Part shown: in pieces, positions 1 through 64,000 of the stretch
Layout of the letters: each line of letters starts with the position of its first letter
Numbering within the stretch: position 1 is the stretch's first letter
NCBI GenBank assembly: GCA_001725415.1
Contig: MEGH01000054.1
Span: 23,548 to 87,547 of the forward strand
Origin: Pseudonocardia sp. SCN 73-27
GTDB taxonomy: Bacteria > Actinomycetota > Actinomycetes > Mycobacteriales > Pseudonocardiaceae
Direction: 5' to 3'
Length of the DNA: 64,000 nt
Program-made: the position numbers and the translations under genes
Notes under the pieces: generated by a model
Told to the model about the DNA's origin: nothing
The model's input: only the letters and a program-made list of their open reading frames with translations
The model's database searches: none

Positions 1-716
1 AGCGGCAGCTCGGCGTGTGAGGCGAGCAGGACGAGGTTGCCGAAGCGGCGGCCGTGCCACACGTCGGCGGCGGCGACGACCGCGCGGTGGCCGAACACCG
101 CGGCGGCGGTGGCGACCTGCCCGCGGGCGAAGCCGAGCGATCCGCCGTCGGCGAGGTTCACGGCGAGCACCCCGTCGGGGGCGAGCGCGCGGGCGACGAG
201 AGTCGCGAACTCGACCGACGTCAGGTGCGCGGGGATGCGGGCGCCGGCGAACACGTCGACGACGACGAGGTCGGCCGCGCCGGGCGCCAGGGCGAGGGTC
301 TCGGCACGGGCGTCGCCGATGCGCACGTCGAGCAGGGTGTCGTCGGCGGGCAGGCGGGTGCGGACGAGGCCGGCCAGCGCACCGTCGAGCTCGACGACGG
401 TCTGCGGCGACCCGGGCCGGGTCGCGGCGACGTAGCGGGCCAGCGTCCAGGCCCCGCCCCCGAGGTGCACGACCCGCAGCGGGGCGCCGGGCGGGGCGAG
501 GGCGTCGACGACGTGCCCGAGGCGCCGGACGTACTCGAACTCGAGGTGCGTCGGGTCGTCGAGGTCGACGTGCGACTGGGCGGTGCCGTCGACGAGCAAC
601 GTCCACGACGAGGGCCGGTCGGGGTCGGACACGAGCTCGGCGAGGCCGTGATCGACCTCGGCCCGCACGACGACCGACCCACCCGCCTCGTCCGGCGGCG
701 AGGCCTGCTGCGGCAC
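1..716 (-). CDS. Spermidine synthase-like methyltransferase (partial, C-terminus off the window)
   Basis: Leftward reading frame starting with GTG directly after the mltG stop codon and open to base 1 (about 238 residues seen). It has the spermidine-synthase/class I methyltransferase pattern: a glycine-rich SAM-type loop VVHLGGGAWTLARY near residue 87, an acidic residue after the second strand (VVELDGAL), an IGDAR segment, and VVVDVFAGARIP corresponding to the strand-4 region. Such actinobacterial proteins are annotated as spermidine synthase-like or fused-MFS spermidine synthase, but real aminopropyl transfer is unproven. The GTG start has no spacer to mltG, so translation is probably coupled. 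In mycobacteria aroE usually sits here, so this neighbour is different. Confidence 0.75.
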   Translation of the reverse strand, partial: MPQQASPPDEAGGSVVVRAEVDHGLAELVSDPDRPSSWTLLVDGTAQSHVDLDDPTHLEFEYVRRLGHVVDALAPPGAPLRVVHLGGGAWTLARYVAATRPGSPQTVVELDGALAGLVRTRLPADDTLLDVRIGDARAETLALAPGAADLVVVDVFAGARIPAHLTSVEFATLVARALAPDGVLAVNLADGGSLGFARGQVATAAAVFGHRAVVAAADVWHGRRFGNLVLLASHAELP

Positions 717-2327
717 CTAGATCGCGCCGTCGGCGATCGCCTGCCGGATGTTGGCCTGGTGCTCGGCCAGCGTGGTGCCGAAGCAGGAGGTGCCGTCGGG
801 CTTGCAGCGCACGAAGAACAGCCACGGCCCGGGCTCGGGTCCGAGCGCGGCGGCCATGGCGGCCTTGCCGGCGGCGGCGATCGGCGTCGGCGGCAGGCCG
901 GCGACGGCGTAGGAGTTGTAGGGGCCGACGCGGGCGCGGGCCTCCGCGGTGGTGCGCAGGGCCTGCACGTCCAGCGGGTAGTTGACCATCGAGTCGAGCT
1001 CGAGGCGCTGGTTGACGGCCAGCCGGTTGTAGACGACGCGCGCCACCTGCGGCATGTCGGGCGTGATCGCTTCCTTCTCGACGAGTGAGGAGATGATCAG
1101 CGCCTGGTACGGGGTGACGCCGGCGCGGGCGGCCGCGTCGCCGATACCGGCGGCCTCCAGCCGCGGGACGGACGCGGCGAGCAGCTCGCGCCACACGTCG
1201 GGGGCGGCGGTGCCGGGGGCGATGTCGTAGATGCCCGGCGAGACGAGGCCCTCGAAGCGGCGCGCCGGCTCGGCCTTGCGGATGCCGTCGAGCGCCCAGG
1301 TGGGGGCGCCGAGCTCGCCGGGGTCGGTGGTCGACATGGTGGCGCGGAGGTCGTCGACGCTGACGCAGCGGCGCTGCCCGTCGATCTGCCCGCAGCTGGC
1401 CTGGGAGATGAGGCTGAGCACACCGGGGGCGATGGTGCCGTCGGGTGAGCGGGTGTCGTCGAGCTGGGTGCCGCCGCGGACCTCGAGGCGGCCGACGCGG
1501 GCGGCGGGGTCGACGAGCCGGGCGACGGCGGACCTGGCCGACATCTGCCCACTCATCTGGTAGTAGCCGGGCTGGACGGCGAGGATGCGGGAGTCGTCGG
1601 CGGCGGCGCTGGTGAACGCGCCGGAGCTGGCGACGACGCCGCGGCGGGTGAGCATCTGCCCGATCTGGCTGGTCGAGTCGCCGGAGACGACCTGGACGAT
1701 GACGTCGCCGGTGCCGGTGCCGTCGTAGTCCTTGTCGAAGAACGAGGAGCCGACGTAGTAGGCGCCGCCTCCGACGACGCCCAGGAGCACGACGGCGGCG
1801 AGGACGAGGACGCCGATGCGGCGGCGTCGGCGGGTGACGGCTTCCCGGCGGGCGGTCCGCGCGGACGTGCCGGCGGTGCGGCGGGGCCCGACCCGGTCGC
1901 CGTCGTCGTCGGAGGAGGAGCCGGAGGACGAGGCCGCGGACGAAGCGGCGCCCGAGGAGGAGGCGGCGGACGAAGCGGCGCCCGAGGAGGAGGCGGCGGC
2001 CGCGACGCGGCGGGTCTCCTCGGCGCCGGATACAGCCCGCGGGTCGGACCGGGACTCGGACCGGGACTCGGAGCTGCGTGACGACCGGACCGGCGCGTCG
2101 TAGATGTCGTACGGGTCGTCGTGACCGGCCGCGGCGGCCTGCAGCGTGGTGTCGTCCGCCGACCGGCGCGGGCGGACGCGGGCGCGGACGGTCTCGGCGA
2201 CGGCGTCCGGCGGCGGGCCGGGGTCGGCGGCCCGGCGGGGCCGGCCCGGGTCACGCGGGCCGTCGGCGGCGCGGTGGTGCCCACCGCCGCGCGGGGCGGC
2301 GGGATCGTCGGGGCCGCGGCGTCGCAC
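717..2327 (-). CDS. mltG: Endolytic murein transglycosylase MltG (in-frame part)
   Basis: MltG (YceG family) cuts nascent glycan strands in the membrane and sets peptidoglycan chain ends. The frame shows a Ser/Ala-rich cytoplasmic linker, an Arg-rich stop and one membrane segment (IGVLVLAAVVLLGVVGGGAYY), then the periplasmic LysM-like and catalytic domains. SSLVEKEA corresponds to the family SIVEKE motif with the catalytic Glu. The C-terminal PPTPI...LFFVRC block is also typical. The start given (GTG 2327) is only the first start codon in this frame. Third-position GC shows that coding continues upstream to GTG 2566 in another frame (see the next entry). A perfect 30-bp duplication at 1936-1995 lengthens the Ser/Ala linker. 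First of a leftward block; ruvX and alaS lie upstream. Confidence 0.88.
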   Translation of the reverse strand: MRRRGPDDPAAPRGGGHHRAADGPRDPGRPRRAADPGPPPDAVAETVRARVRPRRSADDTTLQAAAAGHDDPYDIYDAPVRSSRSSESRSESRSDPRAVSGAEETRRVAAAASSSGAASSAASSSGAASSAASSSGSSSDDDGDRVGPRRTAGTSARTARREAVTRRRRRIGVLVLAAVVLLGVVGGGAYYVGSSFFDKDYDGTGTGDVIVQVVSGDSTSQIGQMLTRRGVVASSGAFTSAAADDSRILAVQPGYYQMSGQMSARSAVARLVDPAARVGRLEVRGGTQLDDTRSPDGTIAPGVLSLISQASCGQIDGQRRCVSVDDLRATMSTTDPGELGAPTWALDGIRKAEPARRFEGLVSPGIYDIAPGTAAPDVWRELLAASVPRLEAAGIGDAAARAGVTPYQALIISSLVEKEAITPDMPQVARVVYNRLAVNQRLELDSMVNYPLDVQALRTTAEARARVGPYNSYAVAGLPPTPIAAAGKAAMAAALGPEPGPWLFFVRCKPDGTSCFGTTLAEHQANIRQAIADGAI

Positions 2328-2566
2328 GGCCGGGACCCGGTCGGTGCGCTGCTCGGTCTCGTTGTCGGGGCGCCTGCGGGCCGGTCGGGGTCCTGGTCCC
2401 GGGGAGCCTGCCGGTACGGGTCGCGCGGGCCGACCCGGCGCGGCCCGGGGGGCGGCGCCCAGCCGGAGTCGTCATGCCCCTCCGCACGGCGGGGCCGGCG
2501 GTCGTCCCGCCCGGGCGTCCGCCGGGCCGGGCGGCCGTCGTCGCGGCCGTCCCATCCGTCGGTCAC
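2328..2566 (-). pseudogene. mltG: Likely 5' part of mltG, separated by an apparent frameshift
   Basis: From GTG 2566 a second minus-strand frame reads a plausible Gly/Arg/Asp/Pro-rich cytoplasmic N-terminus (TDGWDGRDDGRP..., later GHDDSGWAPPPGPRR). Its third codon positions are almost all G or C down to about base 2390. From about 2370 that bias switches to the MltG frame (DNETEQRTDRVP). The MltG frame has a stop at 2472-2474 and no start codon between that stop and 2327. The simplest reading is one gene of about 615 codons with a -1 (or +2) shift in the G-run region 2367-2390. It is either an assembly error or a true lesion in a disordered segment. Confidence 0.6.
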
Positions 2567-2723
2567 CGGGTACGACCGGGGCGGCGGAGGCGGACAGGGG
2601 TGGTCACGAGGCCCGACAATACCGACGGCGCCCGAGCTCCGGACGCGGTCGGCTCCCGGCTCGCCGGGACACCCGTCGCGAACCCGGCAACCGGCCCGTC
2701 GACGACGCCGCGCGCGGCGGCGC

Positions 2724-3173
2724 TCACCGGCTGCGGGTGTCGAGCCAGCCCTGCAGGATCGCGACGGCCGCGGCCTGGTCGACCACGGCGCGCTGCTTCC
2801 TGCCCTTCACCCCGCGTTCGCGCAGCTGCCGGGTGGCGACGACGGTCGTGAGCCGCTCGTCGGAGAACTCGACCGGCACCTCCAGCACGGACGAGAGGTC
2901 GTCGGCGAACGCCCGGGCGGCCTGTGCCGCGGGCCCTTCGGCACCGGCGAGGGTGCGGGGCAGCCCGACGACGACCTGGACGACGTCGTGCTCCGCGACG
3001 AGCGCGGCGATCTCGCGTAGGTCGGAACCGCTGCGGTCGCCCGGCTCACGCACGTCGCGGGCGACGGTGACCAGCGGCGTCGCGATCATGCAGTCGGGAT
3101 CGGACAAGGCCACCCCGACCCGGACGGCGCCGACGTCGATACCGAGGCGCCGGCCCCGTCCGGGCGCGGTCAC
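2724..3173 (-). CDS. ruvX: Holliday junction resolvase-like RuvX (YqgF family)
   Basis: 149-residue RNase H-fold protein of the YqgF/RuvX family, usually 140-170 residues. The N-terminal [16 protein letters not shown] carries the first catalytic Asp, [11 protein letters not shown] matches the family GLP loop, and DERLTTVVA carries the second acidic site. YqgF homologues act in 16S/23S pre-rRNA end processing and have been proposed as backup junction resolvases. GTG 3173 overlaps the alaS stop by 4 bp (GTGA), so expression is coupled to alaS. The alaS-ruvX-mltG order is the standard actinobacterial arrangement. Confidence 0.93.
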
Positions 3174-5833
3174 GCGTTCGCGAGTGCGGTGCGCAGCGCG
3201 ACGATCGCGTCGGGCACACCGGCGGGGTTCTGCCCGCCGCCCTGCGCGAGGTCGGGTTTGCCGCCTCCGCGGCCCCTGACGGCCGCGGCGAACGACGGGA
3301 TGAGCTTCCCGGCGGCCAGCCCGCGGTCGCGCGCCGCCGCGGTGGTGGCGACGACGAACGAGACCTTGTCGTCGTCGGCGCCGAAGAGGGCGACGACGCC
3401 GGGGCGGTCGCCGAGGCGGCCGCGGACGTCGGAGGCGAGGGCGCGCAGGTCGTTGCCGCTGACCCCGGCGGGCGCGGAGACCGCGACGAGCGCGATGCCG
3501 CCGACGTCCTCGGCGCCGTCGGCGAGTGCGCCCGCGGCACCGAGCGCGGCGTCGGCGCGGTGCTTCTCCAGATCGCGCTCGGCGGTGCGCAGCCGTTCGA
3601 CGAGGGCGGCGATGCGGTCGGGCAGCTCGTCGGGGCGGGCCTTGAGCTGGTCGGAGATCTGCGAGAGCAGCAGGTGCTCGGTGGAGACCTGACGCAGCGC
3701 GTCGTTGCCGACGAGGGCCTCGACGCGGCGCACACCCGATCCGATGGACGCCTCGGACAGGACCTTCACGATGCCGATCTCCCCGGTGCGCCCGACGTGG
3801 GTACCACCGCAGAGCTCGCGGGAGTAGTCGCCCATGTCGACGACGCGGACGCGGTCGCCGTACTTCTCGCCGAACAGCATCATCGCGCCGAGCGTGCGGG
3901 CCTCGTCCATGGAGGTCTCGTACGTCTCGATCTCGCGGTTCTGCTGCAGGACCGTGTTGACCTCCTCCTCGATCTCGGCCAGCGCCGCGGCAGGCACCGC
4001 ACCGGTCGGGGAGGTGAAGTCGAACCGCAGCCGGCCCGGGGCGTTGAGCGACCCCGCCTGCGCGGCGGCGGTGCCGAGCGCGCCGCGGACACCCGCGTGC
4101 ACGAGGTGGGTGGCGGTGTGGGCCCGGGAGATCGCGGCGCGGCGGGCGACGTCGATCTCGGCGACGACGGCGTCGTCGACGGCGATGGTGCCCGCCTCGA
4201 CGGTGCCGCGGTGCACGCGCAAGCCCGCGACCGGGGACTGCACGTCGTCGACACGGACGATCGCGGACCCGGAGCGCAGCACACCGTGGTCGGCCTGCTG
4301 CCCACCGGCCTCGGCATAGAACGGGGTGCGGTCGAGCACGACCTCGACCTGCTGACCCTCGGACGCGGCAGGCACGGCGGCACCGTCGACGACGAGCCCG
4401 ACGACGGTGCCCTCCGCGGCGAGGTCGGTGTAGCCGAGGAACGTCGTGGTGCCGTGCGCGTCGAGCAGCGGGCGATAGACCGAGCCGTCGTGGTGGCCGG
4501 TCTTGCGCGCCTTGGCGTCGGCCTTCGCGCGGGTGCGCTGCTCGGCCATGAGCGTGGCGAAGCGGTCCTGGTCGACCGACAGGCCGGCCTCGGCGGCCAT
4601 CTCCAGCGTCAGGTCGATCGGGAAGCCGTAGGTGTCGTGCAGCGCGAACGCCTGGTCGCCCGCGATCGTCGAGCCGCCGGACCTCCGGGTGTCGGCGACG
4701 GCGGTGTCGAAGATGCGCGATCCGGCGGTGAGCGTCTGCAGGAACGCCTCCTCCTCGGCGCGCACGACCGCGGAGATGCGTTCGAAGTCGGTGACGAGCT
4801 CCGGGTAGGAAGGAGCCATCACGTCGCGCACGACCTCGGCGAACGAGCCCAGGACCGGCTCCTGCACACCCAGCAGCCGCGACGAGCGCACGATGCGACG
4901 CAGCAGCCGGCGCAGGACGTAGCCGCGGCCGTCGTTGGACGGGGTGACACCATCGCCGATGATCATGACGCCGGAGCGGGCGTGGTCGGCGATGACGCGG
5001 AAGCGGACGTCGTCCTCGTGAGAGGCGCCGTAGCGGCGGCCGGAGAACTCCTCGGCGCGCGCGATGACGGGTCGGACCAGGTCGGTCTCGTAGACGTTGT
5101 CGACGCCCTGGAGCAGGTATGCGACACGCTCGACACCCATGCCGGTGTCGATGTTCTTGGCGGGCAGCTCACCGATGATCGGGAAGTCGTCCTTCGTCCC
5201 GCCGGCGGCGCGCTCCTTCTCCATGAAGACCAGGTTCCAGATCTCCAGGTAGCGGTCCTCGTCAACGACCGGGCCGCCGTCGCGGCCGAACTCCGGGCCG
5301 CGGTCGTAGTAGATCTCCGAGCACGGCCCACAGGGGCCGGGGACGCCCATCGACCAGTAGTTGTCGGCCATGCCGCGGCGTTGGATGCGCTCGGTCGGGA
5401 TGCCCGCGACCTTCTGCCACAACCGGACGGCCTCGTCGTCGTCGAGGTAGACCGTGACCCAGATGCGGTCGGGGTCGAACCCGTAGCCGCCCTCCGACGT
5501 CGGCGACGTGATGAGGCGCCACGCGTGCTCGATGGCGCCTTCCTTGAAGTAGTCGCCGAAGGAGAAGTTGCCGGCCATCTGGAAGAAGGTGTTGTGCCGC
5601 GTCGTGCGGCCCACCTCGTCGATGTCGCCGGTGCGCACGCACTTCTGGATCGAGGTGGCCCGCGGGTAGGGAGCCGGCGCGTCACCCAGGAAGTACGGCT
5701 TGAACTGGACCATGCCGGCGTTGACGAACAGCAGGGTCGGGTCGTCGAGGATCAGCGACGCGCTCGCGACACGGGTGTGGCCCGCGCTGGTGAAGTGGTC
5801 GGTGAAACGGCGGGCGATCTCATGGGTCTGCAC
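3170..5833 (-). CDS. alaS: Alanine--tRNA ligase
   Basis: 887 residues, the normal full length. The class II catalytic core begins at [10 protein letters not shown] and [15 protein letters not shown], with [16 protein letters not shown] and the [19 protein letters not shown] motif. The editing domain has HTATH near residue 570 and CGGTH near residue 672, the four metal ligands. The C-terminal oligomerisation and C-Ala region ends with the [13 protein letters not shown] segment. It charges tRNA-Ala in the cytoplasm and hydrolyses mischarged Ser/Gly-tRNA. Head gene of the alaS-ruvX-mltG run; the 66 bp upstream separate it from a small membrane-associated protein gene. Confidence 0.98.
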
Positions 5834-5899
5834 GGGAACAGCTCTCTGCGTGGTGCGGTCGGTGGGCCGTGATCAGGCAGGACGCGACACCCGGACGGG

Positions 5900-6205
5900 T
5901 CAGCGTCCTGCCCGGCGCGCTCGCTGCGGGCGCAGCGCGGGGTCCTCGGCGACGGCGTCGGCGAAGGTGGGGACGGACTGGCCGGTGCGGCGTTCGACCA
6001 TCTCGGCGAGCTCCTGCTCGCGCGACTCCATCCCGGCGCGGACCTCGGCGCCGAACGCGCCCAGGCCGGCACCGAGCTCGCGCAGACCGTCGGCCAGGTT
6101 GGCCCCGACGCCGGCCGGGGTGAGGCTCTGCGCGGCGCGAGTGGCGCGGCGGCTGCCGTAGACGCCCGCCGCGACGCCGACGCCCAGCCAGAACAGCCGC
6201 TTCAC
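5900..6205 (-). CDS. DUF6167-type small membrane-associated protein
   Basis: 101 residues. An N-terminal hydrophobic stretch with glycine motifs (LFWLGVGVAAGVYGSRRA) could insert in or lie on the membrane. A helical charged part with GLRELGAGLGAFGAEVRAGMESREQEL follows. Actinobacteria commonly carry a protein like this just upstream of alaS, grouped under DUF6167; its function is unknown. The GTG start overlaps the stop of the DUF948 gene by 4 bp (GTGA), so the two are co-translated. Confidence 0.8.
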   Translation of the reverse strand: MKRLFWLGVGVAAGVYGSRRATRAAQSLTPAGVGANLADGLRELGAGLGAFGAEVRAGMESREQELAEMVERRTGQSVPTFADAVAEDPALRPQRARRAGR

Positions 6206-6588
6206 TTGCGGCCCTTCCGGACCCCGGCGGCGGCCCTGCCGGCGCTGCGGGCCTTGATCGCCTTGTTGACCCCGTAGGAGAACGCGGCGGCGCGCACGAG
6301 CGGGCCACCCAGGGTCGCGGTGAACAGCGACGACAGCACCGACACGTTGGCCGTGACGGTGCGGGCGCCCGCGGTGATGCCGTCGACGCGCTCGAGCTGG
6401 GTGTTGACCTGGTTCAGCGTGGTGTGCGCGTCGGACAGCAGCGGTGCGCTGCCCTCGTGGGCCTTGCGGATCGCGACGGTGGCCTCGTCGAGCGTGCGGC
6501 CCAGTTTGAGCAGCGGAACCGCCGCCAGCAGGACCAGCACGACGAACGCGCCGGCGGCGATCAGCGCGGCGATCTGACCAGCCGACAC
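6202..6588 (-). CDS. DUF948 domain-containing membrane protein
   Basis: 128 residues. A single N-terminal membrane helix (IAALIAAGAFVVLVLLAAVPLLKLG) is followed by the DUF948 helical region, in which a repeated hydrophobic/charged pattern suggests a coiled coil (AHTTLNQVNTQLERVDGITAG). A basic C-terminus ends the protein. The start is GTG 6588, chosen because AGGAGG lies at 6593-6598, 4 bases upstream. Function is unknown; the family is linked to envelope stress in Firmicutes and is regularly next to alaS in Actinobacteria. Confidence 0.85.
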   Translation of the reverse strand: MSAGQIAALIAAGAFVVLVLLAAVPLLKLGRTLDEATVAIRKAHEGSAPLLSDAHTTLNQVNTQLERVDGITAGARTVTANVSVLSSLFTATLGGPLVRAAAFSYGVNKAIKARSAGRAAAGVRKGRK

Positions 6589-6670
6589 GTGTCCTCCTGA
6601 CCCGGACGACGAGGGCCCGGTGACGATGGTGGGTGATCGTCGCCAGGCTACTCCCCGACCGGGTCCGGCC

Positions 6671-7585
6671 TCAGCCGACCCGGAAGTCCGGCTCCTCCCC
6701 CGCGCCGGGCTCGCCGGCGGTCGCGGCGACCGCCCTGCCCAGCGCCGAGTCGGCCAGCATCGCGGCGGCCTCGTGCTCGACGAGGACCTGCCGGAGCCGG
6801 GTGAGCGCACGGTGCTGGGTGACGCGCACGGCTCCCGGCGTCGAGCCCACGGTGTGCGCGGTCTCCTCGGCCGACAGCCCCACGGCGACGCGCAGCACGA
6901 TCACCTCGCGCTGACGCGGGGTGAGGGTGTGCAGCAGCTCGCCGAGCCGCTCCCCCAGCTCGACCGCGAGCGCCCGGTGCTCGGGGCCCTCGACCGCCGA
7001 CACCGAGTCCGGCACATCGGGCACCGGCTCGGACCGGTTGCGGCCGATGGCGCGGAACGCGTCGGTCACCTTGTGCGCGGCGATGCCGTAGACGAAGGCG
7101 CGGAACGACAGGCCCTTGACCGTGTAGTTGGGCAGCGCGCGGACGACGGCGAGGCAGACGTCCTGTGCGACGTCCTCGGCGGCGCCGACGACGCACTCCT
7201 GGCGGCCCAGGCGGGCACGGCAGTAGCGCAGCACCATCGGGTGAATCACGGACAGCAGCGCGTCACGGGCCCGGGTGTCGCCGGCGACGGCGTCACCGAC
7301 GAGGGCCTCGATCATCTCGGCCGGCCCGTTCGGCTCGTCGACGACCGCCTCGTCCGTGACGACGTCGGCGACGGCGACACCGGCGGCGACACCGGCGGCG
7401 ACACCCGCGGTGTCGGTGACCATGTTCGGGACCATGCCCGGCACGACGTCGGGGACCGCGACCTGGTCGGGCTCCGGAGCGCGGGGCGCCGGGATCATGG
7501 AACGGAAGATGTCGGGGCCGAGGATGTCGGCGTCGACGACGTGGGCGTCGAGGAGCGGCAGTGGCGCGGCCGCTGCGGTGGTCAT
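6671..7585 (-). CDS. shbA: RNA polymerase sigma factor, ShbA/SigD type (ECF-like)
   Basis: 304 residues. The sigma-2 region (HPMVLRYCRARLG, EDVAQDVCLAVVRALPNY, GLSFRAFVYGIAAHKVTDAFR) and the sigma-4 region (TPRQREVIVLRVAVGLSAEETA, GSTPGAVRVTQHRALTRLR) closely resemble M. tuberculosis SigD and Streptomyces ShbA. ShbA drives transcription of the principal sigma gene hrdB, whereas SigD belongs to the stringent-response circuit. The N-terminus is about 85-95 residues longer than SigD and contains an Ala/Val repeat (GVAAGVAAGVAVADVV) from a 12-bp tandem repeat near 7378-7410. ATG 7585 has no ribosome-binding site of its own but overlaps the stop of a 14-codon leader ORF, suggesting translational coupling. 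No anti-sigma gene is adjacent. Confidence 0.9.
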   Translation of the reverse strand: MTTAAAAPLPLLDAHVVDADILGPDIFRSMIPAPRAPEPDQVAVPDVVPGMVPNMVTDTAGVAAGVAAGVAVADVVTDEAVVDEPNGPAEMIEALVGDAVAGDTRARDALLSVIHPMVLRYCRARLGRQECVVGAAEDVAQDVCLAVVRALPNYTVKGLSFRAFVYGIAAHKVTDAFRAIGRNRSEPVPDVPDSVSAVEGPEHRALAVELGERLGELLHTLTPRQREVIVLRVAVGLSAEETAHTVGSTPGAVRVTQHRALTRLRQVLVEHEAAAMLADSALGRAVAATAGEPGAGEEPDFRVG

Positions 7586-7626
7586 CGCGGTGCTGCGGCT
7601 GTGGCCGCGCGCGTCGGAACGATCAT
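7582..7626 (-). CDS. Putative 14-residue leader peptide coupled to the sigma factor
   Basis: Short frame MIVPTRAATAAAPR starting at ATG 7626. GGGAGGGG lies just upstream at about 7633-7640, whereas the sigma ATG at 7585 has no visible ribosome-binding site. The leader stop overlaps the sigma start as ATGA. The arrangement suits termination-reinitiation coupling or leader-mediated control. This is seen only as layout; the peptide need not have a function of its own. The rest of 7627-7934 holds no other convincing gene. Confidence 0.45.
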   Translation of the reverse strand: MIVPTRAATAAAPR

Positions 7627-7853
7627 TGGGGGTCCCCTCCCTGCACCGGACCGCGCCGGCTTCCCCACCGGCGCGATTCCGCGAGATGCGTCCGGGCTCC
7701 GACCCGCGGTGGGGTCGACGCACCCGTAGTGCACGAAGGACGTCCCGACAGACCGGTCCACACACCGCGGTCCCCCGACCGCCGGCGAGCGAGGCCTCCC
7801 CCGTTCGGATCCGACGCGTTCCGCTGTGCCCTGCAGGAGCGCGTCGTTCACCT

Positions 7854-7882
7854 TTCACCTACAGCTGAGTATTCTGGGTGAA
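7854..7882. promoter_or_regulatory. Inverted repeat upstream of the TetR gene (possible operator)
   Basis: TTCACC at 7854-7859 and GGTGAA at 7877-7882 form an inverted repeat; a second TTCACC at 7847-7852 makes a direct repeat. It lies in the divergent region between the sigma-factor leader and the TetR gene, a normal place for a TetR operator. A TACGCT at 7922-7927, seven bases before ATG 7935, could be a -10 box giving a leaderless TetR transcript. Confidence 0.35.
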
Positions 7883-7934
7883 TGCCGAGTTGGAGTCAAG
7901 AGTAGTTGGGCCCGATTTGGTTACGCTGGGTGCA

Positions 7935-8609
7935 ATGAGTCCGCCACGCAACCCCCATTCGTCGGATCCGCGCGCCCGCGCCGCGGCCACGAAGCGCAAC
8001 CGAACACGGCGGGCACTGCTCGATGCGGCCGACGCGGCGTTCACCGCGCGCGGCTGGGCACGCACCCGGATCGAGGACGTCGCCGCGACCGCAGGGGTCA
8101 GCCCGGCGACGGCGTACAACCACTTCCCGGCCAAGCACGCGCTGATCGCGGAGGTCTACGCCCCGCTGATCGCGCCGCTCGTGGCCACCGAGCACGCCCG
8201 CGCCGCGGGCGGCGCCGAGTCCGTCGACGGCGACCCGGCGACGCTGGTCGTCGAGCAGATCCGGGCGCTGGCCCGCGTCTGCATCCGCAACCGCGGACTG
8301 ACCGCCGCCTACTGGGCCGCGGTCCAGGACTACGCGGTGCGCGTCCAGGCCGTCCCGGACCCCGACGACGAGCAGGACCCGCGGACCATCGCCCCGGTCG
8401 CGGACGTGCTGCACGACCTCGTCGAACGTGGTCAGGCGGCCGGTGAGCTCAGACCCGACCCGCCGGCCGACACGCTGTGCCCGATCCTCGTCGACGTCCT
8501 GCTGACCCGGATAGCGCTGCACCCGGCCGAGACGGCCGAGCCGCTCACCCGGCTCGTCGCCGGGCTCGCGCTCGGGGTGCTCGCACCCGAGCGGGTCGCC
8601 GCGGGCTGA
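7935..8609 (+). CDS. TetR/AcrR family transcriptional regulator
   Basis: 224 residues. The N-terminal helix-turn-helix is clear: RRALLDAADAAFTARGWARTRIEDVAATAGVSPATAYNHFPAKHALIAEVY, residues about 24-75. The variable helical C-terminal domain for ligand binding and dimerisation follows; the ligand cannot be predicted. ATG 7935 was chosen. An in-frame GTG at 7878 would add 19 residues unlike the family N-terminus and would run into the inverted repeat. Divergent from the sigma factor and convergent with rocD. Likely a repressor of itself or of a target outside this window. Confidence 0.88.
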   Translation: MSPPRNPHSSDPRARAAATKRNRTRRALLDAADAAFTARGWARTRIEDVAATAGVSPATAYNHFPAKHALIAEVYAPLIAPLVATEHARAAGGAESVDGDPATLVVEQIRALARVCIRNRGLTAAYWAAVQDYAVRVQAVPDPDDEQDPRTIAPVADVLHDLVERGQAAGELRPDPPADTLCPILVDVLLTRIALHPAETAEPLTRLVAGLALGVLAPERVAAG

Positions 8610-8643
8610 CCACGCCCCCGAAGCGTCCCGCCCCGCGAAGGAC

Positions 8644-9912
8644 TCAGCCCCGGCGGGACCGGTCCCGCCGCATGTCGGCAAGGACCTCGCCCAGGACGCG
8701 GACCGCGGTGCGCACGTCGTCCTCGGAGATGACGAGCGGCGGGGAGAGCCGGACGGTCGACCCGTGGGTGTCCTTGACGAGCACCCCGCGGGCGCACATC
8801 CGCTCGCAGACGTCGCGTCCCGACCCGAGCTCCGGGTCGACGTCGATGCCCGCCCACAGCCCGGCGTGACGGAACGTGACGACACCACGACCGACGAGCA
8901 CATCCAGTTCAGTGCTCAACAAGTGACCGAGGGTAACGGCTCGACGGAGCAACGACCCCTCCTCCAGAAGGCCGATCACGGCCGTCCCGACGGCCCCGGC
9001 AAGGGGGTTCCCGCCGAACGTGCTGCCGTGCTGGCCCGGCTTCAGGACGCCCATGACAGCCTCGTCGGCGACCACCGCGGAGACGGGCAGGATGCCGCCC
9101 CCGAGGGCCTTGCCGAGCAGGTACACGTCGGCGTCGACACCGCCGAGACCCTGGGTGGCGAGGACGTGGCCGGTGCGGCCCAGCCCGGACTGGACCTCGT
9201 CGGCGACGAACAGGATCCCGGCCCCGGTGCAGGCCGCGCGGACCTCGGCCAGGTAGCCGGGCGGCGGTACGACGACACCCGCCTCGCCCTGCACCGGTTC
9301 GATCAGCACCGCGACCGTGTCGGGGCCGATCGCGGCGCGCAGCGCGGCGGCGTCGCCGTAGGGCACGACGTCGAAGCCGTTGGGGAAGGGACCGAACCCG
9401 TTGCGCGCCTCCGGGTCGGTGGAGAAGCCGACGATGCTGATCGTCCGCCCGTGGAACGCCCGCGCCGCCACGACGACCCGCGCCCGGTCGCGTGGGACCC
9501 CGCGCACCTCGTAGCCCCACTTGCGCGCCACCTTCAGCCCGGTCTCGACGGCCTCGGCGCCGGTGTTCATCGGCAGCACCATGTCCTTGCCGACGAGCGC
9601 GGCCAGGTCGGCGCAGAACGGGCCGAGCCGGTCGTTGCCGAACGCCCGACCGGTGAGGGTGAGCCGGTCGAGCTGGGCGTGGGCGGCCGCGAGCAGGGCG
9701 GGATGGGAGTGCCCGAAGTTGAGGGCCGAGTAGCCGGCGAGGCAGTCGATGTGGCTGCGGCCCTCGACGTCGGTGACGCGGGCCCCGCTGCCGTGGGAGA
9801 GGACCACGGGCAGCGGGGCGTAGTTGTGCGCCGAGTGCGCGGCGAGCAGGGCCTCGTGGTACGCGGTCGACTCTCCCGGGCCGATGTGCTGGTGCGGGGT
9901 CGTGAGGGTCAT
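8644..9912 (-). CDS. rocD: Ornithine--oxo-acid (ornithine delta-) aminotransferase
   Basis: 422 residues, class III PLP-dependent aminotransferase. It shows [23 protein letters not shown] (PLP phosphate loop), [35 protein letters not shown] (PLP Asp) and [16 protein letters not shown] with the Schiff-base Lys. The enzyme converts ornithine plus 2-oxoglutarate to glutamate-5-semialdehyde plus glutamate. It is downstream of, and on the same strand as, an Lrp-type regulator, with phased CGTTGC repeats in between. With the divergent arginine deiminase it suggests arginine use as carbon and nitrogen source. Confidence 0.95.
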
Positions 9913-9965
9913 GTCGGCGCCTCCCGTCGTCGTCCTTCCACGCTAGGAACGCCCCGGACGCATCA

Positions 9966-10034
9966 CAACGCCGCGACGTTGCAGGTCCACGCGGGAACGT
10001 TGCGTCATGCCCCGGGACAGCGGCTGATCGTTGC
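9966..10034. promoter_or_regulatory. Phased CGTTGC repeats upstream of rocD (candidate Lrp operator)
   Basis: CGTTGC occurs at 9977-9982, 9998-10003 and 10029-10034. The spacings are 21 and 31 bp, about two and three helical turns, so all sites face the same side. CAACG at 9966-9970 makes the first an inverted repeat, and the second sits in AACGTT. The block fills the 131-bp gap between the Lrp-type gene and rocD. Lrp proteins bind phased degenerate sites, so this is a good operator candidate; binding is inferred. Confidence 0.5.
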
Positions 10035-10043
10035 GCGCCCCGG

Positions 10044-10499
10044 TCAGACGGCGCGCGGGCCCGCCCCGCGGCGCAGCAGCGGCGAGAGCACCAGCACCGA
10101 CTTCGTGCGGGCCACGAACGGCTCGGCCCCGATGCGTTCGAGCACCCGCTCGAAGTCGCGCATGTCGGCGGCGAGGATGTGCAGCAGTGCGTCGGCCTCC
10201 CCGGAGATCGTGCTCGCGTCGACCACCTCCGCGTGCTGCTCGACCGCGGCGCGGATCGTCTCCGGCGGTGTCGACGAGCGGCAGTACAGCTCGACGTAGC
10301 CCTCGACGGTCCAGCCCAGCGCGGCCGGGTCGAGCGTCACCGTGAACCCCGTGATCGCCCCGCCGTCGCGCAGCCGGTCGACGCGGCGCTTCACCGCCGA
10401 CGCCGTCAGCCCGACCCGCGCGCCGAGGTCGGCGTAGCTGCGCCGCGCGTCGGCGGCGAGCAACGCGAGGAGCTGCTCGTCGAGCCGGTCCAGCCGCAT
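10044..10499 (-). CDS. Lrp/AsnC family regulator of arginine/ornithine catabolism
   Basis: 151 residues. The AsnC-type helix-turn-helix ([42 protein letters not shown]) is followed by a RAM ligand-binding domain. [25 protein letters not shown] is the usual effector/oligomer segment. ATG 10499 starts at the conserved [11 protein letters not shown]. Only 27 bp separate it from the divergent arcA. rocD lies downstream on its own strand. Likely an arginine- or ornithine-responsive switch for both; this is inferred from context. Confidence 0.9.
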
Positions 10500-10526
10500 C
10501 GGCCCATCATCGGTCACGATGTGCCC
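10500..10526. promoter_or_regulatory. 27-bp divergent promoter region, Lrp gene / arcA
   Basis: The whole space between the two start codons is 27 bp. Six bases before each ATG is a weak -10-like hexamer: CACGAT for arcA and GATGAT for the regulator. No Shine-Dalgarno sequence is seen on either side. Both genes may be leaderless, and the regulator could cover both promoters at once. The boxes do not match the consensus well, so confidence is low. Confidence 0.3.
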
Positions 10527-11789
10527 ATGGTGGTCCCCTCGTCGCGCACCGGTCCGCGTGTCGGCCCGTCCTTCCGGGTCGACTCCGAGGTCGGCACGCT
10601 GCGCCGCGTCGTCGTGCACCGGCCCGGGCTGGAGCTCAAGCGGCTCACCCCGGGCAACAAGGACCGGCTGCTGTTCGACGACGTGCTGTGGGTCGCGCGG
10701 GCCCAGGCCGAGCACGACCGGTTCGTCGCCGTGCTGCGCGAGCGGGGTGTGCAGGTCGACCTGTTCGGCGACCTCCTGACCGAGACCCTCGCCGTCCCCG
10801 CCGCGCGCAAGTACGTGCTCGACACCGTCATCGACGACCGGATCTACGGCCCGCTCGCCGTCGACGGGCTACGGGCCTGCATGGACGCGATGGACGTCGA
10901 CACCCTCGCCGAACACCTGGCCGGTGGCATCACCAAGCGCGAGGTGCTCGAGCGGATCCCCGAGCCCGCGTCGATGGCCTTCCACGTCCTCGGTCTCGAC
11001 GACTTCGTCCTCGAACCGCTGCCGAACCACCTGTACACGCGCGACACGTCGGTGTGGATCCACGGCGGGGTGGCCGTGAACTCCATGCGGCGCAAGGCCC
11101 GCATGCGCGAGACCGTGCACTGGGAGGCCGTCTACCGCTGGCACCCCGAGTTCGCGGCGGCCGAGTTCGCCACCTGGTCCGACGGTGCCGCCGACGGCCC
11201 GGCGACCGTCGAGGGCGGCGACGTGCTGGTCGTCGGCGGGGGCGCGCTGCTGGTCGGGCTGTCGGAGCGGACCACCCCGCAGGGCGTGGAACGGTTGGCG
11301 CGCAGGCTGTTCGCGGGTGGTGAGGTCGACCGGATCGTGGCGCTGCGACTGCCCTCGTCGCGGGCGCAGATGCACCTCGACACCGTCATGACGATGGCCG
11401 ATCCCGAGACGCTCGTGACCTACGCGGGGCTCGGCGAGCTGCCCGCCTACACGGTCCGGCCGGGGGCGCGCGCCGACCAGATGCACGTCACCGACCATGC
11501 GCCGCACGAGATGTACCCGGCGATCGCCGCGGCGCTCGGCGTCGGGGAGCTGCGGGTGCTGACCGCCGAGCAGGACGTGCACGCCGCCGAGCGCGAGCAG
11601 TGGGACGACGGCTGCAACGTGCTCGCGGTCGCGCCGGGTGTCGTCGTCGCCTACGAGCGCAACGTCACGACCAACACCCACCTGCGGCGCAACGGGATCG
11701 AGGTGCTGGAGATCCCCGGCGGCGAGCTGGGCCGGGGCCGCGGCGGACCGCGGTGCATGAGCTGCCCGCTGCTGCGCGACCCCGCCTGA
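10527..11789 (+). CDS. arcA: Arginine deiminase
   Basis: 420 residues, normal length. It hydrolyses arginine to citrulline and ammonia. The guanidino-group-modifying fold shows [16 protein letters not shown], the [14 protein letters not shown] segment, [22 protein letters not shown], the catalytic His in [10 protein letters not shown], and the catalytic Cys near the end in [10 protein letters not shown]. The start is ATG 10527 (GTG 10521 is also possible). Divergent from the Lrp-type regulator. No ornithine carbamoyltransferase, carbamate kinase or antiporter gene is near, so this is not a full arcABCD operon; with rocD it looks catabolic. Confidence 0.95.
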
Positions 11790-11938
11790 GCCGGCTCCCC
11801 GGGGGATTCCGCGCGAACGCGCGAGTGGCGTCGACGGCGACAACGGGTGACGAACCCGACCCGGTCGCGCACCGGGCGTGACCGACCCCGCCGACGATCG
11901 TTCACCGGGAGACGCCTCCCACGAGAAGGGCTCCCCCC

Positions 11939-12835
11939 GTGTCCGTCCGCCTCCGCCGTGTGATCTGCGGTGTCGCGATCGTCGCCGCCGCCGTCACCAC
12001 GCTGCTGGCCGCGACCCTGTCGGCGCCCGCCTCCGCGGCCCCGGTGACCGCCCTGCTCGACCCCGCCGCCGTCAAGAGCCTCCTCGACGGCCGCGCCGCG
12101 CTCGGGCTGCCCGCCGAGGTGGCCGACTACGGCGTCGACGAGCAGACCGGCCGCCTCGTCGTCGAGCTCACCGGCTCACGGACCCCGTCGGTCGACGAGC
12201 TGCTCGCCGGTGTCGACCCGGGCGTCCTCGACGTCCGTACCGACGCACCCGCGCCACGCCACCACGCCACCACGGTCAGGGGCGGCGACACGATCGTCAG
12301 CGGTTCGCGGCGGTGCACCCTCGGCTTCCCGGCGACGGGCGCCGGGCGCACGTGGCTGCTCACGGCGGGCCACTGCACGCGCGGGTCCGGCACGTGGAGC
12401 GTCGAGACGGCCGGCGACGCGCTCGCCCCGGTCGGGTCGAACGCGCGCACGGCCTCGACGGGTACCGACGTCGGCGCCGTGCCCGTTGCGTCCGGGGTGC
12501 AGGTCCGCGGCCTCGTGGGCTCGGTCGCCGTGAAGGGCTCCACCCCGGCCGGGGTCGGGTCGACGGTCTGCCTCTACGGCTCCACCAGCGGCCGGGTCTG
12601 CGGGACCATCACGGCCGTCGACCGGACGGTGAACTTCGAGGGCACCGTCCAGTACGGCATGACGGCGACGTCGATCTGCTCGGCGGAGGGCGACTCCGGC
12701 GGCCCGTACATCACGTCGTCGGGCCAGGCGCAGGGCATCCACTCCGGTGGCGGCACGGGCCGCGGCTGCACCAGCTACTTCACCCCGATCGGGCCGGCGT
12801 TGTCGGCGTTCGGGCTCACACTGCTGAAGGGCTGA
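11939..12835 (+). CDS. Secreted S1 family serine protease (streptogrisin/alpha-lytic type)
   Basis: 298 residues. Sec signal peptide at 1-34 (RLRR, then a hydrophobic core, ending APASAA). A short pro-region of about 75 residues contains an LLDGRAALG / VDELLAGVDPG pattern. The chymotrypsin-fold domain follows with His145 (LLTAGHC), Asp177 (TGTDVGAV) and Ser253 (AEGDSGGPY). Cys pairs CTLGF...GHC, CLYG...CGT and CSAEG...GRGC match the disulfides of streptogrisins. GTG start, with GAGAAGGG about 9 bases upstream. The pro-region is short for the family. An extracellular protease; 3 bp from the convergent rarA. Confidence 0.92.
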   Translation: MSVRLRRVICGVAIVAAAVTTLLAATLSAPASAAPVTALLDPAAVKSLLDGRAALGLPAEVADYGVDEQTGRLVVELTGSRTPSVDELLAGVDPGVLDVRTDAPAPRHHATTVRGGDTIVSGSRRCTLGFPATGAGRTWLLTAGHCTRGSGTWSVETAGDALAPVGSNARTASTGTDVGAVPVASGVQVRGLVGSVAVKGSTPAGVGSTVCLYGSTSGRVCGTITAVDRTVNFEGTVQYGMTATSICSAEGDSGGPYITSSGQAQGIHSGGGTGRGCTSYFTPIGPALSAFGLTLLKG

Positions 12836-12838
12836 CGC

Positions 12839-14218
12839 CTACTTCTGCTCGCGCGGGGCGGCATCCCCGCGCACCGCCCGGCGCAGCTTCGGGAGCCGCT
12901 CGGCCAGCACCCGCTCCGCACCGCGCGACGTCGGCTCGTAGTAGTCGCGGCCCACCAGGTCGTCCGGTGGGTACTGCTGGGCGAGGACGCCGTCGGCGAC
13001 GTTGTGCGGGTAGCGGTAGCCGATCGCGTTGCCCAGCTTCTCCGCGCCCGAGTAGTGCCCGTCGCGCAGGTGCGCCGGCACCGAGCCGACCGCCCCGGCC
13101 CGCACGTCGGCCATCGCCGCGTCGATGGCCGCGATGGCCGAGTTCGACTTCGGCGCCGTGGCCAGGTGCAGCGTGGCCTGCGACAGGGCGATCCGCGCCT
13201 CCGGCATCCCGACGAGCTGCACCACCTGCGCGGCGGCGGTGGCCGTCAGCAACGCCGTCGGGTCGGCCAGGCCGATGTCCTCGCTCGCGTGGATCATCAG
13301 CCGGCGCGCGATGAACCGCGGGTCCTCCCCCGCGACGATCATCCGGGCCAGGTAGTGCAGCGCCGCATCGGGATCCGACCCGCGGATCGACTTGATGAAG
13401 GCGCTGATGACGTCGTAGTGCTGGTCGCCCGCCCGGTCGTAGCGCACCGCGACCTCGGTGACCGCCCGCTCCACCTCGGCCACGCCGACCGCTGTGCCGC
13501 CGTCGGCGCGCACCCCGTCGGCCGCCGCCTCCAGCGCCGTCAGCGCCCGCCGCGCGTCGCCCGCCGCGAGCCGGACCAGCACGTCCTCACCCTCGTCGGT
13601 CAGCTCGACCGAGCCGGCCAGGCCGCGCTCGTCGGCGACCGCGCGACGCAACAGGCCCCGCAGCTCCTCGGGCTCCAGCGACCGCAGCTGCAGCACCAGC
13701 GACCGCGACAGCAGCGGCGACACCACCGAGAACGAGGGGTTCTCCGTCGTGGCCGCGACCAGCAGCACCACCCGGTCCTCGACCGCACCGAGCAGCGCGT
13801 CCTGCTGGGTCTTGGAGAACCGGTGGACCTCGTCGATGAACAACACGGTGCCGGTGCCGTCACGGTCGAGGCGGCGGCGGGCGTCGTCGATCACCGCCCG
13901 CAGCTCCTTCACCCCCGCCGACAGCGCCGACAACGCCACGAACCGGCGCGTCCCGTCCCCGGAACCGGCCATGAGCCGGGCCAGCGTGGTCTTGCCCGTG
14001 CCGGGCGGGCCGTAGAGCAGCACCGACGCGGCCGACCCGCCGTCGAGCAGCCGGCGCAGCGGCGCCCCCGGGCCGAGCAGGTGCCGCTGGCCCGCGACCT
14101 CGTCGAGCGACCGGGGGCGCATCCGCACCGCGAGCGGCGCACCCGGGCGGACGTGACCCTCATCGGGAACGGTCCCGTCGTCGCCCGGGGAGATGTCGAA
14201 CAGCCCGTCGGTACTCAT
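12839..14218 (-). CDS. rarA: Replication-associated recombination protein A (RarA/MgsA), AAA+ ATPase
   Basis: 459 residues. The AAA+ clamp-loader-like core has Walker [10 protein letters not shown] near residue 70, Walker [20 protein letters not shown], and sensor [12 protein letters not shown]. The C-terminal MgsA/tetramerisation domain has [28 protein letters not shown] and RNIAD-like helices ending [10 protein letters not shown]...[11 protein letters not shown]. It acts at stalled forks with single-strand binding protein. ATG 14218 is the likely start; GTG 14236 would add six residues. The 273 bp up to the divergent aminotransferase hold no other gene. Confidence 0.95.
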
Positions 14219-14491
14219 CGAGGTCAAGCCTGCCACCGGTCACCGACGACCTCGCGCCCGCCTCGCGTCCACCCGATCCAGGTGTGTCACATGCTGGGAT
14301 CACAGTTCCGGATCGCAGAAACGGGACGACAATCGTCGGTGGGGTCCGGCCCAACCGGCCACGCCCCGACAACTCTCGCAGTGATCGATCCGCGCGGGAC
14401 ATGCGGTCGGGCGCCCACCAGCGCCCGACCCGACCCCCGCCCGGCGCTGCGGTCCGCCACCGGGCAGCCGTCCCCTGCCCCGGAGGCCCTC

Positions 14492-15676
14492 ATGAGCTCC
14501 CTCGCCCCACACCCCTACCCGCTGTCCGCCCGGCTGCGCGACGTCCGCGGCTCCGCGATCCGCGACCTGCTCACCCTCACCGCCCGCGCCGACGTGCTCA
14601 GCCTCGCCGGTGGGCTGCCCGCCGCCGACCTGCTGCCCCACACCCGCATCGCCGACGCCACCGCCCACGCGCTCACCGCGCCCGGCGCCGTCCAGTACAG
14701 CGAGACCGCCGGCGTCGCAGGCCTGCGCGAGGTCGTCGCCGCGCTCGAGTCCGCCCGTACCGGACGCGACATCGGGGCCGGTGACGTCGTCGTCACCAGC
14801 GGGTCGCAGCAGGCGCTCGACCTCCTCGCCCGTGCCACCCTCGACCCCGGCGACGACGTCGTCGTCGAGGACCCCGCCTACGTCGGCGCGCTGCAGGTGT
14901 TCCAGGCCGCCGGTGCCGTCCTGCACGGTCTGCCCGTCGACGCCGACGGCATGGACGTCGACGCCCTCGAGCTACTGCTCCTCGGGGGGCTGCGGCCGCG
15001 GCTCGTGCACACCGTCGCGAGCTTCCACAACCCGCGCGGCGTCACCCTGTCGCAGGCGCGGCGTGCCCGGCTGTGCGCGCTCGCCGACCGTTACGGCTTT
15101 CTCGTCGTGGAGGACGACCCCTACGGCCTCATCGCCTTCGACGGCCCGCCGCCGGTCCCGGTCGCCGCCCACGGCGACCGCGTCGCCCGCCTCGGCAGCG
15201 CCTCCAAGGTCCTCGCGCCCGCGCTGCGCGTCGGCTGGCTCGTCGCACCGTCCGAGGTGTGCGCGGGCGTAGAACGGCTCAAGCAGTCCACCGACCTCTG
15301 CGGCTCCGCCCTCACCCAGACCGTCGCCGCCGAGCTCCTCTCCGACAGCGTCTGGTTCGACGCCCACCTGCGCGGCCTGCGCGTCGCCTACCGCTCCCGG
15401 GCCCGCGCCCTCACCGACGCGCTCGACGACGCGTTCGGCGACGCCATCGTGCGCAGCTCCCCCACCGGCGGGATGTTCTGCTGGGTCGAGTTCCGCGACG
15501 GCCGCGACACCGGCGCCCTGCTGCCGCGCGCCGTCGACCACGGCGTCGCGTTCGTGCCCGGCGCGGCCTTCGCCGTCGACACCCCGCTGACGTCGGCGCT
15601 GCGGTGCAGCTTCGCCGGCTACCCCGAACCGGTGCTGCGCGACGCAGTGCTCCGACTCGCCGCCTCCGCGACGTAG
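14492..15676 (+). CDS. PLP-dependent aminotransferase, MocR/2-aminoadipate type
   Basis: 394 residues, fold type I aminotransferase without the GntR domain. LSLAGGLPAADLLP and YSETAGVAGLREVVAA are typical of the 2-aminoadipate/LysN-like group. Further motifs are SGSQQALDLLARATLDPGDDVVVEDPAYVGAL, VASFHNPRGVT, VEDDPYGLIAF (PLP Asp) and LGSASKVLAPALRVGWL (Schiff-base Lys). Substrate unknown, probably branched-chain, aromatic or aminoadipate type. The start at ATG 14492 has CGGAGG about 8 bases upstream. It is followed within 12 bp by an Lrp regulator and another aminotransferase. Confidence 0.9.
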   Translation: MSSLAPHPYPLSARLRDVRGSAIRDLLTLTARADVLSLAGGLPAADLLPHTRIADATAHALTAPGAVQYSETAGVAGLREVVAALESARTGRDIGAGDVVVTSGSQQALDLLARATLDPGDDVVVEDPAYVGALQVFQAAGAVLHGLPVDADGMDVDALELLLLGGLRPRLVHTVASFHNPRGVTLSQARRARLCALADRYGFLVVEDDPYGLIAFDGPPPVPVAAHGDRVARLGSASKVLAPALRVGWLVAPSEVCAGVERLKQSTDLCGSALTQTVAAELLSDSVWFDAHLRGLRVAYRSRARALTDALDDAFGDAIVRSSPTGGMFCWVEFRDGRDTGALLPRAVDHGVAFVPGAAFAVDTPLTSALRCSFAGYPEPVLRDAVLRLAASAT

Positions 15677-15687
15677 GGTTGTCGATC

Positions 15688-16179
15688 GTGCGGGAGATCC
15701 TCGAGTTGCTGGAACGCGACTCCTCGTTGAGCCACGACACCATCGCCACGATGCTGGGCCTGCCCGTCGAGGAGGTGTCGGCCCGGATCGCGGAATGGGA
15801 GGCCAGCGGCGTCATCCGCCGCTACAAGGCCGTCGTCAACTGGGAGGCCGTCGACGACGCCATCGCCCGGGAGAAGGTCGTCGCCTTCATCGACGTCTCC
15901 GTGGCCCCGGCCCGCGGCGTCGGGTTCGACGACGTCGCCCTGCGCATCTCGCGCTTCGACGAGGTCACCAGCGTGCACCTCGTGTCCGGCGGGCACGATC
16001 TGCGCTGCACCGTCGTCGGCCGCGACATCCGCGCCGTCAGCGACTTCGTCAGCCAGCGGCTGTCCACCATCGACCGGGTCATGTCGACCGCGACGCACTT
16101 CGTCCTCAAGACCCACAAGCGCGACGGCGACGTCTTCGCCGAGCCGGAGCCCGACCACCGGCTCCGCGTCACCCCGTAG
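15688..16179 (+). CDS. Lrp/AsnC family transcriptional regulator
   Basis: 163 residues. It begins with a helix-turn-helix (VREILELLERDSSLSHDTIATMLGLPVEEVSARIAEWEASGVIRRY) and has a RAM domain with an unusual effector strand (VAFIDVSVAPARGVGFDDVALRISRFDEVTSVHLVSGGHDLRCTVVG). This differs from the rocD-linked regulator and matches the subgroup that sits directly before PatA/YugH-like aminotransferases. GTG 15688 was chosen; TTG 15679 is in frame. It lies between two aminotransferases on one strand, so control of amino-acid transamination is likely. Confidence 0.9.
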   Translation: MREILELLERDSSLSHDTIATMLGLPVEEVSARIAEWEASGVIRRYKAVVNWEAVDDAIAREKVVAFIDVSVAPARGVGFDDVALRISRFDEVTSVHLVSGGHDLRCTVVGRDIRAVSDFVSQRLSTIDRVMSTATHFVLKTHKRDGDVFAEPEPDHRLRVTP

Positions 16180-16190
16180 GAGCGGACCCC

Positions 16191-17345
16191 GTGAAGCCCC
16201 TCAACGAGGTCATCGCCGCGTGCCCGCCCTCGGGCATCCGGCGGTTCTTCGACATCGCCGCCGAGATGGACGACGTCATCTCCCTCGGCGTCGGCGAGCC
16301 CGACTTCGTGACGCCGTGGCGCATCCGTGAGGCCGGCATCTACGCCCTCGAGCACGGATACACGACGTACACGTCCAACGCCGGGCTGCCGGCGCTGCGG
16401 ATGCTGATCTGCTCGGACCTGCAGCAGCGCTACAGCGCCGAGTACGAGTGGGACACCGAGTGCCTCATCACCACCGGCGTGTCCGAAGGGCTCGACCTGG
16501 CACTACGGGTGCTCCTCAACCCCGGCGACGAGGTGATCGTCCCTGAGCCCTGCTACGTCGCCTACGAGCCGTGCGTCGCCTTCGCCGGCGGCACCACCGT
16601 GCGGGTGCCGACGCGCTGGGAGGACCGGTTCACCGTCGACGTCGACGTCGTCGCCGCCGCGATCACCCCGCGCACCAAGGCCATCCTCATCGGGTCGCCC
16701 GCCAACCCGACCGGCGCCGTGCAACCTCGCGAGACCCTGCAGGCGCTGGCCCGGCTCGCCGAGAAGCACGACCTGTACCTGATCTCCGACGAGATCTACG
16801 ACCGGCTCACCTACAACGGCAGCCACACCTGCCTGGGCGCGATCCCCGAGGCCCGAGACCGCACGATCGTCCTCGGCGGGTTCTCCAAGGCCCAGGCCAT
16901 GACGGGCTGGCGGGTCGGCTGGATCTGCGCGCCGCAGGCCATCGCCGAGCTGTGCGTGCGGGTGCACCAGTACACGATGCTGTGCGCCCCGCACGTCTCG
17001 CAGCTCGCCGCGGTCGAGGCCCTGACCTCGGCGGAGACCGACGTGTCGGAGATGGTGGCCGACTACGACCGCCGCCGCCGGGTGTTCGTGAAGGGGCTGC
17101 GCGAGATCGGCCTGGAGTGCCCGGAGCCCGACGGCGCGTTCTACGCGTTCCCGAGCATCCGCTCGTCCGGGCTCGACTCGGAGACCTTCGCCGAGCGGCT
17201 GCTCAAGGAGCAGGGCGTCGCCGTCGTACCGGGCAACGTCTTCGGCCCGTCCGGCGAGGGCCACGTCCGCTGCTCCTACGCCACCGCGCTGCCGCAACTG
17301 GAGACGGCGGTCGACCGGATGGCAGCGTTCCTGCAGAACCTCTAA
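16191..17345 (+). CDS. Class I/II pyridoxal-phosphate aminotransferase (PatA/YugH-like)
   Basis: 384 residues. Fold type I motifs: ISLGVGEPDFVTPWRIREAG, YTTYTSNAGLPALR, TTGVSEGLDLALRVLLNPGDEVIVPEPCYVAYEP, GSPANPTGAV, LISDEIYDRLTY (PLP Asp), VLGGFSKAQAMTGWRVGW (Schiff-base Lys) and a C-terminal HVRCSYA Arg that binds the substrate carboxylate. Family members act on aromatic, aspartate or diaminopimelate-type substrates; the exact one is unknown. GTG 16191 has TAGGAGCG 7-14 bases upstream and lies 11 bp after the Lrp stop, so it is co-transcribed. A strong GC-rich hairpin follows. Confidence 0.93.
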   Translation: MKPLNEVIAACPPSGIRRFFDIAAEMDDVISLGVGEPDFVTPWRIREAGIYALEHGYTTYTSNAGLPALRMLICSDLQQRYSAEYEWDTECLITTGVSEGLDLALRVLLNPGDEVIVPEPCYVAYEPCVAFAGGTTVRVPTRWEDRFTVDVDVVAAAITPRTKAILIGSPANPTGAVQPRETLQALARLAEKHDLYLISDEIYDRLTYNGSHTCLGAIPEARDRTIVLGGFSKAQAMTGWRVGWICAPQAIAELCVRVHQYTMLCAPHVSQLAAVEALTSAETDVSEMVADYDRRRRVFVKGLREIGLECPEPDGAFYAFPSIRSSGLDSETFAERLLKEQGVAVVPGNVFGPSGEGHVRCSYATALPQLETAVDRMAAFLQNL

Positions 17346-17363
17346 TGGGTCCTGTCGGGCTGA

Positions 17364-17407
17364 CCGCCGGGTCCGGCCCGGGGACCGGGCCCGGCCGGAC
17401 CGGGCGG
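17364..17407 (+). terminator. Terminator-like hairpin after the aminotransferase
   Basis: Arms 17364-17378 and 17393-17407 pair over 15 bases with one mismatch, and the loop is itself GC self-complementary. No U-tract follows, as is common in actinobacteria. It lies 19 bp after the aminotransferase stop, and the next gene starts at 17537. The remaining bases of this 191-bp gap show no gene. Confidence 0.5.
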
Positions 17408-17536
17408 TTGCTGACCCCCGACGGTCGGATCTCCGAGTGTCGGGGCCCGAGTGGAGTTGCACGATCGCAACGCCCGCGACGTCGGAACGCGGGTGTCGTT
17501 CACCGTTCCGCAACACCGTTGCGGGACCCTCGGGCC

Positions 17537-17743
17537 ATGGACGCCACGAGCATTCCAGGAGCCTGCCCCCGCTGCGCCCGACCGCGGACCGCCGCCGACG
17601 CCCGTGGTCTCGAGTGGAGCAGCGAGCACTTCGCCGACGGCACCGTCGTCCACACCTGCGGCGACTGCACCCGCGAGCAGCTGTGGCGTATCGAGGCCCT
17701 CCTCGCCCCCGAGCCGGTCCACGCGGATGCCCGCGCCGCCTGA
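17537..17743 (+). CDS. Small two-CxxC protein, probably zinc-binding
   Basis: 68 residues with CPRC near residue 8 and CGDC near residue 37, spaced like a zinc ribbon. LEWSSEHFADGTVVHTC lies between them and a helical EQLWRIEALL tail follows. The coding pattern (third-position GC) supports a real gene. Start ATG 17537. The family is not recognised; many actinobacterial proteins of this type are described only as hypothetical. The next gene follows after 33 bp on the same strand. Confidence 0.6.
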   Translation: MDATSIPGACPRCARPRTAADARGLEWSSEHFADGTVVHTCGDCTREQLWRIEALLAPEPVHADARAA

Positions 17744-17776
17744 CCTCCATCGAGCGGGCCCGCCGGCCTCCCGCGT

Positions 17777-18244
17777 GTGAGTGTGCCGATCCCGGTACTG
17801 GCGTACGCGGTCGCGGGCCCGCTGCTGTTCGTCGTCTCGTTCCTGGTGCAGGGCGCGCTGCGCGACGACGGCTGCTCCCCGCTGCGCGGCCTGTTCCTGT
17901 GCGATCCGAGCGGCGGCCACCCGCCCGGGACACCTGCGGTCGCGGTCGTCCGCACCTGGCACGGCGTCGCCCACGACATCTGCTCGACGCCCGTCTTCAC
18001 CGCGCTGCCCGCCGCGTGTCTCGTCGCGGCCCGGCGGTTCGCCCGCGCTGGTGACCACGGGCTCGCCCGGATCAGCGCGGCAGCCGGGACCGCGACCCTC
18101 GCGCTCTTCGTCGTCACCGGCATCGGGTTCGCGCAGTCGGCCGGGCTGGGTCCGGTCGCCGGGCTGATGCAGCGCCTGACCATCGCGGTCGGCTTCCTGT
18201 GGATCGCGGTGTTCGCGCGGCGCAGGTCGCTCACGCCGGCCTGA
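17777..18244 (+). CDS. DUF998-like membrane protein, shorter than usual
   Basis: 155 residues. Membrane segments are seen at the N-terminus (PIPVLAYAVAGPLLFVVSFLVQGAL), around STPVFTALPAACLVAARRF, ATLALFVVTGIGF, and LTIAVGFLWIAVFARRR. The PPGTPA...HGVAHD motif and the final two helices match DUF998 proteins. The usual segment between the first helix and the FxTDP-PPGTP motif (two helices, roughly 60 residues) seems absent: SPLRG joins directly to LFLCDPSGG. The protein could be an internally deleted copy or a natural short form. Function unknown. Confidence 0.6.
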   Translation: MSVPIPVLAYAVAGPLLFVVSFLVQGALRDDGCSPLRGLFLCDPSGGHPPGTPAVAVVRTWHGVAHDICSTPVFTALPAACLVAARRFARAGDHGLARISAAAGTATLALFVVTGIGFAQSAGLGPVAGLMQRLTIAVGFLWIAVFARRRSLTPA

Positions 18245-18309
18245 GAAATCCTCCGCCGAGGTCGACGTCAGACTGCCCGCGGTGGCGTCTCGAACTCGGC
18301 GTGTGGAGG

Positions 18310-19302
18310 TCAGCCTGCGGCGCGGACCTCGACCTCGTCCGCCGGCGCCGTCGGCAGCGCATGCACCGCTGCCGGCGCGTTCCACCCGCGCGGGCTGGCC
18401 TCGCGGCCCGCGCGCAGGCCGTCGACCAGCGCGGTGAGGATCACCGGCCCGAGGTCCCGGCCGCGGCGCACCAGCCACGGCACCCCCTTCACGACGAGCC
18501 ACGCCACCCGGTGCGCCGCCGTCACCCGGCGGCCACCCGCGCAGGTCAGCGACACGGGCTCGGCGACGTCGAACGTCCCGGAGACGATGTCGGCGATCGC
18601 CGCCGCGAGCTTGCGGTGCCCCAGCTCCGAGGGGTGGAGCCGGTCGACGGCCCACGCCGAGGTGTCGTAGCCGCCGGGCAGCTCGTCGAGGTCCAGCACG
18701 GCCGCGCCCGCGCGGTGGGCGGCGGCGTCGACCGCGGCGTTCAGGGCGGCGATCCGCGCGTGCAACACGCGGCGCAGCGGCGCCGGGAGCCGGAACACCC
18801 GGGTGTGGTCGTGGTAGCGCATGACGACGACCAGCGCCCCCGACGCCCGCAGCGCGATGATCGTCGCGGCGCAGTCGGCCTCGATCGAGACCGGGTCGAA
18901 GTCGGAGCGCAGCGTGTCGTTCATGCCCGCGCAAACCACGGCGACGTCGACCGGGGTCCCGGCCGCCGCGCCGACGACGCCGTGGAGCTGCTCGCGCAAC
19001 ACCGAGCCCATCCGGGCGCCCGACCGGGCCCGGTTGTCGAGGACGCACTCCGGGCCGAGGGAGGCGTGCAGCAGCACGGCGAAGCCGCGCCAGCCGCCGT
19101 CGACGGGGTCGCCGATGCCGACGGCCGTCGAGTCCCCGAGTACGACGAGCCGGGCGACATGGCGCCGCGCCGGGCTCGTCGGTCCGGGCGGTCGGCCGGG
19201 ACGGGGGGCGTGGGGGCGGGCGGGCCCCGGGCCATGCGGGTGCGATGCGGTGGGTTCGGCACGCAACGACGGGGCAGACGGTGCGGTCACGGCGATCACC
19301 AT
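18310..19302 (-). CDS. SGNH/GDSL hydrolase family protein
   Basis: 330 residues from ATG 19302; the first 45 or so are Pro/Ala-rich and the true start could be later. SGNH blocks: VVLGDSTAVGIGDP (nucleophile Ser), NRARSGARMG (Gly), VAVVCAGMNDTLR (Asn), and AVDRLHPSELGHRKLA (Asp/His pair). Similar actinobacterial enzymes are esterases or lipases acting on acyl or acetyl groups; the substrate is unknown. No signal peptide is evident. Alone on its strand, next to the tandem repeat 19419-19486. Confidence 0.85.
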   Translation of the reverse strand: MVIAVTAPSAPSLRAEPTASHPHGPGPARPHAPRPGRPPGPTSPARRHVARLVVLGDSTAVGIGDPVDGGWRGFAVLLHASLGPECVLDNRARSGARMGSVLREQLHGVVGAAAGTPVDVAVVCAGMNDTLRSDFDPVSIEADCAATIIALRASGALVVVMRYHDHTRVFRLPAPLRRVLHARIAALNAAVDAAAHRAGAAVLDLDELPGGYDTSAWAVDRLHPSELGHRKLAAAIADIVSGTFDVAEPVSLTCAGGRRVTAAHRVAWLVVKGVPWLVRRGRDLGPVILTALVDGLRAGREASPRGWNAPAAVHALPTAPADEVEVRAAG

Positions 19303-19418
19303 CGCTCCCGCGCCCTGACCTGCGGTGTGCGTGCGGTGACGTGTCGCGGGCGACCGGCGGAACGTCAGGTGCCCCGGCCCGTGGGTGTGGCGGGCGACGC
19401 GTGTCATGCGGTTCGAGC

Positions 19419-19486
19419 GGTTCAGGCGGTGCTGCGGTTCAGGCGGTGCTGCGGTTCAGGCGGTGCTGCGGTTCAGGCGGTGCTGC
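19419..19486. repeat. 17-bp tandem repeat, four perfect copies
   Basis: The unit GGTTCAGGCGGTGCTGC is repeated exactly four times without spacers. The copy nearest the phosphotransferase holds the last codons and stop of that gene (stop at 19473-19475), so the array looks like expansion of the gene end. The period is not a multiple of three, and every copy carries a TGA on the minus strand. It lies between two leftward genes (19302 and 19473). Confidence 0.95.
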
Positions 19487-20669
19487 GGAACGCCGGGTAG
19501 AGCGGAAGTGCGGCGGGGGCGTCGGAGAACCGGGCTCGCAGGGCCGTGGTGATCGACTCGGCGAGCTCCACCGTCGCCCCGAGTCCTTCTGCGTCGGCCG
19601 CCGCGGCACCGAGGCGGCGCCAGTAGTCGCACAGAGCGGTGCTGATCCGCGGCGACCTGCCCGTCTCAGGTCCGACCGACGTATCGCGTTCCCGGATGCG
19701 CGGCAGGAACCACCACGTGCACAGCCACACCCACAGCAGCTGGGCGTCGAGGAGCCGACGGTCGAGGCGCAGCGGGTCGTCGAGGTCCGGCCAGACCACG
19801 GCGATCTCGTCGCGCCAGGCCTCGAGCATGGCCTCGCTCATCCCGTCGGGCATCGCGAAGCTGGCGCGGCAGCCGGGGAACGGGACCCGGAAGTAGGCGG
19901 CGTCGAGGGCGACGTCGCGGAAGCAGCCCCACTCGAAGTCGACGAACCGCACCCCGCGGCTGGTGACGAGGTTGTTGTCGGGGCAGGTGTCGGACGGGCT
20001 GAACGCCCGGTAGCGGGTGCCGCCGAGCAGCCGCGCCGTCTCGTGGGCCTGGGCCTGCGCCGCCGCGGTCGTGGACACCCCGAGGACCGACTGCAGCAGG
20101 TCGGGCACCCCGGCGATCGCGGCGCGGGCCTCGTCGGCGATCGGGTCGCGCCAGGCCTTCTCCCCCAGCCGGCGCAGCAGCGCCCCGAAGTCGTTCTCCC
20201 GGCCCGCCGTGGCAGCCTGCATCCGGCCGAGCGCGCGGGCCCAGCCGACCAGGTAGCGCTGCGCTGCGGCCGGGTCGGGCCCGAAGAGCTTGTCGGCGAG
20301 CGTGGAGCTGCGGCCGAGGTCCTCCAGGACGAGGAGCCGGGCCTGCGGGTCGTGGGCGATGATCACGGGGCTGGGCCGGGAGTCGGCGGGCAGCGCGGTG
20401 AACAGCTGGCAGCTGGCGACCTCGAAGCGGAACGGGTCGGGCCGGTCGGCGTCGGGCTCGGCGACGTAGTGCTTGACGACGACGCTGCGCCGCATCGAGA
20501 ACGGGTTGCGCGCCACGCGGGCGCGAGCGACCACCGACCGGTCGCTGCCGCCGAGATCCTCGGGATCGGCGAGCACGACCGACGCGCCGTACCGGCGGGT
20601 CAGCAGGCGCTCCGCAGCCGCCAGCGCCGCGAGCACCGGCCTGGGGAAGTCGGCCAGGTCACGAACCAT
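19473..20669 (-). CDS. Aminoglycoside phosphotransferase-fold (APH) family protein
   Basis: 398 residues. The kinase-like fold shows a nucleotide loop region (GGSDRSVVARARV), VVKHYV with the ATP Lys, LVLEDLG hinge, the catalytic loop FSPSDTCPDNNL, and FVDFEWG with the metal-binding Asp. The catalytic loop keeps D-x4-N but lacks the usual His two residues before the Asp (HGD becomes PSD). It probably phosphorylates a small molecule; the substrate is unknown and a resistance role should not be assumed. ATG 20669 starts the family-like MVRDLADFPRP. Its 3' end runs into the 17-bp tandem array. Confidence 0.82.
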   Translation of the reverse strand: MVRDLADFPRPVLAALAAAERLLTRRYGASVVLADPEDLGGSDRSVVARARVARNPFSMRRSVVVKHYVAEPDADRPDPFRFEVASCQLFTALPADSRPSPVIIAHDPQARLLVLEDLGRSSTLADKLFGPDPAAAQRYLVGWARALGRMQAATAGRENDFGALLRRLGEKAWRDPIADEARAAIAGVPDLLQSVLGVSTTAAAQAQAHETARLLGGTRYRAFSPSDTCPDNNLVTSRGVRFVDFEWGCFRDVALDAAYFRVPFPGCRASFAMPDGMSEAMLEAWRDEIAVVWPDLDDPLRLDRRLLDAQLLWVWLCTWWFLPRIRERDTSVGPETGRSPRISTALCDYWRRLGAAAADAEGLGATVELAESITTALRARFSDAPAALPLYPAFRSTA

Positions 20670-20849
20670 CGTGGTCGACCTTACCCGGCGGGCCCCCGCG
20701 CGAACCCACATGTCCGAAGCAGACGCCACGTACGGGCCGGCGACGCGTCCGCGGCGCGGTCCGACGCCGTCGGCGTCGCCCGCGCCGCATACGTCGCGGG
20801 TCTCCGCCCCGGCGTCCGAAGCCGGCCGGCCGTTGCTGCGCAACGGGTC

Positions 20850-23225
20850 TCACAGCAGGCTGAGCTGTTCGCCGTCGCGCCCGGCTCCCGCGTCCGGGGT
20901 GCCGGTCCGCCCGCGCAGCCGCATCGTCGTCACCGGCCGGTCGAGGCCGTGACGGCGCAGCAGGGGCGTGACCCGCTCCCCCAGCGCCCGGCGGTAGTCG
21001 GCGTCGACGTAGGCGCCGCGCCGGTAGAGCTGGGCGTAGCGCTCGACCAGGCCGGGGTGCTCCCGGGCGAGCCACTGCAGGAACCACTCCCGGGTGCCCG
21101 GCCGCAGGTGCAGTGCCAGCACGGTCGCCCCCGTGGCGCCGGCCGCCGCGATCCGCTCCAGCACCGCGTCGAGCGCTTCGGCCGAGTCGGTGAGGAAGGG
21201 AAGGACCGGCGCGACCATGACCCCGCAGGGCAGCCCGGCGTCGGTGATGCGGCGGACGAGGTCGAGCCGGGCCCGCGGCGACGGCGCCCCCGGTTCCAGC
21301 CGGGAGTGCAGCTCCTCGTCGAGCAGCGCGATCGACACTCCGAGCCCGACGGGGACGTCGTCGGCCGCAGCGGCGATGTCGGGCAGGTCGCGGGTGAGGA
21401 CGGTGCCCTTGGTGAGCACCGAGAACGGCGTCCCCGTGCCGGCCAGGGCACGCAGGATGCCGGGCATCAGCCGGTAGCGGCCCTCGGCCCGCTGGTAGGG
21501 GTCGGTGTTGGTGCCCATCGCGACCGGCTCGCGGCGCCACCGCGGCCTGCGCAGCTCCCGGTCGAGGACGCGCGCCGCGTTGACCTTGACGACGATCTGG
21601 CTGTCGAAGTCGGCGCCCGCGTCGAGGTCGAGGTACGTATGGGTGTTGCGGGCGAAGCAGTTGTGGCTGATGACGCCCTCGGCGACGAAGTCGCCCGTGC
21701 CGGTGGTGATGTCGAACATCGGCCGACGCGTGCCGAGCTCCCGGACGGCGACGACCTGCGCGCCTTCCTGCGCGACGACGGCGCCGGCCATGTCGCGGAC
21801 CGCGGCCGCGGTCGGGTCGACACGGCCGACCAGCCGCGCGACGGTGCGGGCGTCGCCCGGCAGGACCGCCTCGACGAGTCCGCCGCGCCGGCCCCCGTCG
21901 ATGCCGCCGTGGGCCGTGGACGACGCGGCGAACCGCAGCCCCAGCCCACGACCGGCCGAGACCAGCCACTCGACCAGCTCGCGGCCGCGCACCCCGGCCA
22001 CCCGCACCACCAACCCGTCGGCGGTGCGGACACCCGCCGCGTCGAGCACACCGGCGACGAAACCGGCGCACCAGTCGAGCCCGGGCCGCAGCGGCCACCC
22101 GCTCGGCCCGGCCGGGACGCCCGCTCCCGCACGGACACCCCCACCGGCCGGCAGCGGCACGCGCCGCGGCCCGGACTCTTCACCCTCACGGCCGGGTCCG
22201 CGGGTCCGGACCCGCGGACCCGCCGCCGGGCGGCTCGGGACCGGCGACCACACGCCGGGCTCGCCGCGGACCCGCGACCACCGCCCGGGTCCCGCCGGAG
22301 CGGGCCGCCCGGCCGAGGCCGGACGCGCGGACCCGGACGCCGCCGGACGCTCGGGGCCCGGCACCCCGGGACCGCAGCGACCGGCGGGCACCGCCGTGGG
22401 ACCGCTCCCGTCGCGCGGAAGACCCGCCAGGCCACTCCGCACCGAGGCGCCGGCCGCGACGACGCCCACCGGAACCTCGTCAGCAGCGTGGTTCTCCGGC
22501 AGGCCGGGATCGGCGGCGGCAGCGACCATCCGGTGCAGCCGCGCCAGCGTCTCCAGCGGCAGCCTCTCCGACGGGAAGGTCTCCCCCTCGTGCGCCGCGG
22601 GATGCGCCGCATCGGCCCGGGCGACCCCGCACAGGTACCCGGCCCGGTAGCCCGGGGTCCACTCCGGCGCCTCCACCGGCGCCCCCGGCCCGAGCAGCGT
22701 CTCCCCTGCACGCAGGTGCGGCCGGCGCCCGCTGCGACACCATCCGGGCGCCACGTGCCGCCAGCCCCGCTCGGTGAGGAAACGGTGCTCGCCGCTGGTG
22801 ACGAGGCGCGTGCCGTCGCTCAGCTCGACCTCCCAGCCCTCCCGGTCGGTCCCCCAGTGGGCGAGGACCTCGGTGCGGACGTAGCGGCGGACACCGTCCG
22901 GGCCCGTCTCGGTGCCGAGGACCGCGTCGCCCACGCCGAGCTCGGCGATGGGCCGCGTCCGCCCGTCGGCCAGCAGGACCCTCGTCGCCCCGTCGAGGCA
23001 GTAGACGCACGCGTGCGAACAGCCGCGGTACGGGTTGACCGTCCACGAGAACGGCATCGGCGAGCCACCCGGCACCCTGTTCAGCATCGACTTCGCCTCC
23101 ACCTCGTGGAACACCGTGCCGGCGAAATCCGGCGTCCGTACGCTGCGCAGCAACCCGCGCAGCCCCGGCAGCGCCGCATCGCCACCCACGCCGTCGTCCC
23201 CGACCTGCTGTCCGCTCCACCGCAC
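20850..23225 (-). CDS. Intein-containing radical SAM protein, Rv2578c family
   Basis: 791 residues. The host protein is residues 1-75 plus 523-791 (344 residues, the size of Rv2578c). It is a radical SAM / SplB-like enzyme with HEVEAKSMLN, YRGCSHACVY, then GTNTDPYQRAEGRYRLMPG and LTKGT. The 4Fe-4S motif CxxxCxxC needs Cys69, Cys73 and the Cys just after the intein (Cys523), so the cluster site exists only after splicing. GTG 23225 aligns with the family start. An SOS box lies 8 bp upstream, implying LexA control. The function of the family is unknown; a link to DNA damage is inferred from the SOS box and SplB similarity. Divergent from gluconokinase. Confidence 0.93.
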   Translation of the reverse strand: MRWSGQQVGDDGVGGDAALPGLRGLLRSVRTPDFAGTVFHEVEAKSMLNRVPGGSPMPFSWTVNPYRGCSHACVYCLDGATRVLLADGRTRPIAELGVGDAVLGTETGPDGVRRYVRTEVLAHWGTDREGWEVELSDGTRLVTSGEHRFLTERGWRHVAPGWCRSGRRPHLRAGETLLGPGAPVEAPEWTPGYRAGYLCGVARADAAHPAAHEGETFPSERLPLETLARLHRMVAAAADPGLPENHAADEVPVGVVAAGASVRSGLAGLPRDGSGPTAVPAGRCGPGVPGPERPAASGSARPASAGRPAPAGPGRWSRVRGEPGVWSPVPSRPAAGPRVRTRGPGREGEESGPRRVPLPAGGGVRAGAGVPAGPSGWPLRPGLDWCAGFVAGVLDAAGVRTADGLVVRVAGVRGRELVEWLVSAGRGLGLRFAASSTAHGGIDGGRRGGLVEAVLPGDARTVARLVGRVDPTAAAVRDMAGAVVAQEGAQVVAVRELGTRRPMFDITTGTGDFVAEGVISHNCFARNTHTYLDLDAGADFDSQIVVKVNAARVLDRELRRPRWRREPVAMGTNTDPYQRAEGRYRLMPGILRALAGTGTPFSVLTKGTVLTRDLPDIAAAADDVPVGLGVSIALLDEELHSRLEPGAPSPRARLDLVRRITDAGLPCGVMVAPVLPFLTDSAEALDAVLERIAAAGATGATVLALHLRPGTREWFLQWLAREHPGLVERYAQLYRRGAYVDADYRRALGERVTPLLRRHGLDRPVTTMRLRGRTGTPDAGAGRDGEQLSLL
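21660..23000 (-). other. Intein (447 residues) inserted in the radical SAM cluster motif
   Basis: Residues 76-522 of the host. Block A begins with Cys1 (CLDGATRVLLADGRTRPIAEL). Block B is VTSGEHRFLTERGW with the His. The C-terminal blocks are MFDITTGTGDFVAEGVISHN, ending His-Asn before Cys+1 (FARNTH). All splicing residues are present, so it should be active. Two LAGLIDADG-like segments remain: one at residues 198-206 keeps its acidic residue (RAD), the other at about 383-395 reads GVLDAAG and has lost it. Between them lie about 130 Gly/Pro/Arg-rich residues encoded by palindromic DNA. The endonuclease is therefore probably dead or decaying. Confidence 0.92.
22194..22221. repeat. 28-bp perfect palindrome inside the intein
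   Basis: The 14-bp arm GGGTCCGCGGGTCC is followed at once by its exact reverse complement. Related GCGGACCCGCG-type segments recur at about 22265-22280 and 22322-22335. They fall in the low-complexity Gly/Pro/Arg part of the intein and look like a small GC-rich repeat spreading through a region under weak selection. Confidence 0.9.
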
Positions 23226-23233
23226 AGATGGAT

Positions 23234-23249
23234 TCGAACATGTGTTCGA
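23234..23249. promoter_or_regulatory. LexA-type SOS box upstream of the radical SAM gene
   Basis: TCGAACATGTGTTCGA matches the actinobacterial/Gram-positive LexA box TCGAAC-N4-GTTCGA exactly in both arms. It ends 8 bp before GTG 23225 of the radical SAM gene and is 53 bp upstream of the divergent gluconokinase start. LexA would block the radical SAM gene directly; an effect on gluconokinase is possible. Confidence 0.88.
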
Positions 23250-23302
23250 TGTCTCGGCAACCCCGCACACCACCCCGGTCGCCGACCGTGCATCCTGAGC
23301 CG

Positions 23303-23851
23303 GTGAGCGGCACCACAGCACCGGGCGGGCCCCACCCGGCGCCCACGACCCTCGTGGTCGCGGGGGTCTCGGGTTCGGGGAAGTCGACCGTCGCCCGCGC
23401 GGTGGCCGAGCGGACGGGCTGGGCGTTCGCCGAGGGCGACGACCTCCACCCCGAGGCGAACCGACGCAAGATGGCCGCCGGCATCCCCCTCGACGACGCC
23501 GACCGGCTGCCGTGGCTGCGGCGCATCGCCGACTGGATCGGGGAGCGGGAGCGGGCCGGGCGGTCCGGCGTCGTCAGCTGCTCGGCGTTGCGCCGCCGCT
23601 ACCGTGACCTGCTGCGCGACGGCCATTCGTCGGTCCGGTTCGCCCTGCTGCTGGCCGATCCGGACGTGCTCGACGCCCGGCTGCGGGCCCGGAGCGGGCA
23701 CTTCATGCCGGCGTCGCTGCTCGGGAGCCAGCTGGCGACGCTCGACCCGCTCGAGGCCGACGAGCCCGGCTCGACCCACGCCGCGGGGGTCCCGGTCGAC
23801 GTGCTGGTCAGCGCGGTGCTCGCCGCGCTCCCGCCCGCCCGGCAGGCCTGA
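23303..23851 (+). CDS. Gluconokinase
   Basis: 182 residues, GntK/IdnK type (usual size about 165-180). P-loop VVAGVSGSGKSTVARAVAERTGWAFAEGDDLHPEANRRKMAAGIPLDDADRLPWL is diagnostic, including GDDLHP for gluconate binding. CSALRRRYRDLLR and GHFMPASLLGSQLATLDPLEADE follow as in known gluconokinases. It makes 6-phosphogluconate for the pentose phosphate pathway. GTG 23303 was chosen; GTG 23288 is also in frame. Divergent from the SOS-linked radical SAM gene. Confidence 0.92.
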   Translation: MSGTTAPGGPHPAPTTLVVAGVSGSGKSTVARAVAERTGWAFAEGDDLHPEANRRKMAAGIPLDDADRLPWLRRIADWIGERERAGRSGVVSCSALRRRYRDLLRDGHSSVRFALLLADPDVLDARLRARSGHFMPASLLGSQLATLDPLEADEPGSTHAAGVPVDVLVSAVLAALPPARQA

Positions 23852-23879
23852 GCGGACCTCGGGTTGGAAGGATGCGGGA

Positions 23880-25409
23880 GTGCCCCCGCCCGAGGACCGT
23901 CGCCGCCGCCCCACGGCGACCACCCCCGACAGGCCACGGCACCGGGCGCCCGAGGCCGACCGTGAACCGGAGACGCCGGTCATCGGCCTGCCGGCGGTCG
24001 TCGAGGCGGCAACCCGGCCGGACGCCGCGCCGGCCACACACGGCCGCCGCGGCGCCCCCCGGCGCGCCGACACCGGGACGACCGCCGACGCCCGGACGAC
24101 CGTCGACGCGACGACGCGCACGCCAGGAGACGAGACCAGGAGCGACGCCCCGCACGAGGACCCGGACGAGACCCCGGCCGAGCCCGCGGCAGGACGGGCC
24201 GGACGCCGACGACGCCCCACCACCCCGCAGGGTCACGGCCACGGGCACGGCCACATCCCGGCGGGCCCGTCGGCACGCCGTGTCCGCGTCCTGATCGCCG
24301 CGCTCCTCGTGCCCTGTGCGCTCGCGACGCTGGTCGGGCTGGTGGTGCTGTGGCCGCGCAGCGGGGCACCGTCGACGGTCGCGCGGCCCAGCACCCCGGT
24401 GGACGCGCAGGTGGTGGCGGCCCAGCGTGCCGACTGCACCCCCGGCGACGGCACGAACGCCTGCCTCGGGCTCACGGTCCGGATGGAGGACGGCCCGCTG
24501 CCGGGCCGCGACCTCGTCCAGATCCTGCCGGTGGAGCCGTCGACACCACGGTTCGCGGTGGGCGACGAGATCGTGCTGCAGTGGTCGGGCGCCGACCCCC
24601 TCGACCCGGGCTCCTACCAGGTCGTCGACTTCCAGCGGGGCCCGCCGCTGATCTGGCTCGCGGTGCTGTTCGCGGCCGCGGTCCTGGTGCTGGGCCGGTG
24701 GCGCGGCCTGGCGGCGCTGGTGGCGCTGGGCATGACCTTCGTGGTGCTGCTGGTGTTCGTGCTGCCGTCGATCGTGTCGGGCCATGACCCGCTGGCGGTG
24801 GCGATCGTCGGCTCGTGCCTGGTGATGTTCGTGGTGCTGTACCTGACGCACGGGTTGTCGGCGCGGACGTCGACGGCCGTGCTGGGGACGTTGGCGTCGC
24901 TGGCGCTGATCGGGGTGCTGGGCACGGTGTTCGCCGGCGCCGCCCGCCTGACTGGCCTCGACGACCAGACGGCGAACCTGATCGCGACGCTGGGCGCGCC
25001 CGTCGACGCGCGGGGCCTGCTGCTGGCGGGTTTCGTGATCGGCGCGCTCGGTGTGCTCGACGACGTGACGGTCACGCAGACGAGCGCGGTGTGGGAGCTG
25101 CGGGCGGCGAACCCGGACCTGTCGGCGGCCGGGCTGTTCGCGGCGGCGATGCGGATCGGGCGCGATCACGTGTCGTCGGCGGTGAACACACTGGTGCTGG
25201 CCTACGCGGGTGCGTCGCTGCCGTTGATGCTGATCTTCTCGGTGTCGGGCGACGGGCTGGGGCACGTGCTGACGATCGGGGACGTGGCCACGGAGATCGT
25301 GCGGACGCTCGTCGGCAGCATCGGCCTCGTGGCCTCGGTGCCGATCACGACGGGTCTGGCGGCCCTGGTGGCGAGCCGGGAGCCACGCCCGGACCCCGCG
25401 ACGCGATGA
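23880..25409 (+). CDS. YibE/F family membrane protein
   Basis: 509 residues. About 125 disordered N-terminal residues, rich in Pro/Arg/Thr and ending in a GHGHGHGH histidine run, precede a first membrane helix (VLIAALLVPCALATLVGLVVLW). An extracytoplasmic region of about 100 residues (DCTPGDGTNACLG, VGDEIVLQW) follows, then the YibE/F membrane domain with several helices (LIWLAVLFAAAVLVLG, MTFVVLLVFVLPSIV, LLAGFVIGALGVLDDVTVTQ). The family is thought to be a transporter; the substrate is unknown. The His run hints at metal binding. GTG 23880 has GGAAGG 8 bases upstream. Its end overlaps the convergent methyltransferase by 65 bp. Confidence 0.88.
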   Translation: MPPPEDRRRRPTATTPDRPRHRAPEADREPETPVIGLPAVVEAATRPDAAPATHGRRGAPRRADTGTTADARTTVDATTRTPGDETRSDAPHEDPDETPAEPAAGRAGRRRRPTTPQGHGHGHGHIPAGPSARRVRVLIAALLVPCALATLVGLVVLWPRSGAPSTVARPSTPVDAQVVAAQRADCTPGDGTNACLGLTVRMEDGPLPGRDLVQILPVEPSTPRFAVGDEIVLQWSGADPLDPGSYQVVDFQRGPPLIWLAVLFAAAVLVLGRWRGLAALVALGMTFVVLLVFVLPSIVSGHDPLAVAIVGSCLVMFVVLYLTHGLSARTSTAVLGTLASLALIGVLGTVFAGAARLTGLDDQTANLIATLGAPVDARGLLLAGFVIGALGVLDDVTVTQTSAVWELRAANPDLSAAGLFAAAMRIGRDHVSSAVNTLVLAYAGASLPLMLIFSVSGDGLGHVLTIGDVATEIVRTLVGSIGLVASVPITTGLAALVASREPRPDPATR

Positions 25410-25917
25410 GTGTGGCCGTGCCGTTGCCCTCGTCGTGGACGACGGTTTCCAGGTCGGAGAACGCCGCCGCCAGCTCTCCGGGAACGGCGCGGAAGGCGCC
25501 CGGCTCGTCGTCGACCTCCGACAGAACGGTGAGCACCAGCAACCCACCCGGCGCCAGGACGGCCGCGAGCGCAGGGTAGAGCCGCGGGTCGCGGAACCGC
25601 TGGCAGACGACGACGTCGTAGGGCCCGGCACAGGCGGCCGGCAGCCCGGCGTCGAGGTCGGCGAGCACCCACCGGACGCGCGGCTCCAGCGCGGCCCCGG
25701 AGGCCAGCGCCACGGGTGACACGTCGACGGCGTCGACGGTGAACCCGCGCCCGGCGAGCCACGCCGCGACCGTCCCGCGCCCGCAGGCGACGTCGAGCGC
25801 CCGCCCTCCGGTGGGCAGCAGGTCCTCACGACCGCGCAGCGCGTCGGGCGGCGCTGCGACCCCGGCACCCGCGACCGCGTGCCGCGAGTCCCAGCGTTCC
25901 CGGTCGGCGACCGCCAC
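25345..25917 (-). CDS. Class I SAM-dependent methyltransferase
   Basis: 190 residues. SAM-binding motif I ALDVACGRGTVAAWLAGRG, motif II VDAVDVSP and motif IV YDVVVCQRF are clear, followed by LAPGGLLVLTVL. It resembles small TehB-like/methyltransferase-25 proteins. Substrate unknown. The C-terminal 20 or so residues overlap the end of the opposing YibE/F gene. GTG 25917 lies 5 bp after the hisS stop, so it follows hisS in the leftward operon. Confidence 0.85.
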   Translation of the reverse strand: MAVADRERWDSRHAVAGAGVAAPPDALRGREDLLPTGGRALDVACGRGTVAAWLAGRGFTVDAVDVSPVALASGAALEPRVRWVLADLDAGLPAACAGPYDVVVCQRFRDPRLYPALAAVLAPGGLLVLTVLSEVDDEPGAFRAVPGELAAAFSDLETVVHDEGNGTATLIASRGPGVAPGSPPGPPDPS

Positions 25918-25922
25918 GACCG

Positions 25923-27221
25923 TCAGGCCTGGACGCGCCCGACGACCGCGTCGACCACCGCGTCGAGCGCGACGGCCTCCTGGTCGCCGGAGCCGAGGTC
26001 CTTGACGCCGATCGTCCCGGCCTCGATGTCGCGCTCGCCCAGGACCAGCGCGAACCGCGCACCGGATCGGTCGGCGGACTTCATCGCACCCTTGAGGCCG
26101 CGGCCGCCGTAGGAGACGTCGACGCGGACCCCGGCCCGCCGCAGCTCGGCGGCGACGACGACGAGCCGGTTCAGCGCGTCGTCGCCCAGCGGCACGCAGA
26201 AGACGTCCACGCGCGGCGCGTCGTCGATCGCGATGCCCTCGGCCCGACAGGCCAGCAGGGTGCGGTCGACACCGATGCCGAACCCGACACCCGACAGCGC
26301 TTGCCCGCCGAGGACCTCCATGAGCCCGTCGTAGCGGCCACCGCCGCCGATGCCGGACTGGGCGCCGAGGCCGTCGTGGACGAACTCGAACGTCGTCTTG
26401 GTGTAGTAGTCGAGGCCGCGGACCATCCGCGGGTTCTCGACGTAGGCCACGCCCAGGTCGTCGAGGTGGCGCTTCACCGCGGCGTGGTGCGCGGCCGAGG
26501 CGTCCGACAGGTGGTCGACGAGCAGCGGTGCGTCGTCGAGCAGCGCCCGGACCTCGGGACGCTTGTCGTCGAGCACGCGCAGCGGGTTGATCGCGGCGCG
26601 GTGGCGGGTGGCATCGTCGAGCGGCAGTCCGGCGAGGAACTCCTGGAGCCGCTCGCGGTAGGCGGGCCGGCAGTCGGCGTCGCCCAGCGAGGTCAGCTCC
26701 AGCCGGAAGCCGGTGAGGCCGAGCGAGCGGAAGCCCTCGTCGGCGATGGCGATGACCTCGGCGTCGAGCGCAGGGTCGTCGACACCGATGGCCTCGACGC
26801 CGACCTGCTGGAGCTGGCGGTAGCGGCCGGCCTGCGGGCGCTCGTAGCGGAAGAACGGTCCGGCGTAGCGCAGCTTGACGGGCAGGCCCTGGCGGTCGAG
26901 GCCGTGCTCGATGACGGCGCGGACGACGCCGGCGGTGCCCTCGGGGCGCAGCGTCACCGAGCGGTCGCCGCGGTCGGCGAAGGAGTACATCTCCTTGCTG
27001 ACGACGTCGGTCGACTCCCCCACGCCGCGGGCGTAGAGGCCGGTGTCCTCGAAGATCGGCAGCTCGATGTGGCCGTAGCCGGCGCGGTCGGCGGCGGCGA
27101 CGAGTGCGTCGCGGACGCGGACGAACCCGTCGGCGGGGAGGTACTCCGGGATGCCCTTGGGTGCCGCGAAGGGCTGTGCGCGGCCCTTCTCGGGCGCTGT
27201 CCCGGTGTCGGTGGCGGTCAC
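25923..27221 (-). CDS. hisS: Histidine--tRNA ligase
   Basis: 432 residues, normal length. Class II motifs: [26 protein letters not shown], motif 2 [32 protein letters not shown], His-specific [14 protein letters not shown] and [15 protein letters not shown], and motif 3 [17 protein letters not shown]-terminal anticodon-binding domain ends the protein ([16 protein letters not shown]). GTG 27221 overlaps the stop of the upstream MBL-fold gene by 4 bp. Same pairing as in mycobacteria (Rv2580c-Rv2581c). Confidence 0.97.
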
Positions 27222-27910
27222 ATTCCCCTCCGCGCGGGCGGCTGCTCGCCCAGGTCCTGCAGGAACGGGTTGGTGGCCCGCTCCCGGCCGATGGTGGTCG
27301 CCGGGCCGTGGCCGGGCAACACGAATCCGGAGTCGTCGCGCACGAGCAGCTTGTCGCGCACGCTGGCCAGCAGCTGCTGGTGCGACCCGCCCGGGAGGTC
27401 GGTGCGGCCGATCGAGCCGGCGAACAGGGTGTCGCCTGCGAGGATGACCTCGGTCCCGTCGTCGGACGGGGTGGTGAACACGACCGAGCCCTGCGTGTGG
27501 CCGGGCGTGTGGTCGACGCGCAGGGTCAGCCCGGCGAGCTCCAGGTCGGACCCGTCGGCGAGCAGCTCGACCGAGCGCGGCTCCCGCAGCTCGAGGCGGC
27601 CGCCGAAGAACGCCGCCGACTCCGCGGAGATGCCCTTCATCGGGTCGGCGAGCATGTCCCTGTCGTCGGGGTGGATCCAGGCGGGGATGTCGTTGCCGTC
27701 GCACACCGGGGCGACGCTGAACGTGTGGTCGAAGTGCCCGTGGGTGAGCAGGACCGCGACGGGGCTCAGCCGATGCTCGGCGAGCAACTCCTCGAGGGGC
27801 TCGACCGCGTCCTGTCCGGGGTCGACGACGATGCACGCCTCCCCCGCCGCGCGGGCGAGCACGTAGCAGTTGGTCTGGAAGGACCCGGCCGGAAAGCCTG
27901 CGACGAGCAC
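27218..27910 (-). CDS. MBL-fold metallo-hydrolase (glyoxalase II-like)
   Basis: 230 residues. Metal-binding THGHFDH at residues 56-62, further ligands in [10 protein letters not shown] and [16 protein letters not shown], and C-terminal [11 protein letters not shown]. These fit the hydroxyacylglutathione hydrolase-like group, YcbL/Rv2581c type. Actinobacteria lack glutathione, so the substrate is probably a mycothiol or other thioester; this is inferred. It overlaps hisS by 4 bp. Confidence 0.92.
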
Positions 27911-28020
27911 ACGGGGAGCCTAGACGCCCGCCCAGGCTCCTCTCAGGCACGGTCGATAGGCTCGCCGCCTCCCGGCGCACCTGCAGCGCGCCGGAGGACC
28001 AGCCAGGAGGATGTACCGCG

Positions 28021-28824
28021 GTGGCGACGAACCAGATGCGACGCGAGGCTGCCAAGCGCAAGCTCGCCAGCCAGCAGAAGCGCCGGGCCGAGCAGGCTCG
28101 GCGTCGCAAGCAGGTCGCCACGATCACGACGGCCGTCGTCGTGGTGCTGGTCGTCGTCGGCGTCGTGCTGCTCACGACGATCGGCTCGGGCGGCGGGTCG
28201 TCGAGCGACCAGGCCGCGGCTCCGGCCACCGAGTGCAGCTACCCCGCCGAGACGGGCGCAGCCAAGCCGAACAACCCGCCGTCGACCGACTCCGTCCCCG
28301 ACACGGGCACGGTCGGCGTCTCACTGACCACCTCGGCCGGTCCGATCGGCCTGACGCTGGACCGCGCCGAGGCGCGCTGCACCGTCAACAGCTTCACGAG
28401 CCTGGTGAGCCAGAAGTACTACGACGACACCGTCTGCCACCGGCTCACCACCGGCGAGGGCCTGAAGGTCCTGCAGTGCGGTGACCCGACCGGCACCGGC
28501 CAGGGCGGGCCGGGCTACACGATCCCCGACGAGCCGCCGACCAACCTCGCTCCCGCAGCGGGCGGAAGTGGTGCGGTCGTCTACCCGCGCGGCACGGTCG
28601 CCATGGCGAAGACCGCGGCCCCGAACTCGGGCGGCAGCCAGTTCTTCCTGGTCTACGGCGACTCGACGCTGCCGCCGGACTACACGGTCTTCGGCACCGT
28701 CGACGCGGCGGGACTCGCGACGCTGGACAAGATCGCCGCGGCCGGCGACGACGGTTCCAACGGCACGGGCGACGGCAAGCCGAAGACCGAGGTCCGGATC
28801 GAGACCGCGACGCTCGCATCCTGA
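28021..28824 (+). CDS. Membrane-anchored peptidyl-prolyl cis-trans isomerase, cyclophilin type
   Basis: 267 residues. A basic helical N-terminus (about 30 residues) precedes one membrane helix ([22 protein letters not shown]), a Ser/Pro linker, then a cyclophilin domain from about residue 95 ([60 protein letters not shown]). Cyclophilin catalytic FHR appears as CHR, which is common in bacterial PpiB-type proteins. It is likely a fold catalyst outside the membrane, matching Rv2582 by position. GTG 28021 has GGAGG upstream at about 28005-28010. Convergent with relA. Confidence 0.93.
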
Positions 28825-29163
28825 TCGCGACCCTCGCGGGTCTGCACGACGCGGGCGGCGGTGACGGCAGGGAACCCTCGCCGGTGCCGTGCCGTCCCGT
28901 GCGTCCTGCCAGGTCCCCGGGCCGAGGTCTCCCGACGAGGTCGACCCGTTGGCGCGCTGCAGGTCCGGGAGCCGTACCACCACTCTGGTCACGCGGTGTC
29001 GCCACAAGACCGCGACGCGGAACGCTGGAGAGCGACCCCGCCCGTCACACGAGTTGTCTTGCGTACCGCGCGTGGGCATTCGCCACGTGCGTCATTTGAT
29101 CGAGCAGAGCCGTCCGGGCCGGAGCGCCGAACCAGCGGAGCCCTGTGGTCGTGCGCAGCCGGA
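28825..29163. other. 339-bp convergent gap between cyclophilin gene and relA
   Basis: No coding region with the right third-position bias is seen. A short GACCC-TCGC-GGGTC hairpin at 28829-28842, five bases after the cyclophilin stop, is the only structured element and is weak for a terminator. The rest shows nothing recognisable. Confidence 0.5.
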
Positions 29164-31497
29164 TCAGCCCGCGGACGTCACGCGGTAGACGTCGTAGACG
29201 CCCTCGACGTTGCGGACCGTGCGCAGGAGGTGCCCGAGGTGCTTCGGGTCGCCCATCTCGAAGCTGAACCGCGACACCGCGACCCGGTCCCGCGACGTCG
29301 TCACCGACGCCGACAGGATGTTGACGCGCTCGTCGGCCAGCACCTTCGTGACGTCGGACAACAGCCGGTGCCGGTCGAGCGCCTCGACCTGGATGGCGAC
29401 GAGGAACACCGACCCGGGCGACACCGCCCAGGTGACGTCGACGAGGCGTTCCTCGCGGCTCTGCAGGTCGTGGGCGTTGGTGCAGTCGGTGCGGTGCACG
29501 CTGATGCCGCCGCCACGCGTCACGAAACCGAGGATGTCGTCGCCGGGCACGGGCGTGCAGCAGCGGGCGAGCTTGGTGTACATGTCGCCCGCGGAGCTGC
29601 CGTCGGGGTTGACGACCATGACGCCGGCGTCGCCGGTGGGCCTGCGCTGGCGGACCGTCGACGGGGTGGAGCGCTCGGCGAGCTCCTCCTCCGCGTCCTC
29701 CATGCCGCCGAGCAGGGCGACGAGGCGCTGCACGACGTGGCGGGCGCTGGCGTGACCCTCCCCGACCGCGGCGTAGAGCCCGGACAGGTCGGGGAAGTGC
29801 AGCTCGCGCGACAGGGCGGCCATGGAGTCGGGCGAGGCGAGCCGCTGCAGCGGCATCCCGGTGCGGCGCGCCTCACGGGTGATGGCGTCCTTGCCGGCCT
29901 CGATGGCCTCTTCGCGACGTTCCTTGGCGAACCAATGCTTGATCTTGGTCTTGGCCCGCGGCGAGGCGACGAACGACAGCCAGTCGCGGCTCGGGCCCGC
30001 GCCCTCGGCCTTGGAGGTGAAGATCTCGACGACGTCGCCCGACTCCAGGGTCCGTTCGAGCGCGACGAGCCGGCCGTTGACGCGCGAGCCGATGCACCGG
30101 TTCCCGACCTCGGTGTGCACGGCGTAGGCGAGGTCGACCGGCGTCGACCCGGTGGGCAGCGTGACGACGTCGCCCTTCGGGGTGAAGACGAAGATCTCCT
30201 GCGACGCCAGGTCGAACCGCAGCGACTCGAGGAAGTCGCCGGGGTCGGCGGCCTCACGCTGCCAGTCGAGCAGCTGGCGCATCCACGACATCTCGTCGAT
30301 CTCGACGGTTCCCTGGGCCGCGTTGGAGCCCTTGGTCTCCTTGTAGCGCCAGTGCGCAGCGATGCCGTACTCGGCGGTGCGGTGCATCTCGCGGGTGCGG
30401 ATCTGCACCTCGAGCGGCTTGCCGTCGGGACCGATCACGGTGGTGTGCAACGACTGGTACACGCCGAAGCGGGGCTGGGCGATGTAGTCCTTGAACCGGC
30501 CCGGCATCGGCTGCCACAGGGCGTGGACCATGCCCATCGCGGCGTAGCAGTCGCGCACCTCGTCGACGAGCACGCGGACCCCGACGAGGTCGTGGATGTC
30601 GTCGAAGTCGCGGCCCTTGACGATCATCTTGCGGTAGATCGAGTAGTAGTGCTTGGGGCGGCCCTCGACGGTCGCGGCGATCCGCGCGCCCTCGAGCTGC
30701 TGCATGACCTCGTCGATGACCTGCTTGAGGTAGGTGTCGCGCGACGGCGCCCGGGTGGCGACGAGCCGCACGATCTCCTCGTACTTCTTGGGGTGCAGGA
30801 TCGCGAACGACAGGTCCTCGAGCTCCCACTTGACCGTCGCCATGCCGAGGCGGTGCGCGAGCGGCGCCATCACCTCGAGGGTCTCGCGGGCCTTCTTGGC
30901 CTGCTTCTCCGGCGGCAGGAAGCGCATGGTGCGCATGTTGTGCAGCCGGTCGGACAGCTTGATGACCAGCACGCGGGGGTCGCGGGCCATCGCGACGACC
31001 ATCTTGCGGATCGTCTCGGCCTCGGCGGCCGACCCGAACTCGACCTTGTCGAGCTTGGTGACGCCGTCGACGAGGTGCGCGACCTCCTCACCGAAGTCGG
31101 TGGAGAGCCGGTCGAGGGAGTAGTCGGTGTCCTCGACCGTGTCGTGCAGCAGCGCCGCGACCAGCGTCGTCGTGTCCATGCCCAGCTCGGCCAGGATCGT
31201 GGCGACGGCCAGCGGGTGGGTGATGTACGGGTCGCCCGACTTGCGCTTCTGGTGGGCGTGCTTGGCCTCTGCGACGTCGTAGGCGCTCTGCAGCAGCCCG
31301 AGGTCGGCATTGGGGTGCATGGTGCGGTGCACGGTCGCCAGCGGCTCGAGGACCGGTTTGACGATCGCGACGCGCTGCGGGGTCATCCTGCGGGCGATAC
31401 GAGCCCGGACGCGCCGAGTCGCCGATGGCTTCGTCACCGCCGCGCCGGGGCCCTCGGGACCGGGGACCGGCGGTGCGGCCGGCTGCAGATCCGTCAT
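29164..31497 (-). CDS. relA: Bifunctional (p)ppGpp synthetase/hydrolase RelA (Rsh)
   Basis: 777 residues, typical Rsh. The HD hydrolase domain has His118-Asp119 (LLHDTVEDT) and [10 protein letters not shown]. The synthetase domain has [41 protein letters not shown] and [28 protein letters not shown] ([28 protein letters not shown]), zinc-finger/RIS ([17 protein letters not shown]) and C-terminal ACT domains follow. It makes and removes (p)ppGpp at the ribosome in starvation. 46 bp downstream of apt, the usual actinobacterial order. Confidence 0.97.
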
Positions 31498-31543
31498 GCG
31501 CGCTCCACCTCGAGAAGGATAACCCCCGCGTCCGCGCCGGGCC

Positions 31544-32107
31544 TCAGTACGTCAGCAGCGAGTGGACCTCGATGTCGCGCAACGTGGCGCGCCCGCCGAG
31601 GGCCGCGAGCTCGACGAGCGTCCCGAACCCGGTGACGGTCGCCCCGACGTCGCCGAGCAGTGCGCACGTCGCGGCCGCGGTCCCACCGGTGGCCAGCACG
31701 TCGTCGACGACGAACACCCGCGCCCCGGAGGCGACGACGCCCTCCGGGAGCTCGAGGGTGGCCTCGCCGTACTCGAGGGCGTAGCTGCGGCTCGCGGCGA
31801 CGCGCGGCAGCTTGCCCGCCTTGCGCACCGGGACCACGCCGACACCCGCGACGACGGCCACCGCGGACCCGATGAGGAACCCACGGGCCTCGACACCGGC
31901 GACCAGGTCGGCGTCGCCGACGAGGGCCGCGAGCTCGGTGGCGACGATCGTGAGCGCCTCGGCATCGGCCAGAACGGGGGTGATGTCGCGGAACAGCACC
32001 CCGGGCTCGGGGAAGTCGGGCACGTCGCGGACCAGGCCGGCGACCTGCGAGAGCCGCTCGGCGGTCTCCCGGTCGTCGCCCCAGCCATCGGCCGGCTGTG
32101 CCGTCAT
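31544..32107 (-). CDS. apt: Adenine phosphoribosyltransferase
   Basis: 187 residues. [40 protein letters not shown], and the PRPP motif [16 protein letters not shown] are all present. It salvages adenine to AMP. The stretch [22 protein letters not shown] matches the hood region of the family. ATG 32107 overlaps the secF stop by 4 bp, so it is translated with secF; relA follows. Confidence 0.95.
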
Positions 32108-33387
32108 CGCCTGCGCTGCTTCCCGGACGGCTGCCCGGTGGGTCTGCCGGACTTGCCCGTCGGCCGCCCGCTCCCGCCACCCTGAGGGCGACGCTGGGCG
32201 CGGGCAGGGGTACCGGCCGCGGCTGCCACCGCGCGTTCCCGGCGAAGCTCCCGTGCGACCGACTCCTCGTCGGTGGCGTCGAGCTCGTCGTCGTCCACGG
32301 TTCCGTCGGAGGTACCCGCCTTGGCCGCCCGCGCCCGGCGCGCGTACACGCGTTCGGCCTGCTTGCGGAACCGCGGGTCGCGCATCTTGAGGTCGACCAG
32401 CAGCGGCGTGGCCAGCATCAGCGAGGACAGCGCACCCGCCACGATGCCGACGAGCTGTACCAGCGCCAGGTCGGCCAGCGTGCCGACGCCCAGCAGCCCG
32501 ACACCGACGACCATCAGGCCGAGCACGGGCAGCACCGCGATGAGCGAGGTGTTGATGGAGCGCATCAACGTCTGGTTGAGCGCCAGGTTGGCGGCCTCGC
32601 CGTAGGTGCGTCGCGTCAGCCCCAGCAGCCCGCGGACGTTCTCACGCACCTTGTCGAACACGACGACCGTGTCGTACAGGGAGAACCCGAGGATCGTGAG
32701 CAGGCCGATCACCGTGGCCGGCGTGACCTCGAACCCGACGAGGGAGTAGATGCCGGCGGTGACGATGACGTCGTGCAGCAGCGCGATGAGCGCCGCCACC
32801 GCCATCGCACGTTCGAAGTAGAACGCCAGGAACAACGTCACCAGCACCAGGAACACGGCGAGCGCGATGATCGCCTGCCTGGTGATCTGCCCGCCCCAGA
32901 TGCCACTGACCGCGCTGTCGCTGATGGCCTGCGCGGACGGTGTGCCGTCGGGCCCGAGCGGCTGGAACGACTGGAACAGGGCGTCCTTGAGCGCGATCGT
33001 CTGGGCCTGGTCCAGCGGCTCGGACCGCAGCTGGATCGTCGCCGCCGCGCCCGTCCCGGCCGTCTGCACCGACGCCGGTTCCTGGCCGATGCTGCGCTGG
33101 TAGACGTCGGAGACCTGCTGGGTGGAGATCGGGCCCGCCGCGCCGGTGGCGGAGAACTGGATCTTCGTGCCGCCGGTGAAGTCGATGCCGAGGTTGAAGC
33201 CGCGCAGCACGATCGACAGCAGGCAGACCAGCACGAGCGTGCCGAACGCGATGTACCAGATCTTGCGCTTGCCGACGATGTCGAACGCGCCGGTGCCGGT
33301 GTAGAGCCTGCTCAGCACGCTGCCGCGGGGCTTCGCAGCCTTCTGCGGGTTCTGCGTCGCGGTGGGCCTGGTGTCCTGCTGAGCCAC
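32104..33387 (-). CDS. secF: Protein translocase subunit SecF
   Basis: 427 residues. RND-type SecF with a first helix (IWYIAFGTLVLVCLLSIVLRG), the signature GIDFTGGTKIQF, a periplasmic domain, then five helices with LLHDVIVTAGIYSLVG and GFSLYDTVVVFDKVRENVR. A long basic and Gly/Arg-rich cytoplasmic tail of about 75 residues ends in GGSGRPTGKSGRPTGQ, as in other actinobacteria. It pairs with SecD to use the proton gradient for Sec export. 1 bp after secD. Confidence 0.96.
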   Translation of the reverse strand: MAQQDTRPTATQNPQKAAKPRGSVLSRLYTGTGAFDIVGKRKIWYIAFGTLVLVCLLSIVLRGFNLGIDFTGGTKIQFSATGAAGPISTQQVSDVYQRSIGQEPASVQTAGTGAAATIQLRSEPLDQAQTIALKDALFQSFQPLGPDGTPSAQAISDSAVSGIWGGQITRQAIIALAVFLVLVTLFLAFYFERAMAVAALIALLHDVIVTAGIYSLVGFEVTPATVIGLLTILGFSLYDTVVVFDKVRENVRGLLGLTRRTYGEAANLALNQTLMRSINTSLIAVLPVLGLMVVGVGLLGVGTLADLALVQLVGIVAGALSSLMLATPLLVDLKMRDPRFRKQAERVYARRARAAKAGTSDGTVDDDELDATDEESVARELRRERAVAAAAGTPARAQRRPQGGGSGRPTGKSGRPTGQPSGKQRRR

Positions 33388-33388
33388 G

Positions 33389-35149
33389 TCAGGCCCCCTT
33401 CCCGGCCGTGGCGGCCGCCCGCCGACGTTCGGCGCCGATCTTCGCCACGCTGCCCAGGCCCGAGAGGGCGGGGCTGGAGAACACCTTCGAGTTCGACGCC
33501 AGCGCCACGAGCGGGTGCGTCACCAGGAACACGACGAGCAGGTCGAGCACGGTCGACATGCCGAGGGTGAACGCGAAGCCCTTCACCTGGCCGACGGCCA
33601 GGATGTAGAGCACCGCGGAGGCGAGGAAGCTGACCGCGTCGGCCGACAGGATCGTGCGCCGGGCGCGGACCCAGCCGCGCGGCACCGCCGCCCGGAACGA
33701 TCTGCCCTCGCGCATCTCGTCCTTGAGCCGTTCGAAGAAGATGACGAACGAGTCGGCCGTGATGCCGATGGCGACGATGAACCCGGCGACGCCCGCGAGG
33801 TCGAGCGTCAGCCCCACCCATCTGCCGAGCAGCACCAGGACCGCGTAGACGACCAGTCCCGACAGGACCAGCGACAGGATCGTCAGCACGCCGAGGATCC
33901 GGTAGTAGAACAGGCAGTACACGAACACGAGGGCGAGCCCGATGGCGCCTGCGATGAGGCCGGCCTCCAGCGACGCCGTGCCGAGGGTCGCCGAGATCGT
34001 CTCGGCCTGCGAGGACTGGAACGACAGCGGCAGCGAGCCGTAGCGCAGGATGCCGGCGAGGTCCTGGGCGCGCTGCTGGTTGAAGTTGCCGCTGACCTCG
34101 GTGGCGCCGAAGATCGGCTGGTTGATCGTCGGGGCCGACACGACCTGGCCGTCGAGCACGAACGCGGCTTCCTTGCCGACGTTCTGGCTCGTGAAGTCAC
34201 CCCACTTCGTGGCCGCGGCGGACTTGAAGGTCAGGCTGACGACCCAGTCGACACTGTTCTGGTTCTGCCCGGCCTGTGCGTTGTCGATGTCGGTGCCCTC
34301 GATCAGTGTGGCGTCGAGGATGTACTTCGCCTGGCCGTCCTCGCTGCACGCGACGAGCGGCAGTGCGGGGTCGTCGTAGCCGAGCAGCGGGTCCTGCTTG
34401 GAGCAGTCGAGCGCGGCGAGTGCTGCCTGCAGCGTCGCCGGGTCGGTGCTCTGCCGGGTCGCCTTGGCCTGGTCGACCGCCGCCTTCAGGGCCGGGTCGA
34501 CCGGCTCGGACGCGGTGCCGCCACCACCCGGGGTGGCGGGAGCCTGCGGGGCGCCGGTGCCGGGCGTCGGCGGCGGTGTCTGCTGGGCCGGCAGCGGCGT
34601 CGAGTACGACACCGGCGCGACGGCGCCGTGCGATGTGTCGAGCGCACCCATGCCCTGCGGCCGGCCGGTGGCCGGGGCGCCGGAACCGGTGCCGGTCCCG
34701 TCCTGACCGGTGCCGCCCTGGCCGGCCGTACCGCCCGGGGTGCTGGGCGCCCCGCCCGCTGCCGGGCCGGCGGCCGCGGACTGCAGAACTGGCCGGATCC
34801 GCAGCTGGGCCGTCTGCCCGAGGGACTTCGCCTCGTCACCGCCGTTGCCGGGGACGGTGATGTTGATGTTCGTCCCGTCGAGGACGACCTCGGCGCCGCT
34901 CACGCCGAGCCCGTTCACCCGCCGTTCGATGATCTCCTGGGCCTGCACCAGCTGGTCACGAGGTGGGTCCCCACCCGTCGTCGTCCGTGCGGTGAGCGTC
35001 ACCTGGGTGCCGCCCTGCAGGTCGATCCCCAGCTTGGGGGTTGCCTTCCCGTCGCCGGTGAAGAACACCAGTGCGTACAGGACGACGACGATCCCGACGA
35101 ATGACGCCAGGTACCGCCAGGGGCGGATGCGCCCCGGGGTGGTTGCCAC
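33389..35149 (-). CDS. secD: Protein translocase subunit SecD
   Basis: 586 residues. N-terminal helix, LGIDLQGGTQVTLTA, periplasmic P1 region with QAQEIIERRVNGLGVSGAEV, an inserted Pro/Gly/Thr-rich stretch of about 70 residues (typical of actinobacteria), then the SecD domain DGQVVSAPTINQPIFG and six-helix RND part with GITADSFVIFFERLKDEMREG. Works with SecF and YajC at the SecYEG channel. 98 bp after yajC. Confidence 0.96.
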   Translation of the reverse strand: MATTPGRIRPWRYLASFVGIVVVLYALVFFTGDGKATPKLGIDLQGGTQVTLTARTTTGGDPPRDQLVQAQEIIERRVNGLGVSGAEVVLDGTNINITVPGNGGDEAKSLGQTAQLRIRPVLQSAAAGPAAGGAPSTPGGTAGQGGTGQDGTGTGSGAPATGRPQGMGALDTSHGAVAPVSYSTPLPAQQTPPPTPGTGAPQAPATPGGGGTASEPVDPALKAAVDQAKATRQSTDPATLQAALAALDCSKQDPLLGYDDPALPLVACSEDGQAKYILDATLIEGTDIDNAQAGQNQNSVDWVVSLTFKSAAATKWGDFTSQNVGKEAAFVLDGQVVSAPTINQPIFGATEVSGNFNQQRAQDLAGILRYGSLPLSFQSSQAETISATLGTASLEAGLIAGAIGLALVFVYCLFYYRILGVLTILSLVLSGLVVYAVLVLLGRWVGLTLDLAGVAGFIVAIGITADSFVIFFERLKDEMREGRSFRAAVPRGWVRARRTILSADAVSFLASAVLYILAVGQVKGFAFTLGMSTVLDLLVVFLVTHPLVALASNSKVFSSPALSGLGSVAKIGAERRRAAATAGKGA

Positions 35150-35247
35150 GTACAGGTCTCCAGAGGTAGCCGGGCACCGACGTCCGGGGCCCGGGCGGGC
35201 GGCCCTGTGCGCCGATCAGGTGGATCGGCGCGGCCGCCCTCGGGTCG

Positions 35248-35715
35248 TCAGTTGCGCGAGCCCGGCGTGCCGCCCGTCTGGGCGTCGTCGTCGGTGGAAC
35301 CGGCCGTGCCGTTGGTGCTGGTGCCGGCGGTGCCGTTGGAGGCGGCGCCACCGGTGGGCGTGGCGTCGGTGTTCTTCTCCAGCGACGGGGACGTCGGCTC
35401 GGCCGGGGCGGACGGGATGACGTCGTCCCCGGTCAGCTCCGACGCGTCGTCGGGGGTGGTGTCGACCTTGTCGCGGACCGCGGCACGCAGCCACGTCGTG
35501 ACGACGCCGTCGGCGATCTCGAGGTCGATCGTGTCCTCGTAGGAGGCGTCGACGACCGTGGCACGCAGGCCGGACGTCGTGGTGACGACGTCGCCGACCT
35601 CGAGAGCGGCCTGGAGGCGCTGGGTCTCCTGCATCTGCCGGCGCTGCTTGCGCCCGGACAGGAAGATCGGGATGAACAGCAGGAGGATGAGCAGGGGAAA
35701 GAGCAGCGTTTCCAT
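35248..35715 (-). CDS. yajC: Preprotein translocase subunit YajC
   Basis: 155 residues. METLLFPLLILLLFIPIFLSGRKQRRQMQETQRLQAALEVGDVVTTTSGLRATV is the complete YajC core. A C-terminal acidic then Thr/Gly/Asn-rich tail of about 60 residues has GTAGTSTNGTAGS-like repeats. ATG 35715 is the conserved start. First of the yajC-secD-secF-apt-relA run. Confidence 0.93.
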   Translation of the reverse strand: METLLFPLLILLLFIPIFLSGRKQRRQMQETQRLQAALEVGDVVTTTSGLRATVVDASYEDTIDLEIADGVVTTWLRAAVRDKVDTTPDDASELTGDDVIPSAPAEPTSPSLEKNTDATPTGGAASNGTAGTSTNGTAGSTDDDAQTGGTPGSRN

Positions 35716-35803
35716 GATCTTCTGAGATCTCCGTATCTTCGCAGGTCGGCCCGAGTCTGCCAGCACCGCGGATCGCGCGACGCCGCGGCCTCGACCGCCT
35801 CGT

Positions 35804-36856
35804 TCAGAACAACGCCTGGGACGCCTGACCGGTGACGTCTGGAGGAGGGACCATCCCCAGATGGGCCCATGCCGCGGCGGTCGCGACCCGGCCCCTCGGC
35901 GTGCGGGCCAGCATGCCTGCGCGCACAAGATACGGCTCGCAGACCTCCTCGACGGTACCGGGTTCCTCGCCGACCGCCACGGCCAAGGTTGAGATACCCA
36001 CCGGACCCCCGCCGAACGACCTGACCAGCGCCGACAGGACCGCGCGGTCCAGCCGGTCGAGGCCGAGCTCGTCGACGTCGTACACCGCGAGCGCCTCACG
36101 GGCCACGTCGAGGGTGACCGCACCGTCGGCGCGGACCTCGGCGAAGTCACGGACCCGGCGCAGCAGCCGGTTCGCGATGCGGGGCGTCCCCCGGGAGCGG
36201 CGGGCGATCTCGACGGCGCCGTCCGGACGCAGGTCGACCCCGAGGATGACCGCGGCCCGGCGCAGCACCAGCTCCAGCTCGCCTGCGTCGTAGAACTCCA
36301 TGTGGCCGGTGAAACCGAACCGGTCGCGCAGCGGCCCGGTCAGCGCGCCGGACCGCGTCGTGGCCCCGACCAGCGTGAACGGGGCGATGTCGAGCGGGAT
36401 CGACGTGGCCCCGGGCCCCTTGCCGACGACGACGTCGACCCGGAAGTCCTCCATCGCGAGGTAGAGCATCTCCTCGGCGGGACGGGCGATGCGGTGGATC
36501 TCGTCGATGAACAGGACGTCGCCGGGCATCAGGTTGGACAGCATCGCCGCGAGGTCGCCCGCGCGTTCCAGAGCCGGCCCGGACGTCAGCCGGATGGCCG
36601 CGCCGAGCTCGGCCGCGACGATCATCGACAGGCTGGTCTTGCCCAGCCCGGGTGGGCCCGACAGCAGGATGTGATCGGGCGGGGCGCCGCGGCGCCGGGC
36701 GCCTTCGAGGACGAGCTCGAGCTGCTCACGCACGCGCGGCTGGCCGATGAACTCGTCGAGCCGCCGAGGCCGCAGCGAGCCCTCGACGTCGAGGTCTTCC
36801 TCGAGGACCTCGCCGGTGACGTCCCGGTCCGGCTCGTGGTCCTCCGCGGCGCTCAC
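35804..36856 (-). CDS. ruvB: Holliday junction branch migration helicase RuvB
   Basis: 350 residues. [25 protein letters not shown], Walker [21 protein letters not shown], Walker [11 protein letters not shown], sensor [20 protein letters not shown], arginine finger, [19 protein letters not shown] and the winged-helix C-terminus ([11 protein letters not shown]) are complete. Motor of the RuvABC resolvasome. 16 bp after ruvA. Confidence 0.98.
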
Positions 36857-36872
36857 GGGGTGGCCGCCCGGC

Positions 36873-37475
36873 TCACGTGCGGCCCAGCTGCGTCAGTGCC
36901 GCGCGCAGCAGCATCGACGGGTCGGCGTCGGGTGCGCCGGCGAGCACACCGTCGACGGCGGCCTCCGCGGGCTTGGCGGTGAAGCCCAGCCCGACGAGGG
37001 CCTCGACGACCTGGTCGCGGCGCGGGTTGCCGGTGACGAGAGGCGGTGCGTCGCCGTGTGCCACGGGAGCGGGGGCCACGACCTTGTCGCGCAGCTCGAC
37101 GACCAGCCGTTCCGCGCTCTTGCGCCCGACGCCGGGGATCCGGGTGAGCGTGGCCAGGTCGCCCTCGGACAGGGCCCGGCGCAGCGTGTCGGGGTCGAGC
37201 ACCGCGAGCGTGGCCAGTGCCAGCCGCGGGCCGACGCCGGTGACCGTCTGCAGCAGCACGAACAGCTCGCGTTCCTCGACGTCGGCGAACCCGTAGAGCG
37301 TCATCGAGTCCTCGCGGACGACGAGCAGCGTCGCGAGCCGGGCCTCGTGGCCGCGGCGCAGCCCGGCGAGTGTCGCCGGGGTCGCGTGGACGGCGTAGCC
37401 GACGCCGTTGCCGGCCTCGACGACCGCGTGGTCGAGCCCGATGGAGAGCACCTCGCCGCGGACGCTGGCGATCAT
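36873..37475 (-). CDS. ruvA: Holliday junction branch migration protein RuvA
   Basis: 200 residues. N-terminal OB fold [27 protein letters not shown], two helix-hairpin-helix motifs ([20 protein letters not shown] and [19 protein letters not shown]), acidic pin region, and C-terminal domain III ([23 protein letters not shown]) that contacts RuvB. The start overlaps the ruvC stop by 4 bp. Confidence 0.97.
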
Positions 37476-38041
37476 CGGGACGCTCCCTTCGCCGCGGCGG
37501 CGAGCCGGGCCTTGTGCTTCTTGGCGAGCTCGTTCGCCCTGACCTGCGCCTCGGCCATCCGCGCCTGCATAGGGCCGCGCCAGCAGTGGCAGATGGCCAG
37601 CGCGAGAGCGTCGGCGGCGTCGGCGGGCTTCGGTGGGGCGTCGAGCCGGAGCAGCCGGGTCACCATCGTCGTGATCTGGGCCTTGTCGGCCCGACCGGCT
37701 CCGGTGACGGCCGCCTTGACCTCACTGGGGGTGTGGAACGCGACCGGCAGGCCCGCGCGTGCCGCGGCGAGTGCGACGACGCCGCTGGCCTGCGCGGTAC
37801 CCATCACGGTGCGGACGTTGTTCTGGCTGAACACCCGCTCGACGGCCACCACGTCCGGGGAGAACGCGGCGATCCAGCGGTCGGCCGCGTCGGCGACGGC
37901 GAGGAGGCGCTGCGCGAGCGGCTCGTCGGCGGAGGTGCGGACGACGTCGACGGCGACGAACGCAACCCCCCGGCCGCCCGTGGAGTCGATGACGCCGATA
38001 CCGCAGCGCGTCAACCCCGGGTCGACGCCGAGCACCCGCAC
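37472..38041 (-). CDS. ruvC: Crossover junction endodeoxyribonuclease RuvC
   Basis: 189 residues. RNase H-fold resolvase: [12 protein letters not shown] (first Asp), [24 protein letters not shown] (Glu), [20 protein letters not shown] and [14 protein letters not shown] (last two Asp). GTG 38041 is preferred over ATG 38047: AAGGAGG directly abuts the ATG but is 6 bases from this GTG, and [10 protein letters not shown] then aligns with the mycobacterial N-terminus. An SOS box lies 20 bp upstream. Head of ruvC-ruvA-ruvB. Confidence 0.96.
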
Positions 38042-38059
38042 CCGCATCCTCCTTCTCGC

Positions 38060-38075
38060 ACGAACAGCCGTTCGA
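38060..38075. promoter_or_regulatory. LexA-type SOS box upstream of ruvC
   Basis: On the minus strand it reads TCGAACGGCTGTTCGT, that is TCGAAC-N4-GTTCGT, one base from the perfect palindrome. It sits about 20 bp before the ruvC start. ruvCAB is a known LexA target in mycobacteria, which supports the call and also the box at 23234-23249. Confidence 0.85.
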
Positions 38076-38145
38076 GGCGGAAGGCTACCGGCCGGGCAGG
38101 TCGGGGCCGTGCGGGGCACGCCGGGGCGACGTCACCCGACCGGCG

Positions 38146-38556
38146 TCACGTGGCCGGGTCCGCGATGCCCACGACGTCGTTCACGAACAGGACCCGGCCC
38201 TCGGGGTCGACGACCTGGATGTAGCTGCCCGACGGCTCGTGGGTGGGGCCGTCGACCTCGATGCCGGCGGCGCGCAGCGTCTCGGCGGTGGCGAGCAGGT
38301 CGTGGCACGACAGCGTCAGCGTGTAGAGCCGGTCGGGTTCGCGGTGGTAGGCCCGGGCCGGGGTGAGGACGATGCTCGTCTCCGCACCAGGCAGCGCGAC
38401 CTCCACCCACCGGGCGCCCGGCCACAACGACCGGTCGACGGTCTTCGCGAAGCCCAGCTTCTCGAAGAACGCGACCATGACGTCCTGGTTCTCGACGGCC
38501 AGCATCGCCCCGGCGATGCGCGCGATGAGGGGCGGTCCGACGTCCATGACGATCAT
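38146..38556 (-). CDS. VOC (glyoxalase/bleomycin-resistance fold) family protein
   Basis: 136 residues. One vicinal-oxygen-chelate domain: AMLAVENQDVMVAFFEKLGFAKTVDRSLWPGARWVEVALPGAETSIVL and HEPSGSYIQVVDPEGRVLFVND. Such proteins are dioxygenases, lyases or binding proteins; the function here is unknown. ATG 38556 starts the conserved part; a frame extension upstream lacks family similarity. Between ruvC and polA on the same strand. Confidence 0.85.
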   Translation of the reverse strand: MIVMDVGPPLIARIAGAMLAVENQDVMVAFFEKLGFAKTVDRSLWPGARWVEVALPGAETSIVLTPARAYHREPDRLYTLTLSCHDLLATAETLRAAGIEVDGPTHEPSGSYIQVVDPEGRVLFVNDVVGIADPAT

Positions 38557-38682
38557 CCTGACCGACCCGCCGCCGGTGCGCACCCACGGGCCGGCGGCGC
38601 GGCCCGTGGCACCCGCCCGCACAGGCGCTGGTCGACGCGCTCGCCTGAGCCCGGCTCCGCCTCCCCGACCCGGCGCGGGCGC

Positions 38683-41484
38683 CTAGTGCGCTGCCGTGTC
38701 CCAGCTCGCGCCGTAGCCGACCGAGACCTCCAGCGGCACCGACAGCTCGTGCGCGGCCGCCATCTCGCGACGGACCAGCGCGTCGACCGCGTCCCGCTCG
38801 CCGTCGGCCACCTCGAGCACCAGCTCGTCGTGGACCTGCAGCAGCATCCGGCTGCGCAGCCCCTCGGCCTGCAGCGCGGCGTGCACCCGCAGCATCGCGA
38901 CCTTGATGATGTCGGCCGCGCTGCCCTGGATCGGGGCGTTGAGCGCCATCCGCTCCGCCATCTCGCGGCGTTGCCGGTTGTCGCTGGTCAGGTCGGGCAG
39001 GTAACGGCGACGCCCCAGCATCGTGGCCGTGTAGCCGTCCTTGCGCGCGACGTCGACGATGCTGCGCAGGTAGTCGCGAACGCCGCCGAAGGTCTCGAAG
39101 TAGTCGTCCATCAGCCCGCGCGCCTCTTCGGTGGAGATGCGCAGCTGCGCCGACAGCCCGAACGCCGACAGGCCGTAGGCCAGGCCGTAGTTCATCGCCT
39201 TGATCTTGGCCCGCTGCTCCGGGGTGACCGCCGCGGCGTCGACCTCGAACACCTTCGACGCGGTCTCGGAGTGGAAGTCGCGCTTGGAGTTGAACGCCTC
39301 GATCAGCGCCTCGTCCTCCGACAGGTGCGCCATGATCCGCATCTCGATCTGGCTGTAGTCGGCCGTCATCAGCTGCGCGTACCCGTCGCCGACGACGAAC
39401 GTCTCGCGGATGCGGCGGCCCTCGGCGGTGCGGATCGGGACGTTCTGCAGGTTCGGGTCGGTCGACGACAGCCGGCCGGTGGCCGCGATGGTCTGCGAGT
39501 ACGTGGTGTGGATGCGCCCGTCGGCCGCGATGGACTTGAGCAGCCCGTCGACGGTGACCTTGAGCCGGGTGGCGTCGCGGTGCTGGAGCAGGTGCATCAG
39601 GAACGGGTGTTCGGTCTGCTCGAACAGGCTCTGCAGCGCGTCGGCGTCGGTGGTGTACCCGGTCTTGGTGCGCTTGGTCTTGGGCATGTTCAGCTCGTCG
39701 AACAGCACGACCTGCAGCTGCTTTGGCGAGCCGAGGTTGATCTCCTTGCCGATGACCGCGTAGGCGTCCTGCGCGGCCTGCTGCACGCGGCCGGCGAACT
39801 CGGCCTCCAGCGACTCCAGGTGCGCCCGGTCGACCGCGATGCCCGCGGCCTCCAGGTCGGCCAGGACGAACGCGAGCGGCTGCTCCAGCTCGAGCAGCAG
39901 GCCGTTCTGCTCCTTCTCGGCCAGCTCGGTGCCCAGCGCGTCGGCCAGCTCGGCGACGGCGGACGCCGCGACCATCTCGGCGTCGGCGTGCTCGCGGTCG
40001 GCCTCGTCCTCGCCGCCGAGCAGCGACAGCTGCCCGTCGGCCGGGGCGCCCTCCATGGCCAGCTCGCGACGCAGGTAGCGCAACGCCAGGTCGGCGAGGT
40101 CGAACGAGCGCTGCCCCGGCCGGGCCAGGTAGGCGGCGAGCGCGGTGTCGCTGGTGAGGCCCCCGAGGGTCCAGCCGCGCCCGCGCAGGGCGTGCAGCAC
40201 GGCCTTCACGTCGTGCGAGGCCTTGGGGACCGACGCGTCGGCCAGCCACTCCCCCAGCGCCGCCTCGTCGTCCGGGGTGAGGCCGCGGACGTCGAGGTAG
40301 CCCGCGACGGGGACGCCCGCCTGCGCGCCCGCGGCGCGGTCCTCGACCGTCGGCTCGCCCGTGGCAAGCGCGATTCCGGTGAAGTCGCGCTCGGTGATTC
40401 CGCCGGAGACACCGGAGAACGCCACGCCGACCCGGTGGCCGTCGCGGGCGTGGTCGGCCAGCCAGGTGCGCACCGATCCGGGCGCCACGATCGTGCCCTC
40501 GACGTCGAACCCCGACTCGGCCTCGGGCTCGGCGCTCTGCAGCGTGGAGAACAGCCGCTCGCGCAGGACTCGGAACTCCAGCTCGTCGAACAGCCGGTGC
40601 ACCGCGTCGCGGTCCCAGGGGCGGACCTCGAGGTCGTCGGGGACACCGTCGAGCGCGACGTCGCGCACCAGCTCGGTGAGCTGCCGGTTGAGCAGGACGT
40701 TGGCCAGGTTGGCGCGCAGCGCGTCGCCCGCCTTGCCCTTCACCTCGTCGACCCGGTCGGTCAGCTCGGCGAGCGAGCCGAACTCGCGCACCCACTTGGC
40801 GGCGGTCTTCTCCCCGACACCGGGGATGGACGGCAGGTTGTCACTGGGGTCGCCGCGCAGCGCCGCGAAGTCGGGGTACTGGCCCGGGGTGAGCCCGTAA
40901 CGGTTGTCGACCTCCGCCGGGTCGATCCGGCCCAGGTCGGACACCCCGCGCTTGGGGTACAGCACGGTCACGTTGTCGGTGACCAGCTGGAACGCGTCGC
41001 GGTCGCCGGTGGTGATGAGCACGTGGTAGCCGGCTGCCTCGGCCTGGGTGGTGAGGGTGGCGATGATGTCGTCGGCCTCGTAGCCCTCGACGGCGAACAC
41101 CGGGATGTTCAGCGCGCCCAGGACCTCCTTGATGAGGTCGACCTGGCCCCGGAAGTCGTCCGGGGTGGAGCTCCGGTTCGCCTTGTAGTCGGCATAGCGC
41201 TCCGACCGGAACGTCCGCCGCGAGACGTCGAACGCCACCGCCAGGTGCGTGGGCTGCTCGTCGCGCAGCAGGTTGATCAGCATCGACGTGAAGCCGTAGA
41301 CCGCGTTCGTGGTCTGCCCCGTGCCCGTGCGGAAGTTCTCCGCGGGCAGCGCGAAGAACGCCCGGTAGGCGAGTGAGTGCCCGTCGAGCAGCAGCAGCCG
41401 CCTGCTCGCGGGGGCGGGCGCGGCGGCGGGCGCCTTCGCGGGCGAGGCGGGCTTCTTCGCGGTGGTACCTGTGGCGGGGCTCAT
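38683..41484 (-). CDS. polA: DNA polymerase I
   Basis: 933 residues. After an Ala/Pro-rich tail of about 28 residues, the 5'-3' exonuclease domain ([53 protein letters not shown]). A middle 3'-5' exonuclease-like domain appears to lack the usual acidic residues, as in other actinobacteria. The polymerase domain has [34 protein letters not shown] and [14 protein letters not shown] 41484 begins the protein. An 11-bp tandem array lies 45 bp upstream. Confidence 0.97.
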
Positions 41485-41942
41485 CGCGGGCGAGTCTAGG
41501 ACCGGGCACCGACGATTCCGCCGCCGCGTCCGTGCCACGTCCGTGCCACGTCCGTGCCACGTCCGTGCCACGTCCGTGCCGCCTCGATGCCGCCTCGATG
41601 CCGCCCACGCGCCCTGCCCCGGACGCGCGTCCGTGCCAGGATCGGCATCGCGCGGTACCGAACGCGGGGGCCGCCCGGCGCGTCGTCGGACGGTCCTGGA
41701 ACCAACTGCCGCGCCCGTACGTTCATCGTGCGCGAACCGCCCCATCGATCCTGTTCGTCCCGATATGCTCGCCGACCGTGCGAGCGGGGCCGGTCCACCG
41801 GCCGGGTCCCACGACCCACGCCGGCACGAGCGACACCCGCGGCGAGAGGCACCACCAGCCGCGGGGCGACACCAGCCACACCAGCGAGAACAGCCACACC
41901 CGCGACACCGACAGAGTTCACACGACAGATTCGGAGCACGAC
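41485..41942. other. 458-bp divergent region between polA and terD
   Basis: Contains the 11-bp array next to polA. Toward terD there is a TATGCT at 41764-41769, which could be a -10 box without a clear -35 box and would leave a leader of about 170 bases. 41840-41930 has imperfect ACACCAGC/CCACACC repeats. No coding sequence with normal third-position bias is seen before GTG 41943. Confidence 0.5.
41530..41605. repeat. 11-bp tandem repeat array upstream of polA
   Basis: CCGTGCCACGT is repeated four times exactly (41530-41573) with a partial fifth copy. A changed 11-bp unit, GCCTCGATGCC, follows twice (41581-41602). A further CGTCCGTGCCA occurs near 41628. The unit length is close to one helical turn. 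The array occupies the polA upstream region within the 458-bp gap before terD; no gene is seen there. Confidence 0.92.
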
Positions 41943-42518
41943 GTGAGCGTCAGCCTCACCAAGGGTGGAAACGTCAGCCTGACCAAGGAGGCCCCCGGCC
42001 TCTCCAACGTGGTCGTCGGCCTCGGCTGGGACGTGCGCACGACCACCGGCACCGAGTTCGACCTCGACGCCTCGGCCATCGTCCTGGGTGCCGACGGCAA
42101 GGTCCTGTCCGACAAGCACTTCATCTTCTTCAACAACCTCACCAGCCCGGACAACGCCGTCGAGCACACCGGCGACAACCTGACCGGTGAGGGCGAGGGC
42201 GACGACGAGCAGGTCAAGGTCAACCTCGGCGGCCTGGGCGCCGACGTCGACAAGGTCGTCTTCCCCGTCAGCATCTACGACGCCGACACCCGCTCGCAGA
42301 ACTTCGGCCAGGTCCGCAACGCGTTCATCCGCGTCGTGAACGCCGCCGACCAGAAGGAACTCGCCCGCTACGACCTCACCGAGGACGCCTCGACCGAGAC
42401 CGCCATGGTCTTCGGCGAGCTGTACCGCGCCGGGTCGGACTGGAAGTTCCGCGCGGTCGGCCAGGGCTACGCCTCCGGCCTGGCGGGTATCGCCCGCGAC
42501 TTCGGCGTCAACGTCTGA
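41943..42518 (+). CDS. TerD family protein (calcium-binding stress protein)
   Basis: 191 residues, full TerD domain. [70 protein letters not shown] (acidic Ca-binding loops), [26 protein letters not shown] and [23 protein letters not shown] are all typical. TerD proteins bind Ca2+ and belong to the tellurite/chemical stress system. GTG 41943; a GGAGCACG stretch lies about 7 bases upstream. First gene of the plus-strand ter group. Confidence 0.95.
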
Positions 42519-42526
42519 CATCCGTC

Positions 42527-43234
42527 GTGGCGATCGACTACACCAAGCGCCCCAAGGCCTCTGCCCCGGCTCCGGCCGCCGGCGGGGCCGCGGGGCCCCC
42601 GGCAGGCGCCGCCCCGGTGTCGCTGTCGAAGGTGACGCTGACCAAGTCCGCGCCGTCGGTGTCGCTCACCAAGCGGGGCGCGACGGGCGGGCAGCTGCGG
42701 GTCAACCTGCAGTGGAGCACCGGCGCGCAGCCGGTCAAGCGCGGTCTGTTCAGCCGCGGCGGGTCCGGGGCGATCGATCTCGACCTGGCGTGCCTGTGGG
42801 AGTTCAACGACGGCAGCAAGGGCGTCGTCCAGGCCCTCGGCAACGCGTTCTCCGCGCCCGGCTACGGACCGCCGATCATCCACCTCGACGGTGACGACCG
42901 CTCGGGCTCGGTGGCCGGCGGCGAGAACATGTTCATCGATCTGTCCCGTGTGTCGGAGATCCGACGGATCCTGGTGTTCACCTTCATTTACGAGGGTGTC
43001 CCCAACTGGGCCAGCGCCGATGGCATCGTCACGCTGTTCCCCGCCTCCGGACCCGAGATCGAGGTGCGGCTCGACGAACCCGACCCGCAGGCCCGGACCT
43101 GCGTCATCGCCATGTTGGAGAACCGCGGCGGCGACCTCGTCGTCAACCGCGAGATGCGCTACATCCGTGGTGGGCAGTCCGACGTGGACCGCGCCTACGG
43201 GTGGGGCATGCAGTGGGCACGCGGCAGCAAGTGA
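42527..43234 (+). CDS. TerA/TerD-like tellurium resistance family protein
   Basis: 235 residues. A Pro/Ala-rich N-terminus with two short copies of the TerD opening motif (VSLSKVTLTK, VSLTKRG), then a TerA-like domain: LRVNLQWSTG, IDLDLACLWEFNDGSKGVVQALG, IHLDGDDRSGSVAGGENMFIDLSRVSEIRRILVFTFIYEG and a C-terminal VNREMRYIRGGQSDVDRAYGWGMQW. Eight bp after terD, so co-transcribed. TerA proteins work with TerD proteins in stress signalling. Followed by two hairpins that probably end this two-gene unit. Confidence 0.88.
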   Translation: MAIDYTKRPKASAPAPAAGGAAGPPAGAAPVSLSKVTLTKSAPSVSLTKRGATGGQLRVNLQWSTGAQPVKRGLFSRGGSGAIDLDLACLWEFNDGSKGVVQALGNAFSAPGYGPPIIHLDGDDRSGSVAGGENMFIDLSRVSEIRRILVFTFIYEGVPNWASADGIVTLFPASGPEIEVRLDEPDPQARTCVIAMLENRGGDLVVNREMRYIRGGQSDVDRAYGWGMQWARGSK

Positions 43235-43240
43235 CCACGT

Positions 43241-43281
43241 CCGCGGCGTGACACGCGCCGCGCACGTCACGCCCGCCGCGG
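43241..43281 (+). terminator. Hairpin after the TerA-like gene
   Basis: GGCGTGAC (43245-43252) pairs with GTCACGCC (43266-43273). The stem can extend through CCGC and GCGG with a small bulge. It starts about 7 bp after the TerA-like stop. No U-tract. Confidence 0.45.
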
Positions 43282-43325
43282 CTACTGGGGCCACACCGCG
43301 GTGGCGTCGTCGTCGTGAAGAACAC

Positions 43326-43356
43326 CTCCGCGCGGGAGACACCCTCCCGCGCGGAG
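43326..43356 (+). terminator. 13-bp perfect hairpin before the aldolase gene
   Basis: Arms 43326-43338 (CTCCGCGCGGGAG) and 43344-43356 are perfectly complementary around a 5-base loop, ACACC. It ends 28 bp before the TTG start of the CitE-like gene. It may be a terminator between the ter unit and the biosynthetic unit, or an attenuator of the latter. Confidence 0.55.
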
Positions 43357-43384
43357 CACCCATGAGGAAGACGAGGAAGAACCC

Positions 43385-44572
43385 TTGCGGCACTTCGGGT
43401 CCCTGACCGCGGCCGACGCCGCGGCGCTGTTCGAGCACCTCCCCCGGGACTTCGGCCGCGACAGCGGCCGGGACCTGCTCTCGGTGGCGCTCGGCGCGAC
43501 GCTCTACATGCCCGGCGACCGGCCGGCACTGGCCGCCGACATCGCCAAGCAGGCGGCGGCCGGCGTCACGTCGGTCGTCGTCTGTCTCGAGGACGCGATC
43601 GCCGACGACCGGGTCGCCGACGCCGAGGCGAACATCGTCGCCTCGCTGGGCGAGCTGCAGCGCGAGGCGGACGCCGACGACCGCGACCCGGCCGCGCCCG
43701 GTCTGCCGCTGGTGTTCGTCCGGGTCCGTGAACCGGATCAGATCCCGATGCTCGTGGATCGGCTCGGACCTGCCGTCGCGGTGCTCGACGGGTTCGTCCT
43801 GCCCAAGTTCACCGCCGCGACCGGCACCCCGTTCCTCACTGCGCTCGACGAGGCCGAACGCCGCTGCGGGCGCCGGCTGTGGGCGATGCCGGTGATCGAG
43901 TCGGGCGCGGTTCTCTACGCGGAGTCGCGGGTCGACGAGCTGGCCCGGCTGCGGGCCCTGCTGCACCGCGACCGCCATCGCGTCCTCGCCGTGCGCCTGG
44001 GCGCCACCGACCTGTGCGCCCTCTACGGGCTGCGCCGGACCGCCGACTTCTCCATCTACGACGTCAGGGTCGTCGCCGACCTGATCGCCGACGTCGTCAA
44101 CGTCCTCGGCCGCGCCGACGGCACCGGGTTCACCGTGACCGGCCCGGTCTGGGAGTACTACGGGCACGCCGAGCGCCTGTTCAAGCCGCAGCTGCGCCGC
44201 ACCCCGTTCGAGGAGCACGACGAGTCGGAGCTGCGCGGCGACCTGGTCTCGCGCGCGATCGACGGACTGATCCGGGAGGTGCAGCTCGACCGGGCCAACG
44301 GCCTGCAGGGCAAGACCGCGATCCACCCGAGCCACGTCGCGATCGTCAACGCGCTGTCGGTGGTGACGTCGGAGGAGTACCACGATGCGCTCGACGTCGC
44401 GGGCACCGACCGGCCGGGCGGGGTGATGGCCTCGGGCAGCGGGGTCCGGATGAACGAGATCCGCCCGCACGCCGCCTGGGCGCAGCGAACCCTGTTGCGC
44501 GCCACGGTGTTCGGGGTGTCCGCGCCGGGCGTGTCGGTCGTCGACCTGCTCGCGTCGAGCCTGTCCCGGTGA
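43385..44572 (+). CDS. CitE/HpcH-like aldolase of the Ter biosynthetic module
   Basis: 395 residues. TIM-barrel HpcH/HpaI/citrate-lyase-beta type: ALGATLYMPGDRPALAADIAKQAAAGVTSVVVCLEDAIADD, VFVRVREPDQIPML, GFVLPKFTA, WAMPVIESGAVLYAESRVDELARL, VRLGATDLCALYGLRR, and a C-terminal NGLQGKTAIHPSHVAIVNAL. Longer than normal CitE (about 290), as is usual for the Ter-linked branch. It probably makes or breaks a carbon-carbon bond in a nucleoside-like metabolite; this comes from comparative studies, not experiment. TTG 43385, with GAGGAAGA just upstream. Its stop overlaps the next gene by 4 bp. Confidence 0.88.
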   Translation: MRHFGSLTAADAAALFEHLPRDFGRDSGRDLLSVALGATLYMPGDRPALAADIAKQAAAGVTSVVVCLEDAIADDRVADAEANIVASLGELQREADADDRDPAAPGLPLVFVRVREPDQIPMLVDRLGPAVAVLDGFVLPKFTAATGTPFLTALDEAERRCGRRLWAMPVIESGAVLYAESRVDELARLRALLHRDRHRVLAVRLGATDLCALYGLRRTADFSIYDVRVVADLIADVVNVLGRADGTGFTVTGPVWEYYGHAERLFKPQLRRTPFEEHDESELRGDLVSRAIDGLIREVQLDRANGLQGKTAIHPSHVAIVNALSVVTSEEYHDALDVAGTDRPGGVMASGSGVRMNEIRPHAAWAQRTLLRATVFGVSAPGVSVVDLLASSLSR

Positions 44573-45936
44573 CCGCCGCCGCTCACGACACCCGGTCCCG
44601 GTCCGTCGTCGAGGCGATGGGCGTCGTGCTCCACGACGCCGGTGGCCCGGGCGACGCCGACCCGCAGGTGCTGCTCGGTCTGGCGCTGCGCCGCAACCCG
44701 CGCCGCGCGCAGCTGCTCGTCTCGCAGGTGCTGGGCAAGCACGTCCCGACCGACCCGCGGCTGGTCCGCGCGGCGGGGCTGCTGCTGGGTGCCCGGGTGG
44801 CCGACGTGCTCGACGGCCGTACCCCCCGCCCGCTGCCCGTCGACGCGCTGCACGCCGCGGTCGCGGGTGACCGGGACGCGGCGGCCGCCCTCCACGCCGA
44901 CGCCGTCGACAGCTCGGCGACCGCCCACGACGTCGCCGTCCTCGGGTTCGCCGAGACCGCCACGGCGCTCGGCCACTGCGTCGCCGAGGCGCTGGGCGCC
45001 GACTACCTGCACTCCACCCGCAGGCCTGTCGCCGGCGTCGCCACCGCGGGCGGGTTCACCGAGGAGCACTCGCACGCCACCGACCACCTGCTGCTGCCCA
45101 CCGACCCCGCCTTCCTGAGCGCGCCACGCCCGCTCGTGCTGGTCGACGACGAGCTGTCGACGGGCCGCACCGCGTTCAACACGATCGCCGCACTGCACCG
45201 GGCCGCGCCGCGGGAGCGGTACGTGCTGGCCGCGCTGGTCGACTCCCGGCCACCCGGCAGCCGCCTCGTCGACGACGTCGCGGCCCTCGGGGCGCGCCTG
45301 GACGTCGTGTCCCTGGCCCGGGCCTCCATCGAGCTCCCCGCCGACCTCACCGAGCGCGCCGAGGCGCTGCGTGCGGCGATCGACGCACGTACCGACCCGG
45401 GGAACCCGGTCCACCGGGGCCCCGACGTGCCCCGGGTCCTGCTCACCGACCTGGGCTGGCCGCAGCCGACCCCGGCCGGCGGGCGGCACGGCTTCGGCCC
45501 GGCCGACCACGCACGGCTCGCCGCTGAGCTGCCCGGGCTCGCGGCGGCGCTCGCCTCCGCCACCGGCCTGCACCCGGGCGGGCGGACGCTCGTCCTCGGG
45601 ACGGAGGAGCTCATGGCGGTGCCGCTGCGGCTCGCGCAGGAGCTGGCCGACGCGGGCCACGACGTCGTCTTCTCCACGACGACCCGCTCCCCCGCCGTCG
45701 TCGCCGACGACCCCGGCTACGCACTCACGTCCGGCATCACGTTCCCGGCGCACGACGACCCGGCCGACGGTCCCGGGCCCCGCTACGCCTACAACGTCGG
45801 GCGCCCGGGCGTCGCGGGCTGGGACCACGTCCTCGTCGTCGTCGACCCGCCCGCCGACACCCCGGCTCTCGACGCCGGGCTGCTCGCCGCGCTCGCCGCC
45901 CGCACGCACGCCCTCACCGTGGTCGTGACCCCGTGA
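44569..45936 (+). CDS. Phosphoribosyltransferase with TRSP domain (Ter module)
   Basis: 455 residues. An orotate-PRTase-like domain (PRTase_2) with LHSTRRPVAGVATAGGFTEEHSHATDHLL and the PRPP loop LVLVDDELSTGRTAFNTIAAL near residues 188-205. The C-terminal TRSP domain follows: GTEELMAVPLRLAQELADAGHDVVFSTTTRSPAVV and YALTSGITFPAHDDP. The TRSP signature itself is visible. Known only from Ter-type gene clusters, where it is proposed to build a ribosyl-linked compound. GTG 44569 overlaps the aldolase stop, and its own stop overlaps the next start, both by 4 bp. Confidence 0.9.
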   Translation: MTAAAHDTRSRSVVEAMGVVLHDAGGPGDADPQVLLGLALRRNPRRAQLLVSQVLGKHVPTDPRLVRAAGLLLGARVADVLDGRTPRPLPVDALHAAVAGDRDAAAALHADAVDSSATAHDVAVLGFAETATALGHCVAEALGADYLHSTRRPVAGVATAGGFTEEHSHATDHLLLPTDPAFLSAPRPLVLVDDELSTGRTAFNTIAALHRAAPRERYVLAALVDSRPPGSRLVDDVAALGARLDVVSLARASIELPADLTERAEALRAAIDARTDPGNPVHRGPDVPRVLLTDLGWPQPTPAGGRHGFGPADHARLAAELPGLAAALASATGLHPGGRTLVLGTEELMAVPLRLAQELADAGHDVVFSTTTRSPAVVADDPGYALTSGITFPAHDDPADGPGPRYAYNVGRPGVAGWDHVLVVVDPPADTPALDAGLLAALAARTHALTVVVTP

Positions 45937-47090
45937 CCGGCCCGGAGCCGTTGCGCGGCAACACTTCTGACCTCGCCGCGGGGTTCGGCAGCTACGCCCC
46001 CGACGAGGTCGGGTGGCTGCTCACCGACCTGTCCGGCGTCGAGCTGGAGGCGCCGACGGAGGAGCGCGAGGAGGCGATCCAGAGCGGCGGCGCGCACTAC
46101 GCGGAGTCGCTGCCGCAGGAGTTCCAGCCCGATCCCGACTACCTCGCGCTGTACCGGCGAGCCCTCGACGGGTCGGCGCTGCGGCTGGCCCGGGCGGTCG
46201 CCACCGTCACCGAGCTGGTCCTCGCCGAACGGGGCCGCGACGTCGTCCTGGTGTCGCTCGCCCGGGCGGGCACCCCGGTCGGGGTCCTGCTGCGCCGCTG
46301 GGCCGCCCACGCCCACGGCCTCGACCTGCCGCACTACGCGGTGTCGATCGTCCGCGGCCGGGGCATCGACACCGTCGCACTCGACTTCCTGGCCGCGCAC
46401 CACGATCCTGCGCGCGTGGTGTTCGTCGACGGCTGGACCGGCAAGGGCGCCATCTCCCGCGAGCTGACCGCCGCGCTCGACGGCCATGCCGCCGCCACCG
46501 GGGTGCGGTTCGATCCCGACCTGGCGGTGCTGGCCGACCCGGGGCGCTGCGCGCGCACGTTCGGCACCCGCGACGACTGGCTCGTCGCGTCGGCCTGCCT
46601 GAACTCGACGGTGTCGGGCCTGGTGTCGCGCACGGTGCTCAACCCGGCGCTGCTGCGTCCCGGCGACTACCACGGCGCGAAGTTCTACCGCGAGCTCGCC
46701 GAGGCCGACGTCTCCGCCGACTTCCTCGACACCGTCACCGCCGCGTTCGGACAGGTCGGCGCGGTGTCACCACCGACCGACCGGACCGTCGACCCCGACC
46801 GCACCGCCGAGGTGGCCCGGGTCGGCGCCCGCTACGGCGTCGACGACGTCAACCTCGTGAAGCCGGGCGTCGGGGAGACGACGCGGGTACTGCTGCGCCG
46901 CGTGCCGTGGCGGGTCCTGGTCCGCGCAGGCGCACCGGCGGAGGACGTCGCGCACGTCGTGCTGCTCGCGCAGCGCCGCGGAGTCCCCGTCGAGGAGGTA
47001 CCGGGCCTGCCCTACAACTGCGTCGGGCTCATCCATCCCCGGTTCACCCGCGGCGCCACCGGGGCCGACGGCCTGGCGGTGGCCGGATGA
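45933..47090 (+). CDS. StiP-type PRTase with PELOTA-like RNA-binding domain (Ter module)
   Basis: 385 residues. Matches the PRTase_1/StiP family (also named cysteine protease StiP): FGSYAPDEVGWLLTDLSGVELEAPTEEREEAIQSGGAHYAESLPQEF, VLVSLARAGTPVGVLLRRW, HYAVSIVRGRGID and VFVDGWTGKGAISREL (PRPP-like loop). The C-terminal 85 or so residues (VNLVKPGVGETTRVLLRR, VLVRAGAPAEDVAHVVLLAQRRGVPVEEV) look like the PELOTA/L7Ae-like RNA-binding domain. Protease activity is doubtful. 4-bp overlaps on both sides place it firmly in the operon. Confidence 0.88.
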   Translation: MTGPEPLRGNTSDLAAGFGSYAPDEVGWLLTDLSGVELEAPTEEREEAIQSGGAHYAESLPQEFQPDPDYLALYRRALDGSALRLARAVATVTELVLAERGRDVVLVSLARAGTPVGVLLRRWAAHAHGLDLPHYAVSIVRGRGIDTVALDFLAAHHDPARVVFVDGWTGKGAISRELTAALDGHAAATGVRFDPDLAVLADPGRCARTFGTRDDWLVASACLNSTVSGLVSRTVLNPALLRPGDYHGAKFYRELAEADVSADFLDTVTAAFGQVGAVSPPTDRTVDPDRTAEVARVGARYGVDDVNLVKPGVGETTRVLLRRVPWRVLVRAGAPAEDVAHVVLLAQRRGVPVEEVPGLPYNCVGLIHPRFTRGATGADGLAVAG

Positions 47091-47953
47091 GCGGGGTGGA
47101 CCGGGCGGGCGTGCCACGACCCGTGGTGTGCCTCGACCTCGATCGCACCGTCATCTACTCCGCCGCCGCGCTGGCCCTCGACGTCCCCGACGAGCTCGCG
47201 CCGCGGCTGCTGTGCGTCGAGACCTACCGGGCGGCACCGCTGTCGTACATGACCGAACGGGCGGCCGCGATGTTCCTGCGGCTGCGCGAGGCGGCGACCG
47301 TGGTGCCGACGACGACCCGCACCGTCGCCCAGCTCGCCCGCGTCCGGCTGCCCGGCCCGCCCGCGCCGTTCGCGGTGGCGGCCAACGGCGGGCACCTGCT
47401 CATCGACGGGATGCCCGACCCCGACTGGGCGGAGCGTGTCCGCGGGCGGTTGGCCGGTGTCGCGCCGATCGACGAGGTCCGCGCGCACCTGGACGCCGTG
47501 TCGGGCCCGTTCGTGCGCACGCTGCGCGACGCCGACGCCATGTTCGTCTACGCCGTCGTCGACCGGGACGCGCTGCCCGCGGGCTGGGTCGACGACCTCG
47601 CCGGCTGGTGCGCGCCGCGGGGCTGGCGGGTGTCGCTGCAGGGCCGCAAGGTCTATGCCGTCCCCCTACCGCTGACGAAGGCGGCCGCGGCCGAGGAGGT
47701 CCGGGCGCGCTGCGGCGGCGGGACGCTCTTCGCGGCCGGCGACTCGCTGCTCGACACCGACCTGCTCGAGGCGGCCGACGTCGCGATCCGCCCGGCCCAC
47801 GGCGAGCTCGCCGACACCGGCTGGCGGCGCCCGCACCTGACCGTCACCGCCGCCCGCGGGGTGGCCGCGGGCGAGGAGCTCGTGGAACTCCTTGCGACTC
47901 AGGTGATTCCTACCGATATTTCCGTTTCTGGCACTCTGGGGGCGGGCGCCTGA
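47087..47953 (+). CDS. HAD superfamily hydrolase (Ter module)
   Basis: 288 residues. HAD motif I VVCLDLDRTVIYS (nucleophile and second Asp), motif II around VPTTTRTVAQL, C2 cap region and motif IV FAAGDSLLDTDLLEAADVAIRPAHGEL. The family is regularly encoded with TRSP-PRTase and StiP genes and is thought to remove a phosphate from their product. ATG 47087 overlaps the stop of the previous gene (ATGA). Its sequence ends 32 bp before terB. Confidence 0.9.
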   Translation: MSGVDRAGVPRPVVCLDLDRTVIYSAAALALDVPDELAPRLLCVETYRAAPLSYMTERAAAMFLRLREAATVVPTTTRTVAQLARVRLPGPPAPFAVAANGGHLLIDGMPDPDWAERVRGRLAGVAPIDEVRAHLDAVSGPFVRTLRDADAMFVYAVVDRDALPAGWVDDLAGWCAPRGWRVSLQGRKVYAVPLPLTKAAAAEEVRARCGGGTLFAAGDSLLDTDLLEAADVAIRPAHGELADTGWRRPHLTVTAARGVAAGEELVELLATQVIPTDISVSGTLGAGA

Positions 47954-47985
47954 GCGTCCGCGACATCGAGGGAAGGAAGCCATAC

Positions 47986-48441
47986 ATGGCGCTGTGGGAC
48001 CAGCTCAAGGAACGGGCGGTGGACATGTCCGCCAACGCGAAGACCCAGGTGGGGAAGTTCAAGAACAAGGACTTCGCGAACGCGAGCATGGCGATCTGCG
48101 CTCTCATCGCGGCGGCCGACGGGACGATCTCGCCCGAGGAGCGCACGAAGACGGCCAACTTCATCACGAGCAACGACGTGCTGTCGATCTTCCCGGCCAG
48201 CGAGCTGCTCGAGAAGTTCACCTTCTACGCCTCGAAGCTGGAGAAGGACTACGACTTCGGCAAGGTCGAGGCGATCCAGACCATCGCGAAGCTGAAGAGC
48301 AAGCAGGACGCCGCCCGCGCGGTGATCCAGGTCGGCATCATCATCGGCGGCGCCGACGGCGACTTCGACGCCGACGAGAAGCAGGCCGTCCGCGAGGCCT
48401 GCAACGCCGTCGGCATCGCGCCGGCGGAGTTCGACCTGTAA
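47986..48441 (+). CDS. terB: TerB family tellurite resistance protein
   Basis: 151 residues, typical of TerB. FANASMAICALIAAADGTISPEERTKTANFI, LSIFPASELLEKFTFYASKLEKDYDFGKVEAIQTIAKLK and GIIIGGADGDFDADEKQAVREACNAVGI are the two metal-binding helical repeats (DGTISPEE and DGDFDADE). TerB associates with TerC at the membrane in enterobacteria. ATG 47986 with GGAAGGAAG 6-8 bases upstream. Last gene of the plus-strand unit, convergent with terD 2. Confidence 0.95.
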   Translation: MALWDQLKERAVDMSANAKTQVGKFKNKDFANASMAICALIAAADGTISPEERTKTANFITSNDVLSIFPASELLEKFTFYASKLEKDYDFGKVEAIQTIAKLKSKQDAARAVIQVGIIIGGADGDFDADEKQAVREACNAVGIAPAEFDL

Positions 48442-48494
48442 GGCTCTTCCTCCGCGACGACGGCCCGCGTCCCCTTCGAGGGAAGGGCGGGTGC

Positions 48495-49076
48495 CTACAG
48501 GTAGCCGGCGGTGGCGGGCACCAAATCCTGCACGGTGCGGCCGCTCGCGGTGGCGCCGATCGCCGTCATGGACCACTCACCGGCGCCGCCGCGCGACACC
48601 TTGGCCATGATCTGCGCGTTGTGCCGGCCGGAGCCGCTGAGGTCGTAGCGGGCGAGCTCCTCGTTGGTGGTCTCGTCGACGAGGCGACAGAACGCGTTCT
48701 CGATCTGGGAGAAGTCCTGGCCGGTGAACGAGTTCACGGTGAAGACGATCTGCGCGACACCGGGCGAGAGCCGGGTGAGGTCGACGATGACCGACTCGTC
48801 GTCGCCCTCGCCGTCGCCGGTCAGGTTGTCGCCGGTGTGGCGCACCGAGCCGTCGCGGCTCTGCAGCTGCCGGAACCAGACGGCGTCGACGAGCTGGCCG
48901 GTGCCGTCGAACAGCAGGGCCGAGGCGTCGAGGTCGATCGACTGCGACTTCGAGCCCCCGAACAGGCCGCGCTTCTTCACCGCGTCCCATCCCAGGCCCA
49001 TGCGCACGACGGTGAGGCTGCCGCCCCCACGCTTGGCGAGCGAGACCTTCTGGCCCTTGGTCATGTTCACGCTCAT
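48495..49076 (-). CDS. TerD family protein, second copy
   Basis: 193 residues. [119 protein letters not shown] and MAKVSRGGAGEWSMTAIG. The KKRGLFGGSKSQ insert is the TerE/TerZ-like variant. Starts ATG 49076, 85 bp after the TerC-like gene on the same strand. Confidence 0.94.
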   Translation of the reverse strand: MSVNMTKGQKVSLAKRGGGSLTVVRMGLGWDAVKKRGLFGGSKSQSIDLDASALLFDGTGQLVDAVWFRQLQSRDGSVRHTGDNLTGDGEGDDESVIVDLTRLSPGVAQIVFTVNSFTGQDFSQIENAFCRLVDETTNEELARYDLSGSGRHNAQIMAKVSRGGAGEWSMTAIGATASGRTVQDLVPATAGYL

Positions 49077-49161
49077 GCAATGGCTCCGTTCGGTTTACGG
49101 GGTCATCCGGTGAGCCGGGAGGAACGGCGGTCGCCGCCCCTCCCGGTGTGTCGCGTACGAG

Positions 49162-50397
49162 CTACTTGCGGACCTGGCTGCCCGACTCGGCGGTCGCGGA
49201 GTCGGCGCCCGCAGCGGTGTCCGTGTCGGTGTCGTCGGCGTCGGCGTCGTGAGACGTGCCGGCCTTCTCGGCGGCCACGTCGTCGAGCGGCTGTTCGGTC
49301 TCGACGCCCTCCCGGGCCAGCCTGCGGTTGCGCAGGATGCTGGACAGGAACGCCGCGCCGATGAAGGCGACGCCGATGAGGCCGGTGATGATCTCGTTGA
49401 CGTGGTAGCCGATGCCGACCAGCAGGATCACCGACAGCGCGCCGATGGCCCAGTGCGCACCGTGCTCGAGGTACACGTAGTCCTGCAAGGTGCCCTTGCG
49501 CACCAGGAACACCGTCAGTGAGCGGACGAACATGGCGCCGATGAGGCCGAGGCCGAGCGCGATGAGGATCGGGTCGGTCGTGATCGCGAAGGCGCCGATG
49601 ACGCCGTCGAACGAGAACGCCGCGTCGAGGACCTCGAGGTAGAGGAAGAGGAAGAAGCCGGCCTTGCCGGTGGCCTTCGCGAGGTTCGACGGGCCGCCGG
49701 ACTTCGTCGCGTCCCCGTCCCCGTCCCCGTCGCCACCGCCCGCGAGCGCGTCCGCGCCGCCGGCTGACTCGAACAGGTCGCCGAGGCCGTTGACCAGCAG
49801 GTAGGTGACGAGCCCCAGCGAGCCCGCGACGAGCACCTTGCCCGGCTCCGCGGCCAGGGTCTCGGCGAGCAGGACGAGCGCGCCGATGGCGATGACGACC
49901 GAGAGGCGGTTGAGCGCGCCGATCTTGGCGAGGGGGCGCTCCAGCCAGGCCAGCCAGCGGTGCTCCCGGTCCTCGAAGACCCAGTCGAGGAAGAGCATGA
50001 ACAGGAACATGCCGCCGAAGGCCGCGATCTCGGGGTACGCCTGGTTCAGCAGGTAGGCGTAGCTCGTGGGATCGCTCTCGGGTCGTTGCTCGAGCGCGAG
50101 CTGGAACGCCTCGATCGGGCCCAGGTTCGCCGTGATGCCCACGATGAGCAGCGGGAACACGAGCCGCATACCGAAGACGGCGATCAGGATGCCGATCGTC
50201 AGGAAGATCTTCTGCCAGAACGGGCTCATCCGCTCCAGCACGGTCGCGTTGACGACCGCGTTGTCGAAGGAGAGCGAGATCTCCAGGATGCCGAGGATCG
50301 CGCAGAGGATCAGTGCCTCGACACCGCCGTAAAGGAAGGCGACGACGAGGGCCACGACCGTGACCGCGTACGACCATCCGAAGATTCGAAGGTTCAT
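49162..50397 (-). CDS. TerC/DUF475 family integral membrane protein
   Basis: 411 residues with about nine membrane helices. LGILEISLSFDNAVVNATVLERMSPFWQKIFLTIGILIAVFGMRLVFPLLIV and FLYLEVLDAAFSFDGVIGAFAITTDPILIALGLGLIGAMFVRSLTVFLVRKG contain the paired membrane Asp residues of the TerC fold. A Gly/Asp repeat loop (49700-49745) and a Thr/Asp-rich cytoplasmic tail are low-complexity. TerC-type proteins are proposed metal exporters or the membrane base of Ter complexes. ATG 50397 starts at the conserved MNLRIFGWSY. The 183 bp upstream hold no gene. Confidence 0.92.
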   Translation of the reverse strand: MNLRIFGWSYAVTVVALVVAFLYGGVEALILCAILGILEISLSFDNAVVNATVLERMSPFWQKIFLTIGILIAVFGMRLVFPLLIVGITANLGPIEAFQLALEQRPESDPTSYAYLLNQAYPEIAAFGGMFLFMLFLDWVFEDREHRWLAWLERPLAKIGALNRLSVVIAIGALVLLAETLAAEPGKVLVAGSLGLVTYLLVNGLGDLFESAGGADALAGGGDGDGDGDATKSGGPSNLAKATGKAGFFLFLYLEVLDAAFSFDGVIGAFAITTDPILIALGLGLIGAMFVRSLTVFLVRKGTLQDYVYLEHGAHWAIGALSVILLVGIGYHVNEIITGLIGVAFIGAAFLSSILRNRRLAREGVETEQPLDDVAAEKAGTSHDADADDTDTDTAAGADSATAESGSQVRK

Positions 50398-50580
50398 GTC
50401 CTCTGCTTCTGTTGCGCTCGTGTGGGGCCTCACGGCCCGGCGGGGCTGGTGCCCGTCACCGGTCGCGGCAACGGTATCGCCGGTGATCAGGACACCGGTG
50501 AGCGGTCTCCCGAAAAGGGACATCCCGCCCGATCCCAGTGTGCCCGGACCGGCCGGAGCGCGTGGCGGGCGTGGAGCAGG

Positions 50581-52638
50581 TCACCCGTCCGAGCACGCCC
50601 GGGGCGCGACGTCGCCCGGGGAGGCGCCGTCGTCGACCAGAACGACCTCGTACACCGGAAGGTTCCCGAGCGGGACATTTCCGTCGTCGATCGACGTACC
50701 GGCTACCCGCCCCACGACGCTCCAACCCCCGTCGGGGCGACGACGTCGGACGCGGTAGCGGGCGGTCGGCTCCCCCGCCCAGCTGACGTGCACGACGCCA
50801 CCGGGGCCACGCTCGGCCCGCACCACGGACGGCCCGGGGCCGGACGGCCCGGAGCCGGACGGCGAGACCCTTTGCGCGGCAACGGGTTCCGGCGCCTCGT
50901 CGGAGCGCGTCGACGCCGAGGTCCGGCCGTCGATCAGGGAGGTGACCCGGTAGACGGGCGCCTCGACGCCGGGCGGGGCGCCGCCGTCCTCGATCGCCGC
51001 GTCGGTGGTCCGCCCGACGACCCGCCACGACCCGTCGGGGGTGAGCCGCTCCACCTTGTGGGTCACCCCGGCCGCGACGGTCGGCTCCCACAGCACCAGC
51101 ACGGCACCGGCCGCGTCACGCGCCGCCGACACCCAGGTGGGCGCGACGGGCGATGCGCCCTCCGAGAGGCCGGCGAGGGCGCCCACGTGGTCGGCGCAGC
51201 CCTCGAGCACCGCGCGCAACGCGCGCACGCGGTCGCCCGGCGGCCCGGCGGGGACACGGGCGAAGGCGCGGTCGGCGGCGACGACGTGCCCGCCGGCCTC
51301 GGCGGCGGCGTCGGCGGCAGTGCGGCCGTCGGGGGCGGGCACGTCGGAGGCGGTGCGCTCCAGCCGGTCGGCCAGCGTGGCGGCCTCGACCCAGCGGCGG
51401 GCGGCGCGAGCGGTGTCGAGCACGAGCCAAGTGCGGGCGGCGTCGGCGATCACGGTCTCGATCTCCGCGGCGAGCGCGCGTGCCTGTGTACCGGGCGCGC
51501 CGTCGAGGCCCCGGACGTCGCCGAGCAGCGCCGCCGCGGCGCGGGGCCGACCTTCGCGCAGGGCGCGGCGGACCTCACGCAGGTCGGGGCCCCTCGGCGA
51601 CGGGGCGGGGTCGCGACGGGGTGGTGCGGCCGCCCCGGGCACCGGTTCGACCTCCGCGCCCAGTTCCGCGGCCAGCCGTGCGACGAGCGCCGCCGCGGCG
51701 GCCCGGTCCAGCCCCGCCCCGACGCCCGTGTCGACGAGATGGGCGTGGTCCTCGGCGACCAGCTTGTCCTCCACCAGCACAGCGGCCCGGACCTGCGGGC
51801 GGAGCATCTCGGCGACGTCGGCCCCGACGGCGGTGAGGTAGCCGGCGATCGCGCGCGGCCCTGCCTCCAGCAGGTCGGCGACGTGCACGAGCAACTCGTC
51901 GACGACGACGCGCAGCCGGTCCGGGGGCAGCTCGCGCGCCCGGGCACGCCAGCCCGCGGCGCGCTCGGCGACCTCCTCCGGCCCGGCCTCGGCGCCCAGG
52001 CCGAGCAGCGCGAGCAGCGTCGGCGGCGGAGTGCCGCCGGTGAGCCTGCCGAACTCGTCGAGCAGCGCCCGGATCTGGCGCCGCCGTTCCGGGCCGACCG
52101 CGGCGGCGTCGGGTGCGGGGGCAGCCGTGGCGGGCAGCAGCCGGTGCCGGTTCAGCCGCGCGGTCACCTCGGCGCGATCGAGCCCTGCGAGGGCGCCGAC
52201 GTCGTGCAGGCCCTCGACCTTGTCCGCCGGGACGCCACCGTGTCGGTCGACGAGCCGGGCGATCGCGGCGTCGAGCAGCTGGTAGCGGGCCGCGTCCCGC
52301 TGCTCCCGCACGGCCCGGGCCGCCACCGCGGCGATCCGGCGCTGCCCCGGGTCGCGCAGGTCGGCGCTGCGGGCCTCGTGGCTCGCGACGAGCTCGGCCA
52401 CGAGCACCCGGTACTTCGGGTGGTCGCGTTGGCGCTGCCAGAACCCCCACACCTCGTCGATGCGGGCGAGCACAGCGGCGTCGTCGAGGGTGCCGGCGAC
52501 CGCGGCGTGGACGGGGATGTCGTAGAGCTCGAACGCGTCCGAGGTGTCGGGGCCGCCACGCCGGTCGACCGCGGCGAGCACGCTCTTGCGGTAGCCGTTC
52601 GGGTCGAACGGCTCCAGCGTCCCGGGGCGGTCAGTCAC
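50581..52638 (-). CDS. Large Hsp70-linked accessory protein with C-terminal FN3-like repeats
   Basis: 685 residues, not matched to a named family. Residues 1-170 are helical with an EPFDPNGYRKSV start and repeated charged helices (HPKYRVLVAELVASHEARSADLRDPGQRR), which could be a co-chaperone-like module. The middle is Ala/Arg-rich and helical. The last 190 or so residues hold two beta repeats that resemble fibronectin type III (VSAARDAAGAVLVLWEPTVAAGVTHKVERLTPDGSWRVVG and VRAERGPGGVVHVSWAGEPTARYRVRRRRPDGGWSVVG). No signal peptide or membrane segment is seen. GTG 52638 overlaps the Hsp70 stop by 8 bp, so it is probably a partner of that chaperone. Confidence 0.8.
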   Translation of the reverse strand: MTDRPGTLEPFDPNGYRKSVLAAVDRRGGPDTSDAFELYDIPVHAAVAGTLDDAAVLARIDEVWGFWQRQRDHPKYRVLVAELVASHEARSADLRDPGQRRIAAVAARAVREQRDAARYQLLDAAIARLVDRHGGVPADKVEGLHDVGALAGLDRAEVTARLNRHRLLPATAAPAPDAAAVGPERRRQIRALLDEFGRLTGGTPPPTLLALLGLGAEAGPEEVAERAAGWRARARELPPDRLRVVVDELLVHVADLLEAGPRAIAGYLTAVGADVAEMLRPQVRAAVLVEDKLVAEDHAHLVDTGVGAGLDRAAAAALVARLAAELGAEVEPVPGAAAPPRRDPAPSPRGPDLREVRRALREGRPRAAAALLGDVRGLDGAPGTQARALAAEIETVIADAARTWLVLDTARAARRWVEAATLADRLERTASDVPAPDGRTAADAAAEAGGHVVAADRAFARVPAGPPGDRVRALRAVLEGCADHVGALAGLSEGASPVAPTWVSAARDAAGAVLVLWEPTVAAGVTHKVERLTPDGSWRVVGRTTDAAIEDGGAPPGVEAPVYRVTSLIDGRTSASTRSDEAPEPVAAQRVSPSGSGPSGPGPSVVRAERGPGGVVHVSWAGEPTARYRVRRRRPDGGWSVVGRVAGTSIDDGNVPLGNLPVYEVVLVDDGASPGDVAPRACSDG

Positions 52639-54307
52639 GACGGCGGGCCCGGCCCAGCTGGTCACGCTCGCGCGCGACCTCTGCCTGCGACAACGTCGCG
52701 CCTGTCGTCGCGGTGAGCTCCAGCGGCATCGCGGCGTCGACATGGAACGCGGTGACGTGCAGGACGCCGTCGAAGCCCATCTCGAACGTCACCCGGATCT
52801 CCGAGCCCTCGTCGTGGCCGGGCGGGATGCCGGTGATCTCGCCCTGGACAAGGATCTTGACGTCCTGGGCGCGCTGCGACTCGGCCTGGCCCTGCTGCTC
52901 GACGACGGTCAGCTGCACCGTCGACTGGTCGGCCCGCACCGTCCCGAAGGATCGGTTGGTCCGTACCGGCAGCCGGTCGTTGCGGTGCACCAGCCACGTC
53001 GGTTCGAGGCGTCCCACGTCGCTCACCGCGAGCACCCCGAACCCGCGCGAGACCACGGTGTCGACGCGGATCTCCACGGCCCGGCGCACCTGCGCGAGCG
53101 GGACGGAGAAGGCGTCGGCGACGCGGCGGCACGCGTCGTCGAGGTCGGCGGTGGCAGCGTCCTCGACGGGGTCACCGTCGCGCAGCCGCCCGCGGGTGCG
53201 CAGATCGGCCGCGACCATGCGCTCGAGCTCCTTCTTCTCCCCGTACAGCGCGGCGCCGCGGGCCACGGCGAGATCGGGGTCGTGCAGCAGCGGCTCCAGC
53301 CCGAGCTCGGTGCGCAGCGCCTCGGCGACCGACGGCATCCGCGACGACCCGCCGACGAGCAGCACCCGGTCGACGCGGTCGACACCGCGGCGGGCCGCCT
53401 CGGCCAGGCAGGACCGGGTCAGGTCGATGGTGCGGCGCAGCAGGGGTGCGGTCAGCTCGGTGAGCTCCGCGCGGGTCACCGGCACCGTGACCCGGGTCCC
53501 GTCGTGGGCGACGACGACGTCGGTGCGGTCGGCGTCGGACAGCTCGTGCTTGGCCCGCTCCGCCGCGAGGACGAGTGCCTGGGCGCCTGCGGAGTCGTCG
53601 AGCGGGTCCTCGGCGTCGGGTTCGGCCTCACCGAACCTGCGCGACAGGTGCAGGGCGAGCCGCTCGTCCCAGTCGGCGCCACCCAGCTGGTGGTCGCCCT
53701 CGACGGCGAGGACCGAGATGCGGCGGTCCGCCAGCTCGATGACGGTGACGTCGAACGTGCCGCCGCCGAGGTCGTAGACGAGGACGGTCTCCCCGTCCGC
53801 CTTGCTCGTGCCCACGCTGCCGTCGAGGCGGCCGAACCCGTACGACAGGGCGGCGGCGATCGGCTCGGACAGGACGTCGACGACGTCGAGACCCGCGTAG
53901 ACGCCCGCCTGGACGGTCGCACGGCGTTCCTCGTCGCCGAAGTAGGCGGGCACCGTGATGACGGCGGACTTCGGTTCCTCGCCGTCGGCGAACCGGGCGT
54001 CGGCGAGGAGGCTCGACAGGATCAGGGACGACACCGCGGGCGCCGACCACGCCTTGCCGTGCGCGACGAACCGCCACTGCGCGTCGCCCATCCGGCGTTT
54101 GACCAGCGCGCACACGTGCTCGGGGTCGAGCCGGGCCTCGCGGCGGGCGCCCTCGCCGACGACGTACTCGTCGCGGGAGGCGAACAGCACGACCGACGGC
54201 GTGGTCGGCTCCCCCGACATCCCGGCGAGTACGACGGGGCTCCCGTCCGGCGCGATGCGGGCGACGGCGGAGTTGGTCGTACCGAGATCGATACCGTGGA
54301 CGGCCAC
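52631..54307 (-). CDS. Hsp70 (DnaK-like) family chaperone, short form
   Basis: 558 residues. The ATPase domain is complete: HGIDLGTTNSAVARI, VPAYFGDEERRATVQAG, EPIAAALSYGFG, YDLGGGTFDVTVIEL and VLLVGGSSRMPSVAEAL. The substrate domain is recognisable (VGRLEPTWLVHRNDRLPVRTNRSFGTVRADQSTVQLTVVEQQG), but the alpha-helical lid is cut to about 25 residues and there is no EEVD-like tail. Such short Hsp70s are specialised rather than housekeeping. GTG 54307 has no Shine-Dalgarno and lies 6 bases after a TAGCCT -10 box, so it is likely leaderless. Paired with a divergent GrpE-like gene. Confidence 0.93.
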   Translation of the reverse strand: MAVHGIDLGTTNSAVARIAPDGSPVVLAGMSGEPTTPSVVLFASRDEYVVGEGARREARLDPEHVCALVKRRMGDAQWRFVAHGKAWSAPAVSSLILSSLLADARFADGEEPKSAVITVPAYFGDEERRATVQAGVYAGLDVVDVLSEPIAAALSYGFGRLDGSVGTSKADGETVLVYDLGGGTFDVTVIELADRRISVLAVEGDHQLGGADWDERLALHLSRRFGEAEPDAEDPLDDSAGAQALVLAAERAKHELSDADRTDVVVAHDGTRVTVPVTRAELTELTAPLLRRTIDLTRSCLAEAARRGVDRVDRVLLVGGSSRMPSVAEALRTELGLEPLLHDPDLAVARGAALYGEKKELERMVAADLRTRGRLRDGDPVEDAATADLDDACRRVADAFSVPLAQVRRAVEIRVDTVVSRGFGVLAVSDVGRLEPTWLVHRNDRLPVRTNRSFGTVRADQSTVQLTVVEQQGQAESQRAQDVKILVQGEITGIPPGHDEGSEIRVTFEMGFDGVLHVTAFHVDAAMPLELTATTGATLSQAEVARERDQLGRARRRD

Positions 54308-54337
54308 GACGCCAGGCTATCGATAGGTTCTCGAGGC
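54308..54337. promoter_or_regulatory. 30-bp bidirectional promoter, Hsp70 / GrpE-like genes
   Basis: Centred on the palindrome CTATCGATAG (54317-54326). On the plus strand TAGGTT (54324-54329) precedes GTG 54338 by 8 bases. On the minus strand TAGCCT (54319-54314) precedes GTG 54307 by 6 bases. Both match the TAnnnT -10 pattern, neither gene has a Shine-Dalgarno, and there is no room for leaders, so both mRNAs are probably leaderless. Confidence 0.5.
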
Positions 54338-54772
54338 GTGAGCGAACCTTCCCTTCGCGACATCGCGGACAAGGTCGACGATCTGGCCCGGCTGCTCGCG
54401 CGGCAGGCCGCGGCGTCGAGCGCGCGTCCCGCCATCCCTGAGCCGGGGCCCGACGTGGCACTGCTCGTCGACCTGCACGCGCTGCGTTCCGATGCCCTGA
54501 CCTGCGCGGCGACGGCGGCGTCGGCGCCGGACGCCGAGGCGTTCGAAGCGCTGGCCGCCGGGCTGGAACGCGTACTCGCCGGGCGCGGCGGACTCGTCGT
54601 GACACCCCGGCCCGGCGACGTGTTCGACGCGGCGACCATGGACGCCGCCGAGATCACCACGACCGACGACGCCGCGCTCGACCGGACCGTGGCCGCGACT
54701 CTCGCCGACGGGCTGCGCACGGGCGAGCGCTGCGTGCGGCCGGCCCGGGTGCAGGTGCACCGGGCCGGCTGA
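54338..54772 (+). CDS. GrpE-like nucleotide exchange factor for the adjacent Hsp70
   Basis: 144 residues. A short N-terminal coiled-coil-like helix (LRDIADKVDDLARLLARQ), a helical segment with DALTCAATAASAPDAEAFEALAAGLERVLAGRGG, then a beta part like the GrpE head: PRPGDVFDAATMDAAEITTTDDAALDRTVAATLADGLRTGERCVRPARVQVHR corresponds to the GrpE GEPFDP...VxxVLxxGYxxxxRVLRPAxVxV pattern. The long GrpE coiled coil is shortened. Divergent from the Hsp70 gene by 30 bp, supporting a dedicated pair. Similarity is moderate; no housekeeping grpE-dnaJ is adjacent. Confidence 0.72.
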   Translation: MSEPSLRDIADKVDDLARLLARQAAASSARPAIPEPGPDVALLVDLHALRSDALTCAATAASAPDAEAFEALAAGLERVLAGRGGLVVTPRPGDVFDAATMDAAEITTTDDAALDRTVAATLADGLRTGERCVRPARVQVHRAG

Positions 54773-54817
54773 GCCGCTACCGGGTCGGCGGTGATCGCTC
54801 AACCCTCGTGAGTGGGG

Positions 54818-55648
54818 TCAGTGCACCTTCTCGGCCAGCTTCACGGCCAGGTCGCAGTTGGCGGCGTCGGAGGCGAAACCGACCGCGGCGCCCGGCTCGG
54901 CGTCCGGGTCGAACTGGATCTGCGGGACCCCGCCCTCGCTGCCCGCGGTCGTCGACACGTAGACCAGCAGGTCGCCGCGGCGCACCAGGGCGCCCGCCGC
55001 GCTGGTGCCGTCGCCGGTCGTGCAGAACGCCTCGTCGCCGGCTTGCACGGACTTCGCGAAGTACGCCGACGACGAGACGGTGATGCCGTTGCCGCGGTCC
55101 TCGCTCGTGCCCTTCGCCGTGGTGAGCTCGGCCTGGAAGCGGGCCGGTGCATCGCTTCCGGAGTAACGGGCGACCCGGGCGAGCTTGCCGAGGTCGGTGT
55201 CGCCCTGCCCGCTCTGCACCGCCCAGCACGTCTCCGCGTCCGGCAGCACCCGGGAGTCCAGGATCGGCGCGGCGAACGACCCGACGCCGCCCATCGAGAT
55301 CACGTCGAAGTTCCCGCCGAGCACGGAGTCGACGTCGTCCTTCGAGACCGCCGGGCAGTCGCCGCCCGCCCCGGCCGCCCCGCCGGTCACGCCGGCCGCG
55401 AGGCCTGTGACGGCCCGGTAGGCGAAGAACCCGCCCGCGCCGATCAGCACGACCAGCACCACGACGACGATCGCGACGATCTTGCCGGTGTTCGACTTCC
55501 GCGGCGGCGCGGGCGGCGGAGGCGAGTAGCTGCCGCCCATCTGCGGGCCCAGTGGGTAACCACCCTGCGGGCCCGCGCCCGGGGGCGGGCCGGGCGGCAG
55601 CGGGTACCAGCGGCCGTCAGGGCCCTGCGTCCAACCGGGAGTGCTCAC
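54818..55648 (-). CDS. Membrane-anchored hypothetical protein with Pro-rich N-terminus
   Basis: 276 residues. A cytoplasmic WTQGPDGRWYPLPPGPPP start (a short SHOCT/DUF2510-like GWYPDP-type motif) and Gly/Pro/Tyr repeats precede one membrane helix (IVAIVVVVLVVLIGAGGFFAYRAV). An extracellular domain of about 180 residues has three or four Cys (GGDCPAVSKDDVDSVLG, AETCWAVQSGQG, EAFCTTGDG, AANCDLAVKLAEKVH). This is a common actinobacterial layout; function is unknown. GTG 55648. Neighbour of the GrpE-like gene, convergent with it. Confidence 0.85.
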   Translation of the reverse strand: MSTPGWTQGPDGRWYPLPPGPPPGAGPQGGYPLGPQMGGSYSPPPPAPPRKSNTGKIVAIVVVVLVVLIGAGGFFAYRAVTGLAAGVTGGAAGAGGDCPAVSKDDVDSVLGGNFDVISMGGVGSFAAPILDSRVLPDAETCWAVQSGQGDTDLGKLARVARYSGSDAPARFQAELTTAKGTSEDRGNGITVSSSAYFAKSVQAGDEAFCTTGDGTSAAGALVRRGDLLVYVSTTAGSEGGVPQIQFDPDAEPGAAVGFASDAANCDLAVKLAEKVH

Positions 55649-55755
55649 GGCGGGTCTCCGTTTCCCGTACACCGGCCACACACGCCCAGTCCGGACGCGC
55701 GACTCGCGCGACATTGTCCGCGGAACGGACACCGGGCCCCGCACCGGGGCCTGTG

Positions 55756-56262
55756 TCACTGTTGCGGGTCGCGGGCGCGTTCCATGCGCACCAGCTCGAC
55801 ACCCGCGTCGTCGACGCTGCTGCCGACCACCCGGTAGCCCGCGGCGACGTAGAAGCGCACGTTGTCGTCGCTGCGCTCGCCCGTCACCAGCCAGAACGAC
55901 CCGACCGACGCGGGAGCCGCGGCGTGCAGGGCCTCCAGCAACCTGCGGCCGACGCCGCCGCCCTGCACGTCGGGCGCCACCGTGAACCGGACGACCTCCA
56001 TCGCGGAGCCGCCGACCCGGCCGCGGACCGACCCGACCAGGCGCGTCCCGAGCCACGCCGCCCGCACCACCAGTGCGGGACCGGCGCCGACGAGGTCGGC
56101 CCTGATCTCCTGCAGGGTCTCGCGCAGCGGCGGGATGCCCGGAGCGTGGTAGCGCTGCGCCTCGGTGACGTAGGCGGCGCGCTGGACCGTGAGCATCTCG
56201 CCGGCGTGCTCCGGCGACGGGGCCGCGATCCGCAGCGCCGCCGCGACATCGGGGGCCGCCAT
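55756..56262 (-). CDS. GNAT family N-acetyltransferase
   Basis: 168 residues. Acetyl-CoA motif A VRFTVAPDVQGGGVGRRLLEALHAAA, motif B SFWLVTGERSDDNVRFYVAAGYRVVGSS, and an N-terminal arm (MLTVQRAAYVTEAQRY). The substrate is unknown. ATG 56262 starts MAAPDVAAALRIA; an upstream in-frame extension lacks family similarity. Confidence 0.88.
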   Translation of the reverse strand: MAAPDVAAALRIAAPSPEHAGEMLTVQRAAYVTEAQRYHAPGIPPLRETLQEIRADLVGAGPALVVRAAWLGTRLVGSVRGRVGGSAMEVVRFTVAPDVQGGGVGRRLLEALHAAAPASVGSFWLVTGERSDDNVRFYVAAGYRVVGSSVDDAGVELVRMERARDPQQ

Positions 56263-56291
56263 GACGGCGACCCTATCCGCCGGCGGATAGA

Positions 56292-56588
56292 TCAGTGTGT
56301 GCCCGCGCGGAAAGGCAGGTCGTCGAACGGGTCCGACGATCCGTCCTCGTCGTGCAGCGCGAAATGCATGACCCGCGCCCACCCCCCCTCCTTGGTCTCG
56401 GAGGGCTGGATCGCGTCGGCGACGACGGTGTGCGAGCGCGTCGCCAGGAAGTCGAACACCGGGTCGAAGGCGGGGTCGGTCATCTCCGTGAGGAGCGAGA
56501 ACTCCGCGACGACGAGCGACCCGACCAGGACGGCGTCGACCACGCCGACGTTCGCCGCGAGCACCGTCAGCGACTCACCGTTGTCCAC
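56292..56588 (-). CDS. Hypothetical protein, 98 residues
   Basis: Not recognised. GTG start, MDNGESLTVLAANVGVVDAVLVGSLVVAEF..., with one moderately hydrophobic stretch, then an acidic end (HDEDGSSDPFDDLPFRAGTH). Third-position GC supports coding. 29 bp from the acetyltransferase gene on the same strand. The 189 bp upstream (56589-56777) are clearly more AT-rich than the rest of the window and hold no gene, so its promoter is probably there. Confidence 0.55.
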   Translation of the reverse strand: MDNGESLTVLAANVGVVDAVLVGSLVVAEFSLLTEMTDPAFDPVFDFLATRSHTVVADAIQPSETKEGGWARVMHFALHDEDGSSDPFDDLPFRAGTH

Positions 56589-56777
56589 GCCCCGATATTG
56601 CAGGCAAAGGATGGGTAAAGCAAGTCCAAAGGTGCCCGGAATGACGCGGCTCTCGATTTGAATCGGCGACCGAATACGAAATGCACTGAATCCGAATTCG
56701 AGGCGGAAATCGGCCGAGGAGCGACGATCCCGACGAACCGGGCCGGTTCGCGGCAGCCGGCCGGCCGCCGGACCCGG

Positions 56778-57530
56778 TCACGCGTCGACGGCCTCCATGA
56801 CCTCGTCGCTCACGTCGAAGTTGGCGTAGACGTTCTGCACCTCGTCGGAGTCCTCGAGCGCGTCGATCAGCTTGAAGACCTTCCTCGCGCCCTCGGCGTC
56901 GAGCTCGACCTGCATCGTCGGCAGGAAGGTCGGGTCGGCCGAGTCGTAGTCGATGCCCGCGTCGACCAGAGCCGTGCGGACCGCGATCAGGTCGGTGGCC
57001 TCGGTGACGACCTCGAAGGACTCCCCCAGGTCGTTGACCTCCTCCGCGCCCGCGTCGAGCACGGCCAGCAGGACGTCGTCCTCGCCGAGGTCGTTCTTGG
57101 GGACGATCACGACGCCCTTGCGGTTGAACAGGTACGCCACGGAGCCCGGGTCGGCCATCGCGCCGCCGTTGCGGGTCATGGCCGTGCGCACCTCGGTGGC
57201 GGCGCGGTTGCGGTTGTCGGTGAGGCACTCGATCAGCAGCGCGACACCGTTGGGGCCGTATCCCTCGTACGTGATGTTCTGGTAGTCGGCACCCCCGGCG
57301 TCGGCGCCCGAGCCGCGCTTGACGGCGCGGTCGATGTTGTCGTTGGGGACCGAGCTCTTCTTCGCCTTCTGGATCGCGTCGAAGAGCGTCGGGTTGCCGT
57401 CGGGGTCACCACCGCCGGTGCGGGCCGCGACCTCGATGTTCTTGATCAGCTTGGCGAACATCTTGCCCCGGCGGGCGTCGATGACGGCCTTCTTGTGCTT
57501 GGTCGTCGCCCATTTGGAGTGGCCGCTCAT
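56778..57530 (-). CDS. YebC/PmpR family transcriptional regulator
   Basis: 250 residues, full length. [37 protein letters not shown] is the invariant start, followed by [55 protein letters not shown] and [13 protein letters not shown]. YebC proteins bind DNA or ribosomes and affect stalled translation. Of the two ATGs, the second (57530) is chosen: GGAAAGGAAG ends 7 bases before it and only 1 base before the first. Same pairing with pdxT as in mycobacteria. Confidence 0.96.
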
Positions 57531-57639
57531 CGACATACTTCCTTTCCGCTGCTCACGTGCGGCACATCTCGGCAACCGGGCCGGGCCCGCAGGGGCCGCG
57601 CAGCCGGGAACAGACCGAACCTGCCGGAACCGTTCGATC

Positions 57640-58281
57640 CTACCGGCGTGCCGCGACGGCCTCGCGCACCATGTCGCAGAACAGCGCGTGGACGCGGGTG
57701 TCGCCGGTCAGCTCGGGGTGGAACGCCGTGGCGAGGACGGTGCCCTGGCGCACCGCCACCGCGCGGCCCGCGGCCTCCCCGGCGTCCTGCCCGGCACTGG
57801 TGACCGCCGGGACCGAGGCGAGGACCTCGACGTCGCCACCGACCTTCTCCACCCACGGCGCCCGGATGAACACCGCGCGGACAGGGTCGCCCTCGACGCC
57901 GTCGAAGTCGAGGTCGGTCTCGAACGAGTCGACCTGACGACCGAAGGCGTTGCGGCGCACCACGACGTCGAGCCCACCGAGCTGCTGCTGGTCGGGGCGC
58001 CCGTCGAGCACCTCCGACGCCAGCAGGATCATGCCCGCGCACGAGCCGTAGGCGGGCATGCCATCGGCGATCCGGGCGCGCAGCGGCTCCAGCAGCTCGA
58101 ACACGCCGAGCAGGTTGCTCATCGTGGTCGACTCCCCGCCGGGGATGACGAGACCGTCGACGGCGGCCAGCTCGGCGCCACGGCGCACGGGGCGCGCCTC
58201 GACACCGCAGCGGTTCAGCGCGGACAGGTGTTCACGGACGTCGCCCTGCAGGGCGAGGACTCCGACGACAGGGGCGTTCAC
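57640..58281 (-). CDS. pdxT: Pyridoxal 5'-phosphate synthase glutaminase subunit PdxT
   Basis: 213 residues. [30 protein letters not shown], nucleophile Cys in [19 protein letters not shown], and the His-Glu pair in [10 protein letters not shown] are complete. It releases ammonia from glutamine for PdxS. No pdxS gene is in the window, although it usually lies close upstream; a malic enzyme sits there instead. GTG 58281. Confidence 0.95.
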
Positions 58282-58324
58282 AGGCGTCCAGGATAGTCGT
58301 CGTGATCGGGGTGGTCCGCCGTGG

Positions 58325-59749
<1,425 letters not shown>

Positions 59750-59878
59750 GGCCGAGGACCCTACTCCCGGGCAGAATGCCGATTCCGGGGGTTGTGACCG
59801 ACCCGGCACGGGTGTGAAATCGAGCACAGCCCGGCGCAACGGGGCGCCGTGCTCGACACCACCGTGGAGGTGGTCGCG

Positions 59879-62026
59879 ATGGCCGGCAGAGCAGACAGCG
59901 GGCAACGTGCGGGGACCGGTCGGACCCCTGCCGTCACCGATCCCGCCCACGTACGCAACGTGGTCCTCGTCGGGCCCAGCGGAGCAGGGAAGACGACCCT
60001 CGTGGAGGCCCTGCTGGCCCACACCGGCGTCATCCCCCGACAGGGCACCGTCCTCGACGGGACGACCGTCTGCGACCACGACCCGGCCGCCGTCCGCCAG
60101 CAGAGATCCGTCGCCCTCTCGGTCGCGCCCTTCGTCCACGACGAGACGAAGATCAACCTCATCGACACCCCTGGATACGGGGACTTCGTCGGCGAACTTC
60201 GCGCCGGGCTGCGCGCTGCCGACGCCGCGCTCTTCGTGATCCCGGCCTCGGAGGGCCACGAGGGCGCGGTCGACCCCGCGACGGTCGCGCAGTGGGAGGA
60301 GTGCGCCGAGGTCGGGATGCCGCGCGCCGTCGTCGTCGCCCGGTGCGACCACGCCCGCGCTTCGCTCGAGGCGACGATCGACGCCTGCCGCGACGCGTTC
60401 GGTGCCGGCGTCGCGCCCCTCTACCTGCCGGTCCGCTCCGCCGACGGCGCGCTCACCGACCTCTACGGGCTGCTCTCCCAGACCCCCGAGGGCGCGGCAC
60501 CCGACGGCGCCGACGACGCCCGCGGCGAGCTCATCGAGGGCATCATCGAGCAGTCCGAGGACGAGTCACTCATGGAGCGCTACCTCGGCGGCGAGGACAT
60601 CGACGTCGCCACCCTGGTCGACGACCTGGAGACCGCCGTCGCGCGCGGCGCGTTCCACCCCGTCGTCCCAGTCTGCGCGTCCAGCGGCATCGGGCTCGAC
60701 GCGCTTCTGGAGGTCGTCGTCGGCGGCTTCCCGTCACCGCTGGAGCACCCGCTCCCCCCGGTCTCGGGCGTCGACGGCAGCTCCCACGACGTACTCGTCG
60801 CCGACCCCGCCGGGCCGCTGGCCGCCGAGGTCGTGCGCACCTCCGCCGACGCCTACGTCGGGCGGGTGTCGCTGGTCCGCGTGTTCTCCGGCACCCTGCG
60901 CCCGGATGCCACCGTGCACGTCAGCGGGCACATCCCGGTGCAGCGCACCCCGTCCGACGACGGCGTGCCGGGTGAGATGGCCGACGACAACGGGCACGAC
61001 GTCGACGAGCGCCTCGCCCACGTCTACTCACCGCTCGGCGCGACGCTGCGAGAGGTCGACGCCTGCATCGCCGGCGACATCTGCGCACTCACCAAGCTCG
61101 GGTCCGCCGAGACCGGCGACACCGTCTCCGCCGCAGACCACCCGCTGCTGCTGCAGGCCTGGGACCTGCCCGACCCGCTGCTGCCCGTCGCCGTCGTCGC
61201 CCACTCCCGCGGCGACGAGGACGCGCTGATCAAGACCCTGTCCAAGATCGTCGCCGCCGACCCGACGCTGCGCCTGGAACGCAACTCCGAGACCCACCAG
61301 ACGGTGCTGTGGTGCATGGGTGAGGCCCACGCCGACGTCGTGCTGTCGCGGCTGCGCGCCGGGGGAGCCGAGGTCGACACCGAACCGGTGCGCGTCCCGA
61401 TGCGGGTGTCGCTGGCGCGCAAGGGGAAGGTCACCGGGCGGCACGTCAAGCAGTCGGGCGGGCACGGCCAGTACGCGGTGTGCCACGTCGAGTTCGAACC
61501 GCTCCCACGTGGCAGCGGGTTCGTGTTCGAGTCGAAGGTCGTCGGCGGCTCGGTGCCGACCCAGTTCGTCCCGAGCGTCGAGAAGGGCATCCGCGCCCAG
61601 CTCGAACGCGGCCTCACCGCGGGCGGCGAGACGTCCTACCCGGTGCTCGACGTGAAGGCCACGCTCGTCGACGGCAAGGCGCACAGCGTCGACTCCTCCG
61701 ACGCCGCGTTCCAGACCGCCGGCGGGCTCGCGCTGCGCGAAGCCGCCGAGGCCTGCGGGACCGTCCTGCTCGAACCGCTCGACGAGGTGCGCGTCCGCAT
61801 CCCCGACGAGCACCTCGGGTCGGTGCTGGGCGACCTGTCCGCGCGCCGCGGCCGGGTCCTGGGCACCGAGGTCGCGGGAGTTGGCCGCACGATGGTCGTC
61901 GCCGAGATCCCGGCGGTCGAACTGCTGCGCTACGCCGTAGACCTGCGGGCCACCACGTCGGGCACGGCGACGTTCACGCGCACCTTCACCCGCTACGACG
62001 CCGCCCCCGCATCCGTGGGGCCCTGA
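59879..62026 (+). CDS. Elongation factor G-like protein EF-G2
   Basis: 715 residues. G1 VGPSGAGKTTL, G3 INLIDTPGYGDF, five-domain EF-G layout to the end (KGIRAQLERGLTAGGETSYPVLDVKATLVDGKAHSVDSSDAAFQTAGGLALREAAE). The G4 NKxD motif is replaced by ARCDH, so guanine specificity may be relaxed. This matches the actinobacterial FusA2/EF-G2 (Rv0120c) group, whose role in translocation is weak or unclear. ATG 59879 has GGAGG about 9 bases upstream; GTG 59849 is less likely. Followed by a 40-bp palindrome. Confidence 0.9.
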   Translation: MAGRADSGQRAGTGRTPAVTDPAHVRNVVLVGPSGAGKTTLVEALLAHTGVIPRQGTVLDGTTVCDHDPAAVRQQRSVALSVAPFVHDETKINLIDTPGYGDFVGELRAGLRAADAALFVIPASEGHEGAVDPATVAQWEECAEVGMPRAVVVARCDHARASLEATIDACRDAFGAGVAPLYLPVRSADGALTDLYGLLSQTPEGAAPDGADDARGELIEGIIEQSEDESLMERYLGGEDIDVATLVDDLETAVARGAFHPVVPVCASSGIGLDALLEVVVGGFPSPLEHPLPPVSGVDGSSHDVLVADPAGPLAAEVVRTSADAYVGRVSLVRVFSGTLRPDATVHVSGHIPVQRTPSDDGVPGEMADDNGHDVDERLAHVYSPLGATLREVDACIAGDICALTKLGSAETGDTVSAADHPLLLQAWDLPDPLLPVAVVAHSRGDEDALIKTLSKIVAADPTLRLERNSETHQTVLWCMGEAHADVVLSRLRAGGAEVDTEPVRVPMRVSLARKGKVTGRHVKQSGGHGQYAVCHVEFEPLPRGSGFVFESKVVGGSVPTQFVPSVEKGIRAQLERGLTAGGETSYPVLDVKATLVDGKAHSVDSSDAAFQTAGGLALREAAEACGTVLLEPLDEVRVRIPDEHLGSVLGDLSARRGRVLGTEVAGVGRTMVVAEIPAVELLRYAVDLRATTSGTATFTRTFTRYDAAPASVGP

Positions 62027-62046
62027 CACCCCGACGTGGCAACCCT

Positions 62047-62086
62047 GTGAGTGGTCATGGTCGCTGCAGCGACCATGACCACTCAC
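62047..62086. terminator. 40-bp perfect palindrome between convergent genes
   Basis: Left arm GTGAGTGGTCATGGTCGC (62047-62064), a 4-base TGCA centre, and a perfect 18-bp right arm. It lies 20 bp after the EF-G2 stop and 25 bp before the end of the convergent azlD gene, so it could end transcripts from both sides. The core CAACCCT(C)GTGAGTGG recurs in part at 54800-54816, so it may be a dispersed intergenic repeat. Confidence 0.7.
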
Positions 62087-62111
62087 GAGGTCCTCGTCCC
62101 AGGCAGGCGGG

Positions 62112-62420
62112 TCACGGGACGCCGAGGAGCCGCAGGCCTGCCGTCGTGCCCGCGGCCAGCAGGACGACCAGCACGAACGGCACCTTGAGCACTACCGACA
62201 GTGCCCCGACCGCCACCCCGGCCGGGCGCGCCCAGCCGGCGAACCCGCCCGCCTCGGTGAGCGCAGCGGTCGCCGCAAGGGCGACGAGCAGCGCGGTCGC
62301 GCCCAGGTCGAGCAGCCGCTGCACCTTCGCCGGCACCTCGACTCGCCCGCGCAGCAACAGCCCCGACAGTCGCATCAGATAGGTGCCGCCGCCCAGCACC
62401 AGCACCGCCGTCCAGGTCAC
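62112..62420 (-). CDS. azlD: AzlD family branched-chain amino-acid exporter subunit
   Basis: 102 residues with three to four membrane helices. WTAVLVLGGGTYLMRLSGLLLRGRVEVPAKVQRLLDLGATALLVALAATAAL is the AzlD pattern. It forms the small subunit with AzlC for export of branched-chain amino acids. GTG 62420 overlaps the azlC stop by 4 bp. Confidence 0.92.
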   Translation of the reverse strand: MTWTAVLVLGGGTYLMRLSGLLLRGRVEVPAKVQRLLDLGATALLVALAATAALTEAGGFAGWARPAGVAVGALSVVLKVPFVLVVLLAAGTTAGLRLLGVP

Positions 62421-63127
62421 GACGCCGCCTTCGACGCCGGTGCGCTGCCCGCCACGGCCAGGCCCGCGAGCCCGGCCAGCACCGGCAGGCCGGGCGGCAG
62501 GAACGGCGTCGCCACCAGGGCGACAGCCGCGGCCCCGAGACCGACCCGGCGCGCGTCGGCGACGCGCAGACCCGGCAGCAGGAGTGCGAGGAGGGCGGCG
62601 GGGAAGGCGGAGTCGATCCCGAAGGAGTTCGGATCGGGGACCGCGGCACCCGCGACGGTGCCGACCAGCGTCCCGACGTTCCACAGCACGAAGAAGGAGA
62701 TGCCGCACGCCCAGAACGCGCGCCGCGCCCGCGGGCCGGTGCCGCGGGCCCGGGAGAACGCGACCGCCTCGTCGATCAGGACGTGCGCGCCCAGGATCCG
62801 GCCCAGTGAGCGGTCGGCGACGACGGGCGCCATCGCGAGCCCGAACGGGATGTGCCGAGCGTTGAGCAGCAGCCCACCCACCACCGCGGCGAGCACTCCC
62901 CCGCCCGCGGCGACCACCGCGACCACGAGGAACTGGGACCCGCCCGCGAACACGATCAACGACATTCCCGCGACGATCGGCAGCGGGATCCCCGCCGCCG
63001 CCGCGAGCGCCCCGAACGAGGCCCCGACCACGCCGAGGGCGGCCGCCAGGGCGAGGACGTCGCGCAGGTCGGCGCGGGACCCGTCGACGGCGTCCTGTGG
63101 CGCAGGTGTTCGACGAAACGAACGCAT
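62417..63127 (-). CDS. azlC: AzlC family branched-chain amino-acid exporter subunit
   Basis: 236 residues, about seven membrane helices. VVGASFGALAAAAGIPLPIVAGMSLIVFAGGSQFLVVAVVAAGGG, LLLNARHIPFGLAMAP and HVLIDEAVAFSRAR are the family signatures. Its first codons contain one of two GTTCG-N6-CGAAC palindromes, so the divergent XRE-cupin regulator probably represses it. Confidence 0.94.
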   Translation of the reverse strand: MRSFRRTPAPQDAVDGSRADLRDVLALAAALGVVGASFGALAAAAGIPLPIVAGMSLIVFAGGSQFLVVAVVAAGGGVLAAVVGGLLLNARHIPFGLAMAPVVADRSLGRILGAHVLIDEAVAFSRARGTGPRARRAFWACGISFFVLWNVGTLVGTVAGAAVPDPNSFGIDSAFPAALLALLLPGLRVADARRVGLGAAAVALVATPFLPPGLPVLAGLAGLAVAGSAPASKAAS

Positions 63128-63172
63128 GGTGTCCTAGACTGAACACCACACGCCGTGTTCGTCAAGTCGAAC
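63108..63172. promoter_or_regulatory. Paired GTTCG-N6-CGAAC operators, azlC / XRE regulator
   Basis: Two palindromes of identical design: 63108-63123 (over the start of azlC) and 63157-63172 (just before the regulator start at 63183), 49 bp apart. Between them GAACAC/GTGTTC (63141-63146, 63155-63160) forms another inverted repeat. TAGACT at 63135-63140 is a possible -10 box for the regulator; TTGACG on the minus strand at 63165-63160 is a possible -35 for azlC. Fits auto- and cross-regulation. Confidence 0.6.
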
Positions 63173-63182
63173 GAGGAGACCG

Positions 63183-63770
63183 GTGGAGCGAACGGACGAG
63201 GCGCCGACCGTCGACGCGCCCCAAGGCCCACCCCTGCGCGCCATCGCCGACGCGGTCCGCCGCGAACGCACCCGGCGCGAGCTCTCCCTCGGCGAGCTCG
63301 CCCGCCGCGCAGGACTGTCCAAGTCGACGTTGTCCCAGCTCGAGAGCGGCGCCGGCAACCCCAGCGTCGAAACCCTGTGGGCGTTGGCCGTCGCGCTCGG
63401 GGTGCCGTTCGCGAGGCTGGTCGAGACCCCCGCGCAGCCCGTCCGCGTCGTTCGGTTCGGGCACGCCGCGCCGCTCACCTCCGAGTCGGCGCCGTTCACG
63501 AGCGCGCTGCTGTCGGCCTGCCCGCCCGGCGCCCGGCGCGACCTGCACCTCGTCACCGGCGAACCCGGCGCCGCCCGGGAGGCCCACGCCCACATCCCCG
63601 GGACCGTCGAGCACATGCTGGTCACCGCGGGACGCTGGGTCGCGGGACCCGAGGGCGAACAGGTCGAGCTCGGCCCCGGCGACTACGCCTGCTTCCCCGG
63701 CGACCGCCCCCACACCTACACCGCCCTCGCCGCGGGCAGCGCCGCGATGCTGGTGATGGAGTACACCTGA
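63183..63770 (+). CDS. XRE family regulator with cupin domain
   Basis: 195 residues. Helix-turn-helix at about 18-72 (RAIADAVRRERTRRELSLGELARRAGLSKSTLSQLESGAGNPSVETLWALAVALGVPFARLVE), then a cupin domain (about 110-193) with HAHIPGTVEHMLVTAGRW and GPGDYACFPGDRPHTY. Cupin His residues suggest a small-ligand or metal pocket. Divergent from azlCD by 55 bp, so it is the likely local regulator of amino-acid export. GTG start, with GAGGAG 8 bases upstream. Confidence 0.92.
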   Translation: MERTDEAPTVDAPQGPPLRAIADAVRRERTRRELSLGELARRAGLSKSTLSQLESGAGNPSVETLWALAVALGVPFARLVETPAQPVRVVRFGHAAPLTSESAPFTSALLSACPPGARRDLHLVTGEPGAAREAHAHIPGTVEHMLVTAGRWVAGPEGEQVELGPGDYACFPGDRPHTYTALAAGSAAMLVMEYT

Positions 63771-63816
63771 CCCGCGCGCCCGGCGCAGCAGTCGACATCG
63801 CGCCGACCACCCGCGG

Positions 63817-63896
63817 GCAACCTCGCTGCTCCCGGGACGGGCGAACACGACAGGAGGGTTGCGGCCGGGTCGATGCGCGCAACCTCATTGCTCCCG
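63817..63896. repeat. Degenerate direct repeat next to the IS30 end
   Basis: An 18-bp segment GCAACCTCGCTGCTCCCG (63817-63834) recurs at 63879-63896 with two changes. An inverted GGGTTGC lies between them. The 139-bp gap 63771-63909 contains nothing else recognisable. It may be part of an intergenic repeat family or debris from the adjoining insertion element. Confidence 0.55.
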
Positions 63897-63906
63897 CAGC
63901 GGCTCT

Positions 63907-64000
63907 GGTTCAAGGGGTCGGCGCAACACCGGTGGTCACTGGCCGCGACAGTAGCCGGGCCATCCACTCCCCGGGGGTGTCCCAGCCCAACGTCTTGCGC
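63907..64000 (-). mobile_element. End of an IS30-family insertion sequence (partial)
   Basis: GGTTCAAGGGGTCGGCGCAA at 63907-63926 resembles the ends of actinobacterial IS30 elements, in which the terminal repeat overlaps the transposase stop codon. The rest of the element lies beyond base 64000. The exact outer boundary cannot be fixed without the other end. Confidence 0.6.
63910..64000 (-). CDS. IS30 family transposase, C-terminal fragment
   Basis: The last 29 codons on the minus strand read RKTLGWDTPGEWMARLLSRP and then VTTGVAPTP before a TGA at 63910-63912. RKTLGWDTP is the well-known C-terminal motif of IS30 transposases. The gene enters from beyond the right edge, so its length and intactness are unknown. 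Confidence 0.75.
   Translation of the reverse strand, partial: RKTLGWDTPGEWMARLLSRPVTTGVAPTP

Follow-up and report, generated by a model that had tools for sequence, protein, structure and literature searches.

A mobile class 1 intein within the cluster motif of an SOS-boxed Rv2578c-family radical SAM gene in Pseudonocardia

In the 64,000-nucleotide stretch of Pseudonocardia sp. SCN 73-27 analysed here (the window), one gene of the minus strand combines a LexA box in front of its start codon with an intein placed inside the iron–sulfur cluster motif of its product. The locus thereby raises the question of whether the two features belong together, i.e. whether the intein takes part in the SOS control of the enzyme or visits a gene that is under such control anyway. 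We strongly favor the second reading: the gene encodes an SplB-like Rv2578c-family enzyme of the SOS regulon, a mobile class 1 intein sits at its cluster motif, and SOS control, ancestral to the enzyme, does not depend on the intein. Read in this way, the case uncouples the SOS promoter, conserved and tightly fixed in position, of an SplB-like enzyme that is as yet uncharacterised from a mobile intein visiting the cluster motif of this enzyme.

The host enzyme and the intein at its cluster motif

The precursor gene (20850..23225, minus strand) starts with GTG at 23225, and its frame is open from end to end in the ORF check. The precursor scores 787.7 bits against NF038136, the intein-containing Rv2578c family (curated cut-off 700), and 515 bits over residues 1–761 against NF038135, the Rv2578c-family radical SAM model (cut-off 430), and it also matches Pfam Radical_SAM. 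It thus belongs to both NCBIfam families, in agreement with the radical SAM identity given in an earlier note on this DNA. The match to NF038136 covers the same host protein with the intein included, and both the intein and its site are already catalogued under this model, in line with the earlier note's statement that Rv2578c-family inteins are known. The note thus accurately observed an SOS-boxed enzyme with an intein of a catalogued kind. The relation to SplB is more distant. Pfam SPL (cut-off 27 bits) gave no match to the precursor up to E 0.01, which leaves it outside SplB proper; intein-free members of the family displayed weak SPL matches in 7 out of 30 cases (best E 0.0012; 15.3 bits in Pseudonocardia sp. 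CNS-004), and structures of spore photoproduct lyase reach the profile at no better than E 0.0025–0.0073 (five of six hits). The closest named relatives of the window protein, among the best 80 rows of the scan, are from Pseudonocardia, and a single copy of the gene was found in the window genome, matching in two pieces on either side of the intein.

For comparison, we used these 80 best rows, i.e. 79 named relatives and the window itself, which are therefore near relatives; Amycolatopsis anabasis was excluded from all counts due to a frame break and the lack of an in-frame N-terminal motif before the C-extein. With the window counted, the intein is present in 48 rows and absent from 32, and since the rows are those nearest to the window, 48/80 is not a prevalence. 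The alignments include 30 of the 32 intein-free and 30 of the 48 intein-containing rows. Alignment with intein-free homologues had been suggested earlier as a check of the junctions; it was carried out, and because all 32 intein-free rows continue unbroken across the insertion site (e.g. Pseudonocardia sp. CNS-004, GCSHACLYCFARNTH), the junctions are exact. The N-extein comprises residues 1–75 (23001..23225, minus strand) and ends in Cys69-S-H-A-Cys73-V-Y. It is followed by the intein, 447 amino acids long (residues 76–522; 21660..23000, minus strand), which runs from Cys1 to a terminal His-Asn, and, beyond the splice junction His521-Asn522/Cys523 (21657..21665, minus strand), by the C-extein (residue 523 to the end; 20850..21659, minus strand), which holds the radical SAM core as judged from profile matches and relatives. 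The claim of a 447-residue intein directly before the third Cys of a CxxxCxxC motif is thus confirmed. The three cysteines C68, C72 and C75 are invariant across 30 intein-free relatives, and Cys523 of the window is followed by FARNTH, as is the third Cys of the intein-free rows. Numbering from the GTG at 23225 gives Cys69, Cys73, Cys76 (intein Cys1), His147, His521, Asn522 and Cys523 (+1), and agrees with Cys69, Cys73 and Cys523 as the motif cysteines of the mature protein, which would carry CxxxCxxC once splicing had joined the two exteins.

All 48 intein rows share the insertion site, Cys1, the terminal His-Asn, a Cys at −3 and a Tyr at −1. In the window, Cys1, the block B histidine His147, Asn522 and Cys523 at +1 correspond to a class 1 intein. 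The earlier note had listed the splicing residues as complete, and Cys1, His147, His-Asn and Cys+1 are indeed all present; block B itself (22785..22796, minus strand), however, reads S-G-E-H147 and not TxxH, the Ser at H−3 being found in 39 of the 48 intein rows. Judging from the conservation of these residues, Cys1, His147, His521-Asn522 and Cys523 would drive self-excision, and on splicing Cys523 would take over from intein Cys1 the role of third cluster ligand, yielding the mature enzyme.

Within the NF038136 family, the window copy is set apart by its size and state of decay. Its intein is the longest of the 48 (447 amino acids versus 143–349 in the others) and includes a low-complexity expansion of ~100 residues, rich in G, P, A and R and built of imperfect repeats (22110..22510, limits approximate, minus strand), which is absent from the 19 other inteins among the 20 of 48 rows displayed. 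A pair of LAGLIDADG motifs with their acidic residues is no longer found. The first motif reads YLCGVARADA (22608..22637, minus strand), whereas the second, FVAGVLDAAG (22032..22061, minus strand), has lost the acidic residue of DAEG; both appear decayed in the alignment. Consistently, Pfam LAGLIDADG finds nothing in the window intein up to E 0.1, versus E values of 1e-7 and 9e-9 in two of the related inteins (L013 and L061, respectively).

The earlier note further claimed that excision of the intein is a precondition for any 4Fe-4S site. The sequence does not establish this. Because intein Cys1 occupies the place of the third ligand, the precursor still reads CxxxCxxC (Cys69-SHA-Cys73-VY-Cys76; 22998..23021, minus strand), and this preserved spacing leaves room for cluster loading before splicing. 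That Cys69, Cys73 and Cys1 of the precursor actually coordinate an Fe–S cluster or a metal, so that the intein senses the state of the cofactor site which it interrupts, is nevertheless unlikely in our estimate. Were it the case, splicing would stall while the cluster holds Cys1 or while Cys73 and Cys1 are oxidised, the third ligand position would pass from intein Cys1 to extein Cys523 on splicing, and the same gate would come with any Cys1 intein that inserts ahead of the third Cys of a radical SAM motif. Cys1 as a surrogate cluster ligand would offer splicing a clear route to read iron–sulfur status.

A conserved SOS box overlapping the predicted promoter

The LexA consensus is the palindrome TCGAAC-N4-GTTCGA. 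The window gene carries a perfect box, TCGAACACATGTTCGA (23234..23249, minus strand), 8 bp from the GTG, and this box is conserved in relatives; the earlier description of a perfect LexA box 8 bp upstream is accurate. It overlaps a probable −10 element, TCGAAT (23232..23237, minus strand), located 6 bp before the start codon, and a possible −35 element, TTGCCG (23255..23260, minus strand), lies 17 bp from the latter, giving the layout TTGCCG-17-TCGAAT-6-GTG. The −35 hexamer matches at only 4/6 positions, a level (≥4/6) that 5.7% of random positions reach.

All 80 rows, 48/48 with and 32/32 without the intein, have a box that matches the consensus at ≥10/12 positions ahead of the motif, and in 74 of the 80 it matches at 11 or 12 positions and is also placed near the set start; as a background, 11/12 is attained in 85 of 1888 blocks (450 bp each) cut from these loci, true sites included. 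In two rows (L035 and L071) the start could not be set by rule, and the spacing counts therefore refer to 78 rows. The distance from box to start is 7–9 bp in 77 of them and exactly 8 bp in 59. Furthermore, the hexamer made up of the last four bases of the box and the two that follow is TCGAAT or TCGACT in 68/78 rows, and a TTGACA-like hexamer (5–6/6) lies 16–18 bp further upstream in 52/78, while the same match quality is attained at 0.3% of 1600 random positions in these loci, coding DNA included. The fixed spacing would be explained by the overlap of the box with the −10 element, since a box at 8 bp puts the −10 hexamer 6 bp from the start. We infer from this conserved layout that transcription starts at the start codon itself and that LexA covers the −10 element of the promoter. 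The palindrome of the window thus lies at the predicted promoter, the transcript of the gene is probably leaderless, and LexA would repress it until DNA damage occurs.

A wider survey covered 178 genomes drawn from the class. Of these, 79 gave a match, 70 of them above the cut-off, and 17 of the 70 genes have an intein-sized span (>1150 bp); because its match is broken into two pieces, the window falls outside these 17. The strict box-plus-start pattern is found in 41 of the 70 (14/17 with and 27/53 without the intein). Out of the 29 genes devoid of this pattern, 14 were inspected: 12 have a clear box that differs in spacing or sequence, one (G305, with an intein) has a weak 9/12 box in the usual place, and one lies at a contig end. 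Six of those inspected belong to a single genus (g68), in which GGGAAC-N4-GTTCTA starts ~46 bp upstream and is accompanied by a ribosome-site-like GGAGG; the strict pattern is missing from all 13 genes of this genus. Five others have an 11/12 box 8–9 bp from the start, and one has a perfect box 41 bp upstream. In a family set of 200 genomes, the gene is found in 167 and the pattern in 138. Given the clear boxes in 12 of the 14 inspected genes, SOS control looks ancestral to the enzyme, its layout having changed in the g68 genus.

Perfect boxes are rare in the window genome: ten occur in 6.95 Mb, compared to none for the reversed control pattern. Three of the other nine are located 14–24 bp before dnaB, imuA′ and a gene for a DnaE2-type error-prone polymerase, and one adjoins an oxidoreductase-like gene; the frames adjoining the remaining five had no NCBIfam match at E 1e-8. 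One lexA gene was found. Its frame lacks a perfect box; the nearest sites match at 11/12 positions, and one of them is followed at 43 bp by the earliest start codon that the frame allows.

Intein mobility and the candidate switches

On the tree of C-exteins (a quick tree), the intein must have been gained or lost at least 12 times, six of these changes being forced by strongly supported branches, compared to a mean of 25 when the presence labels are shuffled on the same tree; the distribution is clustered yet far from a single event. Both states occur among the 80 rows within Streptoalloteichus, Pseudonocardia, Amycolatopsis, Isoptericola and Promicromonospora. Moreover, in Pseudonocardia kunmingensis the extein groups with Pseudonocardia, whereas the intein groups with those of Promicromonosporaceae (SH-aLRT 95, quick tree). 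The intein is thus a patchy, horizontally moving passenger, with a decayed endonuclease in the window. It would have moved between lineages and lost its homing endonuclease here, leaving the splicing domain, which the host protein needs. A phage source was considered and dropped: with the intein of L013 as query, the scan of viral contigs gave no confirmed relative, and the phage collection yielded two distant hits, Rctr197k (28.2% identity over the whole length) and the DirtMonster terminase (28.7% over 48%). Rctr197k bears the name of a radical SAM protein, but its match is SNF2-like and none to radical SAM was found. A plasmid-borne copy was likewise rejected, as none of the 36 matching plasmid records exceeds 80% of the query; in the 10 listed among them, only the exteins are matched, judged by coverage.

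Selection on the parts of the precursor was estimated from pN/pS in 11 chosen pairs. In the comparison of the window with L003, the exteins gave 0.21 and 0.32, and the N-terminal splicing part of the intein 0.40. The values are 0.69 and 0.85 for the endonuclease part and 0.51 and 0.83 for the C-terminal splicing part of 34 codons (window versus L003 and L006, respectively). The exteins are under purifying selection, with pN/pS of 0.21–0.32 in two window comparisons, whereas 0.51 and 0.83 leave selection on the C-terminal splicing part unsupported in the window's own branch. These last values, together with the decayed endonuclease, the low-complexity expansion and the long terminal branch leading to the window's copy in the tree of inteins, might suggest an intein that is dead or dying and a gene that yields no active enzyme in this strain. 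We regard this as the least probable reading, because all five splicing residues are intact, the frame is open and the exteins remain constrained.

The earlier note had gone further and proposed a combined SOS-plus-splicing switch. As an evolved AND gate, such a switch would release active enzyme only if DNA damage coincides with a redox state that permits splicing. Box and intein do occur together with their key residues in place, and conditional splicing has a precedent in a DNA-metabolism protein, the mycobacterial DnaB (reported in PMC6195587). The distributions speak against such a switch: the box accompanies the enzyme irrespective of the intein, in every row with it and every row without it, and therefore no link between intein and SOS control can be drawn, while the intein itself is patchy even inside the five genera and its presence has changed at least 12 times. 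Nor is the pairing special, because the same genome repeats it at dnaB, whose start lies 18 bp after a perfect box and whose intein follows GLGK (the intein_Nterm model missed this intein). We thus consider an evolved two-signal switch very improbable. Redox sensitivity of splicing, which the same note had raised, stands as a possibility, since a Cys at −3 of Cys1 reproduces the published trap geometry of the Pyrococcus abyssi MoaA intein. An analogous trap, in which an oxidised Cys73–Cys1 disulfide blocks the first splicing step and reduction releases it, would free an oxygen-sensitive radical SAM protein only in a reducing cell. Both cysteines are present in 48/48 intein rows, and 17 of the 48 inteins have no other Cys, so that the disulfide partner there would have to be an extein Cys; the P. 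abyssi intein is reportedly governed by precisely such a Cys−3/Cys1 disulfide (PMC10663303, PMC3922620). However, the cluster motif and the splicing chemistry demand these two residues in any case, and their conservation is thus no evidence of selection for a trap. Of the gating schemes this one is the most plausible, although we hold it only tentatively and would expect any redox gating through Cys73 and Cys1 to be a by-product of the insertion site. A related scheme has Cys69, Cys73 and Cys1 bind a cluster or metal, masking the nucleophile until the metal leaves. The intact CxxxCxxC spacing of the precursor fits it, and zinc blocks splicing of DnaBi1 through its catalytic Cys118, as reported in PMC7360933; the spacing is the sole support from the locus, and the intein divides the barrel of the precursor, where the cluster loop might fail to fold. 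We consider metal gating improbable. Taken together, redox- or cluster-gated splicing is possible, and the published systems make conditional splicing plausible by analogy.

Related systems and gene surroundings

MoaA of P. abyssi is itself a radical SAM protein. Its redox trap (Callahan et al. 2011, as given in the reviews PMC10663303 and PMC3922620) resembles the present case in the oxygen-sensitive host enzyme, the Cys at −3 and the intein Cys1; the host family and domain of life differ, and the disulfide reported there would here be a prediction. For mycobacterial DnaB inteins, regarded as oxidative or zinc sensors, control by metal or oxidant has been published (PMC7360933, PMC6195587), and the likeness lies in conditional splicing within a DNA-metabolism protein, the more so as the SOS-boxed dnaB of the window genome carries an intein; DnaBi1, however, belongs to class 3 and splices by a different mechanism, unlike the class 1 intein of the window. 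SplB-like genes are reported to be SOS-regulated in several species (PMC8565304), and such SplB/COG1533 radical SAM genes share with the window gene the SplB-like enzyme and the SOS box but are distant in sequence.

Our literature search found no published study on the Rv2578c intein or on Rv2578c and LexA. Rv2578c is reportedly listed in the mycobacterial SOS-box literature, and RecA of Mycobacterium tuberculosis is an SOS-controlled gene product carrying an intein, alike in this combination and different in protein and insertion site. A RecA-dependent ‘DNA repair photolyase’ of M. tuberculosis is mentioned in PMC8151990, named there without a locus number. In Streptomyces venezuelae, the LexA-bound radical SAM gene vnz_31145 is reported to be up 19.97-fold with mitomycin C, and its box is listed as TCGACCGTTCGCTC at −61, unlike the boxes of the relatives analysed here (PMC9380542). 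The Rv2578c-family gene SVEN_6313 of the same species is described as a target of the integrase of phage Samy (PMC12924846); SVEN_6313 and vnz_31145 may or may not be one gene. The work on Samy calls the SplB name weak and reports an inactivated gene in the Streptomyces strain that is the natural host of this phage, which suggests that the enzyme may be dispensable. The window gene and its relatives offer a natural series of alleles of one SOS-boxed enzyme that lack the intein or carry it in mini or large form, in some cases side by side in a single genus, and with which the effect of an intein at a metal-ligand cysteine on post-damage enzyme output can be probed.

Six-frame clustering of the flanks of 79 loci revealed no function-telling neighbor: it produced one uninformative merge of all 79, and the other clusters cover at most 29. 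Homologs of the window gene at 19473..20843 are found near the enzyme gene in 25 of 79 relatives, and those of the window gluconokinase in six, all Pseudonocardia, where they are divergent and upstream in four and downstream in two.

Placement of the SOS box at the radical SAM gene

The SOS box of the window is situated between the radical SAM gene and a gluconokinase-like gene (23228–23851, plus strand) that is divergent from it. The annotated ATG of the latter, at 23228, almost abuts the box, and its true start may be a more downstream GTG. A gluconokinase homologue is found close to the radical SAM gene in 6 of 79 relatives, every one of them Pseudonocardia, being divergent in four and downstream in two. 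In one surveyed genus (g68), all six fetched loci (L094–L099) have an SOS box that begins ~46 bp upstream of the radical SAM gene, with outer bases GGGAAC/GTTCTA, as well as a ribosome-site-like GGAGG ahead of the start. This genus thus seems to use another arrangement in place of the leaderless layout. Actinomycetospora termitidis (L019) displays two neighbouring SOS-like boxes upstream of the gene, 26 bp and 8 bp from the start.

Related inteins and a possibly disrupted relative

In Amycolatopsis anabasis (L024), the frame is broken within the intein region and an in-frame N-terminal motif was not found ahead of the C-extein; the gene itself may be disrupted, or else its sequence was misassembled. 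Gene 024 of phage Rctr197k (KX853510.1, 1292–4561; locus L108) is annotated as 'radical SAM protein-like' and has an intein similar to that of Rv2578c. No radical SAM match was found in this gene, which instead has an SNF2-like match (E 1.2e-4); the label seems to have been transferred from the intein.

Further box-like sites and dnaB

The GAAC-N4-GTTC pattern matches three times in the window (0.55 expected), including 38062–38073 and 39601–39612, and at least three matches occurred in 0 of 100 shuffles. Outside the window, another perfect SOS box is located at G000:C1:81567–81582 (a contig of the same genome; loci L083 and L111), 18 bp upstream of the dnaB start. This dnaB has an intein inserted after Walker A GLGK, and is a second gene of the genome with both an SOS box and an intein. 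The dnaB intein, which we take to be class 3-like, has Ala at position 1, starts with ALALDTP and ends with MVPTHN, followed by STLGL.
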